Shown piece after piece: positions 1 to 64,000 of a DNA stretch of 64,000 nt. This DNA comes from Gautieria morchelliformis (lineage: Eukaryota; Basidiomycota; Agaricomycetes; Gomphales; Gomphaceae). The position numbers and the translations under genes are program-made. The notes under the pieces are model-generated. The model saw only the letters and a program-made list of their open reading frames with translations. It was not told the origin of the DNA and made no database searches. The DNA is taken from the NCBI GenBank assembly GCA_015179125.1, contig WHVA01000018.1, positions 124,001-188,000 of the forward strand, written 5' to 3'. Every line of letters starts with the position of its first letter. Positions within the stretch are counted from its first letter, which is position 1.

Positions 1-2702
1 CGCGCATGGTACGTTGCGTCATGAAATAGTGTGATGGCACCTAGATTGTCTGATCGAAGTGATGTGGGCTGGGTTTGATCTATTCCTAGCTCCTCGATGA
101 AGCGCCTCAGCCAGATCAATTGCTTGGCGCCCTCGGTGAGTGCCATGTATTCGGCCTCCGTAGTAGATAACGCGATCGTTCGCTGCTTCTTTGAGCTCCA
201 TGCAATGGCTCCCCCTCCTAGTATAGCTACATAGCCACTAATAGACAGTGCGTCGTTTCCATTAGCATAATCCAAATCAATGAATATTTCGAGGTTAAGA
301 CCAGTGTCTTGTCGGATGGTTATGCCGTCATCACGTGACCCCTTGAGGTACCTGAGTGCGTGCTTGATCACCGTCCAGTGCTCGGCTCCATAAGTAGTAG
401 TGAATTGCCTTAAGTGTTGTATGGTAAAAGCCAAATCAGGTCGTGTGCTGAGTGCCGCATACATTAACGATCCAATTGCTTTAGCATAGGGTACTTCAGT
501 AGTTGGACCCGTTGAGTCCATAGGCGTTGTGAGCTTGATTATTTTGTGTAGAGGTGTAGATATGGAATGAGCCATCGCCATGTTGAATCGATCGAGTATG
601 ATGTCGATGTAATGTCCTTGGGACATAGTCAGCGTTCCCTCATCCCTATTCCTTTCAACCCTAATTCCCAAGATTTTCATCATTTTTCCTAAATCTGTCA
701 AAGGGAATTTTCCATGAAGCTCCCCCTTGAGCTTAACCATCCCTCCTTTGGAATCAGCAAATAGTCCGAAGTCGTCCACATATACTGATATGACTTCGAT
801 TGAGTCCTTATCTTGTCTGATATAGACGCATTCATCGGCTGTGCTTTGGTGGAAGCCGAGATCGAGTAGTAATTTGCGTAAGCGCTGATGCCAAGCTCGT
901 CCCGATTGCTTGAGTCCGTAGAGCGCTCTGTATATTCTTAGAACACGTCCAGATCCATCATCAAAACCGTTGGGCTGGCGCATGTAGATTTCCTCATCTA
1001 TGGTTGAATTGAGATAGGCGCCTTTGACATCCATCATTTCGATTTCCCAATCGAGTGTGTTTGCGATGGCTAATAGAACACGTAGTGAATCGAACTTGAC
1101 CACAGGTGAAGTTATTTCATAATAATCCATCCCTGGCCTCTGTGTGAATCCCTGAGCCACAACCCTCGCTTTGGCTTTATCAAATTGTCCATCCGGTTGC
1201 GTTTTGACAGTGTATACCCATCGGCAACCGATAGCTACTCATCCAGGTGGTAGTTCTGTTAATTCCCATGTTCCTAGCGTCTTATGTTGGTCCATTTCAA
1301 TTTCCATCGCTTTCTCCCAGATCGGCGCATCATCACGTGATACCGCCGCTCTGTAATTCTCAGGTTCAGTAACGATTTCTCTCGTTATGTAAACCTGCTT
1401 GGTGCATCCTGAATCATTCAGATTCCGGTAATCTGGCCTTTGAGTGATGTGCATGCTCTGTCGAATCTGTGGAGCTGGCGCTTGTTCAGGTGGATCAGGG
1501 GTGGGCATCATCTGGGGTGATGACGTCTGCGGGGTAGATAGGATTGGGTCCGGCACATGCTCATGCGGTGAGTGCTCCCCCTTGAGTGGTGCCGTGTCGT
1601 CATCGTCTTTATCTGGGATAGGATAGAGTCTATTGTTGTTTTCGTCAAATGTAATGTTTCTATAAATTTGAACATGTTTTGAGGCTTTATTGTAATACCT
1701 CCAGGTTTTTGCATGTTCAGCTACTCTGATGAATATGTGTTCTTCTGCCTTTGGATCAAGTTTAGCTCAACGTTGATCCGGCACCATAACCCAACAGTTT
1801 GTCCCAAATTCCTCTAGATGTGCTATGTTCGGGTTCTTGCTGAATAGTGCCTGGAATGGCATTGCGTCATCTCCAAGCGCTCGCGTGGGTGATTGATTTT
1901 TGATATAACACGCGTAAGCCACGGCCTCGGGCCAGAGTATTTTTGGCAGGTTCTTGGCGAATATCATCACCCATGTGTGCTCGAGTAAGGTCCGGTTGAG
2001 TCGTTCTGCAATTCCATTCTGGGCTGGGGAGTATGGAGCTGTGGTCTCCATGATAATGCCATGTCTTGCACAAAATTCTTTGAAATTTGTATTGACATAT
2101 TCCCTGCCGTTGTCTGAGCAAAGCCTCTTCAGCTTCTGACCTGTTTGGGTCTCGAGAAATGCTTTGTATGTTTTGAAGTGCCTGAGCGCTTCATCTTTGG
2201 TGCTCCCGAAATAGATTACAGTGTAGCTCGATTTGATGTCCGTGAAAGAATAAAAGTATTTTTCACGTGACGGTCCCTCGGTCTGGGCAGGCCCCCATAC
2301 ATCGGATACTGTTAGGTCACTGACCTGATCAACAGTGTCCTCGGCTCTTTTGGGGAACGGCTCCACATGCCGTTTGCCTTGTATGCAAGCTTTGCACTGA
2401 CTCAGCTCCTTTGACTCGTCGATCTCGAGTCCAGTAACTAGGTTGTTAGATTTCAACATTTTTATAGAATTTATGTTGACATGCCCGAGTATCCTGTGCC
2501 ATTTGTCCCATGACCATCCCTTTGCCACTGCAGCAAAATCCCGTGCCTCGACTGATCGGGTGACCCATGCCTTCATACAGAATAGCCTCCCGTGCTTCTG
2601 TCCCTGTGCAAAAATAACTCTGGCACGTGATTTGAATTCGACACCGGTGCCTGTAAATGTGGCCATGTTGCCCTTATCAGTTAGACGCCCAACACTGATA
2701 AG
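1..2702 (-). mobile_element. Fossil Ty1/Copia retrotransposon (family A), 3' part, cut by window start
   Basis: Read on the minus strand, this stretch gives in order an integrase (about 2700-1767), a linker, then Copia-type reverse transcriptase and RNase H running off the window start. The order integrase before reverse transcriptase defines Copia. The reading is broken in several places, so it is a fossil. Its protein is closely similar to the plus-strand Copia piece at 23.6-25.3 kb, so both belong to one family. The matching 5' part of this element appears to be the piece at 4134-5528, now in the opposite orientation because of an inversion. The 3' LTR would lie outside the window. Confidence 0.9.
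1767..2702 (-). pseudogene. Copia family A integrase region (GAG-pre-integrase plus rve core)
   Basis: The reading contains the GAG-pre-integrase zinc-binding pattern (WHRILGHVN, then CKACIQGK) followed by integrase core landmarks such as DNGREY and NGIAERLNRTLLEH. These are typical of Copia integrases, which insert the cDNA copy into the genome. The open stretch starts exactly where the solo LTR at 2703 was inserted. It is part of the fossil element above and is not a host gene. Confidence 0.88.
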
Positions 2703-3975
2703 TGTCATGACGTGTTTATTTCCCATACTTGCATACTCTATGCTCCCATTTCTGACTCCATTTCTGTGTTCGCTCCGATCGCCCTTGCCCTGTTCGGCAA
2801 CTGATTTTTGCTGTTTGTACCACTCACCGTAGCCACACCATCAACGCATGATCGACGCCTTTGGACCGACCTGGTGGTTCATCACTGGTCCTATCACCTC
2901 CGCTGCTCAACCCTCTTTCGATGGTGTTCCTATGATCAGATTGTCAGGACTTGTGTATTTCCTGCACCTTGGTATCCCTGTCTCCCCTTTTGCCATACCT
3001 CCTCCACCTTTGCTCGGCTTCACCCCTCACTTCAACCACTCCTACCCTATGTCCTCTCCGTTCGCCCTTCGTTGCATTCGCCGAACAGCCATTCGCTGCT
3101 CACATCATTCGCCAGCAGGCAGGCCATCAAATACGAATCAATACCATTTACCCGGCGTGATGGTTCATCATTAACCCCATCATCTTCTTAATCCAACCCC
3201 TTTGGGTGTTCATATGGCCAAAGTGTGTTTGCAGGACATCCCTTTCATAGGTCATGCGGGATCAACCCAGTAGACGAAGAGTCCGTGCAGGGTAGCATGT
3301 ATGCAGGTCCCAAGACATGGTTTTGTCCATAAGTGCCTTCGCCACCTTTACTCTCTGTCGTTTCATGTTCGCACTCTTCCCTCACTCTATTGTATGTTTA
3401 TTCCATCTACTTAGTATCATGACTGCGCACCCCTATCCAACCCTGACTCACGACGGCCTCTTTCCTATTCGCTGATACCTTACGAGCATTCAATATAAGT
3501 AGTTTGCATTCGCATGTACATTCCTCAGTTCAATTATCATATGTCGTCCACCTTGTGCAAACTTGACCTCACTGTGATCATCGTTTTTGAGCCTTCTCCT
3601 GGAGATTTCTATCTTCGACCAGAAGAGGACTTAGGCATCACTGGTGAGTTCTCATACTTCATCTTTGTTACCTTAGCCTTCAAACTATTTTCAGTGCTGA
3701 CGGTGAAGGGCTCTGAAGGAGCACCTTCGCCAGCGAAGGGATTGTTGCTACTTAGACAACCCTTCCGTGGCACCTTGCACGTTACATTGTCAAGTGTCAC
3801 GGGCTATTTCGCTACGACTGTAGATAGGGCGAGCTCTGCTCAGGCAGCCCTTTTATCTTGTGAACATTTATTGGTTCACCTATTCGCCGAACGGCATACT
3901 TATTCGCACAAGTCATTCGGGCATTCACTGTGTTCACTAATACATGATATTAATGCCTAAAAACCAATCTTGACA
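2703..3975 (+). repeat. Solo LTR copy L1 (TGTCA...TGACA family, about 1.27 kb)
   Basis: The element begins TGTCATGACG and ends CCAATCTTGACA, giving 5-bp terminal inverted repeats TGTCA/TGACA in an LTR-like TG...CA frame. The same sequence occurs at 5529-6530 (inverted), 39444-40647 (inverted) and 55011-56285 (direct). No internal coding region goes with any copy, so all four are solo LTRs. The 5-bp flanks here do not match each other (ATAAG left, CATAC right). They match, reverse-complemented, the flanks of copy L2. Confidence 0.85.
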
Positions 3976-4133
3976 CATACCTCATCTCCTTTTCGGGTAA
4001 TTTTACGATGTGTTCTCGGTGTTTACAGTGAGGAATTTTTGACGATCTTGAGTGCACACCCATTCCCTGCAGGTCCTTTTCCTGTTACCGTCCCGTGGGA
4101 ACTGTCTTGTATAGGTGTGGATCCTGGTGTTCA
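3976..4133 (+). pseudogene. Fragment of Helitron-like N-terminal gene (inverted piece)
   Basis: The plus-strand reading contains ILRCVLGVYSEEFL and FPVTVPWELSC, matching the segment with LCVLAKYGDDFL and LPVTDPWELGC of the minus-strand gene at 7652-9013. It is therefore a fragment of the second, diverged copy of that gene, the rest of which lies at 6531-7000 on the minus strand. It ends exactly at the start of the Copia LTR at 4134, so it marks the insertion site of family A. Confidence 0.7.
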
Positions 4134-4356
4134 TGTTAGTAATTGGGACGATGATACGGCCGAGGTAGAGCCGGCACGCATTTAGCCGGGAGTTCGAGAA
4201 CACTCTTGACTCCAGGATACTGGTGCACTGGCATGGCATCGGCACAGCATCAGCTCGAAGGGTCAGTAATATAGGAACATCATATTTAGTATATAAGGAT
4301 GGATGATCTTGTGTAGATCGTAGAACAACAACTTATTATAACTCCTTTGTTCCACA
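4134..4356 (+). repeat. LTR of Copia family A (223 bp)
   Basis: Starts TGTTAGTAAT and ends GTTCCACA, immediately followed by a primer-binding site. The same LTR, somewhat diverged, occurs at 25346-25505 plus 40859-40939, where it is split by the Helitron array. It contains a TATA-like stretch (TTTAGTATATAAGG) near 4287-4300. It is the 5' LTR of the element whose gag part follows. Confidence 0.88.
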
Positions 4357-4372
4357 GGTTATGGGCCCCGGC
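4357..4372 (+). promoter_or_regulatory. Primer-binding site, half-tRNA type
   Basis: GGTTATGGGCCC directly follows the LTR. It is complementary to GGGCCCATAACC, the usual anticodon stem-loop sequence of eukaryotic initiator tRNA-Met. Copia-type elements such as Drosophila copia are known to prime from an internal half of this tRNA. The same site follows the family B LTR end at 20887. Confidence 0.8.
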
Positions 4373-4446
4373 CATAACTAAATTACTACAAGACCTAGCT
4401 TATCCCAAATACACTCTATACTCCACCAACTCAATACCAATCGACA

Positions 4447-5528
4447 ATGTCGAGTAGCAATCACACGTACAAGATTGACCCCTTGAATGGGGATAATTAC
4501 GCGGCATGGCGCCGGCGGCTCGAGTGGATACTCGATGATTTGGATCTGTGGGACGTGGCTATCAGCAGGGAGACGGAACCGAGACTGGCAGATGCTGGCA
4601 ACATCACTGCGACCGAACAGCAGGAAATCGACAATTGGAGAAGGAAGGACAAAAAAGCTAGAAAAAGAATTTGCCTCAGAGTCGCCGATGAACAACTAGT
4701 TTACATCAATCAGACGATGTCTGCATTTGCTGTATGGGCTAGTTTACAAGCAATATTCGAATCTAAGGGAGCCGTGGGGATTGTAAATCTAAGTGATTTC
4801 TTCCGGATGCTTGCCGAGGACGGTGCGAACATGGAGGAGTACGTATGCAAGCTCTGCGGCATTCAACAGGAACTCAATGCGTGGGGACATTACATCAGTG
4901 ACACCAAGTTCTCGAACACGTTGCTGACATCATTACCAGATTCTTGATCGGTGTTTATTACGGCAGTAAACACCAGTGGAGCCGGAACAACAGCTGATAT
5001 ATTAATAGCTCAAGTCCTCGATGAGGATCGAGCACAGAAAGCCGGATCAGCACGACAGACAGTGCTTAAGGCGCAGCAACATCACAGGCCCAGGAAAGAT
5101 GACTCAGGAGCAACAAAGGGAAAGTGCCGGAATTGTGGCAAACAGGGTCATTACATGAAGGACTGCTGGGCAAAAGGTGGCAGCAAGGAAGGCCAAGCAC
5201 CGAAGTGGTTCAAGTCAGGGAACAAAGAGACAGTTAAACAAGCAGAAGAAAAGGACTTCGTGTTTGTATCTAAAGAGGTAGCATACAGCGCTATATCTGT
5301 GTCCGACTGGCTAGCCAATTCAGCGGCAACAACACACATAGCTCGAAGCTGAAATGATTTCGCTAGCTATGCCGAGGAGCCATCAGAAATTGAAGGAATT
5401 TCACCTGGAGCAGTACTACATACACAAGGCCGAGGCACTATATACATGGAATTCAAAGTCGGCACCAAGACGAACACAATCAAGCTACGTGATGTCAAGC
5501 ATGCATCGGATGTGCTGAACAACCTTAT
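4447..5528 (+). pseudogene. Copia family A gag-protease part
   Basis: The reading begins MSSSNHTYKIDPLNGDNYAAW, typical of Copia gag in agaricomycetes (it binds and packages the element RNA). A retroviral zinc knuckle, CRNCGKQGHYMKDCW, lies near 5131-5175, followed by the start of the protease region. It stops at 5528 at the edge of solo LTR L2. It is a fossil with a few breaks. The rest of the same element appears to be 1-2702 on the other strand. Confidence 0.88.
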
Positions 5529-6530
5529 TGTCAAGATTGGTTTTTAGGTGTTAATATCGTGTATTAGTGAACACAGCAAATGCCTGAATGACTTGTGCAA
5601 ATTAGTATGCCGTTCGGCGAATAGGTGAACCAATAAATGTTCACAAGATAAGAGGGCTGCCCAAGCAGAGCTTGCCCTATCTACAGCCATAGCGAAATAG
5701 TCCGTGGCACTTGACGATATAACATGCAAGGTGTCATGGAAGGGTTGTCTAAGTAGCGACAATCCCTTCGCCATCAGCACAGAAAATAGTTCGAAGGCTA
5801 AAGTAACGAAGATGAAGTATGAGAACTCACCAGTAATGCCTAAGTCCTCTTCTGGTCGAAGATAGAAATCTCCAGGAGAAGGCTCAAAAACGATGATCAC
5901 AGTGGGGTCAAGTTTGCACAATATGGACGACGTATGATAATTGAACTGAGGAATGTACATGTGAATGCAAACTACTTATATTGAATGCTCGTAAGGTATC
6001 AGCGAATAGGAAAGAGGCCGTCGTGAGTCAGGGTTAGATAGGGGTGCGCAGTCATGATACTAAGTAGATGGAATAAACATACAATAGAGTGAGGGAAGGG
6101 TGCGAACATGAAACGACAGAGAGTAAAGGTGGCGAAGGCACTTATGGACAAAACCATGTCTTGGGACCTGCATACATGCTACCCTGCACGGACTCTTCGT
6201 CTACTGGGTTGATCCCGCATGACCTATGGAAGGGACGTCCTGCAAACACACTTTGGCCATACGAACACCCAAAGGGGTTGGATTAAGAAGATGATGGGGT
6301 TAATGATGAACCATCATGCCAGGTAAATGGTATCGATCATATTTGATGGCGTGCCTGCTGGCGAACTGCGCGAGCAGCGAATAGCGGTTTGGAGAATGGG
6401 GCGAACAGCGGGTAGAGTGGACGTAGAGGGGGAGTGGTCGGAGGGTGCGGCGAACTCTGGCGAAGATGCTAGGGAGTGACGAGGGGGAACATAGAGACAG
6501 TGGGGTAAGAGAAATAGACAGGTCATGACA
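5529..6530 (-). repeat. Solo LTR copy L2 (inverted, shortened)
   Basis: Inverted copy of L1. It begins TGTCAAGATTGG and ends CATGACA on the plus strand. At 1002 bp it is about 270 bp shorter than L1. Its flanks CTTAT and GTATG are not a matching pair but complement those of L1, as expected after an inversion. Confidence 0.85.
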
Positions 6531-7407
6531 GTATGCATGAGGGAAGATGACGCCAATGCTGGTGAAATGCACTGCATGCATCGAAAGCGAAGTGCGGCCA
6601 AAGACGCAGTTTCAAAAAAGACTGAATCATCGCGGAAAGTGGATAGTATACACTCAACCAATGTCAGTTTAGGTTGACAGTCTGTAGAAGATATGGAAAT
6701 ACCAAGGCGTGAACACAGAGATAACAAAAACAACCAGGTATGAAGTAAAAGGTGTGACTTACTTATAAGGTGATCGTAATGAGGACACCAATATGGAACT
6801 ACAGGTGAGGGAGAGATGGTAGGACACATTGAGGACAACATGGAAGGTAGCAGCGACATGATGAAGGACGACTGCGACAGAAGCTGTATAATGAGAAAAC
6901 AGCACGGCACAAAACAATGGACAAATCTGAAAGTCAGCGGGCATACAAAGAGGTCAAGAAACACTTACATTTGAGATGCAGTGAGGCAGAAGAGAAGAGT
7001 AAATAGTACAGGGAGGAAAAACCTCAGGAATACAAGACATTTAAAAAGAGGACAGATAAATATAACAATGGGGTGAAAACGGCAAGCCGAGACCGTGATA
7101 TTGATGAGATTAGCAAAAAGGTACACAGGAAATCATGAGAAACGATCACATTACTATAAGATAGTGAAGGGAAAATAAATCATGGCGTAAGTCGAACATA
7201 AATCAGGACGAGATAATGATGGCAATATACAGGGGCACAGACAACCAATGAAATCATTCGAACATGAGCGGGATATTAAAATGGATTGCAGGGAAAATAA
7301 AAAAAAAAGGAAAAGACGTTAATACATCATAATCTTCGCAGGCACCTCAAGATCCTGATGAGGTTGTGTCAACAGAACCCTCCCCTCCTTTCAGTCAGAG
7401 TCGGGGA
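6531..7407 (-). pseudogene. Helitron-like element, 5' region and N-terminal gene (second copy)
   Basis: Minus-strand readings near 6860-6531 contain VVPYWCPHYDHLI and KLTLVECILSTFRDDSVFFE, parallel to VLPYWCSPPYEIL and KINIVHCIVLCFREDCNFFE in the gene at 7652-9013. The downstream part is at 3976-4133 after the inversion. About 400 bp upstream of the first recognisable coding segment lies a 47-bp motif (7361-7407) nearly identical to one upstream of the other copy. The copy seems to have inserted into the coding region of its neighbour, since that gene's reading stops near 7440. It is decayed. Confidence 0.65.
7361..7407 (-). repeat. 47-bp conserved motif, possible 5' end of Helitron-like copies (copy 1)
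   Basis: Differs from 9543-9589 at only two positions, although the sequences around them are strongly diverged. On the minus strand it begins TCCCCGACT and folds as CTCCCC...GGGGAG. It lies about 400 bp upstream of each N-terminal gene copy. An initial TC preceded by A would suit a Helitron 5' terminus, but a conserved promoter is also possible. Confidence 0.5.
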
Positions 7408-7429
7408 TAATTCATAAACAATCGGGTAT

Positions 7430-9105
7430 ATTTATGACTCTTAAACAATTGGTTACATTTATGATTACATTTATACTGGTACATGTCAAGTGATCCAATC
7501 TGCGTTGTCCAACAAAAACAACACTAAGCATCCCATTCAAATCCGCCGGAGAATGTGGAAGTGAGTCCGCAATGGATATGACATTCATGCCATGAGCACA
7601 AGTATTCCTGTGTAAAACGCGAGGTTGTGCAGGATCACCTGAATCATACAGTCATGTAACATGCGCAGTGATACGATAAAGGGAACAAACCATCTCTTCA
7701 ACCCAAGTCAAGTCGATAAACTCGTCAGGTAATTGACCCCGATACTGCTGATTCTTAAAAGCGAAACGCGGAACTTTGCCAACCTTCAACGAAGAGTGGC
7801 AATTGGGGCACAGGGATATGTTCATGGATCCATCTGGAAGACGTTGAGTACCATCACGGTGGATCATAAGGCCATTGATCACCTCGTCATCGAACATGAA
7901 CTCATTAGAACACGTTTGAACAATGCAACATGTAATAATGAACGGATAAGTCAGCCGTAGGAGCTCTAAATTGCACGGGGCAAGTAATCCATGTGTAGTG
8001 ATGAAATCAAAGGTGCGCGAAGAAGACCTTCGTCCACAAGAAGCACACATGGGAGGTGGGGACCAGGTTGTGACGTTGTAATAATCATGACAGCAGGAAA
8101 GGATCATATTGTTAGGAATAACCTTAGGCCAACCAGCCAGGTCAGCAGCAGCAGAGCGAACAGTGGAGTCATCCAGTTTTCGAAGTTTGCGTTCGGTTCG
8201 GAGAACTTTAGTTCTTGCATGGTCACGTAGTGCTGAAGGTCTGAACATCTCTGTGATGAAATCAGTAGAATAGACAGAGTTCAGCAAGAAGACGAGCTTA
8301 TCATGACGAGAAACAGGCACCGACTGATCAGGAAATGACAGGTGCACGTCAGCAAGAATGTCCTCAGTGACAACCAACTCAAGCTTACAGCAACAAGCAC
8401 GGAAGTGAGGGACAAGAAGTGTTGCGCAGGAAGCACGACTGGGAACCTTAGCACTGACAGAAACCTCTAATTGCGAACACAAGGCTGTCAAAGCAGGCAG
8501 CGGCAACATCTGAACGTTGGTCATCTGAACGATGGGATCCACGAGCATGCAACCCAATTCCCACGGGTCAGTAACAGGAAGCGGACGCACAGAGAAAGGG
8601 AGGGAACACAACAACAACAAAAAATCGTCTCCGTATTTAGCGAGGACGCATAGTAAAACTAAGTGAAAATGCGAGGAGGAATGATCAGCAGATGGGGAAA
8701 GGTGAGAGGGCAATATGTAGTTAGCGCAACGTTGCTGAAGAGAGGTAAGCGACAAGCATTCAAAAAAGTTACAGTCCTCACGAAAACACAATACAATACA
8801 GTGAACAATATTTATCTTGGCACGATGGTCACTAGAAGACAAGGAAAGTTCGAGACTTGATGACAATGACATCAAATCTAAACAGGTACGATCCAACAGA
8901 TGGGATGTGAGGATTTCATAAGGAGGGCTGCACCAATAGGGTAATACAGGAGATGCAACGACAGCAGGACATTGAGACGAGGGTTGGGAGGAATCGGAGA
9001 GTAAAAGGAACATGGAGATGGAGAGCAGTCACTGAGGACGAGTAAGATGGACACAGCACGACACAAAATCAAGGTACAATCGAAGATGTCAGTTACAGCA
9101 CACAA
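7430..9105 (-). pseudogene. Helitron-associated N-terminal protein (DUF6570-like)
   Basis: A 453-residue open reading (9013-7652) starts in a Ser/Leu-rich region. Its C-terminal half carries two zinc-binding clusters, CASCGRRSSSRTFDF and CPNCHSSLKVGKVPRFAF, followed by LPDEFIDLTWVEEMVCSLYRI. This block is typical of the protein region that precedes the Rep and helicase domains in fungal Helitron-like elements (DUF6570 family, by recall). A TGA stop follows AHVT. The same frame then continues with LYDSGDPAQPRVLHRNTCAH up to about 7440, so a sense codon has probably been lost there. Rep and helicase parts are missing. A short upstream ORF at 9105-8878 overlaps and may include an intron. It is a truncated transposon gene and not a host gene. 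Confidence 0.72.
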
Positions 9106-9542
9106 GGAAATACAGAGGACGGAGAAAACTCACCTTAGACACACGCGGGACAAGTCAGGAAAGACGAGGTGCACTGGACAATGTGAATGCACGTTTAAAC
9201 GAGAACAGGTATAAAAGAAGTGGTAATTAGCAAGTGGCGAAAGGGGAAAACGGCATGATGACGCTGGGATAACGAGGGCAAGGGCACAACGGTACCATAC
9301 GATTGGGGTGACCAATGATTAATAAGAACCTGGTGACCAAGGATTATGCAGGACAAGAAAATTCAGGCAAATGGATTATAAACCAGCGGGAGATTATGAT
9401 GGGGGAATACAAAAAGGCTGACACGTGCAAAAACTTAGGAGTATCACAACCGCAATAGGTAACAGATCACGCAGGGAAAAATAAAAAAGGACAAAGTTGA
9501 TCATAAAACATGACCATTACAGGTACAGCAGGAATCCTTTAT

Positions 9543-9589
9543 AGGTTGTGTCGACAGAACCCTCCCCTCCTTTCAGTCGGAGTCGGGGA
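9543..9589 (-). repeat. 47-bp conserved motif, possible 5' end of Helitron-like copies (copy 2)
   Basis: Second copy of the motif at 7361-7407, with 45 of 47 positions identical. It lies about 440 bp upstream (minus strand) of the N-terminal gene at 9105-7652. Confidence 0.5.
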
Positions 9590-10425
9590 GGTACATGGAT
9601 GACCAAATAGGTCTGACAAGTAAGAATATGGTTGCATTTTTTATGTGTGTCATTCATTGTGTGTCCAAATATACCACCTATTTGGACATTTAAAAACCTA
9701 AGTTCATTGTATTCTAAGTGACCCTAAGATAGAAGTCATTTAAATGTGGCACCTTTACATAAGCTCAGGACCATCTGACGGTGAGCTCAATAACACTAGA
9801 AGGCAGGATTCTTTTGCCAAAGTGCTTCCTAGAATCTCTTTGGGTTATGCATAGCTACAGCTTCTAGGAGAGACTTGGGAAATATCTATATTACCAGAGG
9901 AGTTATATGATGTTCAAAGTGAGACATAAGAAAATTCCAAATTATTTTTTCGATGTCTTAGAGTGATTCCATGCAATTTCAGTATTTGGACCAACAGAAT
10001 GGGCGGTCACATGATGGATTTGTCAGCTTTGAAGGCTCGAAGTAAAAAACATTGCACTGCCACTCCAGGGCTCTTCCTATGTAAGAGAGTGGATCTTAAT
10101 GTCACAATTCCACCACAAAAACACTATTCACTTCACAAAAACATTATTCACTTCACCTCATACAACCCCCTCCACCCGCAATACGTCCACTCCCATCATC
10201 CCTCCGATTACCCCTTGATCCCACACACATAATGGTAAGGCCAACTTACGTGACAACACCCGCTACCGGCTTTAAGTGCAGCTTAATGCTGAGACCTATG
10301 ATGGTCAAAATGCACAAATATTATTTTGCAGGTGCGCGATGAATTGAAGTGGGACTGCGCGCAACTGGGTATGTGCCAATATGGCTGGCTATGGGTGGTT
10401 ATAGGCCACCGGTGACAAATACTTA
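9590..10425. other. Gene-free stretch with one perfect hairpin
   Basis: No coding reading is convincing here. A perfect 10-bp inverted repeat with a 7-nt loop lies at 9662-9688 (TGTCCAAATA / TATTTGGACA). At 10116-10160 a short phrase ending CTATTCACTTCAC is nearly duplicated in tandem. The part at 10290-10422 is related in inverted orientation to 11050-11170. Confidence 0.5.
10290..10422 (+). repeat. Diverged inverted repeat arm flanking the MITE (left)
   Basis: Shared phrases such as GGTCAAAATGCACA, CTGGGTATGTGCCAA and ATGGGTGGTTATAGGCCA recur, diverged and on the opposite strand, at 11050-11170. The pair flanks the CACTA-type MITE. The family is not recognised. Confidence 0.5.
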
Positions 10426-10809
10426 CACTAGGTGCAAGCCACTGTTTGTTTACCATAACCTATGGCAACAAATAGTGAAAAAGGAGGAAATCTTGTAATA
10501 ATTTGAAACTATGGCTAATGGTGAAGAAGCCTTTCTTTTTGTTTACAATTTAAAACATCAAGAAAATCTGAATAAACACAGATGAACACTTATAAGAAAT
10601 AAATTGTGACAAAATAAATCATATTCACTGCATAAGATGCAAGAAATTATTATTTGCCTTTATTCAGATTTCCTTGATGCCTTAAATTGTGAAAAAAAAG
10701 GAAGAATTCTTCATCATTTGCCATAGTTTCAAACCATTACCAGATTTCCTCTTTTGTCACTATTTGTTGCTGTGGGTTATGGTAAACAAACAGTGACTTG
10801 CACCTCATG
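10426..10809. mobile_element. CACTA-type MITE, copy 1 (384 bp)
   Basis: Begins CACTAGGTGCAAG and ends with its imperfect complement (CTTGCACCTCATG). The arms pair over about 160 bp, so the element is nearly a complete foldback. It is flanked by the 3-bp duplication TTA (10423-10425 and 10810-10812). CACTA-starting inverted repeats with a 3-bp duplication fit the CACTA (EnSpm) superfamily. It has no coding capacity. A second copy is at 41096-41488. Confidence 0.82.
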
Positions 10810-11049
10810 TTAAGGGTTCAACTTGCGCCTTCAGCCTTTCAACATTCATCTTCAAAGCATGAGTGGCCAGCCTTCCTCTCCCCATTTCATATACGCTCCT
10901 CAGCCTCCTTGTGTGGATTACTGAGATCCACAACCTTGCAAGCCCTTATATCCTCCAGCACTGTACCTCTATAGATGACAAGATAGAATGGTAATGTGAG
11001 GCTCTGACTGGTGCTCGGCAGGTCGTGCGCCATGCCAACATGGCAAGCA

Positions 11050-11170
11050 AGGACCTGAAGTATTTTTCACCCATGGCCTACAACCAACCATAGCCACCCA
11101 TGTTGGCACATACCCAGGTACGCGGGGTTCCATTTTAGTCACATGTGCCCAATGTGCATTTTGACCGTCT
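11050..11170 (-). repeat. Diverged inverted repeat arm flanking the MITE (right)
   Basis: Counterpart of 10290-10422 on the opposite strand, sharing CTGGGTATGTGCCAA on the minus strand (CTGGGTATGTG seen as CACATACCCAG on plus). A 90-residue reading on the minus strand here looks incidental. Confidence 0.45.
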
Positions 11171-11525
11171 GTATACCAGCCACGGCTGTTAATTTTCTGG
11201 GGCAAGTATGCTTGACGCCAGTTGATCTGCACTCTGATCAAGTGACTTCAAGTATTCTTTAAGTAAGTATAGGCAATAGCAACACATGGCATTAGGGTTT
11301 TTAATGTGACATTGGCATCTAATGAAGGGTAGTAGCTAGCATAGGGGTGAATCAAGATAAAGCAAGTATGCCAAAGCACTAAGCAGCAATTGGGACGAGT
11401 GTAATACAAGAAAATGTAGCTAGACTGATGTTTTAAGGAATGGTTTCGAGTGCCATCACCAAGAGATGTGAAGGTTTACACTGGAGATGGTTCTAGGAAT
11501 GTTTTCATAAATAATCACATATTAC

Positions 11526-12830
11526 ATGGTACGGCAAGGACTCATGACATTGCATTTCTATGTCAGTCGAGCCAGCCCGATCAAAGGGCTCGTTGACAAT
11601 AGAGTCCTCTTCAATGGCCTTTTTCTTCTTCTTGTTGCTTCAAGGGGTGATTGGTTGGGAAATGGCAGGCTTGAGCATCTTATCTTCGACTGCCTTCCTT
11701 TTCTGAGGTGTGGTAGGTGTTGGCGGCAAGGAAACAGTATTTTCAACTGTAGACTTCATGGGTTCTGAGACGGCTTGTATCTTGTTGACCAATATTTGGT
11801 ATGTGCGACTTGGCTTGCAATCAGTTTTTATAGCAGTCATGTCCCAGCTTGACTGTTGACAGGACAAGAATCCAATAAGATAAATATAGTGCTTACAACA
11901 TCAATTTGCAGTCATCAACAACCCATGTTCCAGGCATAAACACCGTTTTGTAGTCTTTAGGGTGCACATACTCTCCATCAATGTCCATGGCATTGATGTC
12001 AGTGTTGATGCACCATCTGAGAATATGTTTGAGTTGAGACCAGCGCTCGTGTGGATCATCCCATTCGTTCAGAGGCAGTTTAGCTGTGAGTGACACATTA
12101 GTACCAGCTCTGACGTGAGTTATTTGTGTACTTACCACCACCTGCTGCATTTTTCCCAGTAACTGGAGGATGCGGCACTGTAATTCAGAGAGGAAATGCA
12201 GACACTAGAAGTGCACTCACACAAATTTATAGCAGACTGCTTCGATGGTCTGTCCTCTATAAGCATGCGATCTGTCGACATTATTATTTGTAGCCTGTTA
12301 TCAATAGCACAAACAAAGGAGTGGATATCATATGGCTTTGGCCCCATGGCCTCTGTCATTAGGTGAGTTGTTGTCCTTGATGCTTAGAACAAACAACACA
12401 GAACAGCTTACCGTACTCTGTAGATGTGTATTCAGGATCTCCTTTTTTCACTTTCTCGATGTTTGAGAGATTTAGGCACTGGTGGTTGAGGAGCTCTGTC
12501 TGCCACTTCATTAGGATATTTGGATGTGTGAAACTCTAAGGTAAACTTGAAACGGGATCCTTTGATCCTCTCAGAACCATCATAAAACTAGTATGATGTT
12601 AGTATGTCAGTCATGACTGTGAATCAATAAACTGCTAAGCTTACCACACTTGCTGGTGTGTCTTTGAGCGACCCATAAGCGCTGATGGTACTGGTTGGAC
12701 CAATTGGGACAACAAGTTGGACTTGAAGTTCCCTTGACCCTGTTTTATCAGCCCAGCGGCCATTCACGTTATTGAGTTTGAAGGGCTGAAAAACAAAGTC
12801 AGTCACTGGACGTTTTATGAGCAAGGCCTC
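11526..12830 (-). pseudogene. Unrecognised ORF pieces downstream of the Helitron-like helicase
   Basis: Three to four short minus-strand readings follow one another: 12824-12624, 12359-12132, 12150-11893 and 11867-11640. The clearest stretch contains THVRAGTNVSLTAKLPLNEW, then DDPHERWSQLKHIL. A later piece is Ser/Thr/Pro-rich with TPTTPQKRKAVEDK. They could be exons of a second protein of the Helitron-like element (some Helitrons carry a single-strand binding protein) or of a captured host gene. I do not recognise the family. Order and strand match the helicase gene upstream. Confidence 0.35.
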
Positions 12831-13472
12831 GGGTCATTTCGAAGTTCCTGTAGGAATGATAAAAGATCATCGTCGATAGTGATAGTGGTCATTTAGTGAG
12901 TTGGTCTGGTTGAAAGTTGAAAGAGTGGGGTGCAATGATGTCGGTACAACTTCTTGCCAGGTCTTTTATATGTTTTCTGATGTAGTATCCAGGTCATTGC
13001 CTTAGGAGATCTGTGGCAGATACTCACATTCATTTAGTCGGTTGGCCGTCAGTGTTTGAGGTAAATTGCTGTCGTTTAAGCCGTCATTTGTCAGCATCAC
13101 AGGTTGAATTTCTTAGTGGCATTTCAGATTCTCTTTCATCACAAACATTGGTGTTGGTACCATGTTCATGTTCAGCCAATATCTTGTCATTACAACATGC
13201 ACTGTATTCCACTCTTGCAGGAATAAAGTCTCTTGCGTGTTTGATATGTCCACTTTTACTGGTACCTAAGGGGCTCAGGCTTTTTTTTATAGGTAAGCAA
13301 CATTCACCTGTAACATCTGATGGACGAGTATTGATTGCCTTTCAGGGGCAGTAAATTTTAATGATGTGTGGATATGCAACCAGGTAAGCCGTTCAATTTC
13401 TAATTGCACTTGTTTGAATGATTCAGTTGTATGCCCTGTAATCTTTTTTAGCTTGGAATGGGTGTAGGACAA
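12830..13472. other. No recognisable gene
   Basis: Short readings exist on both strands (for example 13013-13354 plus, 13472-13287 minus), but none shows a domain or repeat. It probably forms the 3' part of the decayed Helitron-like element on the minus strand. Confidence 0.4.
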
Positions 13473-15287
13473 TTAGTCCATCAGGCATGTAGAATGGGAG
13501 ACCATGACATATGCTGACTGCAGTGTTTTACTATGTTCAATATCCAGAATAACCTTTGGCAGAGTTCTTCCCTGAGCCTTATAGTCAGTCATAGCAAACA
13601 CAGGTAAGATCGGGAGTTGTTTTCGATGAAATGACATCTTTTTCTTTGTATATGGATTGATGAACTCAATTTTCACAGAGTCTTCCATCACAACGACTTC
13701 ATTCTTTTCCAAGAATGGTAATGGTTCGCATGGGCAATGACTAACAATTACTACACAGGACTTGGCATGCTTTTTGCCCACTTTGTCAACTTTGTATCTT
13801 ATTGATTTAAGTATGCCTTCAGTTCCGTTGACCATGCCACCAACAACATCATAGTTTTGGCAAATTATGACGGGCATTCCTTCTACTAATGGTAAGTGGC
13901 CCATTTGTTGGCCTGTCTTTCCTGTACTCAAATCTAACAGCATATTTTTTAGCTGAGTGTCCATAATAGGTTTATTCTGATGTGTGTCCTTTGCGAAATA
14001 ATATACTGACTGTTTTTTGTGTTGCACAGCAAAGTGTACTGCAGCTCTTTGGTTTAAGGCATCTTTTGTGGCATTGTTGCATGTTATAATGGGAGCTTTC
14101 TCCCACTCAGGTGAGCTAATATCAGTATTTCTGTTGCTTAACTTACTTATGAGAGTTTAATAGTTTAATGTCTTCATTGGTGCATTTCTTCAACCATAAA
14201 TGTGTGAGCAGGTCACGAAACGGTTTGTTCAGACTGCCAGATTGATGCATTTGCTGATGCAGTATAATAACTTCATTTACTCCTAACCACAGCAAGCGAC
14301 CTGCAGCCTTCTTTTGACCTTGAGTTGTTTGGGAAGCTGAGTTTTTCGCATCAGAATGATTAATATCCATGCAGAGATTGGTGCCGGCAACTGGTGCAAG
14401 CTGACAAAAATAAATCTCTGGCAAAAATCACATTGATGCCACCGACGTCTTGAGTATTTTGCTTTGCTATGCCAAGTGCATTACTGATGTCAACAAGCAA
14501 TTCACAACTTATCGTAGAGATTTCATCAATGAAGAGATAGTCTACTCCTTGCCACGTTGCTACTAGATCCATTTTTGTGTCAGTAATGTGTGATCGCTTG
14601 TTGTAAATAACCTATGTATCCATGTATGTATACTAGTTATTACCTAATCCCAGTGGGCCCCTTAGGGACCCACTGTATAGTTTATGTGTGGGAACCAGTC
14701 AGCGGTCCCCATTGCATCTTACCCTTACCTGTCACTACATAGCATCCAGAATACCACTCATTGGTCAAGTTCTGTCTGCCCTTGTGATACAAGGCTTTAA
14801 GATCGACATCTTTACACCTGTTCAACTGTGACAGAGCTAATGCGGCATGCAGGGTCATACCACGAATATTATATGCTGCCACTCCTGTATATGATGCCAG
14901 ATGAAACTGCCATGTTTGCCTAGTTTCTGCAAAAAAACAGCTGAGTGCATCTATTATGTGGGACTTCCCTGTTCCACCAGGGCCACCAACCTCTGTATTA
15001 TGTGGTTTTGCAGTATGTTCTGCAACAATTCTAAATGCTTGAGCTTGCTCTTCATTCAGGGTAAACCTTGCTATAAATGTATCAATTGACTCCTGTGCAA
15101 TTACAGTCGTGTGTGTGTCTTGTGTATGGATCTGGATGGATCTGCTCAAACCATTGTTGGTCGTGATAGCACTCAATGGCTTAATCAGTATGCCTGTACT
15201 TGATTCAGTTATATCTATTGATTTGAGGGATTTCTTCCATGTATCATTGCGATCTTTGTATGCCTTGCACCATATGCAAGGTACCAT
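13473..15287 (-). pseudogene. Helitron-like Pif1-family helicase, decayed
   Basis: Read from 15287 downward: Walker A region NEEQAQAFRIV ... GGPGGTGKS (about 14980), then SYTGVAAYNIRGMTLHAALAL. After an interruption come Walker B YLFIDEIS (about 14540) and a C-terminal part with FAMTDYKAQGRTL (13600) and the end near 13473. These are the motifs of Pif1-type 5'-3' DNA helicases, which Helitrons use to unwind donor DNA. The gene is in pieces: a 215-bp repeat sits between the Walker A and Walker B parts, and several frame breaks occur around 14.0-14.6 kb. The original protein must have continued from the Rep-like part at 15.5-16.3 kb. Confidence 0.82.
14602..14816 (-). repeat. Short interspersed repeat, TGTAAA...TTTACA termini (copy 1, 215 bp)
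   Basis: Inserted between the Walker A and Walker B parts of the helicase gene. The termini are TGTAAAT (plus strand, left) and TTTACA (right). The flanks CTTGT and CCTGT could be an imperfect 5-bp duplication. The interior contains a strong hairpin around GTGGGCCCCTTAGGGACCCAC. A second copy at 54679-54890 is about 85-90% similar by eye. The class (MITE or miniature LTR-type element) is unresolved. Confidence 0.7.
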
Positions 15288-15489
15288 GGCCTTGAGCCTC
15301 TACACATCCGTAATAACCTTTAACCAAACCAAGAAATCCACCTTCTAAATTTTTACCTTATTTATCATAGCCTAGCATGCAGGATAGGAAAACTTTTAGA
15401 TATACATTAAAATTTTTTGCTGCAATGAAAGGGTTTTTCGCTCTAAGTATTGCCTGCTCCCAATAGTCAGGAACTTGTTCAGGTAGTAG

Positions 15490-16311
15490 TTAATCAATGT
15501 CAATGTCGGATCCTGCCAAGAACTTAACGATTGGGTTGAAAACATTGGCAGGATTGATAGTGATATAAAAACTAGGAAGGCCATGATCCATCGTCATGCC
15601 TTGAATTTCATTCTGCATTGCAGTCCTCACAGCTGCAGTTCCAGGCACTTGAGATGTCACAAGAGATACTTCCCGCATCAGTTTGAGCACAGTTTTTTCT
15701 TCATCAGTGTGTGTACTAGCACACTCTCCACGAGAAATTCTTTCCAGTACAGTATGGATTGCAGCTTCAGATACATTGGCTATGTCAGTGGAAAATTGTT
15801 GAAATGCAGCTCTGGATACACTCAATTTAGCATGTAAGCTAACCGCACGCCTTTGAAGTATATTAAACACTGTGAAAAGAAAAGAGTAGTGTTCTTGAAA
15901 CCGGTCAGTAAGTGAGAAAAAATGTTCAGCTTGTGTTTTCATAGCTAGTGGAACATGTCTGTCATGAAGCTCAAAGCCACCTAGACCATACGGAAAAAAA
16001 GTAGGATACAACAAAGGGAATTAACATTCATCCTCATATTCATTGGATGCATGTGGCCCATGTCTAATTTGAACAAAACCTCCACCATTTCTCAGATGCC
16101 TCAATGCTTCAGCAGCCATCTCATTAGAAGATACGTCCCTGCCCTTGAGATCTGTAACAACAACACTTTCAAAAATGCTGTGGTGAGAAGGTGCATCCGT
16201 GGATGCTGGAGGGGTGAAGTCATACCTAGAACGCTGAACTTGGTTTGCAGTATTGGGATCTTGCATTGTGATATCGACAGGTGCTATCTGTTCAAGGAGC
16301 ATATTATTCAA
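15490..16311 (-). pseudogene. Helitron-like Rep N-terminal region (Helitron_like_N)
   Basis: The readings 16311-16021 and 16014-15490 lie next to each other. The second begins LYPTFFPYGLGGFE and includes RFQEHYSFLFTVFNILQRRA and GLPSFYITINPANVFNPIVK, typical of the Helitron helicase-like N-terminal domain (Pfam Helitron_like_N by recall) that precedes the catalytic HUH/tyrosine part. The first piece, with LRHLRNGGGFVQIRHG, normally lies just upstream. The catalytic HUH and double-tyrosine motifs that should follow were not seen in the stretch down to 15287. Confidence 0.75.
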
Positions 16312-16624
16312 GGACTCATGATCAATGACAATGTCAGAATAGAGTGGGTTATGCTGTTTATGTGGAAAGTATTGCCGGCGGGTTGCGTATGCAGTGAGGG
16401 TTCATGATGTCGTAAAAGCCTGTAGAGAGAATAAGATGAGAACAACTTCGGTTGTTTGCACTAACACCGCGTGCAGTGACAACTACGCTAGACACCGACT
16501 GATATTGCTCCATCCAGTCAAAGGAAAAACTAGCCTCTGTGGGCTTCAATCAATAGCTCAAGGTTGGAGTTTAACTGCCTGGTGTTTCTATCATACATTG
16601 CTAGCTATTTATGTGTTTGGAGCA

Positions 16625-16960
16625 AGCCCGTACTAAACTAGATATAATAGGGGTTTATGGAGCAGCGAGTGCCGCCGGTGCACAATGCATGCACCGGTGC
16701 CAAGGCTGTACCTGATCATATGTAGCCTAATATATGCGTCAGGAACGATGGAGCGCTTCCCGCGCTCCATCTCGGATCTAGCTCTCGGTCGGCCCTGGAA
16801 CCGGGCTCAGGGTTGAAGCTGCTGGTTAGAGGCACACGCGAGTGACAGCACGCGTGCATGCCCTAGAGTGCGCTGGCATTGGATATGGATGTAGATATGG
16901 AGTCAGAAGGTCGTTAGGGTTTGTTAGTGATGAATATGAATGTATAGATTGATTTTCCTA
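16625..16960. other. GC-rich insert with two perfect hairpins in the Helitron-like element
   Basis: A GC-rich patch inside an otherwise AT-rich decayed gene. Hairpin one: CCGGTGCA (16675-16682) with TGCACCGG (16690-16697). Hairpin two: GATGGAGCGC (16747-16756) with GCGCTCCATC (16762-16771), a 10-bp stem with a 5-nt loop. No open reading explains it. It may be a separate small insert, but no clear end duplications were found. Confidence 0.45.
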
Positions 16961-17011
16961 TTCATAACAGTTTAAGCCACCTCAAAGCTTTCCTGACCTT
17001 TTCACGGCGAA

Positions 17012-18208
17012 CTATAGAGGTTTTGCCTTTGTCTGAAGCCATTCCTTTGAAGGCGGTTTAGACCCTACAAACAAAACACAAATAGGTGTAATAATATCCA
17101 ACATGGGTGGGGGAAGAACATGCATAAGTTTCTCAGGATTCGACAGGTAAATGATAATGTGACCTTTCATGCCACATTGTGTTGTTGGAAGCTGTGGACA
17201 ATTGGAAGGTCTTCCATCAGTATCACCATCATTGTCATTCAAGTGAAGTACCCAACACTTTGCATGTCGCTGCGCAATCATTGCTTCTTCACCAACAGTA
17301 AGTTCAGAGAGTTCTGCAGGGATAGGACCAAGTACAAGATCATTAGCTAGGGCTCACCTCGGGAGAGCGCAGTTTACAACTAGAGGACCATAACATAGCT
17401 TACAGATTCGCAAGAGTGGTTGACCAGTTTCAGCACTATTCACAAGGCCAAGCAGTTCAATAGCCAGGTCTTTCAAAGGATGATTCTCTACAAAGGGATA
17501 AGGGACTAGACCATTATGTCTTGCATTAAGCAAGCTGAGATCTATTGTATTGAGTGTGACCAGCAAATCATGAAGAAGCTCACCAAATTTTGATTCTCCA
17601 TATACGGCACAAGTATATTCACGTAAAGTTTAAGAGGATGTTGCGTCACAAAAGGATTTTAACAGTTTATCTTTGAGAGCGTGTGGAACTAGTTGGGGCC
17701 ACTTTGTTCCCAAATCTTTTAAATATTCAGTCTCTGCTTGTTACACATCAGCAACACGTCGAATACGTTGAGCGGCAGCCTTGCCTTTGCGAAGCGATGT
17801 CATGTAAGTCTTAAGTAACTTATGTAGCTGATTTACACCTGGGGGCATACTGGATACCAAAGGATGTAAGCAGTCATCCAGCAGGTCTTAAATTAACTTT
17901 CTTTTTCAAAATGGTGTTTATTAGACCAATACGCACATCATTCCTACTGGCATCAGGGAAGGGTGTCGGCAAATAGGCAAATTATCATCAGTGGGCACAA
18001 TATTGCATGCTTCTGCACAGAAATGTTGCATGAGGCAGCTTTGATGTTGTTCTACAGTAAGATGATCCCGACCATCGATCATATGAAGATGACTAAGGTT
18101 ATGCAACTGTTCAACATTTAACGACTCAATATCACACAAGACCGTACTCGGGTCAGGGGCAGATGCAAAACTTTGGTGGCATGTGGCAATATAAGACATA
18201 TAAGTCAC
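17012..18208 (-). pseudogene. Helitron-like element N-terminal pieces
   Basis: Minus-strand pieces in order: 18208-17921 (contains DPSTVLCDIESLNVEQLHNL), 17566-17354 (contains LNARHNGLVPYPFVE) and 17281-17012. The last contains GMKGHIIIYLSNPEKLMHVLPPP and TPICVLFVGSKPPSKEWLQ, characteristic of the region between the zinc-cluster domain and the Rep domain in fungal Helitron-like proteins. Stops and shifts separate the pieces. They continue downstream into 16311-15490, giving a single decayed element from about 18.3 to at least 13.4 kb. Confidence 0.7.
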
Positions 18209-18481
18209 TCATGGCATTGCGACATGCAATACACTGCCAGGCATGCCTAAAGCAGTGCAAAAGGCCCACAGATGATCATTAGTACAATCCGAGGTAAGGA
18301 TCACATCAAGTACTTGTACCAAAAAAGTGTAGAGGACAGGAATTATAGGCAGTAGGACTGGACTTGTTGCTTAAAAGAATAGACTAGAGATCAGTTCACT
18401 CTCTCAGTGAATTTAGTGGTCACTAAATATATTATACACTACCTAGAAATCAATTCACTACAAGATTTCTGGGTCAAGAAA

Positions 18482-19353
18482 TAGTGATGGGCACGGCCTG
18501 GCTTGGCCTGAAAGCCGTGGCTTTGGCCTGGTTAGCGCTGGCTTTGGCTTGCAAAATCCTGAGCCAGGCTGTTGGCACTTGGCCTGGCTCGGCTCCAGCT
18601 TGGCCTTGGCTTGGGCCATGGCCGGTTGGTGGGGAATGGATTGTAGACACAGATATTAATTTTTTTGTATGCAGCGCAAAAGAGATTAAAATTCTTCCTT
18701 AAAATTCTTCCTCATCGTCAATGATGTTGTCACAATCACTACCTGCCCCAGAATCGTCGGAATCATCGATATGATGACAACACATGGCAAGTGGATGGTA
18801 TAATAATAACAAGACTATATGATGACAAATCAACTCAGTGTTTGCACGGTGTCAAACCACTGTTATAGTTACCTATACGACAACAAATCAACTGTAGCAT
18901 ACAGCGGAGTGAAATACAATACGAGGGATTGAATGATGTCTTACCTCAGTGTTTGCACGGTGTCAAACTACTGAGGGAGACTTTACATGACAGTAGCTAC
19001 TTTCATGAGAACAATAAGACTCGCAATATAGGGGAATTCTTGCGACTGCGCAAGACCTAAAACGGTCAATAATGACCTGCTGACTAATCAGGGGCTTCGG
19101 GCGCTGCGGTTTGCAACTCCAACAGATGGCAAGTGGGTAGAGAGTAAGGTTTAAGATCACTGTAACTACACTACATATCATGAAAAACTGTTTATGTATG
19201 TGCCAGTATCAGAGCACAGATGTCCTTTTTGGCGACCAAAGATCCTGGATTTAAGCGCCTGCAGGCCCTGGAGCCGGATGTGCCAACAGCTTGGGCCTGG
19301 TTTGGCTCGGCCTGGCTCAGCAGACAGCCTGGGCCGAGCCGTGCCCATCACTA
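18482..19353. mobile_element. Non-autonomous hAT-type element (872 bp)
   Basis: Terminal inverted repeats TAGTGATGGGCACGGC (left) and GCCGTGCCCATCACTA (right) pair perfectly over 16 bp. The flanks TCAAGAAA (18474-18481) and TCAACAAA (19354-19361) are an 8-bp duplication with one mismatch, as expected for hAT transposons. Just inside both ends the sequence is low-complexity GGCCTGGCTTGG-like. A phrase with TTTGCACGGTGTCAAAC occurs twice inside (18841 and 18953). No transposase is encoded. Confidence 0.8.
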
Positions 19354-19612
19354 TCAACAAATCGAAGGAAAATAAGACTAATTTACTTGCCTCTCTCAGT
19401 GAATTTAGTGTTCACTGAGAGAGGGGGAAATATGTCTTACTGTGCATATACCACCACCCAGCCCTTTAGCGCCCATGGTAGCGCGCGTCGAAATGATTAC
19501 GTAAGGGTGCTGGTGGTGAAAAGAAGAAAAACAAATCGAAATAGAAGTACAAATCTTTGATAGAAAATTTCGGAAAAATTCTGAAAAATAAAGTGATCAT
19601 AGTAGAACAATC

Positions 19613-20104
19613 TCAAAACACATTGGAAAGAAATATGAATGTTGGAATGTATTTGGCTTGATTGGTGCAGGAGCATAAATGCACCCAACAAAAAGAGCCA
19701 GTGTTATTAAAAGAAGAGCAATTGGACATACAGAGGGACTTGTCTGAATTCACCGGTAAAAAGCATTTACCATTTAGAACATGGTCAAGATATATCCGGC
19801 AAGCATGTGAGAAATCATAGTCACCAAGATCAATTCCATGGAAAGAAGGGACAGCTTGAACTTCAGGCAGTGACCAAGAAAAAACGGAAAAAACAGGGTC
19901 AAGGAGAGTGTCTATAGAGGATATAGCATGAGCAATGGCATTCAAAGGGGTCTGGGGGTTTGGGGGTCTGGGAGTTGTCATTTGTGCAGACCGCACACAT
20001 GAGGAGGCTACATAGATAACAATTAGGAAGAACAAGGATGCAAGAAAAGAAAAAGTGAATGTACAGGAAGCTACCATTTCAGGAGAAATGGCATTCATAG
20101 GCAT
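19613..20104 (-). CDS. Unrecognised ORF with one hydrophobic segment
   Basis: A 163-residue minus-strand reading with a hydrophobic stretch near residues 12-35 (TFTFSFLASLFFLIVIYVAS) that could be a signal anchor, followed by a Pro-rich linker. A longer hypothetical piece (20499-20095) lies upstream. Neither matches a family I know. It may be a remnant of the same Helitron-like N-terminal region, or chance. Confidence 0.25.
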   Translation of the reverse strand: MPMNAISPEMVASCTFTFSFLASLFFLIVIYVASSCVRSAQMTTPRPPNPQTPLNAIAHAISSIDTLLDPVFSVFSWSLPEVQAVPSFHGIDLGDYDFSHACRIYLDHVLNGKCFLPVNSDKSLCMSNCSSFNNTGSFCWVHLCSCTNQAKYIPTFIFLSNVF

Positions 20105-20519
20105 GAAGTAAGAGTGTGTTTATCTTTCGTTGCTCTATGTCTACACCAAGCGGCGATGAAGAAGACGGGAGGAACTGAGTCCACTTGCAGTTGTTTGTGC
20201 AGCTGTAACGAGTTACTCATATGCCTACATAAACAATAATCGTCAGCGCTGTGAATAAGTTTGATTTTGTTTCGTGGGAGAAAAGATGAATTACTTGGAG
20301 GAAAACTAAATTTTGGCAGAGGGCCTAAGACAATTGTCGTGTTTAAGACCCACTTACCTAATGGTAGCGGGAATACACACGATCCACCACAACAGCCCAT
20401 CAATCCGCAGACATGTAGCTGACACAACAAGCTGCAAGCCCACCCCTGAATCGAGACAAAGCCCAAGCCCGAGACATGCTGATCCATGGAGCAATTCAAT
20501 GGCTAGCCCATTGTATACA

Positions 20520-20551
20520 TTGTTTCTTTCTTTCTTTCTCTCTTTCTTTCG
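20520..20551. repeat. Microsatellite (TTTC)n
   Basis: A run of TTTC units with one interruption (TTTCTTTCTTTCTCTCTTTC). Confidence 0.85.
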
Positions 20552-20699
20552 AACACACATCTCTCACTTCTGATGTTCATAATCACACACACCCCTTCCC
20601 AATCTATATGCAAGACACGTATCTATTGAAGTGGCACTCCCAGCATGATGACATAAGGCAATGGCGGATCCATACAAGGTATGAGTCACAGTGAAAGGA

Positions 20700-23610
20700 A
20701 TAAAAGAGAACAAGGAGTGCAGTAGAAAAAAAAAAACAATGATCTTCTTGTTTTTCTACAAAGACAAAGGACTTGATTATAATTAGAATAGCACATCCTG
20801 TATTTAAGGCAGCGACTTGCGTTGCTGCAAATGATCAAATCACAAAAGACCTTTCATATCTTATTTGTAAGCGTCTTCGACCTACAGGTTATGGGCCCCA
20901 GCCGTAATAATATCTAACCAAAAACAATCTTTCATATCAGTAATAATCAACCTACAATGTCCCTTGCCAACGCCAACAACATCTACAAGATCAATCCCTG
21001 AACGGGGACAACTATGCCACATGGCACCTCCACCTCGACTGGATTCTCGATGACCAAGACCTTTGGGAAATCACAGTTGGCTCCGATGCTGAACCTAGGG
21101 CAGCGGACCCAAACAACATAACCTCGGCAGAGAGGCAGGCAATCGCTGATTGGAAGAAAAAGACAAGAAGGCGAGAAAAGAGATCTGTTTATGTATATCT
21201 GATGAACATCTCATTTATGTTGATCAATTCATGGGAGTCACACTATCTGGATTAGGTTACAGGAAATATTTGAATCCAAAGGAGCGGTCGGAATCATTAA
21301 CCTCTGCCGCAACTTCTACCGCACCTTTGCAGAAGAGGGTGCTAACATGGCAGAGCATGTTTGAAAACTCAGGGGACTCAGCCAGGAACTGTGTGCCCAC
21401 GGCCAATTGATCACAGATGACGACTTCTCTAATACATTACTCACCTCACTCCCAGACTCTTGGTCTTCATTCATTACCGCGGTCAACGTCGGCGGCGCTA
21501 CAATCTCGTCGGATATCCCAATAGCCAGGATCATGGATGAGGACTGGGCATGACAAGAAGGGTTGACCCAGCAGACGGCACTCAAGAGTCACTCACGTGA
21601 TGAATCCGGCACCACAAAAAGGAAATGCCGCAATTGCAGCAAGAAGGGACACTACGTAAAGGACTGTTGGGTGAACGGAGGAGGAAAAGAGGGGCAAGCA
21701 CCGACTTGGTATAAGTCGAAAGATAGTGACGCTGCCCAACAGACCGAAGAAAATGATTTTGTGTTCACCGCTAATGACAAAGCCCTTATTTCTATTTCAG
21801 CATGTGATGGGCTTGCTGACTTGGCTGCAACTACACACATAGCCCGATATCATCACAATGTTTCAATGTATACTGAAGAACACTCTACTATTGACGACAT
21901 CACACCCGGAGCCTCATTACAGACACAGGGACGAGGAACGGTACCTGTCCAATTCAAAGTCGGCACAGCTACTTTTGACATCAAGCTCAATGATGTAAAA
22001 CATGCACCTGAGGCACCCAATAACCTAATCAGCATAGGGCGCCTCACAGATCTTAGGCACATGGCCACGTTTACATCATCTGTTGTCAAATTCAAATCTA
22101 AGTCAGGGCTTCTATTTGCCATGGGACAAAAAATAGGGAGCATGAATCAGATGAGGTGTAAGGGAACAGCAGGAAGCAAGGCAAGAAATTTTGCAGCAGT
22201 AGCAGGGGAACACACCTTAGACAAGTGGCACCGAATACTCAGGCACGTCAATCCATGGACCGGCCCAGGTTGAAGGACCAGCCCGTGAACGCTACCTCTA
22301 TTCTTTCACAGATGCCAAAACCAGATACTTGGTGGTTATTTTGGGAACACCAAAGATGAAGCACTAAAGAATTTCGAAGGGTTCAAAATTTGCTGGAAAC
22401 ATAAACTGGTAACAAAATCAAAGTTTTTCATTCTGATAACGGTGGAGAATACATTAACAAACCCTTCAAGGACTTTTGTCATCAGCATGGCGTCATTATG
22501 GAAACAACCGCCCCCTATTCACTGGCACAGAACAGCATTGCTGAGTGACTTAATAGAACCCTACTTGAGCATGCCCATGCCATGCTATTTGCCAAGGACC
22601 TACCAAAAATCCTGTGGCCAGAAGCAGTAGTGTATGCCTGCTATATTAAAAGCAGATCCCCGACCCGGGCTCTTGGGCCCACAATGACCCCTTATCAAGC
22701 CTTTTGTGGCAGAAAACCCGATATATCGTGACTGGAAGAATTTGGAACTCGTTGTTGGGTAATGGTACCGGATCAGCGCCGTGCCAAGCTGGATCCAAAG
22801 GCAGAAAATCACCTATTCGTTGGAGTTGCTGAACACGCCAAGGCCTGGAAATACTACAATAGATTCTCACGGCATGTTCAAACCTCCAGAAATATTCATT
22901 TGATGCAAGTGACACTAAACTATATACCATACCCGATGGAGACAATGATGGGATGGCTGAGCTCAAGGGGAGGCAGGAATGCGCGAGTAACAGCCCGAGG
23001 AAATGGATGGAGTGAACGGAGGAACGGAGGTGGAAGTGAATGGGAGAGCGGAAGTGTAAGAGAATGACATCACCCCCACACATCTGTGATAACTATGTCA
23101 ACAACACCCGAACTGGTGCCTGAGATCCAACACAGCAGCCGAATGACCAACAGGCCAGACTACCGGAAGCTCAACGATCCAGATTGAGCATTAGTCAGCA
23201 AGAACATCATTACTGAGCGAAACAGTTATGCTGAAGCAATCAATCAATCAGATGCCCGCATTTGGGTGGAGGCAATGGAAACAGAAATTAAACAGCACTG
23301 GGAAATTGGGATATGGGAACTAGTGAAACTGCCACCAGACCGCAATATCATTGGGTGCCGATGGGTATATGTGGCGAAAACAAAACCGGATGGAGAATTC
23401 GAAAGGGGAAAGGTGCAAGTGGTAGCATAAGGGTTCACACAAAGACCAGGAATGGACTACTACGACATAACATCACCCATTGTAAATTTCGACTCATTAC
23501 GACTCTTATTGGCTATTGTAAACTCTAGGAATTGGGAGATTGAAATGATGGATGTGAAGGGGGCTTAGCTCAACTCGGAACTGAAGGAGGAGATCTACAT
23601 GAGGCAATCA
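20700..23610 (+). mobile_element. Fossil Copia element (family B), 5' part of a chimera
   Basis: A primer-binding site GGTTATGGGCCCC at 20887 follows an LTR-like end (CCTACA). Then come gag, a zinc knuckle CRNCSKKGHYVKDCW (about 21623-21670), protease and pre-integrase (GRLTDLRHMATF), integrase pieces (22270-22760) and a first stretch of reverse transcriptase (23100-23610). It is related to but distinct from family A. The 5' LTR is not clearly delimited, and the reading is broken many times. At about 23610 it changes into family A sequence. Confidence 0.82.
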
Positions 23611-25345
23611 GATTGGTCCCATCTACCCCACAGACGTCATCACCCCAGACAACGCCCGTTCCTGATCCACCTGAACAGGTGCCAGCTCCAAAGATTCGAC
23701 GGAGCTCATGTACCACTCAAAGGCCATATTATCGGAAACTGAATGATTTGGGCCGTACCGAGAAAGCTTACATAATGAAAGAAATCATTACAGAACCCGG
23801 GAATTACAGAGTGGTGGTATCACGTGATGTTGTGCCAATCTGGGAGAAAGCGATGGAAATTGAAATGGATCAACATAAGACACTAGGAACATGGGAATTA
23901 ACAGAAATACCACCTGGACAAGTTGCCATTGGTTGCGGATGGGTATACACTGCCAAAATGCAACCGGATGGACAATTCAATAAGGCCAAAGTGAGGGTTG
24001 TAGCTCAAGGGTTACACAAAGGCCAGGGATGGATTACTATGAAATAACATCACCCGTGGTCAAGTTCGATTATCTATATGTTTTATTAGCCATCGCAAAT
24101 ACACTCGATTGGGAAATCAAGATGATGGATTTCAAAGGCGCTTACCTCAATTCGACTATAGATGAAGAGATCTACATGCGCCAGCCCGACAGTTTTGATG
24201 ATGGGTCTGGACATGTTCTAAGAATACACAGGGCACTCTATGGACTCAAGCAATTGGGGCCAGCTTGGCACCAGCGCTTATGCAGATTACTACTCGATCT
24301 CGGCTTTCATCAAAGCACAGCCAATGAATGTGCCTATATCAGACAAGATAAGGACTCAATTGAAGTCATATCAGTACACGTGGATGACTTCGGATTATTT
24401 GCTGATTCCAAAGGAGGGATGGTTAAGCTCAAGGGGGAGCTTCATGGAAAATTCCCCATGACAGATTTAGGAGAAATGAAGAAAATCTTGGAATTAGGGT
24501 TGAGAGGAATAGGGAGGAGGGAACACTAACTATGTCCCAAGGACATTACATCAACGTCATACTCAATCGATTCAACATGGCGACAGCCCATTCCATATCT
24601 ACACCCCTACACAAGATGATCAACTCACAACACCTATGGACTCAACGGGTCCAACTACCGAAGTACCCTACGCTAAAGCAATTGGATCGCTGATGTATGC
24701 GGCACTCAGCACATGACCCAATTTGGCTTTTACTGTGCAGCACCTAAGTCAATTCACTACTACTTACGGAGCCGAGCACTGGACGGCAATCAAGCATGCG
24801 CTCAGGTACCTCAAAGGGTCAGGTGATGACGACATAACCTTCCAATGAGATGCTGGTCTTGAACTCGAGATATTCGTTGACTCAGACTATGCTAATAGAA
24901 ACGATGCACTGTCTATTAGTGGCTATGTAGCTATACTAGGAGGGGGAGCCATTGCATCGAGCTCGAAGAAGAAACGGGTAATCACGTTATCTACTATGGA
25001 AGCTGAATACATGGCACTTACTGAGGGCACTAAGCAACTGATCTGGCTAAGGCGCTTCATCGAGGAGCTAGGAATAGATCAAAATCAGCCTACATCACTT
25101 CAATCAGACAACTTAGGTGCCATCACACTATCACATGATGCAACATACCACGTGCATACTAAACACATCAACGTCACGTATCATTTCATCTGAGAGAAAG
25201 TGGCCTCTCATGAGGCAACACTTACATACGTACCAACAAAGGAGAACATAGTGGATATATTCATGAAGGGACTAGATCTACATCAACATAGGTATTTACT
25301 AGGGAGATTAGGATTTAGCAGAAGGGACTTCTCGCTGATGGGGAG
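23610..25345 (+). mobile_element. Fossil Copia family A 3' part joined to family B
   Basis: Starts in the linker before reverse transcriptase (TPQTSSPQTTPVPDPPEQ), nearly the same as the minus-strand linker at 1239-1556 of family A. Reverse transcriptase (MMDFKGAYLN, VDDFGLFADSK) and RNase H (EAEYMALTEG) follow, up to a polypurine tract just before the LTR at 25346. Because family B already supplied the beginning of reverse transcriptase, part of that domain is present twice, from two families. There are several breaks. Confidence 0.82.
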
Positions 25346-25505
25346 TGTTAGTAATCGGGATGGTGACATGGCCAAGGAAGAACCGGCACACACTTAGCTG
25401 GGAGTTTGAGAACGCTCTCAACTCCGGGATACTGGTGCACCAGCATGGCATCGGCACAGCATCAGCTTGAATGATTAGTAATATAAGAGCATCGTATTTA
25501 GTATA
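25346..25505 (+). repeat. Copia family A 3' LTR, left part
   Basis: Starts TGTTAGTAATCGGG after the purine-rich GGGGAG and follows the LTR at 4134 up to TATTTAGTATA. There it is cut by the Helitron array. The remaining part is at 40859-40939. Confidence 0.88.
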
Positions 25506-25551
25506 CTAGCCAATAGACCCGTGTTTCGCACCGGGTTAGTTAAGGTTAACA
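25506..25551 (-). mobile_element. 46-bp Helitron-like 3' tip of a different family
   Basis: Starts CTAGCCAATAGACCCG on the plus strand and contains a bulged hairpin CCCGTG/CACCGGG. It has the 3'-end design of a Helitron but a different sequence from the five family ends. It forms the true left border of the insertion in the LTR. Confidence 0.65.
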
Positions 25552-25811
25552 CTAGGTGGGTACCCGCACTTCGCGCGGGGGTTTAGGTCAAATGTATCAG
25601 TAAGGTCAAATGCATCGGTAAGGTCAAATGCATTGGGGTAAATAAAATGCATCATGTACAATATATCCTCTTCTCATGTTTCCCTTTATGTCATGTGCTC
25701 CCTGTGTGTATATCCTCAAAAGGTGTGATGATTATAAGCATTTTCACCATATTGGATGTTCATATATACCTATCATCTACTTCATAAAGGTCTGGGTCAT
25801 ACACCTCATTA

Positions 25812-26739
25812 TCAGCTGGGTTGCCCAAGGTGCAGGGATACCAACTTAACGGCCTTGAGGAGCTTTGATAAAGTGTTTCTGCGCTGCAACCTGCACTGCA
25901 GTTCTCCTAGTGCACCCAGTATGCATAGGGTGTTCCCTGGTGTGAAGTGTGCGTACACAGATGTGAACATGCAGACCTCCCTCTCTAAATCTGTGATGGT
26001 CATCGCAGAAACTCTAGACGTAAAAGTGGTAATGGTCTTGACTGAATCATAATATATTATAAGATTGTGCCTATTGTCATAATCCACAGGTTTCAAAGCT
26101 TTGAGAAGGCTTTCATCTCGAAGAACAGCAAAGTGGCTCCATTCCATGGTTGATGTGTCACTTTGGGAGTCACTGCACTGTCTTGGAATCATGCAGGAAT
26201 GCCATCAGGAAATCCACCATGAAAGGACTCATCAAAATGGAATCCATGCACACCAGACACATGTCAAAAGTGAACAGTTTACATGTTACATTCCAGTAGC
26301 AATTCCTTGCCCCTGTGCATTGTGAAATAGATCCAATAGTGACCTTGGGGATCCTTAATTTTGACAATGCTCTTATATCGATATTCCAGCTGATCCTCCG
26401 GTGAGAAACAATACCAAAATCAGAAATGGGGGAAGACCCAAAATGCAGTCGAATTTGATGTGCTCTGTCCCTTCCTTGGTTGTTGTTGAGTAAATCGCAA
26501 GCATGAGTCCCAAGGCAGACAGATGTGATGATAGGCAGGACATTTCCTTCTCTTGTGATGGTTGTCCTCAGTTTAATCTGCACAGCTACGGTTGGTGCTG
26601 TAGGCCACCTATCGCTCCCATCCAAGTTGCCTTCATTGATCGGTGTTCCAAGCTTGACAATAAAGGCAGGTGATCCATCAGGGAGTGGTGAATTGATCCC
26701 TTTGTATCTGAGTGCTGGGTGCCCCTCGCTCAGACTCAT
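25812..26739 (-). pseudogene. Captured gene fragment in Helitron unit 1
   Basis: Two minus-strand readings: 26739-26170 (contains HPALRYKGINSPLPDGSPAF and HFGSSPISDFGIVS) and 26192-25812 (contains ALKPVDYDNRHNLIIYYDS and VKTITTFTSRVSA). The stretch around HFGSSPISDFGIVS and the stretch ALKP.DYDNR.NLII recur in Helitron unit 5 at 38080-37753. The copies differ by small frame changes, so both have decayed. I do not recognise the protein. It could be a captured host gene or an accessory Helitron protein. Confidence 0.5.
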
Positions 26740-26849
26740 GTGAGCTAACCACTATACATGCCAGGACTGGATAGTACGAAGTCAGATCTATGCGATCTGT
26801 TTTGCCTGGTGACCAAAGAGGCGGTTGAACAGCTAATAACCTCAGTAGA

Positions 26850-27215
26850 TAGCATGTCCTCACACATAGCGTGGCCTCACATGTAGGAACTGCTAATAAC
26901 CTCAGTAGATAGCATGTCCTCACCCATAGCATGTCCTCACCCATAGTGTGTCCTCACCCATAGTGTGTCCTCACCCATAGCATGTCCTCACATGTAGCGT
27001 GTCCTGACATGTAGTATGTCCTCACACGTAGCGTGTCCTTGCACATAGCGTGTCCTCACACATACCCTATCCTCACCCGTAGCATGTCCTCACCCGTAGT
27101 GTGTCCTCACCCATGCCTAACCCATAGTCCTCACAGGTAGCATGTCCCCACAGGTAGTGTGTCCTCACACGTAACATGTCCTCACATGTAATGTGTCCCC
27201 ACACATAACGTGTCC
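26850..27215. repeat. 17-bp minisatellite (array a)
   Basis: About 20 units of a 17-bp repeat close to TAGCATGTCCTCACCCA, with variants GCGTGTCCTCACAC. A 40-bp piece containing CTAATAACCTCAGTAGA is itself duplicated at its left edge (26832 and 26889). Related arrays are at 29745-30520 and 38085-38440. Confidence 0.88.
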
Positions 27216-27229
27216 CTGATCATATCAGG

Positions 27230-27720
27230 GACATGTATCAGTATCTATTTTGTGACATATAAAATAGCAAAAGAAACCACATTTAAGCAGCTGTTGTCAT
27301 TAATTTTAGCAAAGTCAGGATAATTTATTGATATCTACCTTTTGAAAAAATGTCAAAAAAATGTACAGTACATTTAAGCTGAAGCTGGTATTAAGTTTAG
27401 CAAAGTCAGGATAATTCACTGAGATCTATATTTATATTTTGAAAACAGATAAAACAAAAACACACTACATTAAAACAGAAGTTGTTATTAACTTTAGCAA
27501 AGTCAGAATAAGTTATTGATATCTATTTGCGAAAAAATATCAAAAAAATGTACAGGATATTTAAGTTGGCTGTTATTAAGCTTAGGAAGTTAGATTTATT
27601 GATGTCTATTTGCGAAAAAATATCAAAAAAATGTACAGGATATTTAAGTTGGCTATTATTAAGGTTAGCAATTTGGTGTATTGATAGCTATTTGCGAAAA
27701 AATATCAAAAAATATACAGG
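27230..27720. repeat. AT-rich subterminal repeats of Helitron units (array a)
   Basis: About six degenerate units of roughly 80 bp, each with TTTAGCAAAGTCAGGATAA, TTGATATCTA and AAAATGTCAAAAAAATGTAC. The same design is seen at 30540-31140, 36835-37040 (partial) and 38450-38880, always on the 5' side of a unit. Confidence 0.82.
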
Positions 27721-28133
27721 ACATTGAAGCAGAAGCTGGTGTCAATTCACAGCCAAAGAAGCCCAGAGACACACAGAGCCACACAGAAAGACACCAAGAC
27801 CCCAGCCAAAGCAATAGTAAGCCCACCAGTACAGCCAGAACACAGGAGGACACCAGTGGGTAGTGCGGTTCTGCAGCATCGCTCTCTTTATACCAAGCGA
27901 AGGGTCGTGCATGGACCACCCTCGTGTATGGTTGTGAACCGGTCACGTGACCTGGAACGCTGCTGCGCTGTAGCTTGCGGCTGACCTAAACAGACCGGGC
28001 TCACGGCTGTGCCGCTCGCTCGTGATTGGACTGGTAAGTGGTGCTCGCTCGCAATTGGTCAGCTGACTAAGCTTACCAATCATGACATAAGCGACGCCCA
28101 CAACTACCCTGAACTGCGCATTTCACTTTTTGA

Positions 28134-29615
28134 CTAGGTGGATACCCGCGCTTCGCACAGGGGTGCAAGTCAAATGCCTCGTAAGGTCAAACACATCAGC
28201 AAGGTCAAACGCCTTGGGTAAATAAAACTTGGGATAAGTCAAACACATTCGGATAAGAAAATTTCTTTCAGATAAGTAAAACACATCTTATTGATTGAAA
28301 GTAACTCTAAGTAACACATCAAGGTAGGTAATGTTATGACCATGCTGCTTGACCAACTCTGGTACCTCCATGCCTCCTCTGGCTCAATTCCACAACGTCC
28401 ACACTTTGACCTTTTGATACCCTTGTTCTTTACTATTCACATACTTCCCCTTTTGACTCTATTCACTGGCCTTCCCTACTTGACCCTTAGCATAGCAAGT
28501 CTGGAGCATCAGGAGATCCATTTGTTCCACTATCAATGTTACGACTGTTCCGCTCAACCATCTCCGCCATATCCGCATATCCTCCGCACCACCTCTGCAC
28601 CACCTCCGCACCACCTCCGACTCTATTCTGCAACATCCGCACCATCCGCAACCCTCTACCTTGACCCTTGTGATTTCAGTACCCCTGGCCACCTCCAGAT
28701 ACCGGCCCCCGTGCTCAACCCTGAACACAGCAAGATACCATTTCCTTAATTCCGTTTCTTCCAATGCCTATTGTACTCACTTGCCTTGTTCTTTGCCATT
28801 GTACTTACCCTACCCTGCATCCCCCTTGTCATCCCATTGTTCCGCATTAGTTACTTGCCCCATATGTCTCTCAAATTCCCGCACTCTCCGGAATTTTCTT
28901 AGTACCATACCATTACCTGTTGCTTCAGCTCTTTGTATAAAACCCCCTCATGTATGTCTCCGTTTCTGCAATCAGATAATCGACTTTGATATGTGATTCC
29001 CTTCGCACTGTCTCTGCTAGTCTTGTCTCCCTCTGCTCTTGATCCCCTGTCCTCTGCCTCTTCTGCCTCCTCCGACCTTTGTTCTCCAACCCTCGAACCT
29101 CAACTCTCAGTACTCTGTTCCCGACTTCTGCCTTCTCTGATATCTGCAAGTCAATCCCAAAATACTTAGGATGGTAGTTCATCAGGGGTGCAACACATAA
29201 GTTGAAGCCGTTGTCCTTTCCAGTTCCAACCTCTGGGAATTCCGATACATAACAATCAATTAGACCCACATTCCCCTTGTTCTTTTGCCTATTGATTGTT
29301 CTTAGTTCTACCTGGCACCCCCTTGTAGTTCCTCTTGTTCTGTATTAGTTACTTACTCCATTTATCCTAGTTACTTTTGCTTGCACTGGAATTGCTTACC
29401 TCTACCTTCTGACATGTTGTCTCAGCTCTTTGTATAAAACCCAGTCATGTGTGCCTCTATTCTGCAATCAGATAATTGACTTTGATATGTGACTCCCTTT
29501 GCACTATTTCCTATTCTTACCACAGCAAGTACTTGCAAGGCCTCTGTCTCTCTGACCTCTGCCTTCCAACTCGATTTCTGATACCCAACTTAACTCGATT
29601 CATGAACCCTTACCT
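28134..29615 (-). mobile_element. Helitron unit 2 (no clear 5' end)
   Basis: The 3' end CTAGGTGGATACCCGCGC is on the left. The right side runs into the next unit's CTAG at 29616 without the usual 5' sequence, so the unit may be truncated at its 5' end. It contains a pyrimidine-rich stretch and a diverged tandem duplication of about 240 bp (28764-29010 and 29264-29504). A minus-strand ORF at 29269-28925 (114 residues, with LCVAPLMNYHPKYFGIDLQ) is unrecognised and may be captured. Confidence 0.65.
28764..29504. repeat. Tandem duplication with TATA-like boxes
   Basis: Two copies about 495 bp apart share CAGCTCTTTGTATAAAACCC, then CTGCAATCAGATAAT and GACTTTGATATGTGA. TATAAAA with following pyrimidine-rich sequence resembles a promoter core on the plus strand. 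Divergence is considerable, so the duplication is not recent. Confidence 0.6.
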
Positions 29616-29744
29616 CTAGGTGGATACCCATGCTTCACATGGGGGTGTAGGTCAAACACATTGGGTAAATCAAACTTGGGATAAGTAAAACACATCTCAT
29701 TGCAATTGAAAGTAGCTATAAGTAACACATCAAGATAGGTAATG

Positions 29745-30520
29745 TCTCTACACATGGCTGCATGTGCCCAAGTAGTGTGCATAGCATGTCCTCCATGCAT
29801 AGTGTGTCTTCACATGTAGTGTGTCCCCACATGTAGCATGTCCCCAAGTACAGTGTGCATGGCATGTCCCACATGCTATGACCCTGGTTTGTAGCATGTC
29901 CCCAAACATAGCGTGTCCCTAAATTATAGCATGTGTGTCCCCATGCATAGCGTGTCCACATGTGTAGCATGTCCCTACATGTAGTGTGTGTAGCATCTCC
30001 CTCAAGTATAGTGTGCAAAGTGTGTCCCCAATGCATAACATGTCCCCCAAGTATAGTGTGCATAGCATGTCCTTTGTTTTTAGTGTGTCCCCCAAGTATA
30101 GCATGTGTAGAATGTCCCTTGTTTGTAGTGTTTTCCCCTGTAGTGTGTCCCTTGTTTGTACCGTGTCCCCCAAGCATAGTGTGTCCCCACATATAGTGTG
30201 CACATCCCCATGCATAGCGTGCACCCATGCATAGCATGTGTGTCCCCATGCATAACATGCGTGTCTCCACGCATAACATGGGTGTCCCCAAGCATAGCGT
30301 GTGTGTCCCCATGCATAGCGTACATGTCCCCAAGCATAGGGTGCATGTCCCCACCCATACCATTCGTGTCTCCACGCATAACATGCGTGTCTCCACACAT
30401 AGCGTGCGTGTCCCCAAGCATAGCGTGCGTGTCCCCATGCATAGTGTGTGTAGCATGCCCCTCAAGTATAGCATGCGTAGCATGTCCCAATGGTATGTGT
30501 AGCATATCCCCAAGGGCCTC
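29745..30520. repeat. 17-20-bp minisatellite (array b)
   Basis: About 40 units around a core AGCATGTCCCCA or AGCGTGTGTGTCCCCATGC, more variable in length than in arrays a and c. It generates open readings of up to 268 codons on the minus strand and shorter ones on plus. These reflect the repeat and are not a gene. Confidence 0.88.
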
Positions 30521-30539
30521 AAAGTGAAGCAAGCAGAGG

Positions 30540-31140
30540 CTGTTATTACTTATTAACTTTTAGCAGCAAACTCAGGGACATGTATCAATATCTATTTTGT
30601 GACATATACACCCATAAATAAAATAGTCAAGGAAACCATATTTAAGCAGCTGCTGTCATTAATTTTAGCCAAGTCAGGATTATCTATTTTTTGAAAAAAC
30701 GTCACAAAAATGTCCAGTACATGTACGCTGAAGCTGTTATTAATTTTAGCAAAGTTAGGATTATCTATTTTGTGAAAAATGTCAAAAAAATGCACTGTAC
30801 ATTTAAGCTGGAGCTGTTGTCAATTTTCACAAAGTCAGGGTACAGTACATTGAAGCAGAAGCTGTTATTAATGCCCAGCCAAAGCCAGAGAAGCCCAGAG
30901 ACTGACAGAGAAACCCAGAGCCCAGCCAAAGCCATAGTAAGCCAGCCACCAGTATAGCCAGAGAGGAGTGGCTGGTAAGTGGCTTTACAGTAAATAAAAC
31001 AATAAACCAAACCACATTTAAAAGCAGAATCTATTGTCATTAATTTTAGAGGAAACTTATTGATGTCAATTTTCGAAAAAAACCTGAAAAATATTAATAT
31101 TAAAATACATTTTCTTCTGCAGTCTTTGGATGTTATTTAA
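30540..31140. repeat. AT-rich subterminal repeats (array b)
   Basis: Same roughly 80-bp design as 27230-27720 (AATTTTAGC.AAGTCAGGAT, TTTGTGAAAAATGTCAAAAAA). Confidence 0.78.
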
Positions 31141-31329
31141 ATTTATTTTTGAAAAAAATCACAAAAATATAATGCACATGTGACAATACTAGATGATGAC
31201 AAAAAAAGGAACCAATAAAATTACCAACACAAATAAAATAAAATACATGGCAATGCATTAAAAAAAAGATATTACCTACCAATAGAAAGCCAGCCAAGCC
31301 AATAGATAGACAGCCAGCCAGCTAAAGGA

Positions 31330-31430
31330 GGAGACAGCAGACAGAGCAGACAGCAGACAGAGCAAACAGCAGACAGCAGACAGCAGACAGCAGACAGCAG
31401 ACAGCAGATAGAGCAGACAGCAGAGAGAGG
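31330..31430. repeat. (ACAGCAG)n 7-bp tandem repeat
   Basis: About 13 units of ACAGCAG with interruptions by AGAGCAG. Confidence 0.9.
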
Positions 31431-32020
31431 AATCGCCGGTTGGGCAGGTTCCTGGCATTCCCTCCTTACCGTTCGGCCTTTATACCATGCGTGCGTGTCG
31501 TGCACGGACCACGCTCGCGTATGTGCGCTCTGGTTGCGAATGGGTCACGTGACCGCTGCGCAGCATTCTATGCTTGCGGCTGCACCGCTCGCCGCTGACC
31601 TAATTTGTAACGCAAATGGTCACGTGACCATGCTGCAGCGTTCTTGGCTCGCGGCTGCGCCGCTCGCATCCAATTGGCCAGCTGACTAAGGCTGACCTAA
31701 TATTTACATAATATTATTTGTCAGCAGTGCGCCCACAACCCACCGAGCCGCTTTCATATAGTGTAACTAGGTGGGTACCCGTGCTTCACATGGGGGTGTA
31801 GGTCAAACACCTCAGTAAGTCTAACACATTGGTAAGTCTAACATATCAGTAAGGTCAAGTACATTGGGGAAAATCAAAGTAATCAATTTCCATCAAGTAA
31901 AATGAAGTAAAACACATAAACCATATCAAGAGAAGTGGATATAACAAAATCAAGGAGCTCTAAGTAATACATCTTTATATACAATGTTGGTTGTGTCCAA
32001 ACCCTCCTCAAGCAAGACCT

Positions 32021-35000
32021 TCACTCTGTTCCAATTGGTCCCCTTGATACACCAACATACAACTGACCATGTCCAAACACTGGATATCTCAGGTCCAGCC
32101 CAACCGTTCCCAAAGGCTGTCCCTGAGACTTGTTGATAGTCATTGCAAATGCCAAACGCACTGGAAACTGCCTCCTTTGCAGCACAAATGGCAACTCTCC
32201 CTCTGATGGCTTAATGATGATCCTGGGGATGAAAGCAATATTGCCTGCACATGGACCTGAGATGATCCTGACCTCCAACACTCTAATGCTTATCCTCACC
32301 AACCGCAACCTTGTCCCATTGCATAGTCCTTGCTTCTGATCCAAATTGCGCAACAGCATCAGAGGCACTCCAGGCTTGACTTCCAAGCGAGCAGGAGGAA
32401 GACAGCCCATCTCTATGGAATTCAGATACTCCACAGGATACTGATCTGCATCGTCGGATTCTTCAATGGAATTTGCACAGTGCAAGACCTGAGCATCACC
32501 TGGAAACTCCCTAAACACCATGGAATTGATCTCATTGACCTCAGTGTTTCTGGCACAGAGGATGGCACACTCCAAAAAGTAATTGTCCTGGGCAGGGACT
32601 TGATTGCCAATGCCAGGGTATATTTCCTGGATCAGATCTTCAATTCCAGGGCCACACACCATGTGAGGAGGCAGTGAGAACGTATGATCTAGTGGGAGAT
32701 CCTTTCCCTGGCCCACATTCTGCAGCCATTCTGCAAACCTGGCTCTGTCAGGGTCATTTCTCACCCGCATGTTCTCTGTCAGATGGATGACCTTGATCTT
32801 TGGCCACAGATATGACTTCTGAAGGGTAGCTCCCACGATATCCTCTTTGGAGCCTTTAGGGACAATTGGGAGAGTCTGCTGAAAGTCACCTCCAAAGGCG
32901 ACTGTGATGCCACCAAAGGGTCTGTCAGGCTGGTCAAGGAAATCCCTCAGTGTCCTGTCAATGGCCTCTATGGCATGGTGATGCTGCATTGCAGCCTCAT
33001 CCCAGATGAGGAGACTGGCCTGTCTCAGCATGTCAGCCTTGTCAGAGTTCTTTTTGATGGAGGAGAAAGAGCGCTCATGGACAGGAATGGGAATTCCAAG
33101 CATTCTATGAGAAGTTGTACCCTTAGTGAGGATAAGTGCAGCCATTGCAGATGAGGCTACTGCAATCACAATGAGGCTCTCCGCTCTACAGGAGTGGATT
33201 AGAGTGTTCCATGTGAATGATTTCCCAGCACCACCTGAGCCAGTGACAAAAAACATTTGTCCATCAGGTTTCCCATGAGCATCTCTGGTCAGTGCCGACC
33301 GTAATATCTGATCATGCGCAGACCTTTGCCCCTCATTCAGCCTGGGAACCTCCTCATCAGCTATGTCCCTCTCTGCAACAGGGTCATAGTCCCTCTGCTC
33401 AGCTATGAACCTGTTTCCAATGAGGGCCTCCCACTCGCCTGCCACCCAAGGCATATCATCAAAGCTGCTCAAGGACATTCCACCCTGCTGGAGGATTTTA
33501 TCCAAGAGAAAGAGGCCAAAATCATAAACCTGATCGTCCTGTGGATCCTGCATACCATGTCTGATTTGGAGCTGATGTCTGAGATCATCACATATGTGCT
33601 CCCTGAAGCCATCCCATAATCTGCCGGGGCCCGATGGATTGCAATTGCCAAGGATGGTGGCAAAGAGATGTCTGAGCTGAGCACCTGTTTTCATGCCACT
33701 GGCTTCCTGGAGACACAACCTCAACTCCTGATCATCATCCAGAAGTCCCCTTGCACGACAGGCCTCCTTGTAAGTAGCATATTGTATGCCATCCACCGAC
33801 CTAAGCCCCTCAAAGGATCTAGCCCCCTTGACCACTGTGAGGAGAGTGCGCACAAAAAATCTCTCTCCTGATCTAGGGTTTGCAAAGTGAAGGCGACCGA
33901 TGCTAAATCTTCTTTGGCGTGGTGTCCATACCTTTTCCTGTGCTTGCCAGGTAAAATGCTCAGGAAACTCCACATAGAGCAGATCACATGCTTCAGGGTA
34001 GATATCATTGGCCTCAAAGTAAGCCATGAGCGGTGTCTTTTTCGCCTCAGCCCTTTCCAGGATGCTGTCCACATCCTGGTTGGGATCAAAGATGATTGTG
34101 TGATGGTCCTTTTCATGGACCGGCAGTGCCATGACTGCAGGCACCTGGGTGTGGATTTCCCGTTCCAGCAACCTCCAACAGGCCTCATGAGCACTGACAT
34201 AGCGAGCGTCCAGGTACTGCTTAATTTCATCCTGGGTGCGACCAAACTCCATGGTGGTCCGATCATGGCCCTTGTAGAGATACTTGTGGATATACTTGAT
34301 ACACCTCACATTGATGGTGAGTTCAGGGTTGATGTGACACCAGAATTTGAGCAAGAGCAGAGCAGAGTATGGCACAACCCATCTGTTGTCCAGCATGTCA
34401 CCTCTGACATTGTGCAGCCTTCCATCATTGCGATGACGATATTTTGGATATCCATCCTCATTCAGACTGGTTTCCTCACAGAATGGCTTTGGGAAGCCTT
34501 TCTTGCACTTGCCATTTTCCATGCAGGGTGCGTTTGGTTTCATTTGTCCACAGGGACCATGTGTCATCAGCTCACAGACCAACCGGTAGAGGACAGGATG
34601 AGTCTCTGGATCAGGGAACTCTGCCGAAATCATTGAATCCACCTCATGTGGATGTCTGATCTTGGAATCTCTTTCAAACCAGATAAGAATATGCATGTGT
34701 GGGAGTCCCCTTTTCTGGAATTCAATGGTGTGCACGCGAGCGACGGTTTCCCCAAAAATCTTTTCCTTGACGATCAAGTCAATGAGGTATTTCTTTTTGA
34801 GCTGGAACACCCGCGACACCAGGTCAGGTCTGTCCTGAGGAGTTTGTCCGGGCAACAATGCATCCAATACCTCCTGCCAGTTGGGATTGGCAGTCATGGT
34901 AATAAAGAGATCTGCCACACCATACTTCCTTGAAATGGCCAGAGAGTTCTGCAGGTTTTCCTGCATGTCCCGTGTCCCCCCCTGAAATGTGGCAGGCAGA

Positions 35001-36799
35001 ATGGATCTTATGCCCAAGTTGTTTGGATCTCTGTCATTGTCATTGCAATGAAAGGCATCCATCATCTGGTTATACATCTCAGCACGGAGAGTGTGTTGAT
35101 TTGTCCTGATCCACCACAGCCTGCTTTGCTCTGCAGTGGCCCAAGAGTCTACAATGTACTGCTGGAATAATTTGCCAGCACGCAGGAGTGTTGTAGGTTC
35201 TTCTGTTCTCTGGAAGAGACGATAGGAATGGAACTGAATTTGGGTGACATGCCCACTTCGCTCACGCCCGTCTGGTAATTGGCGATAGCGAATACCCGGT
35301 TGCCACCCCAACTCTCCCCTGGGAAAGAGCAAGACATAGTGAAGAGAGGCATAGTTTGGATTCGTATCGGATACCCTTCGAAAGTGTCCACCTTTGAGCT
35401 GGACAATAACATCCCTAGGTTCAGGGTTGATGCCATCTCCAGGAAGAACCACTGCAATCTCATCCGCAGTAGGGATATTATACCTCCTAGGATCCCTGTG
35501 TTCCCTGTATGTGAGCCTAGCCCGGATCTCACCATTCTGTCCCTGAGCTCTGAGCCTCTCAGCCGCTTGTCTATATATGGGAACATGAGGATTACATAGG
35601 AGGAGCATTTCCTGCAAGTCTCCCATGATAGTTGGAGACAGACCTGGGTTACGCGTGTTCCTCTGTGCCAAAGCCAATGCTGGATCATAGATATAAAGTT
35701 GGGCATACTGTATCCGCCTCCCAGGGTTAGGGATGAGAGAGCCATGAATATGATACAGTTCGCCCTGTAGCTTGAGGACATATGGACCACGACCCTCCCG
35801 AATCAAATCTAGATCAAAGTTGGCTCCCAAGGAAGTGAATGCAAATGCAGCATTGTACTGCCTGATGTTCTTGCGAAACTGTTTGGCCTCAGGGTCCTGG
35901 CCCTCTAAGAGCCGTCTCAATGGCCGAGGGAGCACTGGCAGCTCTGGAAGCTGCACCTTTCCTTCTAAACAGCAATCACCAAATCTGGGCCGCCGATTTG
36001 AGGATCTCAGCAGGCGTTCTGCCATCCAGTGTAATGCTCCACAGTCAGGGCAGGCAACAACCATGGGACCCAGATCATGACGCAGCACATCTGCCTCGAT
36101 TATTCTAGAGCGACCGAGTGGAATAAAAGGAGGAAGTCGCTGAGGACGCTGCCAAGGTACAGGGAGTGGCTGAGGAGGCTGAGGAGGTGCAGGGAGTGGC
36201 AGAAGAGGCTGAGGAGGTGCAGGGAGTCGCTGAAGAGGCCACAGAAGCGCAGGGAGTAGCGCAGGCATTGGTCTTATTGCATTGGCCTGAGCACGCAATG
36301 CTGCCACTCCTGCAGAAACTACTACAGGAGGATTAGCTGCCTGTCTACCTCTTCCCAATTGCTGCAATATAGCAGACTGCTCAGCAGCCTGAGCACGCAA
36401 CTGTGCAATTCCTGCAGAACCAACCACAGGAAGATTGGGAGGTGGCTGTATAGGCGCCTGCCTGTATCTTCTCATGGGCTGTGCTGCTGGGATTGCTGCT
36501 AACTGAGCACGAAGGGCTGCCACCTGCTGTCCAGGACTGGGATCAGGAGGACGTAATGGCCCTGCAGCAGGTTGATGAAAAGGATCAGCTGCATTGCTTC
36601 TAGGATGAGGGTGAGGGATGGCAAAAGGAGGTGGTGGAGGGGGTGGCTGGTTCCGAGCTCTGGCAGCAGCCACAGCAAGGGCACGCGCTCTCCGATCAGT
36701 AGGCGACGTCATACGACCCTCCTGCTCCTCCCTCGCCCTTTCACGCTCCTGCTGACGATTTCTCTCTGGAGTGGAAGGATCCCTGAGAAACGCAGGCAT
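32021..36799 (-). CDS. Helitron Rep/helicase transposase, 1592 residues, apparently intact
   Basis: A rolling-circle transposase: the HUH nuclease cuts and joins single strands at the element ends, and the Pif1-type helicase unwinds DNA. Residues 1-240 are low in structure, rich in Pro, Arg, Gln and Ala, with repeated VAALRAQ phrases. A zinc-binding pattern CPDCGALHW...CC lies at 250-277. The Rep part includes LFITMTANPNW (631-641), the HUH motif GLPHMHILIW (His701, His703) and the double tyrosine KYIHKYLYKG (Tyr836, Tyr840). The helicase part includes Walker A GSGGAGKS (1187-1194), Walker B IWDEAAM (Asp1267, Glu1268), GGDFQQTLPI (1303-1312), and C-terminal FAMTINKSQGQ and LYVGVSR (1580-1586). 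All key residues expected for the family are present and no stop interrupts. The start ATG at 36799 is the first in frame. Closeness to typical fungal Helitron proteins (about 1400-1700 residues) supports completeness. Confidence 0.95.
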   Translation of the reverse strand: MPAFLRDPSTPERNRQQERERAREEQEGRMTSPTDRRARALAVAAARARNQPPPPPPPFAIPHPHPRSNAADPFHQPAAGPLRPPDPSPGQQVAALRAQLAAIPAAQPMRRYRQAPIQPPPNLPVVGSAGIAQLRAQAAEQSAILQQLGRGRQAANPPVVVSAGVAALRAQANAIRPMPALLPALLWPLQRLPAPPQPLLPLPAPPQPPQPLPVPWQRPQRLPPFIPLGRSRIIEADVLRHDLGPMVVACPDCGALHWMAERLLRSSNRRPRFGDCCLEGKVQLPELPVLPRPLRRLLEGQDPEAKQFRKNIRQYNAAFAFTSLGANFDLDLIREGRGPYVLKLQGELYHIHGSLIPNPGRRIQYAQLYIYDPALALAQRNTRNPGLSPTIMGDLQEMLLLCNPHVPIYRQAAERLRAQGQNGEIRARLTYREHRDPRRYNIPTADEIAVVLPGDGINPEPRDVIVQLKGGHFRRVSDTNPNYASLHYVLLFPRGELGWQPGIRYRQLPDGRERSGHVTQIQFHSYRLFQRTEEPTTLLRAGKLFQQYIVDSWATAEQSRLWWIRTNQHTLRAEMYNQMMDAFHCNDNDRDPNNLGIRSILPATFQGGTRDMQENLQNSLAISRKYGVADLFITMTANPNWQEVLDALLPGQTPQDRPDLVSRVFQLKKKYLIDLIVKEKIFGETVARVHTIEFQKRGLPHMHILIWFERDSKIRHPHEVDSMISAEFPDPETHPVLYRLVCELMTHGPCGQMKPNAPCMENGKCKKGFPKPFCEETSLNEDGYPKYRHRNDGRLHNVRGDMLDNRWVVPYSALLLLKFWCHINPELTINVRCIKYIHKYLYKGHDRTTMEFGRTQDEIKQYLDARYVSAHEACWRLLEREIHTQVPAVMALPVHEKDHHTIIFDPNQDVDSILERAEAKKTPLMAYFEANDIYPEACDLLYVEFPEHFTWQAQEKVWTPRQRRFSIGRLHFANPRSGERFFVRTLLTVVKGARSFEGLRSVDGIQYATYKEACRARGLLDDDQELRLCLQEASGMKTGAQLRHLFATILGNCNPSGPGRLWDGFREHICDDLRHQLQIRHGMQDPQDDQVYDFGLFLLDKILQQGGMSLSSFDDMPWVAGEWEALIGNRFIAEQRDYDPVAERDIADEEVPRLNEGQRSAHDQILRSALTRDAHGKPDGQMFFVTGSGGAGKSFTWNTLIHSCRAESLIVIAVASSAMAALILTKGTTSHRMLGIPIPVHERSFSSIKKNSDKADMLRQASLLIWDEAAMQHHHAIEAIDRTLRDFLDQPDRPFGGITVAFGGDFQQTLPIVPKGSKEDIVGATLQKSYLWPKIKVIHLTENMRVRNDPDRARFAEWLQNVGQGKDLPLDHTFSLPPHMVCGPGIEDLIQEIYPGIGNQVPAQDNYFLECAILCARNTEVNEINSMVFREFPGDAQVLHCANSIEESDDADQYPVEYLNSIEMGCLPPARLEVKPGVPLMLLRNLDQKQGLCNGTRLRLVRISIRVLEVRIISGPCAGNIAFIPRIIIKPSEGELPFVLQRRQFPVRLAFAMTINKSQGQPLGTVGLDLRYPVFGHGQLYVGVSRGPIGTE

Positions 36800-36834
36800 A
36801 AGCTTAGAGGAACAATCAAGCTACCCCACTTCAA

Positions 36835-37040
36835 CTTACATTTGCAAGCAGATGCTGTTGTTGTTAATTTTTCTTGGGCAAAGTCAGGGGAATTTATTAA
36901 TTTCTAATTAAATCAATGTCAGACAGCTCACACCAGACCACCGAGAAATACATACATACCCAGGAAGGGACAGGGAGTCTGTTTGTTAGGCAAAGTCAAG
37001 GGAATTTATTAATTTCTATTTAAAAAAAAAAAAAAAAATG
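36835..37040. repeat. Partial AT-rich repeats upstream of the Helitron gene
   Basis: Two units with GGCAAAGTCA.GGGAATTTATTAATTTCTA, related to the subterminal repeats of the other units, and a poly-A run at 37021-37037. They lie just upstream of the transposase start and could contain its promoter. Confidence 0.6.
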
Positions 37041-37752
37041 TCAGATGGCTCACACCAGACCACAGAGAAATATATGTACCAAGGAAGGGATGGGGAATTT
37101 TTTGATGAAAATATCCAAGTCTTCTTCAGCCATCCAACTGGAATAATTCCAGTAAAAGGTCCTGGTCCTGGTCCTGGTCCTGGGGAGATGTCGTCTTCAG
37201 CCACCAGTAGTGCAAGTCAACACTAAGAGAACTGCAATGCAATTGTGGCTCCCTCTAAGGCAGCCTGGGATGACTACCTGGCTCCTTAGCAGAGAACAAG
37301 CTGCCCCACTGAAGGGGTCAACCCCAATAGTTCACTGCAGAGACCTCCCTGGGAAGAGATCTTTTGTGTTCTACACTATATAGGCTATCTATTAATTCAC
37401 TCTCACGCAAATTTATTCTATCTAGTAGTGGGCAGAGAGGAGAGGAGGGTGGTGGTGGAGTGCACAAAGCGGCTGGCTGCGCAGCGCTGGAGCCGGAAGA
37501 CCGGCGTACACCGCGGGTAGGCTCGCGGCTGCGCCGCTCGCGCTCCGCTGACAAACTGCTGACGAAGCATTGGTCAGCAGCGCCCACAACCCACTGAGCG
37601 CGTTTAACTCTTAGACTAGGTGGGTACCCGCGCTTCGTGCGGGGGTGCAGGTCAAGCGCCTCTTGGTAAGGTCAAATGCATCAGTAAGGTCAAGTGAATC
37701 AGTAAGGTCAAGTGCATTGGGGTAAATAGGATCATGCAAAATATATCCCTGA

Positions 37753-38080
37753 TCATATAGTATCATGAATCATGTATGCACCCATGGAACAGCCAAACAT
37801 GCAGAGCTCTCTCTCGACTTCTGGGATGGGCCTCCCAGCGACTCTAGACATGAAAGTGGTAATAGTCTTGACTGAATCATCAGAGATTATAAGATTGCAC
37901 CTATTGTCATAATCCAAAGGTTTCAAAGCTTGTGCATTGTGAAATAGATCCAATAGTGACCTTGGGGATCCTGAATTTTGACAATGTGGTTATATCGATG
38001 TGCCAGCTGATCCTCCAGTGACACTCTCACAGAACCAGAAACAATACCAAAATCAGAAATGGGGGAAGACCCAAAGTGCA
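37753..38080 (-). pseudogene. Captured gene fragment in Helitron unit 5
   Basis: The minus strand contains LHFGSSPISDFGIVSGSV, EDQLAHRYNHIVKIQDPQGH and ALKPLDYDNRCNLIISDDSV. These match the captured piece of unit 1 but with different indels, and here one internal part of the unit 1 copy is missing. The protein is unrecognised. Confidence 0.5.
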
Positions 38081-38084
38081 GTTG

Positions 38085-38440
38085 GATAGCATGTCCTCAC
38101 ACGTAACGTGTCCTCACAGGTAGCGTGTCCCCACACGTAATGTGTCCTCACAGGTTGCATGTCCCCACACGTAACGTGTCCCCACAGGTAGCGTGTCCCC
38201 ACAGGTAGCATGTCCCCACACGTAACGTGTCCCCACAGGTAGCGTGTCCTCACAGGTAGCATGTCCCCACATGTAATGTGTCCCCACACGTAGCGTGTCC
38301 CGACAGGTAGCGTGTCCTCACAGGTAGCATGTCCCCACACGTAATGTGTCCCCACCGGTAGCGTGTCCTCACACGTAACGTGTCCCCACACATAACATGT
38401 CCCACACGTAGCGTGTCCTCACACATAACGTGTCCTCACA
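38085..38440. repeat. 17-bp minisatellite (array c)
   Basis: About 20 very regular 17-bp units (AGGTAGCGTGTCCCCAC and AACGTGTCCTCAC variants). Because three units make 51 bp, the minus strand translates as a 17-residue repeat (VWGHATCEDTLPVGTRY type) over 112 codons. Confidence 0.9.
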
Positions 38441-38449
38441 CATATAAGG

Positions 38450-38880
38450 GACATGTATCAGTATCTATTTTGTGACATATATAGACATAAATAAAATAGC
38501 AAAAGAAACCACATTTAAGCAGCCATTGTCATTAATTTTAGCAAAGCCTGGATAATTTATTGATATCTACCTTTTAAAAAAATGTCAAAAAATGTACAGT
38601 ACATGTAACCTGAAGCTGGTATTAATTTTAGCAAAGTCAGGATAATTCATTGATATCTATACTTATTTTTCAACAAAAGATAAAAAAAAACACACTACAT
38701 TAAAACAGAAGTTGTTATTAACTTGAGCAAAGAAGTTATTGATATCCATTTGCGAAGAAATGTCAAAAAAATGTAAAGGATACTTAAGTTGGCTGTTATT
38801 GAGGTTAGCAAGTTGCATTTATTGATGTCTATTTGCGAAAAAATATCAAAAAATGTACAGGATATGCAAGTTGGCTATTG
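38450..38880. repeat. AT-rich subterminal repeats (array c)
   Basis: Same design as 27230-27720. The last unit is interrupted by the 300-bp insert at 38888 and continues at 39193. Confidence 0.8.
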
Positions 38881-38887
38881 TTAAGGT

Positions 38888-39187
38888 TGTTATAAACTCA
38901 TAGTTTTAGCTTATTGTAACGGTGTGACTTCGCCGCCCGGATCTCACATTTGATCCGAAACCCCGCTTCCCCTATCTACTTGTGTATATGGTAGTTAGGT
39001 AGTCACATAAGTAATCCATCGCTTCATTGTCAGTCACCACCATGCGCTCGAGTCTATGCGCATCGAGTCGAGTTCCATTCTGTTTCTGCGCTCGAGTTCA
39101 TGCGCAAGTTTCATGTCCGAGTCCCTTCACACTGCGCTCGAGTTAATGCGCACTCCGAGTCCTGGCCATTCGGGCAACGATATAATA
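38888..39187. mobile_element. 300-bp solo LTR-like insert with three palindromes
   Basis: Inserted in the AT-rich repeat with a 5-bp duplication AAGGT (38883-38887 and 39188-39192). The ends TGTTATA and TATAATA pair as near-perfect inverted repeats. Inside, TGCGC-N10-GCGCA occurs three times (39043-39062, 39087-39106, 39133-39152), each with a central CTCGAGT. No internal coding region, so probably a solo LTR of a small retrotransposon. The family is not recognised. Confidence 0.72.
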
Positions 39188-39443
39188 AAGGTTAGCAAGT
39201 TAGGTTTATTGATAGCTATTTGCGAAAAAATATCAAAAAAATAAACAGGCCATTCAAGCAGCTGGTGTCAATTCACAGCCAAAGGCAGAAAAGCCCAGAG
39301 AAGCGCAGAGACACCCAGAGCCACATAGAGACACACAGAGCCATGCCAAAGCAATAGTAAGCCCCCAGTACAGCCAGAACACAGAAAGACACCAGTGGGG
39401 AGAGCGGCTGCAGCATCGCTCTCTTTATACCAAGCGAAGGGTC

Positions 39444-40647
39444 TGTCAAGATTGGTTTTTAGGCGTTAATATCGTGTATTAGTGAACACAACGAATGCCC
39501 GAATAACTTGTGCAAAGAGATATGCTGTTCAGCGAATAAGTGAACCGATAAATGTTCATGAAACAAAGGGATTGCCCGAACGGGGCTCGCCCTGTCTACA
39601 GTCGTAGCGAAACAGCTCGCAGCACTTGACGACGCAACGTGCAAGATATTGCTGAAGGGCTGTCTAAGTTTCGACAGTCCCTTCGCTGGCGAAGGTGCTC
39701 CTTAGGAGCCCTTCGCCAACAGCACAGAAAGTAGTTCGAAGGCTAAGGTAACGAAGATGAAGTATGAGAACTCACCAGTGATGCCTAAGTTCTTGGCTGG
39801 TCGAAGATAGAAATCTTCAAGGAGAGGCTCAAGACAATGATCACAGCGAGGTCAAGTTTGCACAAGATGGACGACGTATGATAATTGAACTGGGGAATAT
39901 ACATGCGAATGTAAACTACTTATATCGAATGCTCGTGAGGTATCAGTGAATAGGGAAGAGGCCATCACGAGTCAGGTTTAGATAGGGGTATGCAGTCACG
40001 ATACTAAGGAGATGGAATAAACATATAATAGAGTGAGGGAGGGGTGCAAATATGAAACGTCGGAGAGTAAAGGTGGCGAAGGTACTTATATACGAAACCA
40101 TGTCTTGGGGCCTGCATACATGTCACCCTGCACGGACTCTTCGTTTACTGGGTCGATCCCACACAACCTTCTGAGGGAAAGCTCCGCAAACATACGGGTA
40201 AATGGTATCGATCGTATTTGATGGCGTGCCTTTGTTGGCGAAGTGTGCAAGCAGCAAATAGCGGTTCGGCGAAATGCGACAAAGGGTGAATGGAGAGAAC
40301 ATAGAGGAGGCGTGGCCGAAGGGAGGGGCGAAGCCGAGCGAACACGGAGGAGTAGCGAACGAGGGAATGGGGGTAACAAGGTGCAGGAAATACATAGGTC
40401 ATGGTAATCCAATTGTCAGAACATCATTAAAGAGGGCCGAGCAGAGGAGGTGGTAGACCCACCCCACAATGACTGCTACGTTAGTCCGAAGACGTCGATC
40501 GCTTGTTGATGGCATAACCATGGTCATTGTCGCGAACAGCGAGAAATGGTTGCCGAACATGACATTGGCGATCGGAACGAACACAGAGATGAGGTGATAA
40601 ATGGTAGGACAGAGCACCTGAATATGAGAAGTAGACGCGTCATGACA
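39444..40647 (-). repeat. Solo LTR copy L3 in Helitron unit 5
   Basis: Inverted copy of the 1.2-kb LTR family (TGTCAAGATTGG ... CATGACA), flanked by the perfect duplication GGGTC (39439-39443 and 40648-40652). Unit 1 shows the same site without the insert (AAGCGAAGGGTCGTGCATGG near 27895), which confirms the ends exactly. Confidence 0.93.
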
Positions 40648-40858
40648 GGGTCGTGCACGGACCACCCTCGTATGGTCGCAACGAACGCAAACCGGTCACG
40701 TGACCTGGGACGCTGCTGCGCAGCGTCAATGGTCTGGCCTGGGCCAGGGGCCTAGGGCTCGCGGCTGCGCCGCTGACCTAATTTTTACGTAATATTATTT
40801 GTAATACTAATTGTCAGCCTCGACGCCCACAACCCACCGAGCGCGTTTAACTCTTAGA

Positions 40859-40939
40859 TAGATACTATACTATAGATAAGGGCAGACGATCTCAAGTAGA
40901 TCGTAGAATAATAATCTATTATAACTCCTTCGTTCTACA
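40859..40939 (+). repeat. Copia family A 3' LTR, right part
   Basis: Contains AAGTAGATCGTAGAATAATA and ends CGTTCTACA, matching the end of the LTR at 4134-4356 (TGTAGATCGTAGAACAAC ... GTTCCACA). It completes the LTR cut at 25505. Confidence 0.87.
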
Positions 40940-41095
40940 GGTTTCAGTTATAAGGGCTGGTACTGGGGCAGGGATGTGGTGTTGGAGTGACAAACACGTG
41001 ACTGCCCACGCATGACATCACAAACCCGTTTGTTCTCTATATTTAGGTATATGCATCTCTGTTATGAGACATTCCTTTTGTTTTTTTTTTATTCA
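40940..41095. other. No recognisable feature
   Basis: Short flank between the Copia LTR and the MITE. It includes a T-run at 41080-41090. Nothing else seen. Confidence 0.5.
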
Positions 41096-41488
41096 CACTA
41101 GGTGCAAGTCACTGTTTGTTTACCATAACCTATGGCAACAAATAGTAAAAAAAGAGGAAATCTTGTAATAATTTGAAAAATTTGAAACTATGGCAAATGG
41201 TGAAAAATACTTTCTTTTTGTTTACAATTTAAAACATCAAGAAACTCTGAATAAACACAGGTGAGCCTTTATAAAAAATAAATTGTGACAAAATAAATCC
41301 TATTCACTGCATAAGATGCAAGAAATTTTTATTTGCCTTTATTCAGATTTTCTTGATGTCTTAAATTGTAAACAAAAAGAAAGTATCCTTCACCATTTGC
41401 CATAGTTTCAAATTATTACAAGATTTCCACTGTTTTCACTATTTGTTGCCATAGGTTATGGTAAACAAACAGTGACTTGCACCTAGTG
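41096..41488. mobile_element. CACTA-type MITE, copy 2 (393 bp)
   Basis: Begins CACTAGGTGCAAGTCACTG and ends with the perfect complement, flanked by the 3-bp duplication TCA (41093-41095 and 41489-41491). The sequence follows copy 1 (10426-10809) closely along both arms. No coding capacity. Confidence 0.87.
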
Positions 41489-42759
41489 TCAAACAATAAC
41501 GATAGAAACTATAGGTAACGATGGTTAGGACCGCTTTCCTCAGTCGTTTGACACGCCATCGCGTCCAAACACTGAGATTACTGTATCAGTATCAGTTATT
41601 ATGCGATCTTTACATGTGGCACATCATTGATCCCAGGCTCATTGCGGGAAAAGAGTGGAGAGGTGAGACTTGCGTCGACTCGCAGCGTGCCTGAACCAAT
41701 ATGTCACGGGAGACGTTTTCTGCTCAACCCTGTCGTCGTATCTTTACATAATAACTTGGATTGATATCACATATAGCATACCTAAAAGTATGTGGCCCGA
41801 GCCCGACCCTGCCTTTCATCCTGGGCGGGTCAGCAATTCGACGAGCCCAAGCCTGGGTTTTTGAGCCCGACACTAGTTGCACGTGACCCCGTTCGGAGTC
41901 ACCCTCCTGTTTTTTCTCGCCGTCTGTTTCAACCTCTCCTCTACTCCTCTGCGTGTCTCAGTGGGGGACTCCAGCATATTTAGTGTCCCCTCCATTGCCT
42001 GTGTGAGTCTCGCTTGCCTGCGTCGCACCCCCACTTTGTTAGGTTTTCGGTGCGGACCTCGAGAGTTGACAATAATCGCGTTTGTCTGAGCTCTGTCAAA
42101 CGCGTAAGGAATCTAACTACGGTGACTCGACTTAAGTATCCTGTGACCAAGCTTACTAATCTTCTAGTAGCTTCTAGCGCTCGCAATACTCCAACACACC
42201 CCCTCGAGCCTAGAAGCTCGCAATATACGATGCACCCCCTCAAGCTCTATGAATCCACGAGTTCCATCTGAATCCATTCCGTAGCATTGAGGTGCAAACA
42301 ATCCAAATAGTTGTGTGAGTTTGTGCGCTCCTGAGAAAGTCGGTCGGCGGTCATAGTCGTCCTGTGATACGCCTCGAAGCAGTATTTGGTTTTCTTCTTC
42401 GTCCAATTCGTCACCCCATCCCCAACATTCCCTCGCCCATGCTGCTAATCACCCGGCTCAGCGTTCCCTCCAGTAGGGCCCTTCCGTCCCTCTGGCTCAC
42501 AACGAGACTGCGGTTGGCCGCTACCTCAGGCATCCACTGGGGTTTCCTGCGCGCCGTACTTCCGCATCCATCTCTACTGCAGCTGTCGTCGATTGCCATA
42601 CTGGCGATAGTTGTGATTGGTGGTGCCTTGAAAAGGTGAGGACTTTTGTTCAATGCCCGGAACTGCCCACGGGTCTTTGTACGTCGAGTCGCCTCGATTC
42701 GAGGTCTCTCTTGTCCGCAGTTCAGCTGTGGTTAACGGGAGCCACCCGTGACGCGTTTG
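41489..42759. other. Stretch without a recognisable gene, one LTR-like end
   Basis: Short readings on both strands show no known domain. A GC-rich phrase at 41790-41870 (GGCCCGAGCCCGACC ... AGCCCGACAC) looks like a transposon-end remnant. On the minus strand, CTCGAGGGGGTG followed by TGTTGGAGTATTGCG near 42206-42180 resembles a polypurine tract plus LTR start, so a piece of another retrotransposon may lie at about 42040-42195. Confidence 0.35.
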
Positions 42760-42874
42760 GAAAGTCAAACATTTTGCGGTCGAACTCGGGTTGACCACGG
42801 TTTGAGGGGGAGTGTAGGAGGAGAACGCGTAAGCCAGGGGCAAACTGCGTCACCCCGTGTCACCCCATTGTGAC
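42760..42874 (+). repeat. 115-bp duplicate of the Copia C gene end plus LTR start
   Basis: Identical over 115 bp to 46222-46336. It contains the last codons of the Copia reading, the polypurine tract GAGGGGGAG and the LTR start TGTAGGAGGAG. It lies directly before the protease part of the same element, in the place where an LTR and gag would be expected. Confidence 0.88.
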
Positions 42875-45800
42875 TGTGCAGGCGATTGGTTCTCTGAAGT
42901 CGACGATGACCTAGAAAATGATCGCAGAAGCGAGGAGTTGCCCATAGCTGACGAAAGTGATACCTGTTCACTTGTCAGCGTTGATCAGGAGGATGCGCAT
43001 GCAGTATGCGCAGAGGTCAACAGCGCGGCGGAAAACTCACCTCAGACCAAAGTCTACGACTCCGGATGCACAAAACACATAATGCCATACCGAGACGCAG
43101 TGACAAGTTATACCCCCATACCGCCAAAATCCTTCCGAGCTGCAAACAGAAAGAATTTCAACGCAGTCGGGACGGGTGAGATGAGAATTGACGTACCTAA
43201 TGGAGCTACGACATCTCAGCTTAATCTAACTGAGGTTTTGTACTCACCTGATGTCGGGTATACCCTTGTATCAATCGGACGGCTCGATGATGCTGGTTTC
43301 GCCGTATCATTTGCAGATGGCAAATGTGTCATACGGGATCGAGACGACCAGCTTGTTGGCACGGTCCTAAAAACCGGACACGGCCTCTACCGCGTTTCAC
43401 ATGAGCAGGAAACAGCGAACTCAGCCGAGGATGTGCTTACCCTGGACCAATTCCATCGAAGAATGGGTCATATTTCTCCTGAAATAGCCAGGAGATTAGT
43501 TACAAAGGGCTTTGTAACTGGAGTAAAGCTTGAAACCTTACCATCAGGCGACCCCTTTTTTTGCGAATCCTGCGTATACGCAAAAGCCACACGGAAACAG
43601 TTCCCAAAGATCAGGGATGGCACGAGAGCCACGGCGTTTGGACAAGAAGTCCACAGCGATCTATGGGGACCGGCTCCAGTCACCACAAAAGCCAGGAAGC
43701 GTTACTATATCACGTTTACGGATGATATGATGTGATTGACTCACATTTATCTGCTGCGCTCCAAAGACGAGGCATTTAGTGCCTACAAGGAGTATGAGTC
43801 GTGGTGTGACACGCAGCTGAAGGCTCGTGTCAAAACACTCCACTCGGATAGAGGAGGTAAATATCTGGGAAAGGAATTCACAGTTCATTTAAAGTCAAGA
43901 GGAACAACACAGAAACTTACCGTGCATGACACACCCCAGCAAAACGGCGTGGCCGAACGTCGCAACCGCACGATCGTCGAGCGTGTATGAGCCTTGCTCC
44001 ATGCAAGTGGGCTTCCAAGGTTCCTGTGGGGCGAGGCGGCTCGGCATGTTGTTTGGCTGATGAACCGTACCACAACTAAGGCAGTCAATGGTAAAACTCC
44101 TCACGAGGCGGCTTTCGGAGACAAACCGAACCTTAAGCACGTTCGTGAATGGGGGGAAAGAGTGTGGGTACGCACTGAAGGGGGCGACAAGCTCGGCGGT
44201 CGAGTATCTGAAGGCCGCTGGATAGGGATTGATGAAAGGAGTAAGGGTTCCCGAATTTACTGGCCTGAAAAGAAATCTGTCACAGTTGAACGCAACATCC
44301 ACTTTAACAACAGCTCTGCGTCAGTTTCTCGCCTCGAGGGGGAGAACTGGCAAATAATCGAGATGGAAACTAACGCACCAGTAAACAAAAACCTCTCCTC
44401 AAATGCACCCATACCAAATGTCCCATCTGTGCCACACACCAGCGAACCCCAGTCCGACTCTGATGTCGAAGCACCTGCCAAACACCTGCGAAAGCCCAGT
44501 CAGCGTATTAGAGATATCCTCGAAGGGCACGGAACGTCGTCTCACCGATCGTCAGATCCTGCCATACCACAAGGAGTCCAAATGCCCTCCATCTCAGAAA
44601 AAGATACATTGGAAGGGGAAGGAACCGCTGAGTGGATGCTCATCGCTGATGAAGTGGACGGGTATGTACTGGTAGCAGAGACAAGCGAGGTTGAAGCAAT
44701 CGAACCTCGATCCCTGGCTGAGGCAAGACGACGCCCTGACTGGCACCTATGGGAGACTGCCATTCATGCAGAATTAGCGGTACTCCGTGATGCCGGGACT
44801 TGGAGACTCACTGAGGCTCCTAACGGCGCAAACATCGTCGGGTCAAAATGGGTTTTTCGAGCAAAGAAGGACGCTGCGGGAAACATAGTCAGATATAAAG
44901 CCCGCCTTGTTGCACAGGGCTTCTCACAGGTACCTGGCGTCGACTACTTCGACACATTTGCCCCCGTAGCAAAACTAGCTTCGATTCGGACGGTACTGGC
45001 TTTGGCGGCTGCGAACAACATGGAGCTTCATCAGATCAATATTAAGGGCGCATACCTGAACGGTGAACTCACTGAAAAAGAAACAATATACATGTCTCAA
45101 CCACCAGGGTATCCTGCGCCAAGCTCCTCGGGGAAAGTATGTCTCCTGCAAAAGACGTTGTACGGGTTAAAACAATCCGGTCGCCGTTGGTACCAAAAAC
45201 TTGTTGACATTATGCTCACCAAGTTACACTTCTCCCGCTGCGACATAGATCAGGCCGTTTTCTTTCGACGCACAAACAATGCACTCACGATCGTCCTGGT
45301 ACATGTCGACGATTGCACTATTGCTGCAACGTCAGAAATGGCGGTAAAGCAATTCAAGACTGGAATCTCGAAGCATGTCGAAATCACTGACCTTGGAGAG
45401 CTGCATTGGCTATTAGGCATCGAAATAAAACGGGACAGAGAAAGATGAACCATACACCTCTCACAGCAATCCTACATAGAGTCAATTATACGTAGGTATA
45501 ATTTCGAGGATCTCAAACCCGTATCCATGCCGATGGATCGTGGCCTATTCCTTTCTATGTCGCCAATCCCTAAGACCACGGCCGAATGGGCAAACATGCG
45601 AGACATACCTTATAGAGAGGCTGTTGGATCGCTCATGTATGCCGCTCTCGGGACCCGCCCTGATATCGCCTTCGCTGTACAGGCCGTATCCAGATATTCG
45701 ACCAAGTTCGGCCCCGGTCACTGGAGTGCAGTCAAACGAATTTTTCAGTACCTAAAGGGTTCTATGAATTTATGGTTGACTTACGGTCACACGAAAAATG

Positions 45801-46336
45801 AGCTGATCGGGTACGCTGATGCTGATGGCAGTACGGCCGAAGATAGGCATGCAATCTCGGGATACGCGTTTATCATCAACGGTGGAGCCATATCCTGGAG
45901 CGCAAAGCGTCAGTCAATTGTGTCCCTTTCCACGACAGAAAGTGAATATGTAGCTGCTGCTCACGCCGCGAAAGAAGCCCTGTGGCTTCGGTCATTGATC
46001 GAACAACTCTTCGACAAAAAGATGTTACCCACGACGTTGTTTTCCGATAATCAATCCGCCATCGCGCTTGCCAAAGATCATCAATACCACGCCAGAACAA
46101 AACACATTGACGTACGATATCACTTTATTCGTTGGATCATTGAAAAAGGCGCGATTCGTTTGGTTTACTGCCCTACCGACGACATGGTAGCAGACACGCT
46201 TACCAAAGCTTTGCCGTCTGCGAAAGTCAAACATTTTGCGGTCGAACTCGGGTTGACCACGGTTTGAGGGGGAGTGTAGGAGGAGAACGCGTAAGCCAGG
46301 GGCAAACTGCGTCACCCCGTGTCACCCCATTGTGAC
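42875..46336 (+). mobile_element. Fossil Copia element (family C), gag end missing
   Basis: The order is protease (VYDSGCTKHIM near 43050), GAG-pre-integrase (FHRRMGH ... CESCVYAKATRKQF), integrase (43630-44300, NGVAERRNRTIVE), reverse transcriptase (44700-45448, INIKGAYLNGE and LVHVDDCT) and RNase H (45600-46267, STTESEYVAAAHA). It is open over long stretches with only about two or three breaks, so it is younger than families A and B. The gag region and a proper 5' LTR are absent. Confidence 0.9.
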
Positions 46337-46632
46337 ATATATGCGCAGTCTCATTGTTCCACTCTTTATTGTCCTATGTGCTTATTGTAGCTTAGATTCC
46401 ATTGTTCTTCTTTACTATAAAGTAGGTAGCTAGAAGCCCTTTTTCCTCAGTACTTTGCACTCGCGCAATTACTGAGGTAAGGTATCCGGTATACTTCTCT
46501 TGTTCATTTTACTTATACGCTTGTATAGAATACTCGCATAGGTAACCTTATAAAGTACTTAACACTCGCGCAATTACTGAGAATACTCGCATAGATAAAT
46601 ATATTTATAACAAGTCTTACACACTTCGCACA
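46275..46632 (+). repeat. 3' LTR of Copia family C (right end uncertain)
   Basis: Starts TGTAGGAGGAGAACGCG right after the polypurine tract. TATA-like ACTATAAAG lies near 46415. Phrases ATACTCGCATAG and ACTCGCGCAATTACTGAG occur twice. The right border is set provisionally at CTTCGCACA, with no second LTR to confirm it. Confidence 0.6.
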
Positions 46633-47306
46633 GGTAATGCTTGCTGTTCCGCTCGCCTGCCGTGCTCACACCCAGTCCAGTTTATAGTTTTTAATTTGAG
46701 CTCCCTCCCTCCCTCTCTATTCGATCGTATCCATGGGCAGCACGTATGCTTTATTGCATTGTGCTGTCGCCAGGTATTACCATCCGCTCTCACCGTGCCA
46801 GACAGCTTCTTTTGTTTCCTTTTCTCATGTACATGTATTCTACATACGGTGTTTCGAATAAGTGTTTCTGTGCAGCGGCCTCGCTAGGCGCCGGCGATCA
46901 CTCTAATATATCTCACTCTAAGCTGCTTTGCGCTTCCGGGCATTTCGGTTTTTTACTGATGGCACATGCCCTGTAAACTATAGTTAGTTAGCGACGACTC
47001 CTCAGCTGATGGACGATATGGGAGCCAAAGATGATGTAGTTACATATGAGTACTTCAAGACATCTACACGCGCGTGACGCCCAGATTCCCCACGTAGATA
47101 TATATCTGATACCATGGAGATTAATACGTTCTGTGCTGTAAGGTGTCGCATCTGAGCTAGCATTTGCTAATAGAGTAATAGTTCAACTTGTAAACCCAGC
47201 GCTTTTGTAATGTGATGTGTGCCTCGATGTCGGTCGATTGATCACTGTAAGACAGCGTGCCCTTTCTTATAAGTCTGAACAACCCCCACCCGACCGGCAC
47301 TGTAAC
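46633..47306. other. Intergenic, presumed promoter side of the transferase gene
   Basis: No gene recognised. Short readings at 46696-46976 are not convincing. Confidence 0.4.
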
Positions 47307-48263
47307 ATGTCTTCCGACAGTATCATTACGCTATATGATGTACCTTCAGACTTTAATGGCAAAGCATTGAGTCCCAACGCGTGGAGGGCGAGGTAAGTCC
47401 CAACGGTAGCGAGCAGTCCCAGTCAAGGGTCAGTGCAACTTATGAAATTAAACCAGGTATGCGCTCAACTACAAAGGAGTACCCTACAAGACCGTCTGGA
47501 TCGAATATCCTGAAATCGAGCCCACCATGCGCAGTATAGGTGCTGCGCCGACCAAGAAAAAACCTGACGGGAGCCCTTGGTATACCATTCCGGTGATTGT
47601 AGATCCATCCCGCATTGCACCTTCCGGCGGCCCTACAGTCGTCTCAGACTCCTTCCACATCGCCGAATATCTCGACGAGACCTACCCAACCCCATCCACA
47701 GGCGCCCTGTTTCCCTTGGGGACGAAGGCCTTGCAACAGCTGTTCTATGACCACTTCTGGAAGAATGTCTTGTTGCAGAGCGTCCCCATGGCGCTGCCGG
47801 AGGTGATCAAGCACTTGAACGAGGTCGTCCGTGAGTGGTATTATTATTGCAGCAATATTGGGATAGGCTTCCTTGACTGTCATTAAAGGTACTGGAGACT
47901 CACCCGCGAACCTATTGTCGGCGGAAAACTTGAAGACGTCTGTCCTAAAGGCTCTGAGAAGTGGGATGGTGTGCGGGATGAATTAGAAAAAGGCTTGTGG
48001 CTTATTTGCAATTCATAGCTTGTGGTCTTACCCTTCAACATCTAGCGTTCGGTGTTCTCGCAGCATTGCTGGATAAGAATGGAAAGGATGGGAATACGCT
48101 CGTCACGGGAACGCATCCGACATTCTCCGACTTTGTCATTGCCGCGTTCCTGGAAGCGTACTTCCTCCTTTTTCCCGAGGAATGGCAGAGAATACGCACT
48201 TGGAATGATGGAAGATGGGAGCGACTGAGGGATGAGTGTGCGAAGTGGAGGAGCGTACACTAA
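47307..48263 (+). CDS. Glutathione transferase-like protein (Ure2p/etherase type)
   Basis: The ATG at 47307 begins MSSDSIITLYDVPSDFNG. Exon 1 ends at 47392, followed by a 64-bp intron (47393-47456, GTAAGT...CCAG). Exon 2 continues YALNYKGVPYKTVWIEYPEI, with IGAAPTKKKPDGSPWYTIPV and VVSDSFHIAEYLDETYP, the thioredoxin-like glutathione-binding domain of fungal etherase-like transferases. The C-terminal helical part is in pieces: YWRLTREPIVGGKLEDVCPKG (from about 47889) and ALLDKNGKDGNTLVTGTHPT to the stop at 48263. These enzymes conjugate or reduce small molecules with glutathione in the cytosol, and in basidiomycetes they are often linked to breakdown of plant phenolics. The first junction is clean. 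The second (donor at 47832, acceptor near 47888) and third did not join in frame in my reading, so splicing is unusual or the gene is degraded. Confidence 0.7.
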
Positions 48264-48400
48264 GATGGAATTAAGCTCGCTAGTCACAGTGGCCTGTAAG
48301 CTGGACGAGCGTTTCACGAGAATACGAGAGACCGACATAGGAGATCTAACATGCATTCTCGCACGATTCGTACTTTTTCATTAGTTCTTCTACCGTTGCT

Positions 48401-48904
48401 CTAGGAAATCCAACAATAGAATTTGTCAAATCCCAGCAACCGAGAGAAACAAGACACACCGCAGTGAATCACCAAAATCCTCCAGCCAGTTTTCGAACAT
48501 CTTCTCCCCTTATTATCCTGCTCCAGGAAAGCATTCAGCTTCTGTAGCCGGTCGTACTGGTCTAGCATGCCAGTGTGAAGAGCTGTTTCGGCGTTAGCAG
48601 AGTCGGTGGATTGATTAACCATAGCAGATAGATTCATAAGGCAGTAAGGGATAGATGCATCCGAAGCAATGCTGGTATGGTTAGCAAACATTAGTCCGCT
48701 CACCGGATGGCTCGCGGTGAGATAAGGCGATTTGCGGGTCGGAGCGACTTGGACGCGAGTGACGGGTATGGAGAGATTTAATGCCAGTGCAGGAGCCTTT
48801 GACCCATTATAAGTAGTAAGCGGAATGATGACAAGTCGAAAGTTGGTGGAATCTATCCGAAGCAGCTCATAGACGATCTCGGGCGGCCCGCAACAACGCT
48901 ACTA
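48401..48904 (-). CDS. Hypothetical protein, 3' exon
   Basis: An open minus-strand reading runs about 168 codons to the stop at 48401. It begins after a stop/possible AG acceptor near 48904 with [20 protein letters not shown] and continues [38 protein letters not shown] and [20 protein letters not shown]. It has no in-frame ATG at its beginning, so upstream exons (48.9-49.0 kb) are likely. No family recognised. The tail overlaps the 3' side of the transferase gene convergently. Confidence 0.45.
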
Positions 48905-49113
48905 GAGCACCAGCCACCAACTCCGGGTTGACGAACAAGCTCACTAGAGTGTTTCATGTTTGTACTTTCATGGCAGTACCTGAAAAAGCACCAGCATGAA
49001 TTAAGCGCCGTTGTTGTTTACAAGATTGAGCAGTTTTGCTGATGTGGATCCATGTGGATATGGTGGCTTCTGTGGCAATGCAGGCGGCAACGCTGTGCTC
49101 TCTACTCGACACT

Positions 49114-52100
49114 ATGGCGGCAGCTCTGGGATTATCAGGTAAGTCGCCGACAACCTATCAGAGCCTTTGGTAGGGTGCTAACCACTCAATCAGCGAGTGT
49201 CATTGCAGTTCTCCAGCTCACTGCAGCCACTATCAGTGCATGCCTCAGCTATGGAAGTGGCGTCAAGAATGCATCGAGGGACAAGAGAATCATTATTGAT
49301 CGGCTGTTTGACATCCAGAAAGTCCTTGAGACTGTTCGTCGACTAGTAGAGGATGACGAGACAGCAGCATCCTCTCGATTACCGGCTTTGAACGAGCTAC
49401 TTCTTCGTTGCGGTGGCGAACTGGAGAGTCTCAATAAGACCCTGGAAAGGGACCTTGGACGCAAAGGCCGAATGCAAGCATTGATCTGGCCCCTAAAGGA
49501 GAGCGAGGTGCACAAGACTCTTGACAAGCTAGGCAAGCTCCAAGACTTGTTGACTACGAGCATGGACGTAGATCAGACGTACGTTCCGCCCGCTACCATC
49601 AAGTCGGTGCTGATTATTCAGGCAGTCGCTTGACCTTGAAGATAAATAGCGGTGTCGAATCATTGCAGGAACAGACTGCTGAGATAAGCCAGGCTATGGA
49701 ACGGGCCAAATTGCGTAAGTCGCCAGTGCCTCCTACCGCGGGATGTCGTTTCTGACGGCCTCCTTATGTAGAAGAACATCGTCAGAAGATCCAGAAGATC
49801 TATGAATGGCTTGCGGCTCCTGACCAGGCATCAAAGCATAGAAATGCCTGTAACATGCGACAGGCGATGACCGGTTCATGGTTCATAGAGGGAGAACAAT
49901 TTCGAGAATGGCGAGAGACCCCTCATTCGTTCCTTTGGCTCCACGGTATACGTGCGTCAGCTAATCTGGGAGTTTTGTTCTTTCCGCTGATACACTAGCA
50001 CAGCCGGCGCAGGAAAAACAATTCTATGGTCTGTGTATAACCGTTTTCGTCATCTCCATGCGATCATGCTAACGAATAAATCCGTCCAGCTCTACCATCG
50101 TAGAAGAACTTTCACATCACTGCTCCGACTCCTCCCTAGCAATGGCATTTTTCTACTTTGATTTTAACAACAAGGACACACCGCCAGATGCCGTGCTTCG
50201 ATCTCTGATCGTGCAATTGTCTATGCAATGTGCGAGCACCCCCCATGCTCTGGAGTCATTATTCTCCAAGAATGAGCAGGGTCATACGCATCAAGCCCCA
50301 AGTCAAGAAGACCTGATGTCAACCCTGAAAACTATAATCAGGAGCTTCCAGGCCGTATATATTGTTTTTGATGCGCTTGACGAATGCCCGGAGCGATCTA
50401 GATTTTTGAAAGTGCTCAGAGAGGGCCATGATTGGAAGCTGGATACATTGCACCTGCTGGCAACGAGTCGGAAAGAGGGAGACATTCAAAAGGCACTAAG
50501 TGGCTTGGTTTCACATGAAGTACTCATGGATGAGAGTCTTGTCAACGGTGACATCCGAGTGTATGTTTCCAGGAGACTTGTAGATGATGTCGAGTTTAGC
50601 ATGTACTCGGCACATGAGAAGGAAATGGTTAAGACTACCCTGACTCAACGTGCACATGGGATGTGAGTGCTCATTTACCTGCGTGTGAATGATTTCTGAC
50701 AGAACAGCAAGGTTTCGATGGGTTGTCTGTCAACTGGATGCAATACGGAGATGCAGAACTCCTGCAGCGCTTGAGAAAGCACTCACCTGTCTCCCAAGGA
50801 CGCTTAACGAGACATATGATCGAATCCTCACTGCTATCCATGAGGATGATAGGCGGTATGCTCTGAGTTTGCTGCAGTGGCTTGCATTCTCTGTAGTCAC
50901 ATTATCAACGGACGAGGCTGTCGAAGTGCTCGCTACAGATCCTGATGCAAGAGAAGGACCTATGTTTGACCGGCGCCAGCGGCTTCGGGATCCAGGTGAC
51001 ATATTGGCTATATGCTCGGGTCTTGTTTCTATTACACTCCGAGAGCGCAACAACACCAAGGATGATGACTATGGGGACAACAATAATGAGAGCAGTATTG
51101 ACCACCATGAGGACAAGGTACCCTTCACTAAAGCAAGAGACATCAGACTGGCACACTTTTCTGTGCGAGAATATCTGATTTCGGAACACCTGAGGACAAG
51201 CCCGACTGCACTTTCATGTTATTATTTTAATGAAAAGGTTGCACATGTATTCATTGCGAAGACATGTCTGGCATACCTGCTGCAATTTGACCAGAATAAT
51301 GGTGTAAATTCAAATACAGCCAGGTCCTATCCACTATCTCACTATGCTGCAAAGCACTGGATGGGTCATGCTGGAGCAGACAAGGCTGGCGACTCAGATG
51401 ATCTACATCAGTTAATCATTGCCCTCCTGGAACCCAAGAGTGCTGTTTACATCAACTGGATGTGGCTTTACAATCAGAGCACCAGGGTGAATCCTCTTTA
51501 CATCACAGCTGAGACTGGGTTGGAAAGAGCATGCCAACATCTGTTGCAGAAAGGATATGATGTGAATGCATCTGGAGGATACTGTGGCACAGCCCTGCAG
51601 GTGGCGGCATTGCAGGGTCATGATATGATTGTCCAGTTGCTTCTCGAGAAGGGCGCAGATGTGAATGTGCAGGGAGGAAGCTATGGTAGTGCACTGCAAG
51701 CGGCGGCATCATGGGGCCATCATACAACTGTCCGGTTGCTCCTAGAGAAGGGCGTGGATGTGAATGCACAGGGAGGACGCTTTGGAAGTGCACTGCAGGC
51801 AGCGGCATCACAGGGTGATGATACAACTGTCCAGTTGCTCCTAGAGAAGGGTGTGGACGTGAATGCACAGGGAGGACACTTTGGAAGTGCACTGCAGGCA
51901 GCAATATCACAGGGTCATGATACAACCGTACAGTTGCTCCTAGAGAAGGGCACAGATGTGAATGTGCCTGGAGGAGACACTGGGACTGCACTGGTGGCAG
52001 CAGCAGCATGCATCCATGGTACAATTCTCCAGTTGCTCATAGACAGGGGTATGGATGTGAATGTGCAGGGACGCTATGGTAGTGCATTGCAGGTGGCAGC

Positions 52101-53115
52101 ATCATGGGGTCATAATAGGACTGTCCGGTTGCTCCTAGAGAAGGGTGCAGATGTGAATGTACAGGGAGGACGCTTTGGGAGTGCACTGCAGGCAGCAGCA
52201 TCATGGGGTCATGATATGACTGTCCGGTTGCTCCTAGAGAAGGATGCAAATGTGAATGCCCAAGGTGGATACTATGGTAATGCATTACAGGCAGCGGCAT
52301 TAAAGGGTCATGTTACGACTGTCCAGTTGCTCATTGAGAATGGTGCAGAGGTGAATGCTCATGGAAGAATGCATGGGAGTGCACTGGAGGCAGCAGCATC
52401 AGGGGGTCATGATACAATTGTCCGGTTACTACTAGAGAATGGTGCCAATGTGAATGTACAGGGAGGACGCTTTGGGAGTGCACTGCAGGCAGCGGCATCA
52501 CGGGGTCATGATATGACTGTCCGGTTGCTCCTAGAGAAGGATGCAAATGTGAATGCACAAGGCGGATACTATGGTAATGCATTACAGGCGGCAGCATTAA
52601 AGGGTCATGTTACGACTATCCAGTTGCTCATTGAGAATGGTGCAGAGGTGAATGCTCATGGAAGAATGCATGGGAGTGCACTGGAGGCAGCAGCATCAGG
52701 GGGTCATGATACAATTGTCCAGTTACTACTAGAGAATGGTGCCAATGTGAATGTACAGGGAGGACGCTTTGGGAGTGCACTGCAGGCAGCGGCATCACGG
52801 GGTCATGATACGACTGTCCGGTTGCTCCTAGAGAAGGATGCAAATGTGAATGCACAAGGCGGATACTATGGTAATGCATTACAGGCGGCAGCATTAAAGG
52901 GTCATGTTACGACTATCCAGTTGCTCATTGAGAATGGTGCAGAGGTGAATGCTCATGGAAGAATGCATGGGAGTGCACTGGAGGCAGCAGCATCAGGGGG
53001 TCATGATACAATTGTCCAGTTACTACTAGAGAATGGTGCCAATGTGAATGCACAGGGAGGAAACTTTGGGAGTGTGTCAGAACCGTCCACACCAGGCGTA
53101 AGATCCGAATGTTGA
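49114..53115 (+). CDS. NACHT-ankyrin STAND protein (fungal NOD-like receptor), 3' end cut by an LTR
   Basis: Exons read as 49114-49138, 49194-49578, 49626-49714, 49772-49951, 50004-50028, 50090-50662 and 50712 onward, with introns of 46-61 bp. The N-terminus MAAALGLSASVIAVLQLTAA plus SRDKRIIIDRLFDIQKVLETV is the helical N-terminal domain common in fungal STAND proteins. NACHT: Walker A HGIPGAGKT split by an intron at 49952, Walker B VYIVFDALDECPE (about 50360), then LLATSRKE. From about 51480 come 16 ankyrin repeats of 33 residues (SALQAAASxGHDTTVRLLLEKGADVNxQGGxFG). Such proteins are thought to sense non-self in fungi, the ankyrins binding a ligand and NACHT oligomerising. The solo LTR at 53075 interrupts the array. 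The reading ends 13 codons inside it, and three further repeats lie beyond. Confidence 0.88.
52180..53070 (+). repeat. Three near-identical 297-bp units in the ankyrin array
   Basis: Units 52180-52476, 52477-52773 and 52774-53070 each encode three ankyrin repeats (99 residues). Long stretches of units 1-2 and 2-3 are identical; for example the minus-strand readings 52331-52597 and 52628-52894 translate to the same 88 residues. The earlier repeats are far more diverged, so these are recent duplications. Confidence 0.92.
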
Positions 53116-54187
53116 AGACCCTGCACTAAGAAGGGGTGCCTGTTCTGGTTGGTCGAAAGAGATAAGAAGAAGGACAAGTCTGAAGTAGACAAGCCTTGAA
53201 GTAAGAGATTGAGAGAAGAGAGACGATAGAGTGAGCAAGGTATCCTCAAGTGCTTAAGGGCACAGGAGACAGTGTAACGTATATGATAACCAAACTAGTG
53301 AAATACATGGAGAAAGCTCTGGTATTTATCTACTTTGGAAAAGGGGGATGAGTCAGAAGACAATAGGAGAGATGAGTCACCGTGAGTCAGAATGAGTCAG
53401 AATGAGTCAGAGTGAGTCAGGTGAGTATGAGAAGGAGTCAGAACAACAGGAGGGATGAGTCACAATGAGTCAGAATGAGTCAGGTGAGTCATGAAGAGGA
53501 GTCAGGACAATAAAGCTGATATGGTACACAATAGGGGAACTGAGTCATAATGAGTCAATTAAAACAAGAAGAGTGAGTCATGAGGAATACTGGTAAATCA
53601 AGAGTGACTCATGGAGACAGTAATGAGTCATCCTAACCCCTGAGCCAACCAACAATCCAGAACCACACATCTCTGCTCCAGACACCCAGCCTCTGAGGCA
53701 ATGGTTGACTTTCCAAGTCAATCGAAGGGGGTGGTGTAGGGTTAGGTGGTTGAGAGGGTTGGAAATGGTCGAAAAAATATGAGTCATAGCTGGTGCTAAC
53801 CCCGCTTTCCAATATCTGAATCTCTACACTTCTCTTGCCCTCATGCACAAAGGGAATATAGTGCATAGGCATGTCAACTCATCCTGAGGAAGGGTCGAAG
53901 AAGAGTTCATGGGGAGCAAGGCGTCCCTAATCCATGCTGTCGGCACTCATCCTGCCAGATTGTTGCCTGGTGTGGACCGGTGATGGTGCCCGAATGCTTG
54001 GCGACATCTGCATAGGGAATGATGGTGTAGGTGCACGTGTGGGAGTGGCAGTGAAGCACATGGCACTGGAGGTGATGGCTCAACTTGGGGTATGAAGATG
54101 TGATGGTAGTGGTCTGATGAGATGATTGGGGGAAAAGATTCTGTGTAAGTGCTCAGCACAGTTGGTGAAATAAACCAATTCATGACA
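53075..54187. mobile_element. Solo LTR (1113 bp) inside the ankyrin gene
   Basis: Begins TGTCAGAACCG and ends TTCATGACA (TGTCA/TGACA terminal repeats), with the perfect 5-bp duplication GAGTG (53070-53074 and 54188-54192). Removing one duplication and the insert restores continuous ankyrin-type host sequence on both sides. It shares terminal bases with the L1-L4 family but not its interior, so it is another family. No internal coding region. Confidence 0.9.
53349..53786. promoter_or_regulatory. Cluster of 16 TGA(G/C)TCA sites in the LTR
   Basis: I count 15 TGAGTCA and one TGACTCA within 440 bp, many 9-10 bp apart near 53380-53490. TGA(G/C)TCA is the known half-site palindrome bound by Gcn4/Cpc1 and AP-1 type bZIP factors. 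Function here is an inference. Confidence 0.7.
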
Positions 54188-54192
54188 GAGTG

Positions 54193-54491
54193 CACTGCAG
54201 GCAGCAGCATTATGGGGTCATGATACAACTGTCCAGCTCCTAGACAAGGATGCAAATGTGAATGCCCAAGGTGGATACTATGGTGATGCATTACAGGTGG
54301 CTGTGGAAAGTGGTTGTGATGTGGTAGTTCAGCTGCTCCTCGGGAGGGGTGCTAACGTCAATGCTCAAGGAGGAGTATATTGTGGTGCACTGCAGGCAGC
54401 AGTGATACATGGTCATGATGCAATTGCCTCATTGTTGGTGGAGATAGCTGTGGGAGTCCATAATATGAACCTGTATATGGCATTACCATAG
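54193..54491 (+). pseudogene. Orphaned 3' end of the NACHT-ankyrin gene
   Basis: Resumes the ankyrin array directly after the LTR (SALQAAALWGHDTTVQ type), followed by two more repeats (DALQVAVESGCDVVVQLLL; GALQAAVIHGHDAIASLL) and a stop at 54491 after LYMALP. AATAA-type signals near 54610-54635 may be the original polyadenylation region. It is separated from the rest of the gene by 1.1 kb of LTR. Confidence 0.8.
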
Positions 54492-54678
54492 CTGGCTTGG
54501 GTGTGTTGCCACTTTTGCTAGACATCTCCCTTTTTTTTATGTCCTCATGTGCTCATTCCCATCATTGTAGCATCATGTAACTCCCTGTGAGTCGATACCC
54601 CCGCATCAATAAGGCTTTATTGTATGAATAATGACTGGGACATACATAATCTCACATGCCCTTCCCAGCTGCTTGTAG

Positions 54679-54890
54679 TGTAAATAACCCGTGTATCTAC
54701 ATGTACATTAGTTAGTACATAATACCAGTGGGCCCCTTAGGGACCCATTGTATAGTTTATGCGTGGGAACCGGCCAGTGGCCCCCATCGCATCTTACCCT
54801 TACACTGTCACTACGTAGCATCAGAATACACACATTGGTCAAGTTCTGTCATGCTCTTGTGACTTAAGGCTTAAGATAGACATCTTTACA
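54679..54890 (-). repeat. Short interspersed repeat, TGTAAA...TTTACA (copy 2, 212 bp)
   Basis: Second copy of the repeat at 14602-14816, with the same termini and the same central hairpin, and with unrelated flanks. No clear target duplication (TGTAG left, CCTTT right). Confidence 0.75.
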
Positions 54891-55010
54891 CCTTTTTGAA
54901 CTATCCTGTGGTTGATCGCCACGCGACCAAATGATAGTGGATTCGAAGCAATCTTGAAAAAGATCGCTGCATTGACGACTAAACATCGTTGAGTCCCTCC
55001 AGTAGACCTT
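54891..55010. other. Short stretch before solo LTR L4
   Basis: No gene. Probably the 5' untranslated flank of the Gypsy element, because L4 was inserted at ACCTT within a sequence that continues at 56286. Confidence 0.35.
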
Positions 55011-56285
55011 TGTCATGACGTGTTTATCTCTCATACTCAGAAGCTCAGTTTTCCTACTTTCACCCCACCTTCGCGTTCGTTCCGACCACCATTGTCATGT
55101 TCGGTAACCAACTCTCGCTGTTCGCGCCAACTACCACAGCCGCGCCGCCAAACGCACGATCGATGTCCTGGGGCTGACTCGGCAGTCATCACTGGGCCTA
55201 CCACCTCCTCTGCTCGACCCTCTTCCAATGGTGTTCGAATAGTTGGGTTGCCGTAACCTGTGCATTTCCTGCACCTTGGTATCCCCATTTTTCCCTTTCG
55301 CTACTCCTCCTCAGTGTTCGCTCGGTTTCTCCCCCCACCTCGACCTTTCCTCTCTCATGTCACCTCTCTTCGCCCCTCCTTGCATTTCGCCGAACGTATA
55401 TTCGCTGCTCGCATCATTCACCAGCAGGCACACCATCAAAAACACGATCGATACCACTCACCTGGCATAACGGTTCATCATTAACCCCATCGTCTTCTTA
55501 ATCCAACCCCATTGGGCATTCGTATGGTCAAAACATGTTCGCAGGAGATCTCCTCCATAGGCCGTGCGGAATCAACCCAGTAGACCAAGAGTCCGTGCAA
55601 GGTAGCATGTATGCGGGTCCCAAGACATGGTTTTGTCCATAAATGCTTTTGCCATCTTTACCCTCCGTCGTTTCATATTCTCTCCCTTCTCACATTCTAT
55701 TGTATGTTTATTTCATCTATGCTGTATCATGGCTGCGCACCCCTATCCAACCCTGACTTGTGACGGCCTCTTTCCTATTCGCTGATACCTCACGAGCATT
55801 CAATATAAGTAGTTTACATTCGCATGTATATTCCCCAGTTCAATTATCATACGTCGTCCATCTTGTGCAAACTTGACCTTGCTGTGATTATTGTCTTGAG
55901 CCCTTCCTTGAAGATTTCTATCTTCGACCAGCCAAGGACTTAGGCATCACTGGTGAGTTCTCATACTTCATCTTCGTTACCTTAGCCTTCGAACTACTCT
56001 CGGCGCTGTTGGCGAAGGGCTCTTAAGGAGCACCTTCGCCAGCGAAGGGACCGTCGAAACTTAGACAACCCTTCCGCAAAATCTTGCACGTTGCGTCGTC
56101 AAGAACTGCGAGCTGTTTCGCTACGACTGTAGACAGGGCGAGCCCCGTTCGGGCAACCCCTTTGTTTCGTGAAACGTCCATCGGTTCACTTATTCGCCAA
56201 ACGGCATACTTATTCGCACAAGTTATTCGGGCATTCGCTGTGTTCACTAATACACGATATTAACGCCTAAAAACCAATCTTGACA
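55011..56285 (+). repeat. Solo LTR copy L4 (1275 bp)
   Basis: Begins TGTCATGACGTG and ends CCAATCTTGACA, flanked by the perfect 5-bp duplication ACCTT (55006-55010 and 56286-56290). It is the longest of the four copies and defines the family: TGTCA/TGACA ends, 5-bp duplication. Confidence 0.93.
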
Positions 56286-56749
56286 ACCTTCTACTGTCGG
56301 CTGTGAGCATGATGATTCCACGCAGTCGAAGACGGACACGAGCGATGAGCTCGAGGTCCACGCCCCAGGCGCAGCCCAGCAACACGACGGCTGACGCTAT
56401 CCTGGACCAAGAGAACAGGACGATAGAAGACGGAGAGATTGTAGATCTCACCGCCCTCGTCCCCTCAGTAGAGGACGAGGAAAACCCCCACCATGTCTCG
56501 TTGAGCATGGCTGAGGAAGAGACAACGCCAGGCAACGAGCCGGCGCCGCCCCCCCATCTCTCTCTACCCAAGGACAAAGGAAAGGGCAGAGAAGTCTCGC
56601 CGTCGTCAGACGGTAGAGCAACAACGTTGAGGCGAGCACAAAGCCATGACTCAAACCGATGCTCACGGAGTAGAGCAACGACGATCGTCCCTGAAGGAGG
56701 ATGACGGCAAAAAAGATGAGCCCCAGACAATGGTCAGGACTCGGAATAC

Positions 56750-58603
56750 TTGAGCTCTAGTCGCAAGAGCTCGAGGGCTCACGCCATCGACCACGAGACG
56801 GCAGAGGCCCTGAACAAACAGGTGCAGGCTGCGCTGCGCCGAAGTACGCTGATGCGCCACAAGCACGATCAGCTGGCATCGCAGCTTGACAATGCCGCCA
56901 CCACCCAAACTCAAGAACAACCAGCTGCCCCAATGGACAGCCGTAAAACAATCCAACAGATCGTTAGGGATCAGGTCGCCTCAGAGCCTGACTCTGAAAT
57001 GATGACCAAGAGCTTAGAGCTCGAAGTCGCACACTGGCAGCGTAAAGAAGCCACAGCCGTCCGCCGCCACACATGGGCACTCGAGCTACTAGTGAAAAAT
57101 GCTGAAGAGACAGTGGCCCACAGCCACACCACTCAGCTGCCCAACAAGCAGCTCAAGCAAGCCGTACAAGGTGCATGGCAGGCGCGCGCAGCCTACAACA
57201 GCAGGCTACGGATCCGCAACGCGGGACTGACCGGGGACACCAGGCACAAAGCGCCCCCGGAACCGAGAGCACAGAATGCTCCCGATCCCAAGCCCTATCC
57301 GGGCCCGGGGCCCGTCAGGGCATATAACAGCCTGCCCCGCACGGCATCACAACCGCACGAGCAATCCATGGCCCCAACGGAAGCCCAGGGAATCCCTGAC
57401 CAGGCCAACGTCGTACCAATGGAGCCATACGACGGGATCACACAGATGATCCGCGTGGTGTTAGCAGACGCCGCGGACACAGACCCAGAGAAGTCTGTGC
57501 TAGCGAAAGCTGGCGTAAAATTGGCTCACCCCGAGCCATATGCCAGGGGATCTGACCTCAAAGAGTTTGAAATCTTCATGGCAGCCATCCTACGATGGCT
57601 AAAAATGAATTGCCTCCTAGGGCCAACCGGCATTGAAATGCAGGTTGGCTATGTGGGCACTCGCCTCACCGGCGAAGCCCAGAAGTGGTTCCTTCGAAAC
57701 GTTGAACGCTTCGATCGCCAGGTCCGCAGCTGGACGCTGGAAACAGTGATGCAAGGCCTTCAAAAAAGGTTCCTGCACACACTGACGTACCATCACGCAT
57801 CGAATAAATTCAACGCGGTCATGCAAGGCATGAAAACCATTCAGGAGATGCTGAACGAGATCACGAAATACACCGCACGTATGATACAGCCGCCAGACGA
57901 GTACATGTTCCGGAGATGGTTCGTATCAGCGCTGCGCGAAATGCTGCACAACGAGGTCCTCAAAAAGGGCTATAATGCCGAGAGCAGCTCAATAGAGCAA
58001 CTCTTCGAGATGGCCTGGATGATCAAGGAGGCATCCCGATACAACATGGGGATGCGCCGCGCAGAAAGCGTAGCAGCAACGGCAAGTGCTCCCCAGCTCA
58101 CAGGGAGCAAGCCATTGACACAAACGGGCCTGACCAGGCCCAGCCTGCTCGCAAGAAGCAGAACAGGACAACGGCTACCGCCCTCATGCCCAGCACAAGC
58201 TGGACGCCCACCTGAAGCTAAACAGCCTCAAGCATCAGGGTCGTCCCCACGACCTGCCCCACCGACGAAAACTTCGGGCCGGCCGAACGATAGGCCCAGC
58301 GGCAGCCAAAGCAACACCACATGCTTTGAATGCGGCCAACCTGGCCACAAGAAGGCAGAGTGCCCCCGGCTTAGGTCCAGTATAAGGACAGCGGCCGTGA
58401 GGCATGACAATGAAGCCGGGGATCCGGAAATGGATCTCGGTCAAAATTCTCTTCAACAAATTGACGAAGAGGGGGAGGGTGATCCCCAACCCAACGACAC
58501 TCCGGACAACGGAGATGCGCCCACTGAAGAATGGGACCCAGAGCCGTCCCAATACTATGAATGGGATGAGGAGGTGGAAGAACCACCTACAGGTCCAGCG
58601 TGA
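56750..58603 (+). pseudogene. Gypsy gag region with zinc knuckle
   Basis: A 617-codon reading: a Gln/Ala-rich helical start, a Pro-rich middle, a capsid-like part (about residues 260-430, with EAQKWFLRNVERFDRQV) and one CCHC knuckle near residue 525, then an acidic tail. A preceding 130-codon acidic reading (56309-56704) is probably part of the same gag region. Confidence 0.82.
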
Positions 58604-61600
58604 TCAGATTCGCACTGGAAGACGAAACCGCCACGAAGGTTATGGCGGCACGCACATCGGTCACGCCAGACAAGGCGGCCGAGCGGGTGTATCACCACTG
58701 AAGCAAACACAGGACGCAGCCAACGCGTCCGCGCAGTGAGAACCGTACCCTATCGGGGTACTGGGAAATAAACGGCGTAAAAGCCCACTGCCTGCTAGAT
58801 AGCGGCAGCGAAGGGGTACTGCTGTCCCCCAAATTCACGCGAGCTACAGGGATGAAGACATTCTCACTGGAGTAACCAATTGCGCTGCAGCTAGCCTGCA
58901 TAGGCAGCCGTTCCACAATCAACTATGGAATGAACACGACCATCAAGTTTGGTTGTGGGACATACAACGAATATTTCGATGTAGCAAACATCGAATATTA
59001 CGACGCGATCTTAGGGACACCGTTCCTAAGGAGATTCGGCATAACCCTGGACTTCTCGAGCCCAGGGATGATTCGCAATGGAAACGAAGTGATTCCCACG
59101 GGCAAGGTCTCATTCGATGACAACGAATCAAAGAACAAGGACAAAGGGCCATGGGCGAGCATGATCACCCAGGTGCCGAAACCGAACCTGGCTCATTGAA
59201 GCCAGGAGGACGAGTCGCGGGACGACTCGTCCTCGAACTCACCCTACAGCCGTAGGGAGAGACGCTCTCACCTAACAGTGAAAGTGATGGGAAAGAGGAA
59301 AGCGGGCCCGCACGCCGTGGGACATAATAGACGCCAACAGCGCCTAATATCATCTAAGCCAACCACTACCATCATCCTCACAGATGATGACCTTCCTCGC
59401 CTCCGCGAGGAATGGATGGAAAGAATCACTGACATAGTCAGTGGAATTCCATTAGAACTCCCGCCACTAGGGGAGATCAACCATGAGATCAACCTCATCG
59501 ATCCCAACAAGCACATGCGGTATCGACTACCGAAATGCCCCGAACACTTCCGAGAGGAACTGTCGGCTAAGATAGAACAATACACCACTGCAAAGTGGTG
59601 GATTCCGGCAGTAGCACAGCAGGCAGTGCCCATGCTGTGTGTGCCGAAGAAGAATGGTACATTGAGAACCGTCTTCGATCTGCGGCAGCAGAATGAGAAC
59701 ACGGTGAAGGACGTCACACCCTTCCCAGATCAAGATATCATATCCAGCGACATGGCTCGCTGCTGATATCGAACAAAACTCGATATGTCAGAAGCATACG
59801 AGCAGATCCAGATCCATCTGGATCACGTTGCAAAGACAGCCTTTGCCACAATCCTTGGCACCTTCAGGAGCCAGGTGATACAGATGGGGGACTGTAACGC
59901 CCCATCAACATTCCAATGGCTGATGACAGCCATTTTCCGCGACTGCATAGGTCGCTTTGTCCATGTATACATGGACGACATCTTCATATTCTCGCTCTCA
60001 ATACAAGACTATGAAGAGCACCTCTACATCGTCTTTGACAGACTGAGGAAGAATCACCTCTTTCTGAGCAAGAAAAAGGTGGACCTCTACTCCATCCAAA
60101 TGGAGTGTCTCGGCCATATGATCGATGGCTGAGGGGTACATGCCAACGAGGACAAGATGCAACGCATCCGCGAGTGGCGCAGGCCACGGACGTTCAACGA
60201 CGTCCAGTGTTTCCTCGGGCTGGTACAGTATCTGGCACACTACAGGCCGGATGTTAGCACATATACCACCCCGCTATCGGCTGTGTGCGTAATAACCGTC
60301 CATTCGAATGGACACCACTACTCCACAAATGCTGGCAAAGCATTAAGGCGTTGGCCTGTAAGGCCCCGATCCTGTGTCCAGAGCCGATCTGGGTGATCAC
60401 TGACGGATCAAAAGCCGGCGTCGGTGCGGTCTACGGCCAAGGTCCTGACTGGAAAACTTGTCGACCAGCCGGCTTCTTGTCAAAGAAGTTCAGCGTTGCT
60501 CAGCAACACTACCAGACTCATGAGCACGAGATGATCGCGGTGCTCGAGGTTCTCATGAAATGGGAGGACAAACTGCTGGGGCGAAGGTTCACCCTCGTCA
60601 CAGACCACAAAGGGCTCGAGTACTTCGAGACCCAGAAGAGCCTATCTGACCAACAGGTCAGATGGTGGGAGTTTCTCTCCCAGTTCAATTTCAACACCGT
60701 TCATGTTGACGGTATAGAGAACAAGGTAGCGGACTGCCTGTCACGCTACTACAAGAGCGACATGAGTGATGACAATCACCTGGACCATGTCTTTGTGAAT
60801 GCGGATGCGCGTTTGGACCCGGACGGTGAGTTATTGCCCACCGACTGGTATGTCGAGTTGCGAACAGCGGGGACAAGACGCTCTAAACGCCTCGCTGAGA
60901 AGACAGAGGTGAGAGTAACGGAAGCCGCCACATTAAACGAGGGCTCACCAGAGCCCGCGAACGTCGCCGCGTCCCGCGACGACATCGATGACATCAGAGC
61001 CATCGCTGCAGGAAATGACGGCGCACCCCTGCGCTGGGTCATCGAGCAAGGCGTAGACCTGGCTAAGGTCATACAAGATGCGTACCACAGGGACACCATG
61101 TTCACAGAGATCATGGTGCACCCGGACGCGCACCCGAGATTCGGGATCTGGGACGGGCTGATCTGGACTAAGAATCAGCTCAAAAGAGACGTCATTGCCG
61201 TCCCCCGCTCTGTTCTTCAAGGGGGAAGGAAGCTGATCGAAATTATCATCGATTGGGCACATCAGATAGTCGGCCACTACGGCCATCTGAAGACTTCGAA
61301 CTACGTTCGAAGAGCATACTGGTGGCCGGGCATGAGCCCAGACATAGAAGGGTTCTGCACATCATGCGCAAGGTGTCAAATGACGAAAACCAGGCCACAA
61401 CGGCCCAAAGGCCTACTACACTGCCTACCCATTCCAGATAGGCCGTGGCAGTCGATTGGCATCGACTTCATGGGGCCCCTGCCCAAATCCAACGACTGTG
61501 ACTACCTGATGGTAGTCATCGACCGACTAACGTCGCTTGTACACCTCGTGCCAACCACGACGAGCGTGTCATCCAAGGGAGTAGCCTGGCTGTTTCTGAA

Positions 61601-62297
61601 GGAGGTCATCTGACTACACGGAGTTCCTGACTCCATCGTCTCAGACAGAGACTCAAAGTTCACGTCGATCTTCTGGCGTGAACTACAGCGACTCATGGGG
61701 ACTAAGCTCCTCATGTCAACTGCCTTCCATCCCCAAACGGATGGAGCAACCGAGCGGGCAAACCGCTCGATCGGCCAGATATTGCGCGCGGTCATCAGAG
61801 ACAATCAGAAGGATTGGGCATTGAAATTCCCAATGGTTGAGGTCGCCCTCAACAGCAACGTCAGCGCGACCACAGGGTTTGCACCTTTCGAGCTGAACCA
61901 CGGCTATATGCTGTGGATAGACCTCCCCATAGCCGTGGACACCCCATTCAAGGGGGTGGCCTGGTTCGCACATCAGGCAAAATGGAATATGATGGCGGCA
62001 CAAGATGCAATCATAGAGCATCGAGTGATGCAAACGTTTCACGCGAATAAGAAACGTATGGCGAGCGACAGGTACGCGGCCAACGACCGCGTCTACCTTT
62101 CGACACAAAACCTAACTCTCCCGAAAGGAAGAGCCAGAAAGCTAGTCCCGCGGTACATTGGACCGTACCGCGTCGTCGAGGCTCACAATGACACCTCGAC
62201 GGTGACCCTCGATCTTCCCGACGAACTGAAAAGCCGTCGCATTTCACCGGTCTTCCATTCCAGCCTCATACGGTGATACAAGGCTAACAACGACGAA

Positions 62298-62543
62298 TTG
62301 TTCCCTTGTCGTGAGGCCAAGTCATTTTATGACTTCGGAGCAAATGACGATGAGGAGTGGCTCGTCGACGAGATTATTGCACATCGATGGATAAACTCAA
62401 CGGACCTGGAGTTCCAGGTCCGTTGGACCCTAGGCGACGTGACATGGGAACCCATGTCGTCCTGCAAGGACCATGAAGCCCTAGATAGCTATCTAGAGCT
62501 TCGGGGGGTGGGCAAACCACGTGACCTCCCCAGACGCCGCTAG
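62298..62543 (+). pseudogene. Gypsy integrase chromodomain
   Basis: Contains EEWLVDEIIAHRWINST, then LEFQVRWTLGDVTWEPMSS and a helical end (HEALDSYLELRG). This matches the chromodomain fold of chromoviruses, which reads histone marks and steers integration toward heterochromatin. Confidence 0.85.
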
Positions 62544-62663
62544 ACGCATCTGTCACGTGCAGACCATGTGACGCGCCAGCCACGGCGCGGTTAAATTTTC
62601 GCCTCGGATCTTTCCGAGGGTGCATCGCTTCTTGGAAGCAACCACCATCATCTACCCACGAAG

Positions 62664-63011
62664 ATGATGCCCACCAAAGATGGGATGGACGTTGATCCTT
62701 CAACGTCCACAACGCAAACAACGGCGCCGAGACAGGGGGCCACAGACATTCTCTGTGCTCTAATAGACCAGGAGCACTGGATGATCGTGGGAAGGGAGGA
62801 CGCCCTCACCATCGTCCACCCGGACGATTGCGCAACATGCGCGGACTACGCCGCACACCTTAGGGCCGTGACCAGCACCCGCAAGGTCAAATTGCGGGAT
62901 GAAGACATCGGCAACGCCGTCGATGCAGCTTGGGGATGGCTCCCAAGGGACATCGCAAGTGACACACGAGAAGAGCCCCTCCGGGACATCCACGACCTTA
63001 AAAAAGTGTGA
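62664..63011 (+). CDS. Unrecognised ORF, probably retrotransposon-associated
   Basis: 115 residues beginning MMPTKDGMDVDPSTSTTQTT, then EHWMIVGREDALTIVHPDDC and CADYAAHLRAVTSTRKVKL. It follows within 115 bp of a possible LTR start (TGTCACGTGC at 62551). It could begin the gag of a second Gypsy-type element. No family is certain. Confidence 0.4.
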   Translation: MMPTKDGMDVDPSTSTTQTTAPRQGATDILCALIDQEHWMIVGREDALTIVHPDDCATCADYAAHLRAVTSTRKVKLRDEDIGNAVDAAWGWLPRDIASDTREEPLRDIHDLKKV

Positions 63012-63229
63012 TAGCTCCTCATCAACCTACGCCTCCTCCCTCTCGATACAGCACTCGTCACAAAGTGTCCCAACAGGTAAGCTATACTCCCAAAAACAGA
63101 ACTGTGCAACATCCTAAGAAAGCAGAACAAATGAGGGCCTGACACCTGGCCTTGAAGGAAGCGGTATATGTGTCTGTTTCCCCCCCTTCAATGTACTGAC
63201 ATATCTATCAGAGAACTGAAAGGGAACAG

Positions 63230-64000
63230 GTGGAAGCAAGCAACAAGAAAGAAGCGAGCGAAGAACGCAACAATTGCAGCAAAGAAGTGGGCGAAGATCA
63301 GGACAATGACAGTAATCACGAGGAGATAACAGCTGATAACCAAGATGGAGAACAGTCGAGAGAAGAATATACTAACGGGGATGCTGACACGTATCAACCA
63401 GCTACAGATGATGATTGGGATCCCGCTCCTAGCGATGGTGAGTTCAGGGGCGATCTCCCCAAATTGACTTCATCTGAGGATGTCGAGGAAGAGGAAGTGG
63501 GGGATAATGATAGGGTTTTTGCCTGTTTTGTCAAGAAAAAAGCGAAGAAAGCGGACCCACGTTTCGAGACCCAAATGCAAGGCGGCAGCAAGATTCACCA
63601 TATTTTCATTCCTCCTCCCGTTAAAGAAAAACCACGTCAGAAGGGGCCAGCTGCTGCACCAAGGAGCTGGAACGAGCGGTCGAGGACCGCGACAACGTGC
63701 TCGCAACCGAGCACGCCAGGATCAAGGAACTGGAGCAACAGCTGAGTGCAGCCCAGCTCCAGGTTACCCTGGTCCATGCTGCCTCAAAAAGGCCGCAACA
63801 TGATCCGACCACGGACCCAGTGGCCAGCCCATCATCACCCCGCGCAATGGCGCTGTTGTCGGCGCACGCAACATCGGGCCTAGCGTCCCGATTGTCGGTG
63901 CCGACCCCGACCCCAACAACAATGGAAGGGCAGAGCACGCCTTCCGACTCTGCGTACAGCGTCCCCGATGGATGGGAGTCGGACTCATCCGTCTGGAAGA
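63230..64000 (+). CDS. Acidic ORF and coiled-coil reading running off the window
   Basis: The reading 63230-63745 starts MEASNKKEASEERNNCSKEV, is very acidic (DVEEEEVGDND) and contains ADPRFETQMQGGSKIHHIF. A shift of frame near 63660 leads to ELERAVEDRDNVLATEHARI and KELEQQLSAAQLQVTLVHAA, a likely coiled coil open to the last base. A possible intron ends with CTATCAG at 63211. It could be one spliced gene or two joined fragments. No family recognised. Confidence 0.4.

Follow-up and report, generated by a model that had tools for sequence, protein, structure and literature searches.

The closest described counterpart of the locus analysed here is inversion 2z3 of Drosophila buzzatii, which was generated by the element Galileo and is described as having opposite copies of the element at its breakpoints, exchanged target duplications and chimeric element copies (PMC2775673). 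By its title and abstract opening, a plant study deals with LTRs that undergo conversion and recombine ectopically, and with solo LTR formation (PMC7251063). The word 'inversion' is counted 0 times in the plant study, whereas the case presented here is an inversion.

In Gautieria morchelliformis, two solo LTRs named L1 and L2 share with 2z3 the involvement of one mobile element, two opposite copies at the breakpoints and swapped target duplications; the single target at each uninverted breakpoint of 2z3 has its counterpart here too, and its chimeric copies with a located switch have a probable one (PMC2775673). Opposite copies and exchanged duplications were found at L1/L2, and the uninverted relatives show either single targets or, for L1 in the C316 copy, a matching duplication. 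As for chimerism, the mosaic nature of L1 is supported and a reciprocal exchange of 3' parts is favoured, although the unexchanged tree is not rejected (AU 0.114). While 2z3 is a chromosomal inversion produced by a DNA transposon and compared between lines (PMC2775673), L1 and L2 are solo LTRs around a 1.55-kb segment, the uninverted reference comes from another copy of the region within this genome, and an additional conversion-like tract is present. Among the papers listed in literature searches, no title or abstract opening described a solo-LTR inversion with these marks, and we make no claim of priority. The mechanism is thus already known, given that the marks of 2z3 are alike; the record left at L1/L2 is unusually complete and very well documented.

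The locus lies in a stretch of 64,000 nucleotides (the window; C204:124001-188000), and the genome searched comprised 122 Mb in 1113 contigs. Both LTRs start with TGTCA and end with TGACA, and their boundaries read ATAAG-L1-CATAC and CTTAT-L2-GTATG. Read in LTR orientation, the flanks are ATAAG/CATAC for L1 and CATAC/ATAAG for L2, so that each LTR matches its own second flank at 1/5 bases, whereas the crossed flanks match at 5/5 for both. The swap of target duplications between two solo LTRs proposed in the earlier note is therefore exact, with coordinates correct to the base. Among 12 LTR copies (L1, L2 and 10 further ones whose two ends were readable), exactly crossed flanks occurred in 1/66 pairs, that of L1 and L2; six of the other 10 copies had an exact 5-bp duplication of their own, three had one at 4/5 and one a doubtful match at 3/5. 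The TG...CA ends and the 5-bp duplication round a single LTR, exact for L1 in the second copy of the locus on contig C316, are those of solo LTRs. The inverted arms of L1 and L2 show 97% complementarity over 574 nt and 91% over 243 nt. Because the duplications are crossed, both breakpoints must lie within the LTRs or at their extreme ends.

Table 1. Features of the inverted locus, in window coordinates
Feature	Position	Strand	Evidence or remark
L1, solo LTR, 1273 bp	2703-3975	+	Sited in Copia element, between zinc knuckle and GAG-pre-integrase; mosaic
L2, solo LTR, 1002 bp, subfamily with divergent 5' end	5529-6530	-	Sited in Helitron-like element
ATAAG on left flank; first copy of L1 target duplication	2698-2702	+	Single ATAAG at empty site in C853, C170
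CATAC, now adjoining L1; L2 target duplication copy	3976-3980	+	Single CATAC in C1092
CTTAT (ATAAG on - strand), now adjoining L2; L1 target duplication copy	5524-5528	-	Flank reading
GTATG, L2 outer flank; L2 target duplication copy	6531-6535	+	Flank reading
Inverted segment, 1.55 kb	3976-5528	- (putative original orientation relative to surroundings; gag now reads +)	Opposite orientation in C316:107886-109440
Segment contents: Helitron-like end	3976-4133		
Segment contents: Copia 5' LTR	~4134-4359		
Segment contents: Copia gag, zinc knuckle, onward frame	then to 5528		
Copia remainder outside inversion	1-2702	-	Pfam integrase at 1767-2702 (part searched in Pfam)
Continuation of 3976-4133 in same repeat (Helitron-like by position)	6531-7409	-	C1092 continuity
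L1 tract common to L2 and differing from C316-L1; putative conversion tract	3171-3492 (L1 positions 469-790)	+	Permutations, genome search
Probable crossover zone in L1, last tract site to first exchanged site	3493-3639	+	One contrary site, position 849
L2 counterparts: tract 5982-6303, probable crossover zone 5835-5981	5835-6303	-	

The elements interrupted by the LTRs give an independent reading of orientation. Outside the segment, at 1767-2702, Pfam places a Copia integrase (PF00665) and a GAG-pre-integrase domain (PF13976) on the minus strand; inside it, at 4456-5352, a Copia gag (PF14223) and a zinc knuckle (PF00098, at the cut-off) are on the plus strand. In two Copia copies elsewhere in the genome (C853 and C170) both parts are continuous in one orientation, with the single target at the L1 site. 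In a further repeat copy (C1092) the short Helitron-like fragment is colinear with its continuation, that is, as after flipping, and forms an empty L2 site; in another (C448) the first 31 bp of this fragment are joined to the continuation around a single target with one base changed. The label Helitron-like derives from PF14214 at 15490-16020 and PIF1 at 14682-15299 (Pfam), farther along the window, and is applied to 6531-7409 by position and after an earlier reader. Domain strands and all four copies agree that, as had been proposed, both fragments inside the segment are reversed relative to their continuations outside.

Mobile-element sequence is the sole recognised content between the breakpoints. 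Around the Copia element that holds L1, no clean 5-bp duplication was found in either C204 or C316: the flanks compared, at -410 to -406 (negative numbers lie to the left of the window) and at 4129-4133, read GTTCA versus GCACG in gag orientation. Divergence of this element from C316, obtained by subtraction, was 75/1394 (~5.4%) inside the inversion (4134-5528) versus 122/3028 (~4.0%) outside it (-406 to 2702).

The earlier note had suggested searching for the uninverted order in a relative, and this order was found in a copy within the same genome. C316:102407-115976 is colinear with the window from about -1630 to 13768, with some insertions and deletions, and shares all three insertions (Copia, L1 and L2), each at an identical site. 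Identity to the window is 98.2% left of Copia, 96.6% over -1630 to 2702, 94.7% over the segment, 98.0% over 7507-13768 and 92% in L1. The order in C316 is ATAAG-L1-ATAAG, the segment opposite to its orientation in the window, GTATG, and then 319 bp of the L2 3' end. The perfect duplication predicted from flipping 3976-5528 is thus present on both sides of L1 in an uninverted copy. C316 is without the remainder of L2 and without 6531-7506, so that the right L2 duplication and the middle of L2 are unreadable there. At this deletion, C316:109755-109760 corresponds to window 5848-7506, the outer part of L2 and ~1 kb beyond being missing, and the two edges have GTCC in common, which would fit a microhomology-mediated deletion. 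Since the C204 and C316 copies share the insertions, their ancestor carried all of them and the inversion arose in the C204 line.

The possibility that C316 represents the other haplotype was considered and set aside as the less likely reading. Eukaryotes have three nuclear genes with an Rpb2 domain, and PF00562, which marks it, was matched 10 times across 5 contigs, the match on C371 being weak with 4 stops; from these counts the assembly does not look doubled. Colinearity between C316 and C204 extends over ~15 kb here and its edges are abrupt. The remaining matches of the whole C316 (146.6 kb) to C204:64501-208000 sit at different offsets and resemble dispersed repeats. On this evidence a duplicated segment is tentatively preferred to an allele.

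We then compared the four LTRs along their length (w_ for the window, c_ for C316). L1 positions convert to window coordinates by adding 2702 and, in the tract and the probable crossover zone, to L2 positions by subtracting 241. Trees (FastTree) had 13 or 14 rows; two partial copies (C204_40k and C316_39k) were aligned and omitted from the trees, and LTR fragments at C204 42169-42795 and C316 10998-11874 (file coordinates) lay outside the alignment. Over positions 1-420, w_L1 pairs with c_L1 (0.868) and w_L2 with C204_37k (1.000); over 511-800, w_L1 pairs with w_L2 (0.940). Sites at which w_L1 and w_L2 agree against c_L1 made up 13/17 informative sites in 511-800 versus 9/45 in the rest of 421-1273 (Fisher p 6.6e-5 for an interval picked by eye). 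When interval choice was corrected for, the excess in the best interval, 469-790, was equalled in 7/5000 permutations. Genome searches, which scored 40 of ~3500 first-look candidates and could therefore miss a closer copy, agreed: with window 3230-3510 as query, L2 was the best non-self match (489 bits), the next copy reached 465 bits, and C316-L1, at 446 bits, ranked in the bottom group of those scored. In the converse search with the C316-L1 tract, again among 40 scored of ~3500, both window LTRs were in the lowest group (446 bits). Within 511-800, w_L1 and w_L2 differ at 4/290 sites. A switch of variants within L1 and L2, which the earlier note had proposed to look for, is therefore seen in trees, site patterns and genome search; the exchange was not one clean switch, as L1 and L2 have in common a tract (~469-790) that is absent from C316-L1.

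The 3' parts show a further change of partners. Over L1 positions 925-1273, w_L1 pairs with c_L2 (0.936) and w_L2 with c_L1 (0.705). At the ten two-versus-two sites at which all four LTRs are readable, 7 support the exchanged grouping, 3 the unexchanged one (964, 1044 and 1065) and 0 the grouping by contig. In a quartet AU test the exchanged tree scored 0.899, the by-contig tree 0.004 and the unexchanged tree, which was not rejected, 0.114. When the L1 3' end was used as query, C316-L2 tied with C499 and C193 as the first non-self match (394 bits; 40 matches scored). The converse query with the L2 3' end was uninformative, neither C316-L1 nor C316-L2 being among the 40 matches scored. A 30-bp stretch is present in w_L1 and missing from c_L1, w_L2 and c_L2, which counts against exchange unless the stretch was lost repeatedly; it is missing from C559 as well. 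Contrary to a clean exchange, w_L1 and c_L1 also stand together at position 849 against w_L2 and 10 other copies. Judged by the LTR 3' parts alone, a reciprocal 3' exchange between L1 and L2 is likely, with moderate support in the sequences, though not proved.

Taken with the crossed flanks, the uninverted C316 copy and the empty sites in C853, C170, C1092 and C448, which bear out the earlier proposal of one ectopic recombination event between inverted LTRs, the data are best explained by recombination between L1 and L2, to which we assign a probability of roughly 0.92. In the sequence of events that we propose, solo LTRs of related subfamilies inserted in opposite orientation ~1.5 kb apart, L1 into Copia (target ATAAG) and L2 into the Helitron-like element (target GTATG). 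The ~15 kb region then became duplicated, one copy lying in the window (C204) and the other on C316. Later, in the C204 copy, L1 and L2 recombined as inverted repeats: L2, the presumed donor, may have overwritten a central stretch of L1, ~0.3 kb long, by gene conversion, and a crossover immediately 3' of this tract, probably within ~3493-3639, may have resolved the intermediate. The recombination flipped the 1.55-kb segment together with the inner LTR parts, and one copy of each target duplication was swapped between the LTRs. The outcome appears, from sequence, to be a structural scar.

The tract also offers a rough date. Over positions 1-420, which are taken to be one insertion by descent, w_L1 and c_L1 differ at 29/420 sites, while over 937-1273 the exchanged pairs differ at 13/307 (w_L1 and c_L2) and 19/296 (w_L2 and c_L1). 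Since divergence in the tract is below that between C204 and C316, the event would be younger than the split of the two copies, if the tract dates it; on that proviso, and with small counts, it would be about one fifth to one third as old as the split, as a very rough estimate.

We lean towards the conversion tract and the crossover being parts of one event. In the variant that best competes with this, a plain crossover inverted the segment and the L1/L2 tract reflects a separate gene conversion, earlier or later. The tract and the exchange are indeed distinct signals, and inverted LTRs 1.5 kb apart can convert at any time; the tract end, however, adjoins the probable crossover zone, which is what a single event would produce, though this is not proof. 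A separate conversion is thus a tentative alternative, distinctly less likely than a joint one. More doubtful still is the idea that the inverted LTR pair is a repeated flip point, with a segment able to re-switch in living populations and a tract built up over several rounds of pairing. If true, it would also explain the mixed 3' sites (7 exchanged, 3 unexchanged and the contrary 849).

Could the molecule in fact be uninverted, with the segment flipped by the assembler at the inverted LTRs? L1 and L2 do form long inverted repeats, identical over one run of 129 bp, and such a place is prone to flips; yet beyond this run exact common runs are at most 73 bp, and there is not a single N in the window or in the loci counted (L001-L016). 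Moreover, the 4/290 differences between the L1 tract and L2 (511-800) are those of an aged copy, unlike a borrowed read. An assembly error is accordingly very unlikely. Less credible again is an ancestral present order with the inversion in C316 or its ancestor, for which nothing speaks beyond the symmetry of the event: C316 has the perfect L1 duplication, and the empty copies in C853, C170, C1092 and C448 all have the continuity seen in C316. Finally, that two insertions produced the crossed 5-mers by coincidence in a segment never inverted has nothing counted in its favour, a chance of ~1.3e-6 for both matches given the 5-mer composition of the window, and the continuity of both interrupted elements as well as C316 against it, and can be dismissed.

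Recombination between L1 and L2 thus remains the preferred reading. L1-type (1273 bp) and L2-type (1002 bp) LTRs have ~0.8 kb of 3' sequence in common, and their 5' ends align poorly (66% over L1 positions 240-420), which indicates at least two LTR subfamilies. A first-look screen gave 4314 candidate copies of the family; the genome match lists for L1 and L2, with 40 candidates scored for each, are lower bounds. At three other places (C183:150144-152614, C462:50841-53331 and C260:361088-363028) LTRs of the same family face opposite ways, their starts abutting or at most 15 bp apart; these pairs may reflect insertion into LTR ends or additional rearrangements.

These results indicate that a single assembly suffices to demonstrate, polarise and roughly date an old rearrangement, by means of its target duplications, of the elements nested there and of the second copy of the locus. 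A scan for crossed duplications among the solo LTRs of such a genome would directly count LTR-mediated inversions, and the tract beside the exchange may serve as a natural gauge of how long a conversion tract runs when an ectopic crossover takes place.
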